Positions 1 through 16,187 of a DNA stretch of 16,187 bases are shown here, piece by piece. A model generated the notes under the pieces. It ran no database searches. It saw nothing but the letters and a program-made list of their open reading frames with translations, and had not been told where the DNA came from. Location of the stretch: the NCBI GenBank assembly GCA_029256665.1, contig JAQSXN010000013.1, forward strand, positions 1 to 16,187. Reading direction: 5' to 3'. This stretch comes from Paenibacillus sp. (GTDB lineage: Bacteria > Bacillota > Bacilli > Paenibacillales > Paenibacillaceae). Position 1 is the stretch's first letter. Each line of letters begins with the position of its first letter. Made by a program: the position numbers and the translations under genes.

Positions 1-1130
1 GCCTGCCCGGCGGCCGAAGGGTCCAGCCACCGCAGCCGGAACGTCCAGCCGGCGGATACCGCGTCTATATAAGACATCCCCTCCAGTATCTCGTAAGAAT
101 AACGGCCGGGTACCGTCCCTGCGGCAGGAATCTTCCGCCACCGCATGGTCTCGTATTCGCGCAAGCAGCGTATGCCGCCGCCCGCATCGAGCCTCCATGT
201 CGACGACGCTCCCGGAGCCGCGGCGAACCGCATTCGCTCTATGCCGTCAAAGGATATGTTTTCCGTATCTTGCGAAAGATAATTTAATATTAGTTTAATC
301 AATCTCCTTTGTAAAGCGACGTGAAGACCCCATAATTCGCTGCACGAAACGGCTATTTCCCCTTGCTCCGCCCGCGCGATCTCGCCGAACAGTTCAGCCG
401 TCCTGCCCGCCAGATAATCATCCTCTTCGCCCGCCACCTCGGCGAGGCGCTGCAGCGACAGCGGCAGCTGGGGATTGAATTGCGACAAGTACGGAAGGAC
501 GTCGAGGCGTACCGTGTTACGGAAGTAATAACGCTCCAGGTTGCTGCTGTCCGTGCAATAAGGGATATCCCACTCTTCGCAGTAGCTCAGAAGGTCTGAC
601 TTGTTCATACGCAAGAGCGGCCGGATGAGTTCCACATTATTTTCGCTGCGTTTCCCCGGAATGCCGGATAGGCCGGACAGCCCCGCTCCGCGAATAATGC
701 GCATCATGACCGTCTCGGCCTGGTCGTCGGCATGGTGGGCGAGGGCAATGCGCGACGCCCCGTGCCGCTTGGCGACTCCATGCAGGAAGTCATACCGCTT
801 CTCGCGCGCCGCCGCTTGCAAGTTCAATCGATTTTCTTCTATATAAGTAGGCAGATCGAGCTCCGTTGTCTCGCAAGGGAGCCCGAGCGCCTCCGCATAC
901 GCGCGCACCATTGCAAGCTCCGCCGCGGATTCGGTACCGCGGAAGCCATGATTGACATGAGCCGCCACGAGGCGCAGCCGTTGCCGCGCAGCCAGGCCTT
1001 GGAGCACATGGAGCAGCGCCATGGAGTCCGCTCCGCCGGATACGGCGACGACGATCGTGTCGCCCGGCTCCCATAATCCGCGCTCCGCCGCTTCCTTCTC
1101 CGCCGCTTCCCGCAGCGCATTCGCACTCAT
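1..1130 (-). CDS. tilS: tRNA(Ile)-lysidine synthase, 3' end outside window
   Basis: TilS ATP-dependently joins lysine to C34 of the CAU-anticodon tRNA-Ile, so that it reads AUA codons. It acts in the cytosol and is normally essential. The visible 376 residues begin MSANALREAAEKEAAERGLW. They contain the diagnostic N-type ATP pyrophosphatase P-loop SGGADS (residues 31-36), followed by AAHVNHGFRG and ALAHHADDQAETVMMR, both typical of the TilS catalytic domain, then the start of the C-terminal tRNA-binding part. Roughly 100 residues should lie beyond position 1, judging from the usual 450-480 length. The ATG at 1130 is the only plausible start: the frame is open upstream to a TAA but holds no other ATG, GTG or TTG. 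Its Shine-Dalgarno is weak (a GGGGG or AAGGG stretch at poor spacing). The gene follows the kinase after 88 bp, as in Bacillus subtilis yabS-yabT-tilS, and is probably cotranscribed. Confidence 0.95.
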   Translation of the reverse strand, partial: MSANALREAAEKEAAERGLWEPGDTIVVAVSGGADSMALLHVLQGLAARQRLRLVAAHVNHGFRGTESAAELAMVRAYAEALGLPCETTELDLPTYIEENRLNLQAAAREKRYDFLHGVAKRHGASRIALAHHADDQAETVMMRIIRGAGLSGLSGIPGKRSENNVELIRPLLRMNKSDLLSYCEEWDIPYCTDSSNLERYYFRNTVRLDVLPYLSQFNPQLPLSLQRLAEVAGEEDDYLAGRTAELFGEIARAEQGEIAVSCSELWGLHVALQRRLIKLILNYLSQDTENISFDGIERMRFAAAPGASSTWRLDAGGGIRCLREYETMRWRKIPAAGTVPGRYSYEILEGMSYIDAVSAGWTFRLRWLDPSAAGQ

Positions 1131-1218
1131 CGCCCTTGTTCGCCCCCGTTCTCTGTGCCTTCTGTCTCTCCTGTCTCTTGCCGAAAGACCAACCGTTTAT
1201 GTATGTACGGTTCTTTGG

Positions 1219-2142
1219 CTACATCATGTTTCGCAGCAGCCAGTAGATGCTTATCGCCAGCAGCACGCTTGTCGTCGCCGCAAGCCCCTTCAGCCAGCCG
1301 GGCGTTGCCGAGGGCCGCCGCGTCTCGCGCCTGTGCATGAGCAGCCGCCAGGCCTCGGCTCCTTCCGTCGCGTCCGCGAAGCCGCCTTCAAGCGCCTTCT
1401 TGAGCCAACCCGCCACCGGCTTCAGCACAGGGCTATGCGTGAGCAAAGCGGTCAGCTCCTGCGTCGATCGGTTCTGCGGCAGCAGCTCTTTGGTCAACGC
1501 GTGAAGCCGCTTAGGCTCGTACAGCTGAATGCACAGCACGGCGAAGGAAAACAGGTCGTACTTCGGGTCGGCCGATCGGGCGCCGCTGTTCCAGTAGCCC
1601 CGGTCGTAGATTTCCGTGAATTGGCGGACGCTCTTGCCGATTCCCGTCACGCCGCCGAAGTCGACGAGCTCCACATGTCCGTAGTCCGCCACCATGACGT
1701 TCTCGACCTTGAGATCCCCGAATACCCAGCCAGCGCGATGCAGCTTCGCCAGCTTGCCCAGCAGATTAAGCCCGACCAGAGGGAACCACTGCGAGCCCTG
1801 CTGCTTCAAGTACGCGTCGAGCGTCGTTCCCCTTACGTAGCGCATTATATAGAAAGGATATTCTTTGCCGCCCGGTCCGTACAGATCGTCAACGTCGAAC
1901 AAAAAGGGCTCCATGCCTTGGCCCTTCTGACCCGCAAGCGACTTCAGCACGTTGATCTCGGATTGCAGATCGACGGCGTCGGCCCCCGCCTTGAGCGCGT
2001 ACCAATCCCGATCCTTCTGTACCAGGTACACCTTGCCGTTCGCGCCCTCTCCAAGGAGACGCTCCACCCGGTAGCGGCCCCCCTTCCACTTGCCAACGAC
2101 GATCGTCCCCCGCCTAAGCTCCAACTTAAACGACGTAGTCAC
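1219..2142 (-). CDS. yabT: YabT-like membrane-anchored Ser/Thr protein kinase
   Basis: This 307-residue protein has a eukaryote-type kinase fold: glycine loop GEGANGKV (31-38), catalytic lysine in YALK (K51), an alpha-C glutamate near E62, catalytic loop FGDLKVEN (141-148) and metal-binding DFG (161-163). The loop lacks the His-Arg of HRD, so it is a non-RD kinase. A basic juxtamembrane stretch, HRRETRRP (about 270-277), precedes one hydrophobic segment near 286-304, giving a tail-anchored topology. B. subtilis YabT has the same plan: it is a forespore membrane kinase activated by DNA that phosphorylates RecA. Assignment here rests on the domain plan plus position between yabS and tilS. The start is a GTG that overlaps the end of yabS by 17 nt; an in-frame TGA lies just upstream, so no longer form is possible. 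Another membrane-linked kinase of unknown target is the alternative. Confidence 0.85.
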   Translation of the reverse strand: MTTSFKLELRRGTIVVGKWKGGRYRVERLLGEGANGKVYLVQKDRDWYALKAGADAVDLQSEINVLKSLAGQKGQGMEPFLFDVDDLYGPGGKEYPFYIMRYVRGTTLDAYLKQQGSQWFPLVGLNLLGKLAKLHRAGWVFGDLKVENVMVADYGHVELVDFGGVTGIGKSVRQFTEIYDRGYWNSGARSADPKYDLFSFAVLCIQLYEPKRLHALTKELLPQNRSTQELTALLTHSPVLKPVAGWLKKALEGGFADATEGAEAWRLLMHRRETRRPSATPGWLKGLAATTSVLLAISIYWLLRNMM

Positions 2143-2860
2143 CCATCATCCCATCCGTTCCGTATCTGCTATTCCTGCCCGCATCCTCGCCCTGTCCCTG
2201 CCGAAAATAATCCACGGCCTGCATGATGGCCGGGCCCGTCGGCGTCGTGCCCCCCATCTGCAGCTTGGGGAAAATCGATTGCACGCCGTTCAGATGATCC
2301 GTCCAAGCAAGGTCAAGCACGCAATCATCGCCGTGCCGCGAGCCCGGGAAGTGGAATACCGCGATCTGGCTTCTTCCTTGCCGCGCCTGCAGGCTCAGCA
2401 TCAGATCGTGGATCGCCTCCTCCACCGCCGCAAGCTTGGGCTTCATGCTCGCGCTTGCGTCGATTAGCAGCGCCACTTGCAGCCCGGACGTTTCGCCCAG
2501 CTCGTCGATCACCCGCACGACCTCGCCTCGCTTCTCCGGCGGCAGCGCTTCAATGGCGCCGTTGCCGAGGACATGCTTAAGCTCCTTCTGCACGGCCAGC
2601 TGAATCGTCTGGACGACCGTCTTGCGCGTCATCATCTGAACCGTCTGGGAGAGCTGGCGCATATTGACAAGCCGGCTCAGACCGCCGCCCGCTCTCGCGA
2701 TCTCGTCTATCTCCGAAGCGCCGAGCTCGCCGACATCCCCGTGATCGAGCACGCCTACGACGTTGACCGCGATGCCTTCCGACTTGGCATGGGCCGCCGC
2801 CACGACCGGACTCATCCCTACGTTGGAGCAACCATCCGTAATCAACAAAATCTGTTTCAT
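2126..2860 (-). CDS. yabS: YabS-like VWA-domain protein
   Basis: The product has 244 residues. B. subtilis yabS, next to spoIIE and yabT, encodes a VWA protein of the same size whose biochemical role is not established. A metal-ion-dependent adhesion site (MIDAS) is visible: DASAS at 134-138 and the threonine motif GGTTPTG at about 203-209. The third element, an aspartate in a strand-TDG motif (ILLITDG), sits at the extreme N-terminus (4-10), before DxSxS instead of after it. The two halves therefore look circularly permuted. I start at the ATG at 2860, because GGAGGG lies 7 nt upstream. An in-frame ATG at 2899 would add 13 residues but would put this ribosome site inside the coding region. 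It is the first gene of the yabS-yabT-tilS run and its stop codon overlaps yabT. Confidence 0.88.
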   Translation of the reverse strand: MKQILLITDGCSNVGMSPVVAAAHAKSEGIAVNVVGVLDHGDVGELGASEIDEIARAGGGLSRLVNMRQLSQTVQMMTRKTVVQTIQLAVQKELKHVLGNGAIEALPPEKRGEVVRVIDELGETSGLQVALLIDASASMKPKLAAVEEAIHDLMLSLQARQGRSQIAVFHFPGSRHGDDCVLDLAWTDHLNGVQSIFPKLQMGGTTPTGPAIMQAVDYFRQGQGEDAGRNSRYGTDGMMGDYVV

Positions 2861-2867
2861 CCCATAT

Positions 2868-2873
2868 CCCTCC
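2868..2873 (-). promoter_or_regulatory. Ribosome binding site that fixes the yabS start
   Basis: GGAGGG on the minus strand sits 7 nt before the ATG at 2860. It decides between this ATG and the upstream in-frame ATG at 2899. Confidence 0.8.
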
Positions 2874-3022
2874 ATAGTCCGCCTGAGCGAATTTCGCAAA
2901 AAGCCTTTTCTATCAGCTTTGCCTATTTTGGAAGAGATAAACTTAGCTAGAGTCGAAAAAAGAAGGGCTTGCCATGGCGTATTTCCCGCCCGCGCCTTGC
3001 ACGGACGCCAACAATTGCCACT

Positions 3023-3050
3023 ATTATAGCATACACACGGACGTTGACAC
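3023..3050 (-). promoter_or_regulatory. Promoter for yabS-yabT-tilS
   Basis: On the minus strand a perfect TATAAT (3023-3028) is preceded by TGC, giving an extended -10 (TGnTATAAT). A partial -35, GTGTCA (3045-3050), lies 16 bp upstream and matches TTGACA at 4 of 6 positions. This looks like a vegetative sigma-A promoter. The predicted transcript would carry a leader of about 155 nt before the yabS ATG. Function is inferred from the match only. Confidence 0.65.
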
Positions 3051-3072
3051 CTGAATCGGAAGAACTCCTAAC

Positions 3073-3088
3073 GATGACTGCGGTCATC
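3073..3088. other. Small perfect hairpin
   Basis: GATGAC-TGCG-GTCATC forms a perfect 6-bp stem with a 4-nt loop. It lies between the yabS promoter and the larger hairpin at 3095-3122. There is no T-run, so it may only contribute to insulation between units. Confidence 0.45.
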
Positions 3089-3094
3089 AAACTG

Positions 3095-3122
3095 AAGAGC
3101 CGGTCAATGGCGACCGGCCCTT
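3095..3122 (-). terminator. Terminator-like hairpin downstream of the five-gene cassette
   Basis: GCCGGTC (3099-3105) and GACCGGC (3112-3118) form a 7-bp GC stem with a 6-nt loop. The stem extends by AAG/CTT past one mismatch. On the minus strand it is followed by TCTTCAGTTT, a poor T-tract. It lies just upstream of the yabS promoter, where it could stop read-through from the cassette, but it is about 500 bp past the last cassette gene. Confidence 0.4.
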
Positions 3123-3186
3123 GCGCGTCTAGCTATAAATGACATAGGGCAAGCCGCCCAGCTATCCGATCTTCGTCATGGATAGG

Positions 3187-3446
3187 TACCACGAGCGTCC
3201 ATCCTAGACCAATTTCGTTAGATGCGTGCACCGGTGAATGTAGTAGAAATTTCGACTACAATAACCCCATTCGGCGCATGGACCATCAAATGTAATATAA
3301 ATTTCGACTACAATGACCCCATTCGGCGTATGGACCATCAAATGTAATATAAATTTCGACTACAATGACCACATTCGGCGTGTGGTCCATCAAATGTAGT
3401 ATAAATTTATACTACAATATTCTCGTTAGATACGTATGCCGCGGTG
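3187..3446. repeat. 52-bp tandem repeat array with 22-bp palindromes
   Basis: Three complete units start at 3239, 3291 and 3343, and a fourth begins at 3395, each exactly 52 bp apart. Every unit opens with a 22-bp palindrome or degenerate palindrome of the form TGTAnTnnAAATTTnnACTACA. It is followed by about 30 bp containing ATTCGGCGnnTGG and CATCAAA. The fourth palindrome (3395-3416) is perfect, and the first (3239-3260) has a single mismatched pair. Units two and three combine a TGTAATAT left arm with a CGACTACA right arm and so are only partly symmetric. A divergent unit half, TCGTTAGATnCGT, occurs at both ends (3215 and 3423), 208 bp or exactly four periods apart. Function is unknown. Confidence 0.85.
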
Positions 3447-3514
3447 CGGCGTGTTTGGCGGTGCTGCATGTGCGGTGGTCGGCGTGTGCAGTGGTGCTAC
3501 GTGTGTGGCGGTGC
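3443..3514. repeat. Degenerate G/T-rich minisatellite-like repeat
   Basis: The plus strand is strongly G- and T-rich with recurring GGTG, GGCGTGT and GTGCT elements. Two imperfect copies of about 31-33 bp start at 3443 and 3474, followed by a partial third near 3508. The stretch directly follows the 52-bp array. No coding signal supports the frames across it. Confidence 0.55.
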
Positions 3515-3531
3515 AACTCAACGCAGCGCGG

Positions 3532-3570
3532 CGCATTCCATCCCGGCCCGATTCGCTGGAATGGAATGCG
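3532..3570. other. 10-bp-stem hairpin after the last cassette gene
   Basis: CGCATTCCAT (3532-3541) pairs perfectly with ATGGAATGCG (3561-3570) around a 19-nt loop. It lies about 60-100 nt downstream of the VWA stop codon on the minus strand. No T-run follows in either direction, so a simple rho-independent terminator is unlikely. An mRNA 3'-end stabiliser or processing site is possible. Confidence 0.5.
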
Positions 3571-3628
3571 GCGGCAAATGGCCCGCATCGACCCTCAAAG
3601 AATAGGCCTACTCCCACTATTTCCGCAA

Positions 3629-4864
3629 TTACAACGGCTTCATGCCGCCCGTCAGCTTCTCCGCCAGCGCGGGCAGGTCATGCCCCTTAAGCGCGCCCTC
3701 AACCAGCGCCGGCAGCATGGCCGGGGTGCAGGCGAAGGATGGCGTGCCGTCCCGCGCGAACTGTTTGGCCACGCCCTCGTCGTAATAGGGCTGCCCTTGA
3801 TCCGACAATGCCAGGAGGCAGATGGTGCGCACCCCCGCCTCGCGCATTTCGCGCATCCGGCGAATGAGACCGGCTTGGCTTCCGCCCTCTAGCAAGTCGG
3901 AGATAAGAATAAACAGCGTCTTCTTGGGCTCCGTAATAAACTGCTCGCAATACTGCACCGACTTGTGAATATCCGTGCCGCCGCCGAGCTGGATGCCGAA
4001 CAGCATATCCACGGGATCGTTCGCGCATTGCTCCGTCAAGTCCACGACCTGCGTGTCGAACGCCACGACGCGGGTGTCCAGCGCCGGCATGCTGGCGAAG
4101 ATGGAGCCTACGACGGAAGCCCAGATGACGGAATCGGCCATGGAGCCGCTCTGGTCGATATCGACGATAATCGTCCATTCCTTGCTGCGGCGGGCCCGGT
4201 CGAAATAATAAAATTTCTCCGGAATGATCTGCCGCCGTTCCGCGCTGTAATGCTTCAGGTTGCGCTGAATGGTCCGCTTCCAGTCTATGCCGGACAGCGA
4301 TGGCAGCGGGGAATGCTGCCTGCGATTAAGAGCGCCCGTCACCGCCCGCCTGATGTCGGTATCCAGCCGCTTCTTCAAGTCGTCGACCACCGCCTGCACG
4401 AGCAGCCTCGCCGTCTCCTTGGTTTTCTCGGGAATCTTGCCCTTCAGCGACATCAACGTGCCGACCAGCCCGATATCCGGCTTGACCGTGGCCAGGAGCT
4501 CCGGCTCGAACAGCAGCTGTTTCCAGCCGCGGCGTTCCATGGCATCATTCTGAATGATCGACACGACATCCTCCGGGAACAGACTGCGCACGTCGCCCAG
4601 CCATTTCGCCAACCTTGGCGCCGACTTGCCCGAGCCCGCGCTCCGCCCGCCCGAGCCCAAACCCGCCGCGCCGGCATTGCCCGACTCTGCGCCGCCGGTA
4701 TCGTCGTAGATCGCCGCGAGCGCTTCGTCCATGATCCGCTCGTCATCGGTTAGCGTAAGAACGGCCGCCGCCCCGCCGCCGCTTTGGGCCAGCTGCTCCT
4801 CCGCGGCCTTGCCCAGCACGAGACGCCATCGCGACCACAGCTCTTGATCGAATTCGGCGCTCAT
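3629..4864 (-). CDS. CoxE/YehP-like VWA-domain protein of the cassette
   Basis: This 411-residue protein has a C-terminal VWA domain with a complete MIDAS in the usual order: DQSGS (237-241), threonine in GGGTD (T297) and aspartate in LISDLL (D323). Before it come a helical N-terminal region, a Gly/Ser/Ala-rich linker (about 57-80) and a charged helical segment (about 90-225). VWA proteins paired with MoxR AAA+ ATPases (ViaA with RavA, NorD with NorQ, CbbO with CbbQ) link the ATPase to its target. By analogy this is the substrate-contacting partner of the ATPase encoded two genes upstream. The ATG at 4864 follows the DUF5682 stop after 3 nt, so translation is probably coupled. It is the last cassette gene and corresponds to E. 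coli YehP by domain and order. The substrate is unknown. Confidence 0.9.
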   Translation of the reverse strand: MSAEFDQELWSRWRLVLGKAAEEQLAQSGGGAAAVLTLTDDERIMDEALAAIYDDTGGAESGNAGAAGLGSGGRSAGSGKSAPRLAKWLGDVRSLFPEDVVSIIQNDAMERRGWKQLLFEPELLATVKPDIGLVGTLMSLKGKIPEKTKETARLLVQAVVDDLKKRLDTDIRRAVTGALNRRQHSPLPSLSGIDWKRTIQRNLKHYSAERRQIIPEKFYYFDRARRSKEWTIIVDIDQSGSMADSVIWASVVGSIFASMPALDTRVVAFDTQVVDLTEQCANDPVDMLFGIQLGGGTDIHKSVQYCEQFITEPKKTLFILISDLLEGGSQAGLIRRMREMREAGVRTICLLALSDQGQPYYDEGVAKQFARDGTPSFACTPAMLPALVEGALKGHDLPALAEKLTGGMKPL

Positions 4865-4867
4865 AAG

Positions 4868-7216
4868 TCAAAAGTCCTCAAAGTCAAATTCGTTCAGCTC
4901 CTCGATTTGCTTGGTTTGCTGCTCGCTGAGTTCTCCGCCGAGAAGCTCCGCCGCTTGCTCCGCGCCGACGCCCCACAGCTCCCCCAGCACTTCGGCCACC
5001 ATGACCTTCTCGCGCTGCGAGAACACGCTGAAAGCTCGCCGCAGAAACACCAGCGCCCGCGCGAATTGCTCCCGCTCCAGGCCCGCCATATAGTTGTTCA
5101 GCTGCTCCCACAGGCTGATACGCGATACGAGCGCGTAGCGGTTGCGCTGCGCGAGCCCCTCGAACCAGCCCGCGCCCAGCTCGGCGGGCACGCCCGGCGA
5201 CAAGCGCCGCGACACTTCTCCCTCGCAGTCGGCAGCCGACAAGATGCCCCGCTCCATTAGAATCGCGCAGGCGAAGCCCGACAACCGCGGATTGCGATCG
5301 TCCCGGCCGGACAGCTCCTCCAGCTGGCGCACCCACAACGCTTCGTCGACGCTCTCGCCATGCTCCTGCGCAACGCCGTTCAAGCTGTTCATCGCCGTGA
5401 TCATCTCGGTGGCGGCTTCATCGTTGCAGCCGCTGGCCTCCAGCAGGAACAGGCAGGCGCGCAAGAACAGCTTTTCCATCAGCGGCACTAACGGCGCGGT
5501 ATCCAGCTTCCTAACGTCGCCGTACGAGACAATGACAGCTAGTTGCCGCACGGCCTCCGCCAGCTGCACCACGTCCCGGCTGTCTGCCGCTAGCCGTTGA
5601 AGCGCCGTCGTGCTGGCTTCCAGCTGCGACGCCATACCGCACATGCACGCGACCTGGATCAGCGCGGACGCTTCGGCGATGCTGGAGCAAGCAGCCAGTT
5701 TTTGACCTAGCGTATAGGCCGCGGCAATCTCGATCGTCTCGCCTAGCAGCGTCGCCTCCACCGCTTGAATTTCGGCTTCCGGCGTCCATTGCAGCACCCA
5801 ATGCTCCGCCCAGTTCGCCCCTTGCTGCCCGCTCGGCTTCCACTGGGCGAGCGAAATGCCTGCGAGCGCCAGCCTGTGCAGGAAGAACGAGCGATGCAAG
5901 TCCAGGAACGCCGCTTCCTCCGTCTTCACGCGCCGATTCTCGCGCAGGTCGAGCGCAAGATCCTGGGCGACCGCCGTCCGGTATTTCTCCAGCTTGAGAC
6001 GCTTAAGCTGCCGGTTAAGATCGTCCTGCACCGGCGTCTGGCTGACGCCTTCGGCAAGCGATCCGATGCCGGTCCCGACATCGAGAGCGGCCAGCGGCTC
6101 GGCTACGACGGAGAGCTCGCCCCGTCCCAGCAGCGTGCGCGCGGCATCGTGCAGATCAAGGAGCGTCGGCTGCCCGCCCTCGTGCAGCGCCGCCAGCGAC
6201 TCCGCCATCCGGACCGCTTCGATCACTTCGGCCGTGGAACGGTGCGTTCCCGACTCGCGCAGGCTGCGCGCGACGGAGGACATATAATAATGCGGCAGCT
6301 CAGCCAGCTTGCCCGACTGCATGCACGCCCACATCCGCTCGTAGTAACCCGGAGCCTTATTGCCTGCCCCGTAACCCGATAGCGAAGACAATCTGTAATA
6401 CGAGTAGGGCATCATCGTCCGGCGCGCCGCCAAGGATGGTAACAAAGCCAGCTCCTCGTCGGACATGGCGCCGTCCAGCGTATCCAGCGCGGACGCGTGA
6501 TAGGCGCCGCATACGACGACAATGCCGCCCGGCGCGTGCCCCTGCTGGATCGCTTCCGCGACGCGGCGCTTCATGAAGCTTTCCCGCACCGCGTTATACG
6601 CGAACTCCCCGGCCGACCGCAACCGCTCCTCGCCGATCGACATCTCCCGCAACGACGCGGAGAACGACAGAATCGCTTCGCGATACGCCCTCGGAGACAG
6701 ATTATGCTCGTAGTGCCTCTCCCAATACGTGTCGTAGTCCGGCTCCCCCGCAAGGGAAGCGATTCGGTCGTACAGGAAAGCCTCCTTCGTAACCGGAGTA
6801 TCCTGGGAATCGGCTTCCCCCGCCGCCCCCGGCTCCATCCGCCCGTCGCCGCGCTTCTCCTGCAGCGCCAGAACGATCCGCGACGGCAGATCGATAAAGG
6901 AAGCATGCGCGCTATGGGCCGATGCCCAGCGCAGCGCTTCGTATTCCGGCGAATAAGCGGCGAACGGCCACAATACTGTGCGCACCGGGATTTCCTCGGT
7001 ATAGGCAAGAATCGCGACCGGCGGCTTCGTAGCCGGATGGACGAGATGCCGGATTTCCTCATCGGCGTCCGCGGGGCCTTCGATCAATACGGCCGTAGGC
7101 CGTATGTCGTCCAGATACCGCCGCAAGTGCCACGCGCCCGCGGGAGAAAGATGCCGAACGCCAAAGATATGTACGCCCGAGGCGGTCGATACACCCAAGG
7201 CGGACGCTCCGCTCAT
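4868..7216 (-). CDS. DUF5682 (YehM-like) protein with hydrolase-like N-terminus
   Basis: This is a large, probably cytosolic protein of 782 residues with no signal peptide or membrane segment. The N-terminal 250 residues carry FGVRHLSPAG (GxxH, 19-22), LIEGPAD (E46), FIDLP (D109), RESFM (211-215) and VCGAYH (GxxH, 237-240). Paired GxxH motifs with an acidic residue and an R-[DNE]-x-x-M motif are the hallmarks of the TraB/ChaN/EreA (Tiki) superfamily, some of whose members are metal-dependent proteases or hydrolases. Enzymatic activity is inferred, not shown. The rest is mostly alpha-helical, without recognised motifs, and ends in an acidic tail (EELNEFDFEDF). The ATG overlaps the MoxR stop codon by 4 nt and has AAGGAG 8 nt upstream. 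By size and order (MoxR, this gene, VWA) it corresponds to E. coli YehM, an uncharacterised protein. Confidence 0.85.
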   Translation of the reverse strand: MSGASALGVSTASGVHIFGVRHLSPAGAWHLRRYLDDIRPTAVLIEGPADADEEIRHLVHPATKPPVAILAYTEEIPVRTVLWPFAAYSPEYEALRWASAHSAHASFIDLPSRIVLALQEKRGDGRMEPGAAGEADSQDTPVTKEAFLYDRIASLAGEPDYDTYWERHYEHNLSPRAYREAILSFSASLREMSIGEERLRSAGEFAYNAVRESFMKRRVAEAIQQGHAPGGIVVVCGAYHASALDTLDGAMSDEELALLPSLAARRTMMPYSYYRLSSLSGYGAGNKAPGYYERMWACMQSGKLAELPHYYMSSVARSLRESGTHRSTAEVIEAVRMAESLAALHEGGQPTLLDLHDAARTLLGRGELSVVAEPLAALDVGTGIGSLAEGVSQTPVQDDLNRQLKRLKLEKYRTAVAQDLALDLRENRRVKTEEAAFLDLHRSFFLHRLALAGISLAQWKPSGQQGANWAEHWVLQWTPEAEIQAVEATLLGETIEIAAAYTLGQKLAACSSIAEASALIQVACMCGMASQLEASTTALQRLAADSRDVVQLAEAVRQLAVIVSYGDVRKLDTAPLVPLMEKLFLRACLFLLEASGCNDEAATEMITAMNSLNGVAQEHGESVDEALWVRQLEELSGRDDRNPRLSGFACAILMERGILSAADCEGEVSRRLSPGVPAELGAGWFEGLAQRNRYALVSRISLWEQLNNYMAGLEREQFARALVFLRRAFSVFSQREKVMVAEVLGELWGVGAEQAAELLGGELSEQQTKQIEELNEFDFEDF

Positions 7217-8307
7217 GAATTAAGCTCCTTGCAGGCCGTGTACAGCCCGCGCCACTCTTCGCCGCGCTTCTTCATGACGTTGTCGAGATATTCCTTCCAT
7301 ACGAGTCGATCCTTCTCGTCGTCCTTGACGACCGCCCCTTGCAGCCCTGCCGCCAGGTCGGCGTCGCGCAGCTCGCCGTCGCCGAAGCTTGCCGCAAGCG
7401 CCATGCTGCCCGTAAGCAGGGAGATCGCTTCAGCGGTCGAGATCGCGCCGCCGGGCGACTTGATCTTCTCCTTGCGATCCAGCGACATCCCGCCGCGGAG
7501 CTCCCGGAAGATCGTCACGACCTTGACCAGCGCCTCCTCCGCGGGAGCCGCAGCCTGCAGATCGTATTGCGCGGCGATTTCGCCCACCCGCTTCCGCACG
7601 ATCTCCACCTCAGTCTCCAGATCCGGCGGCGCCGGCAGCACGATAATGTTAAAGCGGCGCTTGAGGGCGGCGGACATTTCGTTGACGCCGCGGTCGCGCG
7701 TGTTGGCCGTCGCGATGATCGAGAACCCTTTGCGCGCGTTCATCTCCTTGCCCAGCTCCGCGACGGAGATCGTCTTCTCCGACAAGATGGAGATCAGCGC
7801 ATCCTGCACCTCCGACGCGCAGCGGGATATTTCCTCGAAGCGCGCGATGCCGCCCCCCTCCATGGCCCGCATGATCGGGCTCTGCACGAGCGCTTCCGGC
7901 GTCGGTCCGTTCGCCAGCAGCATCGCGTAGTTCCAGGAGTAGCGCACCTGCTCCTCCGTCGTGCCCGCCGTGCCCTGGACGACGAGGCCCGAATTGCCGT
8001 AGATGGCCGCAGCCAAATTCTCGGACAGCCAGGACTTGGCCGTGCCCGGCTCTCCGATTAACAGCAGCGCGCGGTCGGTGACGAGCGTCGCGATCGCCAT
8101 CTCCACCAGCCGCTTGTTGCCGATATATTTGGGCGTAATCGAGCGACCTCCCGCTTCTCCCCCGGTAATAAACGTCAGCACCGAGCGGGGCGACAGCTGC
8201 CAGCCCGCCGGCACCTTGCCCGTATCCGCCGCCCGCAGCGCTTCGAGCTCCTCGTGAAACAACCGTTCCGCCGGCAGGCGGAGCACATCCTGCAACGCTT
8301 CCATCAT
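7213..8307 (-). CDS. MoxR-family AAA+ ATPase (YehL-like)
   Basis: This 364-residue ATPase remodels proteins in an unknown pathway. Visible motifs are Walker A GEPGTAKS (85-92), a Walker B region ARFEEIS in which the usual Asp-Glu is Glu-Glu (158-159), a sensor-1 asparagine in TANTRDRG, and a putative arginine finger in ALKRRFN. The GEPGTAKS loop and the short C-terminal helical lid fit the MoxR group, which typically works with VWA proteins. Such a protein is encoded two genes downstream. Residues 1-60 form an extension before the AAA+ core. The start overlaps the stop of the HEAT-like gene as ATGA; GAGGTG lies 5 nt before the first ATG, and a second ATG follows at once, so the start could be 3 nt later. 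The gene is equivalent to E. coli YehL by domain and neighbours. Confidence 0.92.
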   Translation of the reverse strand: MMEALQDVLRLPAERLFHEELEALRAADTGKVPAGWQLSPRSVLTFITGGEAGGRSITPKYIGNKRLVEMAIATLVTDRALLLIGEPGTAKSWLSENLAAAIYGNSGLVVQGTAGTTEEQVRYSWNYAMLLANGPTPEALVQSPIMRAMEGGGIARFEEISRCASEVQDALISILSEKTISVAELGKEMNARKGFSIIATANTRDRGVNEMSAALKRRFNIIVLPAPPDLETEVEIVRKRVGEIAAQYDLQAAAPAEEALVKVVTIFRELRGGMSLDRKEKIKSPGGAISTAEAISLLTGSMALAASFGDGELRDADLAAGLQGAVVKDDEKDRLVWKEYLDNVMKKRGEEWRGLYTACKELNS

Positions 8308-10109
8308 GCTTGCACCTCGCTCATCATATCGATTATATATTGCAATTGCTCTGCCGAAGTATAGCGATAACGTCCCTTTAACGCGGTAAGCCTGTCGCGG
8401 TAGGAAGCAGGCAGCAGCGTCAGTTGGCGAAACATCTCGTAGTCGAACCGGTACAATCCCCTCTGCTTCGACTCCAGCATGGCTACGATCGCTTCCCGCC
8501 TCTCTTCCTCGCTAACGCCGACCCTGTCCAGTCCTTCCCATAAAACAATGAAGCTCTCTTCGCTCTCGGACATCGACTTCCGGAACTTCTCCATCAGATA
8601 AACCGAGGCTTCCTTGCTTTCGGAGTTGCTTGGCCGCGACATTACCCCAGCGACCAACGCGGCATCCGCGCGAATCGCCCAGTCCAGCCAACGCGGGTCC
8701 CAATGGACGTCCAGCTCGCCTTGCGACGGAATCCGCACCTCACGGCCATACTCCTCGCCTTCTCCCCATATCCTCGGATACATGCGGGACGACGACTGGA
8801 TGAGCGCTCGCTCCAGCTCCTGCACGAGCGCGTCCTTGTACGAGCCTTTGACGTAACCCGAATAATGCGAAAACACATCTTCCGGCGTCCGCAGAATCCG
8901 CGACATGCGGAAGGCATAGGACAAGTAGCCGGCGTGGCTGCGCTCGAGCTTAAGCAGTCGCTCCAGAACGCGTTCGTCCGGCTGTCCCGAGGCATGTCGC
9001 GCGGCATCGTGCACCATCCGAGTCCAACCCAGCCCGTGATAGAAAGCACCTTCGCCAAGCACCTGGTCGAAGAAGACATCCAGCTCCGGAGCGGACTTGC
9101 CCCCCAGCGCGTCCAAATACGCCTCCAGCCGCCCCCAAATCTTGGCGAGCTTCTCCTTGTCGCCGGCCAAGCCGCCGGCCTCGGCCAAAGCCTCGCTCGC
9201 ATCGCGCGCGAGCCGGGCCGTCAGCGGGCTGCGCTCTCTGCGCGACAGCACCTCGGCCGCCACGTCGCGGTCCTTGCCCGCGAACGCCGCGTGCAGCCGC
9301 GCCTGCGCCCGCTCGCCGTCGCTCTCCGCGAGCGCGGCGTATGCCGCTGCCCGAATCGCTTTTTTGCCATCCGCCGACCACTCCAGGAGATCGTTCTCGT
9401 ACGCGGCATGCCCGGCCAAGCAGCCGATCGCGCTGATGCGCACCGTCTCCGAGCCCTCTGCTGCCGCTTGCCTGATGTACCCCAGCTCCTCATCGCCGCC
9501 GACCTTGCCGACAACCTCTACCGCGCGAGCGTCGGGACGTCCGCCTATGATGTCGATCCGCGCCTTAAGCAGCGGGAGCAGCTGCGGACCATAAGACGGC
9601 AGCACGTGCTCCTTCACGTAATCGGCGATCTCGGCGTACGGATCGTTCAGAGCGCCGATGGCCGGCAAGACGAGCCGCAGATCGCGGAACAATCCGTCTT
9701 GATAAGCCTGCACGATAATCTCTTGGCGCCCGCCGCCCGAGCTTTCGAGCGCATCCTGCACCTCGGTCAACCGCCGGCTGGAGAAGGCGGTCGGCAGATC
9801 GACCGGCGTGCCGTCAAGATCGCGCACCTCGTCCTCCGGCGCCGTCTGTCCTTGCGTGTGCAGCACCGAGCTCAGCAGCAGCGTCAGCTCCTGCAGCCGC
9901 TCCGCGGAGGAGCGATCGTCGCCGGCAACCGGCTCGATGAGTCCCTCGACGCCTTCGCCTAGCCGCTTGAAGACGGGCGCCCGCTCGCCGAGCTGTTTGA
10001 ACGTAGGCACGAGTCGCTTAAGCCTGAAGTCTCCGGCGGCCAGATCGCTGCCCGCCATATATAATCGGTTAAGCTCCTCCCGAAGCTCCCGCAATAAAGT
10101 CGTGCTCAT
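8304..10109 (-). CDS. HEAT-like helical-repeat protein of the cassette
   Basis: I do not recognise a named family. The protein has 601 residues, is entirely soluble and almost all alpha-helical. Between about 130 and 300 there are successive short amphipathic helix pairs typical of HEAT or PBS-lyase repeats, for example ELGYIRQAAAEGSETVRIS and then AIRAAAYAALAES. The C-terminal half has longer helices and tryptophan-containing stretches such as HWDPRWLDWAIRAD. Such proteins normally act as scaffolds, and here the likely partners are the MoxR ATPase and the SWIM protein encoded on either side. An ATG at 10115 would add two residues, but GGGGGG (10116-10121) abuts it; the same G-run is 6 nt from the ATG at 10109, which I prefer. 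The 3' end overlaps the MoxR start by 4 nt. E. coli has the unrelated-looking YehI in the comparable operon. Confidence 0.8.
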   Translation of the reverse strand: MSTTLLRELREELNRLYMAGSDLAAGDFRLKRLVPTFKQLGERAPVFKRLGEGVEGLIEPVAGDDRSSAERLQELTLLLSSVLHTQGQTAPEDEVRDLDGTPVDLPTAFSSRRLTEVQDALESSGGGRQEIIVQAYQDGLFRDLRLVLPAIGALNDPYAEIADYVKEHVLPSYGPQLLPLLKARIDIIGGRPDARAVEVVGKVGGDEELGYIRQAAAEGSETVRISAIGCLAGHAAYENDLLEWSADGKKAIRAAAYAALAESDGERAQARLHAAFAGKDRDVAAEVLSRRERSPLTARLARDASEALAEAGGLAGDKEKLAKIWGRLEAYLDALGGKSAPELDVFFDQVLGEGAFYHGLGWTRMVHDAARHASGQPDERVLERLLKLERSHAGYLSYAFRMSRILRTPEDVFSHYSGYVKGSYKDALVQELERALIQSSSRMYPRIWGEGEEYGREVRIPSQGELDVHWDPRWLDWAIRADAALVAGVMSRPSNSESKEASVYLMEKFRKSMSESEESFIVLWEGLDRVGVSEEERREAIVAMLESKQRGLYRFDYEMFRQLTLLPASYRDRLTALKGRYRYTSAEQLQYIIDMMSEVQA

Positions 10110-10115
10110 CTGCAT

Positions 10116-10121
10116 CCCCCC
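10116..10121 (-). promoter_or_regulatory. G-run ribosome site that decides the HEAT-gene start
   Basis: Six G residues on the minus strand, overlapping the TAG stop of the SWIM gene, lie 6 nt before the ATG at 10109 and 0 nt before the ATG at 10115. The spacing supports the inner ATG. Confidence 0.6.
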
Positions 10122-11569
10122 TAATACCAGAGTCGAATGATTTGCGAAGATTGAATGATGGATAATGGCTGCGCGATAAGACGCCCCGTATGGGGCAGAT
10201 GGTGAAACATAAGCAGCATGGCCGCCCCTTCCAGCCGCTCCCGCGGCAACAGGCGCAGCAAGCTCGTCGTTCCGCGGCCGAACCGGGGCACGTCGCCAAG
10301 CTGCAGCATCTGTCCGCCGCGATCGACAAGGACGAGCTCGCCCGATGACGTTTCGCGCACCTGCTCCACGCCTAGCAATAAAACGGGCTGCTTGTTGCCG
10401 AGCGGGTTTTTAAGCTCATTCTTGACCCGTTTAACAGCCTCGGCCAGGGACGGCTCCGCAATCTCGAGCGCCTTTGCCAGATGCCCCTCGTTCACCGGCG
10501 ACGGCGTCATCCCGTCAAAGCGGACTCGTCGGTTCATCGTGCCGGGGTATGCATACAGCTTGCTTACAGAGGCGGCTTCGAAGAAGCTGTCCTCTTCTTT
10601 TATATGTTTGGCGGCCTTGTACGGCCTGTAATGCATCGTGCGAAATATCTCGCCCGTGCCCGTATCCAGCCAGTAGCCGGCGTCGACGTACTCCTGCCTC
10701 GCCTCGTCGTCGTAGCTGATAAAGGAGAGCTGCACCAGCTCCCGGTCAAACTCGACAAGGCCGTGCTCCTGGAGCTCCGCAAGCTGCCAAGCATGTCCAA
10801 GCCACTCCTCGATCGCCGATTCGGTATCCGGCGTAAGGTCGGGATCGGCTTGTTTGGCGCTTAGATACGGCCGGCCCTTGCGAATCATCGCGTGAATCAG
10901 CGCAAGCTGCTCCACCGCATCCGCATAAGACGATTCCCGTTCCCCGGCTTCCTTAAGAAGCAGCGCTAGTCTCCGAAGCTCGTTCTGTCCCCCGGGCAAA
11001 AAATGATTGCCAAGCTGCGTCACGTGCTCGCCGATTTGCTTGATTCCTTTGGCGTCGATCGTCGTCAGACCGCCCCGGATCAGCGAATACGCCAGCTTCT
11101 CCAGCAGCGCCAGCCCTTCCAGTTGCGACGCGATTTTTTTGGCCAGGGCGGACTTGTTTACCTTTCTCGGCTTGGCCGCTTCGGCGGAGTCTCCCTCGGC
11201 TTCGACCTTCGCCTTCTGAACCTGACGCTGCTCCGCCTTCTCGCGTTTAGCCTCCAGATCGGCCGGCACCTCCGCCACGGTAAACTCACGTCCGCCCGTA
11301 TAGGCGTACAAGAGTCCCAGGCCATGCTTGCAAGGAAACTGCCTGCTGGGACAGCTGCAACGAAACACCGGCTTATCCGGCACGACAAAGTCGGCCGAAC
11401 ATTGATAACCGGAGCTGCCGCTCCCCGCGCACTCTCCGAAGAGCAGCTCGCCGCCCTGCGAACGATGCAGGCTCGACAGCTTGTTTTTCTTCACCAGATC
11501 GCGTCCGTTCTTGGCCGCGGCCAGATTGGGGGCGAGCGAATCCACGAACGCTTCCGTCAATGCAATCAT
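10121..11569 (-). CDS. SWIM zinc-finger protein (YehQ-like), first cassette gene
   Basis: This 482-residue protein has a clear SWIM zinc site, CSCPSRQFPCKHG, with C71, C73, C80 and H82 as ligands. SWIM domains bind DNA or proteins. The start of the SWIM fold (GYQCSADFVVPDKPVFRC) precedes the cluster, and GLGLLYAYTGG follows it. Next comes a charged, coiled-coil-prone stretch (about 104-145, rich in K, E, A and Q), then a long mixed region without motifs I recognise. The ATG at 11569 has AGGAGG 9 nt upstream. Another ATG closer to that site (ATG AGA TGA) terminates at once. The stop codon is 11 nt before the preferred HEAT-gene start. In E. coli the SWIM gene yehQ is at the other end of the operon. 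A recognition or targeting role for the complex is inferred. Confidence 0.9.
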   Translation of the reverse strand: MIALTEAFVDSLAPNLAAAKNGRDLVKKNKLSSLHRSQGGELLFGECAGSGSSGYQCSADFVVPDKPVFRCSCPSRQFPCKHGLGLLYAYTGGREFTVAEVPADLEAKREKAEQRQVQKAKVEAEGDSAEAAKPRKVNKSALAKKIASQLEGLALLEKLAYSLIRGGLTTIDAKGIKQIGEHVTQLGNHFLPGGQNELRRLALLLKEAGERESSYADAVEQLALIHAMIRKGRPYLSAKQADPDLTPDTESAIEEWLGHAWQLAELQEHGLVEFDRELVQLSFISYDDEARQEYVDAGYWLDTGTGEIFRTMHYRPYKAAKHIKEEDSFFEAASVSKLYAYPGTMNRRVRFDGMTPSPVNEGHLAKALEIAEPSLAEAVKRVKNELKNPLGNKQPVLLLGVEQVRETSSGELVLVDRGGQMLQLGDVPRFGRGTTSLLRLLPRERLEGAAMLLMFHHLPHTGRLIAQPLSIIQSSQIIRLWY

Positions 11570-11630
11570 CTCATGCGTCCTCCTCGGGCAAGATTGAAAT
11601 CGAAACCTACTATATACGCTTGCGCCTCAT

Positions 11631-11657
11631 ATTATACCAAATTCGTATATTTACCAA
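11631..11657 (-). promoter_or_regulatory. Cassette promoter, extended -10
   Basis: On the minus strand TATAAT (11631-11636) is preceded by TGG, giving a perfect extended -10. TTGGTA (11652-11657) lies 15 bp upstream as a short-spaced, 4-of-6 -35. It is the only promoter-like site I see before the five genes; the internal junctions are too tight for others. The leader would be about 55 nt. Confidence 0.7.
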
Positions 11658-11678
11658 CGAGTGCTAAAGATACGAATT
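11640..11678. promoter_or_regulatory. Inverted repeat over the cassette -35, putative operator
   Basis: AATTCGTAT (11640-11648) and ATACGAATT (11670-11678) are perfect 9-nt inverted repeats separated by 21 bp. They bracket the -35 of the SWIM-gene promoter and lie between two divergently transcribed genes. A dimeric regulator site is inferred; no regulator gene is visible nearby. Confidence 0.4.
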
Positions 11679-11780
11679 ACGACTGTCATTCGCGGCACGC
11701 CGATCGCCCATCTGCTCAAAATCCCCTATTCGACGGAAATCGGCAAGGGACGGATCGATAGTCTTATGACTTGGGATTTA

Positions 11781-11810
11781 TTTACACATAAGCGCAACCT
11801 ATCCGATAAT
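11781..11810 (+). promoter_or_regulatory. Promoter for the DJ-1/PfpI gene
   Basis: TTTACA (11781-11786, 5 of 6 to TTGACA) and GATAAT (11805-11810, 5 of 6 to TATAAT) are separated by 18 bp. The resulting leader would be about 30 nt and contains AAGGAG (11835-11840), 7 nt before the ATG. Confidence 0.6.
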
Positions 11811-11847
11811 AGAACTACATCTACCCATAATCCGAAGGAGTGAGCCC

Positions 11848-12453
11848 ATGCCTAACAAAGTGTTAATCTTGACCGGTGACGGAGCGGAAGTGCTGGAAGT
11901 GTATTATCCTTATTATCGTCTGCTGGAAGAAGGATACGAAGCCGTTATCGCCTCCCCCGTCCAAAAGGTGCTCCACACCGTCGTCCACGATTTCATTGAC
12001 GGCTGGGACACTTATACCGAGAAGCCGGCGCACGCGCTGACTTCCCATATCGGCTTCGCCGACGTCGATCCCGCCGAATACTTGGGACTGATCATTCCGG
12101 GCGGCAGAGCGCCCGAATATATTCGGCTGAACGCCGAAATTCCGCGCATCGTTCAGCACTTCCTCGATGCGGACAAGCCGGTCGGCGCGATCTGCCACGG
12201 CGCGCAAGTGTTTCTCGCGCTGCCGGACTCCGGCTACTTCCAAGGCCGCACGATGACCTGCTACACGGCCACCCGGCCGGATATCGAGCGGCTTGGCGCG
12301 CTGTACGCCAAGGAGACGCTTCATACCGACGGCAAGCTCGTAAGCGGCCACGCCTGGCCGGATCTGCCCGGCTTTATGCGAGAATTCCTGCGCTTATGCC
12401 GCGAGGAGAGGGAGTCTCTTGCCGCCGCCGAAGACGAGTCGCTGGCGGTCTAG
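11848..12453 (+). CDS. DJ-1/PfpI family protein
   Basis: This 201-residue protein has the class I glutamine-amidotransferase-like fold. It shows the conserved acidic residue in GDGAEVLE (E14), the IIPGGRAPEYIR segment typical of PfpI members (about 82-93) and the nucleophile elbow AICHGAQ with C116 and H117. Family members act as glyoxalase- or deglycase-like enzymes, proteases or stress proteins, so the exact reaction cannot be read here. It has no signal peptide and is probably cytosolic. The ATG at 11848 has AAGGAG at 7-nt spacing. The gene is single: it is divergent from the cassette, has its own promoter and is closed by a strong terminator, so it is probably not part of the cassette's function. 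The last 20 residues are a low-complexity acidic tail (ESLAAAEDESLAV). Confidence 0.93.
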   Translation: MPNKVLILTGDGAEVLEVYYPYYRLLEEGYEAVIASPVQKVLHTVVHDFIDGWDTYTEKPAHALTSHIGFADVDPAEYLGLIIPGGRAPEYIRLNAEIPRIVQHFLDADKPVGAICHGAQVFLALPDSGYFQGRTMTCYTATRPDIERLGALYAKETLHTDGKLVSGHAWPDLPGFMREFLRLCREERESLAAAEDESLAV

Positions 12454-12525
12454 ACGAGCTGAACGAGCTTGAACGGGCCGTCTTCGGAGGTTATCCCGGC
12501 TTAACCGATCCCGTGCAACACGCGT

Positions 12526-12583
12526 ACGCTTATCCCTTTATCCCGGCGTTGCCTAGCCAGGTTGAGGGATGAGCGTTTTTTTT
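12526..12583 (+). terminator. Rho-independent terminator after the DJ-1/PfpI gene
   Basis: ACGCTTATCCC (12526-12536) pairs with GGGATGAGCGT (12566-12576) over 11 bp with one G-U pair. The loop may contain a smaller GGC/GCC hairpin. Eight T residues follow at 12576-12583. Confidence 0.85.
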
Positions 12584-12760
12584 GCAAATATAGGAAAGTA
12601 AATGATTTCGCCTTGCTTTCTCTATATTTCTCGGAATGAAACGCGCTGTACCGCCAGAGGACGGTGTCAGCCGTTTCACCTTGGCTAGCTGGACGTGCCC
12701 CCGCTTGTTACCGGACTGCCGGACCAAGGCCGCTTCGCGTTTTCCGATCGTTTCCGCGCT

Positions 12761-12797
12761 AAATTTCCCAACGGTTCCCTGCGAAATTTGGTATGAT
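12761..12797 (+). promoter_or_regulatory. Extended -10 promoter with inverted repeat, AAA-TPR pair
   Basis: TATGAT (12792-12797) preceded by TGG forms an extended -10; no good -35 is present at the usual distance. Immediately upstream AAATTTC (12761-12767) and GAAATTT (12783-12789) form a perfect 7-bp inverted repeat with a 15-nt loop. It covers the place where the -35 would be, so it may be an operator. Confidence 0.5.
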
Positions 12798-12833
12798 AGA
12801 GCCACATAGACACGCAGAAAGGGTGAATCCGGC

Positions 12834-13802
12834 TTGACTGACCACAATGATCAGGACGAACTTGCCGCGCGCAGGCGGGGCAAGCTGAGGATGCTGCGAT
12901 TTGATAGCAACGGCAAGGACTTGGTAGAATCCGAGAAGCCGCAGGAAACATTCGACGACGTCGCGGGGCTGGACGAGGTAAAGAAGAAAATCAGGCTTAA
13001 CTTTATACTCCCGCTCAAGCAGCCGGAGCTGTTCAAGGCCTACGGCCGCGAAGCCGGCGGAAGTCTGCTGTTGTTCGGCCCTCCGGGCTGCGGCAAGACG
13101 TTCCTCGCGCGCGCCGTCGCGGGAGAGATCGACGCGAACTTTATCCATATCGAGCTTCAGGCGATTCTGTCCATGTGGGCGGGCCAGAGCGAGAACAACC
13201 TGCACGATATCTTCGAAAAGGCGCGCGAGCACAAGCCATGCGTCATCTTTATCGACGAGCTGGACGCGATGGGCGGCAGCCGCAATCAGATGCGCCAGCA
13301 TCATGACCGCATGCTCGTCAACCAGTTGCTCTTGGAGCTTGACGGCATCCGCGAGCAGAATGAACAAATCTTTGTCATCGGAGCGACCAATACGCCGTGG
13401 TACCTCGACTCCGCGCTGCGCCGCCCGGGACGCTTCAACCACCTGATCTTCGTCCCGCCGCCGGAGGAGCAGGAACGCGGGAAGATTCTGGAGCTCAAGC
13501 TGGCCGACAAGCCGACGGACAAACTCGATTTGGCCCGCATCGCGCGCGAGACCAAACATTACTCCGGGGCCGATCTGGAGCAGATCGTCAAGGATGCCGT
13601 GGAGTCGGCGATGGAGCGCATGCTGGAATCCGGCAATCTGGAACCGATTACGCAGGATGATCTCAAACGATCCGCCAAGAGCCGAAAGGCGACCACGTTG
13701 GAATGGTTCGCCACCGCCAAGAACTACGCGACGTTCAGCGACGTCAATCAGGACTATCAGATCGTGCTGGATTATATAAAGGCGACCGGACTTAAGGCAT
13801 AA
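12834..13802 (+). CDS. Classical AAA-family ATPase
   Basis: This 322-residue protein is essentially one AAA module. Motifs are Walker A GPPGCGKT (82-89), pore-loop-like SMWAGQSE with W115, Walker B VIFIDELD (D141, E142), sensor 1 in ATNT (N186), and the second region of homology LRRPGRF with arginine fingers near R197 and R200. These resemble p97, Vps4 and FtsH modules, so a hexameric threading ATPase is likely. Only about 40 charged residues precede the module, so substrate choice may depend on a partner. The start is TTG: the frame closes upstream at a TAG with no ATG or GTG between, and AAAGGGTG lies 8 nt upstream. The TPR gene starts 31 bp after the stop, so the two probably form an operon. 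It is unlike MoxR and unrelated to the cassette ATPase. Confidence 0.9.
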   Translation: MTDHNDQDELAARRRGKLRMLRFDSNGKDLVESEKPQETFDDVAGLDEVKKKIRLNFILPLKQPELFKAYGREAGGSLLLFGPPGCGKTFLARAVAGEIDANFIHIELQAILSMWAGQSENNLHDIFEKAREHKPCVIFIDELDAMGGSRNQMRQHHDRMLVNQLLLELDGIREQNEQIFVIGATNTPWYLDSALRRPGRFNHLIFVPPPEEQERGKILELKLADKPTDKLDLARIARETKHYSGADLEQIVKDAVESAMERMLESGNLEPITQDDLKRSAKSRKATTLEWFATAKNYATFSDVNQDYQIVLDYIKATGLKA

Positions 13803-13833
13803 CACGGCTCGCGCAGAAAGGATGGGGCCTCCC

Positions 13834-14706
13834 ATGTCCATCAACGAAGATACCGCCGTAAGGTACGATAAGGTTGGCCGTCTCATCGGCTGGAGGCGGT
13901 ACAAGGAAGCGGCCGCGGAGGCGGAAGCGCTGCTCCGCGACGAACCCGAAGACGCGCATGCATACGCGCTGCTCGCGCTTGTCCACGTCCACACGGAAAA
14001 TTACGACGCCGCTCTCCACTGGACCGGCGAAGCGCTGAGGCGCGATCCCGATAACGCGCTGGCCTGGCTCGTGCGCACCAACGCCTATCACGACGGCGGC
14101 AAGCTGGACAAGGCGCTGGAATCCGCCGCGGAAGGGATGCGCGTCGATCCGTACGAGCCGCATTATTATTTTATCCGCGCCAATATTACGATGAAGCGCG
14201 GCCGCTACGCGGAAGCCAAGGCGCTCATCGAGACCGCGCTGGAGATGAGTCCGAACAACGCGGCTTATATGGCCAGCTTGTCCTACGCGGAGGCGCTGCT
14301 CGGCAACCACGCGGCATCGCGCCAGCATGCGCGGGAAGCGCTGAAGCTGAACGTGGAGTCGGATTCCACGTTCCTCATCCTCGCCTGGTCCGCCGAGCAG
14401 CGGGGCGATTACGAAGAGAACTTGAACATGCTCAAGGAAGCGATCCGGATCGACCCGAACGACAAGCAGATCCGCGACGCCTATATGGACGGCCTGCAGA
14501 AGAGCTATAAGATGTACCGCGTTCTGCTCGCTCCGTTCAAGCTGTTCAAGCGGATGAAGCCGTGGCAAATCCTCGTTACCTGGCTTGCCATCGCGATTAT
14601 TTTCCGCCCGCTGATCTTCGTGTTCATTATCGTCTACGCGCTGACGCATTGGTTGACCAAGCTGCTGGTCCACGTCAAGGTATTCGGCTGGAACTTTAGG
14701 CGATGA
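13834..14706 (+). CDS. TPR protein with two C-terminal membrane segments
   Basis: This 290-residue protein has a run of about five to six tetratricopeptide repeats from about residue 12 to 220. Typical helix-turn-helix units include DPDNALAWLVRTNAYHDGG, SPNNAAYMASLSYAEALLG and the final KEAIRIDPND. A basic linker (FKLFKRMKP) leads into two closely spaced hydrophobic segments at about 243-258 and 259-275, ending in a basic tail. The TPR part is therefore probably cytosolic and anchored at the membrane, where it could recruit the AAA ATPase encoded just upstream or its substrates. An in-frame ATG at 13822 directly abuts AAAGG and has no spacer, so I use the ATG at 13834. The start site remains uncertain by four residues. 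No named family is recognised. Confidence 0.85.
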   Translation: MSINEDTAVRYDKVGRLIGWRRYKEAAAEAEALLRDEPEDAHAYALLALVHVHTENYDAALHWTGEALRRDPDNALAWLVRTNAYHDGGKLDKALESAAEGMRVDPYEPHYYFIRANITMKRGRYAEAKALIETALEMSPNNAAYMASLSYAEALLGNHAASRQHAREALKLNVESDSTFLILAWSAEQRGDYEENLNMLKEAIRIDPNDKQIRDAYMDGLQKSYKMYRVLLAPFKLFKRMKPWQILVTWLAIAIIFRPLIFVFIIVYALTHWLTKLLVHVKVFGWNFRR

Positions 14707-14708
14707 AA

Positions 14709-14765
14709 AGAGGGACTGCTCCCAAGGCCATCAAGCACGCGGCCGCGAGAACAGTCCCTTCTTCT
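14709..14765. terminator. Bidirectional terminator between convergent genes
   Basis: GGGACTG (14712-14718) pairs with CAGTCCC (14752-14758), extended by AAGA/TCTT-type pairs with a bulge. The loop contains a self-complementary GCGGCCGC. T-rich sequence follows on both strands (TTCTTCTATTATT on plus, TCTTTTCATC on minus). It lies between the TPR stop and the S-layer protein stop, so it can serve both. Confidence 0.75.
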
Positions 14766-14766
14766 A

Positions 14767-16187
14767 TTATTGAATCGCCAGCCAAATCATCTTGGCAATT
14801 TCGGCTCTTGTTACGTCCGCGTGCGGATCGAACAGCCCTTGGCCCTTTCCGTTCACGAGTCCGAGCTCCTTCGCGTCTTCGATCGCTTGGCGCGCCCACT
14901 CCGACGCCTCGGCGATATCGGCGAACGCCGAGTCTCCCCCGGCCGCTGTTTCTCCATCGTTCTGGTAGGCGTACACCCTCATCAGAATGACTGCCGCTTC
15001 TTCGCGGGTAATCGTGTCTTCCGGACGGAATTGTCCGTTATACCCCGCGACCAATCCCAGCTCCCGCGCTTTGTCCACGTAAGCCGCGTAGTACTTATCC
15101 GCGGCAACGTCGGCGAATTTGGAGGAGCTTGCATCCAGCCCCAGGAACCCTAGCGCCTTCACCGCGATGACTGCGAAATCCGCGCGAGTCACGTCGCGAT
15201 CCGGAACGTACCTCGTTCCGTCGATACCCGTAATCGCGTGCCGCGCGGCCAGCTTGCCGACGAAGTCCTTCGCCCAGTGACCATTCATGTCGGCGAACGG
15301 CTTGCGATATTCCATGACCGCGTAGCTCGAGAAATGCGTCGTCTTGAACGTCACGATGTTGCCGTCGAAAGCTCCGCCCATATAGACGGCTTCTTCGCCG
15401 TTCAAGTAGTAGACGCCCGCATAATCTTTGTCCAGACCTTCCAGCTCTTCCGTCGTCAATGTTCGCGTTACGGCAACCTCTTCGCCGAATTCGCGTATCG
15501 GCGTCGACTCGCCGTTACTTTCGACGTAAGACAGCCCAAGCTCGTATACGATGCCGGTGCCATGCAGCGCGGAATCCCGGTTGGCCGCGTCCGCGACCGC
15601 ATCGTTCGCCGCATTATTGCCTTCGGTGTCCATCGTAAAGACTAGCTTGCCTTGTCCCTCGCCAGCGTGAGCCGGAAGCGAGTCTTTCGGATACTCGATC
15701 GTTACGCCCGGCGCAATGACGCGCAGCGTTTTGCCGCTCTCTTGCAATGCCTTGATCGCCGATGCCGGCAGCTCCAGCCGAAGCTCGCCTTCGGTGGACG
15801 CGCCCGCTTGCAGCGCTATATCCACATAATTGTCCGTAGCGCCATTAATGGCCTCGTTAACATCCGCCTCCGTAACCGAGAAACTTCCGTTCGCGCCAGG
15901 CTTCACGCTAACCGTGCCGTCTTTCACATCGTTGCCGCCCGGTACCGTGCCGCCGCCGCCCGGAACGGTTTCAGGCTCCCCAGGGGCTTTGCCCGTGTAG
16001 AAGCGCCAAATGTCGGAACGCGTATAGCCCTCATGCTCGTCCTGCGCCACGGCATACCACTCGTAGCTTGCGTTGCTTGCCAAGCCGCTCCATGCAGCCG
16101 ACGCGTTCGCGCCGCTTGCCGTCTCTTGCGTCTCGCCGATCCGTTGATCCGTGTACACGCGGACGCCGAAATAGTCGGTGGCGACCC
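14767..16187 (-). CDS. S-layer-homology surface protein, 5' end outside window
   Basis: The visible 472 C-terminal residues belong to a secreted cell-wall protein. They begin inside a fibronectin-III-like domain (NASYEWYAVAQDEHEGYTRS). A Gly/Pro-rich linker follows, then a beta-rich domain (VSVKPGANGSFSVTEADVNE onward) of a kind common in large Paenibacillus surface proteins. Last come three S-layer homology domains, each ending in a TRAE-type motif (VTRADF, ITREEA, VTRAEI). SLH domains bind pyruvylated secondary cell-wall polymer and hold the protein on the cell surface. The signal peptide and N-terminal domains lie beyond 16187. The frame stays open to the window edge, so a GTG at 16158 is only an internal valine. 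The protein stops 60 bp from the TPR gene. The ligand or enzymatic role of the missing part is unknown. Confidence 0.92.
   Translation of the reverse strand, partial: VATDYFGVRVYTDQRIGETQETASGANASAAWSGLASNASYEWYAVAQDEHEGYTRSDIWRFYTGKAPGEPETVPGGGGTVPGGNDVKDGTVSVKPGANGSFSVTEADVNEAINGATDNYVDIALQAGASTEGELRLELPASAIKALQESGKTLRVIAPGVTIEYPKDSLPAHAGEGQGKLVFTMDTEGNNAANDAVADAANRDSALHGTGIVYELGLSYVESNGESTPIREFGEEVAVTRTLTTEELEGLDKDYAGVYYLNGEEAVYMGGAFDGNIVTFKTTHFSSYAVMEYRKPFADMNGHWAKDFVGKLAARHAITGIDGTRYVPDRDVTRADFAVIAVKALGFLGLDASSSKFADVAADKYYAAYVDKARELGLVAGYNGQFRPEDTITREEAAVILMRVYAYQNDGETAAGGDSAFADIAEASEWARQAIEDAKELGLVNGKGQGLFDPHADVTRAEIAKMIWLAIQ

Follow-up and report, generated by a model that had tools for sequence, protein, structure and literature searches.

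MoxR AAA+ ATPases include maturation factors, and YehL is one of the seven named MoxR subfamilies; E. coli K-12 has two MoxR proteins, YehL and RavA (accessible part of PMC3893208). MoxR-vWA-beta-propeller/iSTAND ternary systems have also been described (PMC7159879), in a paper whose accessible text contains neither ‘YehL’ nor ‘TraB’ nor ‘SWIM’. As an earlier note on the DNA studied here had stated, the yeh genes appear to lack an established function: none was found among the matches listed in the accessible parts of the literature searched, and this includes YehL itself.

Here we describe a five-gene cassette within a 16,187-nt stretch of Paenibacillus sp. DNA (the window). All five genes lie on the minus strand and encode, in order, a SWIM protein (S; 482 aa, 11569-10121), a HEAT-like scaffold protein (H; 603 aa, 10115-8304), a MoxR AAA+ ATPase of the YehL subfamily (M; 364 aa, 8307-7213), a DUF5682 protein (D; 782 aa, 7216-4868) and a CoxE-type VWA protein (V; 411 aa, 4864-3629). 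From SWIM to VWA, the genes are separated by a 5-nt gap, two successive 4-nt overlaps and a 3-nt gap, as tightly packed as first read; the SWIM-HEAT gap becomes 11 nt if the HEAT protein begins at its second methionine (601-aa form). Pfam bore out the domain calls (SWIM, 9e-5; AAA_5, 4e-38; DUF5682, 1e-151; VWA_CoxE, 2e-48), with HEAT_2 (E 4.6e-5) at 24.1 bits against a curated cut-off of 27.7. The suggested single promoter fared less evenly: a TATAAT was seen upstream by eye, whereas a consensus scan of the SWIM strand returned no promoter upstream of the SWIM gene.

The five proteins are kept as a unit. DUF5682 is present in 61 of 119 genomes of the order Paenibacillales, always adjoining MoxR and VWA, and the M-D-V core retained its order and strand in 64/64 clusters, a count that leaves out three DUF5682 rows (one each from G061 and G023, where the row was a second piece, and one 20-bit match in G087 C1). 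In 39 of these 64 clusters, S-H stands in front of the core in the same order and on the same strand. The order SHHMDV was read in 6 clusters, among them G061, where one HEAT gene is split by a stop, and SSHMDV corresponds to one SWIM gene matched as two pieces. Across several phyla, all five genes occurred in 68 of the 80 best MoxR loci, 65 arranged as here, 2 with HEAT before SWIM and 1 with two HEAT genes. Spacings of at most 30 nt prevailed (M-D, 70/73 pairs; D-V, 62/69; H-M, 56/70; S-H, 53/71), as measured on longest frames, which shortens the gaps. The flanks mostly differ among loci: 275 of 315 flank families were singletons, a number inflated by a greedy frame caller that admits spurious frames of GC-rich DNA as ‘flank proteins’, and the commonest neighbor recurred at 8 loci, all from one Paenibacillus clade. 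D and V are fused in Paenibacillus sp. 32O-W and Streptomyces atratus, and S and H in Hymenobacter HDW8. The neighborhood analysis thus found the five genes together in relatives rather than mostly apart, and the conserved unit, its variable flanks and the gene fusions support the suggestion that the products are subunits of one complex.

The MoxR/VWA pair carries complete Walker and MIDAS residues, in support of the motor core proposed from the window alone. MoxR aligns with E. coli YehL over its full length (41% over 357 residues). In its Walker A GEPGTAKS (residues 85-92; 8032..8055), G85, G88, K91 and S92 are conserved in 80/80 homologs, as are the Walker B-like E158 and E159, the sensor N202 and the arginine pair R217 and R218. 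The VWA MIDAS (D237-x-S239-x-S241, 4142..4156, with T297 and D323 downstream) is intact at all five residues in 69/69. These and the following residue counts are based on complete frames with a start codon, which amounted to 72 (SWIM), 80 (MoxR), 72 (DUF5682) and 69 (VWA) rows from the 80 loci. The best PDB sequence matches of MoxR were to midasin (Rea1; E 8e-12), with NorQ also among the matches (E 1e-4), while no PDB relatives of the VWA protein were detected at E ≤ 0.1.

DUF5682 had been called hydrolase-like, and we find good support for a TIKI-superfamily-type putative hydrolase domain at its N-terminus (residues ~9-290; 6347..7192), with two invariant histidines and one invariant glutamate (H22, E46, H240), on a C-terminal tail of ~480 residues of helical repeats; its activity is predicted. 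H22, E46, H240, R211, E212, D109 and E91 were present in 72/72 homologs. In a set of 39 members, H22, E46, R211, M215, G237 and H240 were invariant and G19 occurred in at least 90%; the counterparts H197, E223, R397, M401, G422 and H425 were invariant in 8/8 TraB proteins. Both families hence share the string GxxH - 24/26 - E ... R-x3-M ... GxxH in similar order and spacing. Apart from DUF5682 itself, no Pfam families except TraB (best 7e-4) and ChaN (best 4.5e-3) found matches in as many as 2 of the 39 members. For the DUF5682 protein of one locus (L192), the TraB/PrgY/GumN model aligned over positions 5-257 of 263 (E 2.4e-5; 24.8 bits, below the cut-off of 26.8) and scored 28.9 bits when scanned with the neighboring proteins; hhalign of the two families was not significant. 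The fold list of the DUF5682 model includes ChaN and EreC. The top fold match, 7w5z_E, is not assignable to TraB, because a TraB profile searched against the PDB found only a superoxide dismutase and copper amine oxidases, through the N-terminal part of the profile, and a synthetic construct. DUF5682 itself had no sequence relatives in the PDB (best E 0.2 and 0.25, unrelated). The His/Glu residues of TIKI proteins, including the RRSP residue set, are described in the accessible part of PMC6254334. The RRSP-like 2His/2Glu arrangement, with a glutamate two residues before the first histidine, was absent from eight DUF5682 sequences, which carry V20 or isoleucine there; TraB proteins have a serine at this position. 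The TIKI/TraB-type domain in DUF5682 is newly recognized here.

The SWIM protein is predicted to consist of an N-terminal SWIM domain (residues 2-99), a helical middle part and two OB-like beta domains (residues ~262-478; 10136..10786). Its zinc-ligand motif, C71-x-C73-x6-C80-x-H82 (11324..11359), is kept in 71 of 72 homologs, with one gap. Structure prediction models the protein as a ZSWIM8-like finger domain followed by tandem OB-like folds, an architecture recognized here for the first time, and its fold lists show a resemblance to DNA sensors. The models suggest that it is probably the nucleic-acid-binding subunit, for DNA or RNA. HEAT_2 was matched by 28 of 30 homologs of the HEAT protein at E ≤ 0.1 and DUF5691 by 1 of 30 (1.8e-5). 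DUF5691 occupies the HEAT slot in the cassettes of Deinococcus, Hymenobacter, Rhizobium and Methylosinus, and beyond that one Pfam match no homology between HEAT and DUF5691 was found (hhalign probability 3%).

The last three genes had been described as collinear with E. coli yehL-yehM-yehP, and this holds: MoxR matches YehL at 41%, DUF5682 matches YehM at 29% and VWA matches YehP at 33%, in the same order. The companion claim that the SWIM gene matches yehQ fails as stated, because in the E. coli form the partners of M-D-V are DUF4132 and another kind of SWIM protein. BLASTP between the two SWIM proteins returned nothing (best E 8.3); the finger is present in both, and outside the finger the profiles of the two SWIM families aligned with a probability of 70% (E 4e-5). 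Comparisons of the HEAT protein with DUF4132/YehI gave no evidence of homology (BLASTP best E 0.35; hhalign probability 12%), and Pfam found no DUF4132 match among the five window proteins. The second form, type B, keeps MoxR-DUF5682-VWA, with DUF4132 (~1180 aa) and a SWIM protein of 585-622 aa after VWA and no SWIM-HEAT in front, as seen in 8/8 loci examined of the 24 type B loci in Paenibacillales. A MoxR tree splits the two forms.

Taken together, these data suggest one ATP-dependent machine built from the five proteins, in which a MoxR/VWA motor would work a TIKI-type hydrolase, targeted by the nucleic-acid-binding SWIM-OB protein and held by a helical scaffold, perhaps under DNA-damage stress. 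We favor this reading tentatively, at slightly less than an even chance, and as part of it E. coli yehI, L, M, P and Q may be the same machine with DUF4132 replacing HEAT and another SWIM protein. Its substrate and trigger we infer. A MoxR hexamer, coupled through the VWA MIDAS, would remodel or open the DUF5682 enzyme or feed substrate to it, and the HEAT protein would hold the parts together. The SWIM-OB protein may direct the complex to a target that is most likely nucleic acid or nucleoprotein, and the TIKI domain could then cut the protein bound there at a peptide or ester bond.

Scattered regulatory evidence perhaps fits DNA damage or a related stress best. The E. coli run reads yehF-H-I-K-L-M-P-Q, with CTGGATAAAATTACAG located 9 nt upstream of its first gene, yehF, which we take to be molR. 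LexA regulation is listed for molR in the accessible parts of two sources (PMC11039860; PMC4576408), and the row for yehF mRNA rises in an SOS time course whose column heads lie outside the visible part of the table (PMC11002266). DRA0166, a DUF4132 protein of D. radiodurans, is DdrO-controlled and mitomycin-induced (accessible part of PMC8533742). In Deinococcus taeanensis, a DdrO-like box lies at the cassette promoter. In 11 further loci, no convincing LexA box was seen, with two one-mismatch sites, and no DinR regulation of the cassette was found in Paenibacillales.

The competitor that survives best is a maturation chaperone like NorQ-NorD, CoxD-CoxE or RavA-ViaA, in which MoxR and VWA would help a dedicated client enzyme to be assembled or to receive its cofactor, with DUF5682, HEAT and SWIM as client or specificity parts. 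We consider it unlikely. The adjoining CoxE-type VWA, the maturation role of MoxR family members and the NorQ match argue for it, but no client enzyme recurs near the cassette, as the predominance of singleton flank families indicates, and we know of no NorQ-NorD, CoxD-CoxE or RavA-ViaA system with a TIKI-type domain of the invariant residue set or a SWIM-OB protein. Less likely again is a narrower version of the favored machine, a DNA- or RNA-gated, ATP-driven TIKI peptidase, in which SWIM-OB would place the complex on nucleic acid that is damaged or single-stranded, MoxR-VWA would unfold or strip off a bound protein and DUF5682 would cleave it. If true, this would be a bacterial nucleoprotein-clearing protease with parts unlike known ones, and E. 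coli yehLMPQ its hidden core-genome example.

A role in phage defense or biological conflict, on the pattern of the MoxR-vWA ternary systems, with SWIM sensing foreign nucleic acid and the TIKI domain as effector, is improbable. The cassette is patchy (61/119 genomes of the order, 30/51 of the genus), occurs in several phyla at changing genomic addresses, is sometimes plasmid-borne and once adjoins a restriction-modification system; its SWIM protein resembles DNA sensors, and MoxR barely passes the bpMoxR model (28.9 vs 27 bits, partial length). vWA-MoxR-VMAP systems are reported near type III CRISPR loci (accessible part of PMC10910872). A scan of the flanks covered 42 loci and 147 proteins, of which 144 came from a pool of 211 candidate frames and three were neighbors in the window; 123 PADLOC families had at least one match there at 1e-5 (e.g., UzuA, 7.5e-60). 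However, each PADLOC or Pfam family matched at most 4 of the 147, a weak indication given that the scan lacked a control set. PADLOC-DB 2.0.0 models, searched against the five proteins, yielded one weak generic hit, mad8 on MoxR (1.6e-4), and the key residues are invariant; no slot for a changing sensor or effector was apparent. In 5162 of 5426 E. coli genomes, 80% or more of yehL-Q is retained at one place, and 5320 of the 5322 places overall are chromosomal. Because yehL-Q is thus E. coli core genome and no neighbor family recurs widely, the defense role raised for the cassette is unsupported. General protein quality control is more improbable still. In that reading, proteins damaged by stress would be handled by a machine resembling a disaggregase-protease, and SWIM would bind proteins as an adaptor, in the manner of the ZSWIM8-CUL3 complex, and not nucleic acid; the OB-like folds in tandem, and the control of DUF4132 and WGR proteins by DNA damage, both point, if weakly, to nucleic acid instead. 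Chance neighbors are rejected because order and strand are kept in 64/64 core clusters.

The favored machine would couple a MoxR-VWA motor with a TIKI-type hydrolase and would be maintained in two interchangeable outfits; no such coupling was found in the searched literature. With a probable enzyme bearing three mutable residues and a probable nucleic-acid-binding subunit, yeh function becomes directly testable in standard laboratory E. coli. The cassette is a variant of the known MoxR-VWA kind with added parts. With RavA-ViaA, NorQ-NorD and CoxD-CoxE it shares a MoxR AAA+ ATPase and a CoxE-type MIDAS VWA protein, but it adds a TIKI-type DUF5682 (64/64 clusters), a scaffold and a SWIM subunit. 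Midasin, the best PDB match of its MoxR, holds AAA motor and MIDAS within one giant protein, whereas the cassette is split over separate proteins and has an added enzyme. The MoxR-vWA-beta-propeller/iSTAND systems resemble it in the MoxR-vWA pair and the weak bpMoxR match, yet none of the five proteins matched VMAP, beta-propeller or iSTAND families (Pfam, E ≤ 0.01). DUF5682 resembles the TIKI/TraB/ChaN/Ere superfamily in its fold list and in a His...Glu...His pattern with TraB spacing; it differs in carrying 480 further residues of helical repeats on the same chain and in its association with an AAA+ motor, and its profile and fold scores are weak. The finger spacing of the SWIM protein differs from that of Porphyromonas PG1037, a SWIM protein that binds 8-oxoG (accessible part of PMC3747172). 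Closest is E. coli yehI-L-M-P-Q, with homologous M-D-V in the same order; either form adds a SWIM protein and one further large protein, in E. coli a 614-aa SWIM protein and DUF4132.

The five genes that the earlier note described as a tightly packed cassette are indeed arranged in this way. All lie on the minus strand, in the order SWIM (S; 11569-10121; Pfam SWIM), HEAT (H; 10115-8304; HEAT_2, under the cut-off in the window member), MoxR (M; 8307-7213; AAA_5), DUF5682 (D; 7216-4868; DUF5682) and VWA (V; 4864-3629; VWA_CoxE), with spacings of +5, -4, -4 and +3 nt. None of the five proteins reached a family cut-off in NCBIfam, and the anti-phage defence models of PADLOC returned a weak generic AAA match alone (mad8, 1.6e-4). 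The window's assembly comprises 4.1 Mb in 630 contigs and is 64% complete; its nearest relatives in a MoxR tree are Paenibacillaceae. Also on the minus strand, a PrkT-like Ser/Thr kinase (1219-2142; 267.1 bits against a cut-off of 280) is paired with a VWA protein (2126-2899), a pair that presumably resembles Bacillus yabT-yabS, the neighbour of spoIIE. As SpoIIE of this genome maps to a different contig (C57), the surroundings of the cassette may be a sporulation cluster that has undergone rearrangement. On the plus strand, an FtsH/CDC48-type AAA gene (12834-13802; PADLOC IetA match, 4.9e-42) is followed by a TPR gene (13822-14706), with no protease partner among the scanned window proteins.

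To assess conservation, we surveyed 119 evenly drawn genomes of the order (MoxR, E ≤ 1e-30; VWA, E ≤ 1e-10), finding DUF5682 in 61, MoxR in 61, VWA in 62, HEAT in 40 and SWIM in 39. On the co-occurrence that the earlier note proposed to test, M-D-V occupied a single strand in a single order in 64/64 DUF5682-holding clusters, immediately preceded by S-H in 39. Just two strays fell outside clusters, namely a weak HEAT match (genome G080; E 8.8e-4) and a VWA remnant (G114). Five genomes (G103, G075, G107, G049, G066) carry a tandem HEAT pair within the cassette. Two cassettes have decayed, one with a stop in HEAT and DUF5682 in two frames (locus L069 of G061), the other reduced to the stop-containing VWA remnant adjoining a 1957-aa ORF (L070 of G114).

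Scanning named genomes for MoxR confirmed at least 589 stretches, of which the best 80 were evaluated; the sample hence consists of the most window-like loci. Among these 80, which by record titles span Bacillota, Bacteroidota, Gammaproteobacteria, Verrucomicrobiota and Deferribacterota and include many metagenome bins, 65 read S-H-M-D-V, two H-S-M-D-V and one had two HEAT genes; the incomplete ones comprised S-H-M-D at a contig end (3), M-D-V (2), M-D (2), M-S-H (1) and lone MoxR (4). Contig ends do not explain the missing parts of L163 (M-D alone) and L147 (M-S-H). Genome-wide searches covering seven of the 12 incomplete and three complete loci recovered DUF5682 in 8/10 genomes, away from MoxR in those of L132, L141 and L147; it was not found in those of L136 and L140, both small bins. 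In the Bacteroidota loci L141 and L132, a lone MoxR of the cassette family coexists with DUF5682 elsewhere in the genome, so the core can be split yet still kept. An unverified gut 'bacteriophage' scaffold (L196, MT835988.1) with MoxR, DUF5682 and VWA is probably bacterial DNA. Flanking frames of the best 80 loci and the window (n = 400) formed 315 families, 275 of them singletons, the commonest spanning eight loci of a single Paenibacillus clade. Because neighbours vary to this extent, sequence comparison indicates that the conserved entity is the five genes rather than a larger island.

Gene fusions in distant lineages speak for D-V and S-H contacts. DUF5682 and VWA_CoxE form a 1187-aa frame in Paenibacillus sp. 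32O-W, whose genome gave no SWIM or HEAT match, and DUF5682-VWA is a 1255-aa annotated protein in Streptomyces atratus. SWIM-DUF5691 is a 1009-aa annotated protein in Hymenobacter sp. HDW8; since a sister record shows SWIM/DUF5691 as two overlapping frames and DUF5682 in three, sequencing frameshifts in one of the two records are likely.

The earlier note had also raised a possible defence role and asked whether the genes are patchily distributed and located in defence islands. Presence was indeed patchy, both across the order and within the genus (30/51), a restriction-modification system adjoins the cassette on one Iodobacter plasmid, and 123 PADLOC families matched at least one of 147 flank proteins (strongest, UzuA, 7.5e-60). 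MoxR occurs on 40 plasmid-labelled records, an inflated count as several are of chromosome size (4.9-11.9 Mb; NZ_LT559118.1 and NZ_CP141089.1 among them). However, no PADLOC family matched more than four of the 147 flank proteins, a count without a control set, and E. coli yehL-Q is present over ≥80% of its length in 5162/5426 genomes, at chromosomal places in 5320/5322. On present evidence, placement of the cassette in a defence island is not supported.

With respect to regulation, there were scattered hints of DNA-damage control. E. coli yehF, which we take to be molR, encodes a WGR protein and opens the run ending in yehQ. CTGGATAAAATTACAG, 9 nt upstream of yehF, deviates from CTGTN8ACAG by one mismatch, as do 13 sites, this one included, within the 26-kb E. 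coli stretch. Two papers place molR among LexA genes (PMC11039860; PMC4576408), and a yehF mRNA table row, its column heads not visible, runs from -0.12 to 0.8-1.1 (PMC11002266). As a hairpin noted by eye is followed by a separate upstream region for yehL, a link of the yehF candidate box to yehL-Q is at most tentative. The D. radiodurans DUF4132 protein DRA0166 is given as a mitomycin C-induced DdrO target (PMC8533742). In Deinococcus taeanensis, as a single case, a window-like cassette carries at its promoter the DdrO-like palindrome TTACGCCAGAAACATAA (L193:6065-6081), which overlaps the end of a TACAAT and lies 19 nt upstream of the annotated SWIM start, with one mismatch to TTATGN7CATAA and two to three to the published consensus; 60 Markov copies of this 19-kb locus contained no one-mismatch TTATGN7CATAA site. 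Against these hints, exact DinR cores were present in just 4/79 upstream regions of Paenibacillales (0.5 expected from shuffling) and not found upstream of the window cassette, and 11 further loci held no convincing LexA box.

The individual parts are already named by annotation pipelines, and YehL appears as a MoxR subfamily in one paper (PMC3893208). A paper on MoxR-vWA ternary systems makes no mention of YehL, TraB or SWIM (PMC7159879). In the literature searched, which did not extend to paywalled work (Snider and Houry 2006, for example), we found no mention of DUF5682, of the five-gene unit and its two outfits, of the putative TIKI/TraB-type DUF5682 N-domain or of the putative tandem OB-like folds in the SWIM protein. 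For the DUF5682 N-domain, motif spacing compensates for the weaker fold evidence.

The second outfit accounts for 24 of the 25 clusters without window-like S and H, the remaining one being that of 32O-W. In these 24, MoxR is 44-46% alike to that of the window, and the order was MoxR-DUF5682-VWA-DUF4132-SWIM in 8/8 loci fetched (MoxR positions of L066 and L073 taken from the order-wide scan). It reads yehI(DUF4132)-K-L-M-P-Q in E. coli K-12 and AAA-DUF5682-DUF4132-VWA-SWIM in Sinorhizobium RAC02. In the MoxR tree, which carries long-branch warnings, starred branches separate the window form from the main group of the second, the one that includes YehL; a single Streptomyces row with a long branch belongs to neither. 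Three genomes (G087, G107, G115) hold both forms, as do G172, G203, G205 and G214 going by DUF5682 scores alone. Streptomyces fungicidicus and S. cadmiisoli (L199, L200) display a third arrangement of two unannotated genes, VWA, MoxR and a divergent DUF5682, whose 968-aa version in L199 had no Pfam match. Of the likeness to yeh proposed in the earlier note, the common MoxR-DUF5682-VWA order stands, whereas the equation of SWIM with yehQ is not supported in that form: the two were not alignable by BLASTP, and profile comparison of their families was suggestive only (probability 70%, E 4e-5). Profiles of HEAT and DUF4132 revealed no relation (probability 12%). With SWIM proteins barely relatable and no HEAT-DUF4132 relation found, the yeh locus is thus a cousin with exchanged partners rather than a collinear copy: it has the same MoxR-DUF5682-VWA core as the window, but DUF4132 instead of HEAT and a different SWIM protein.
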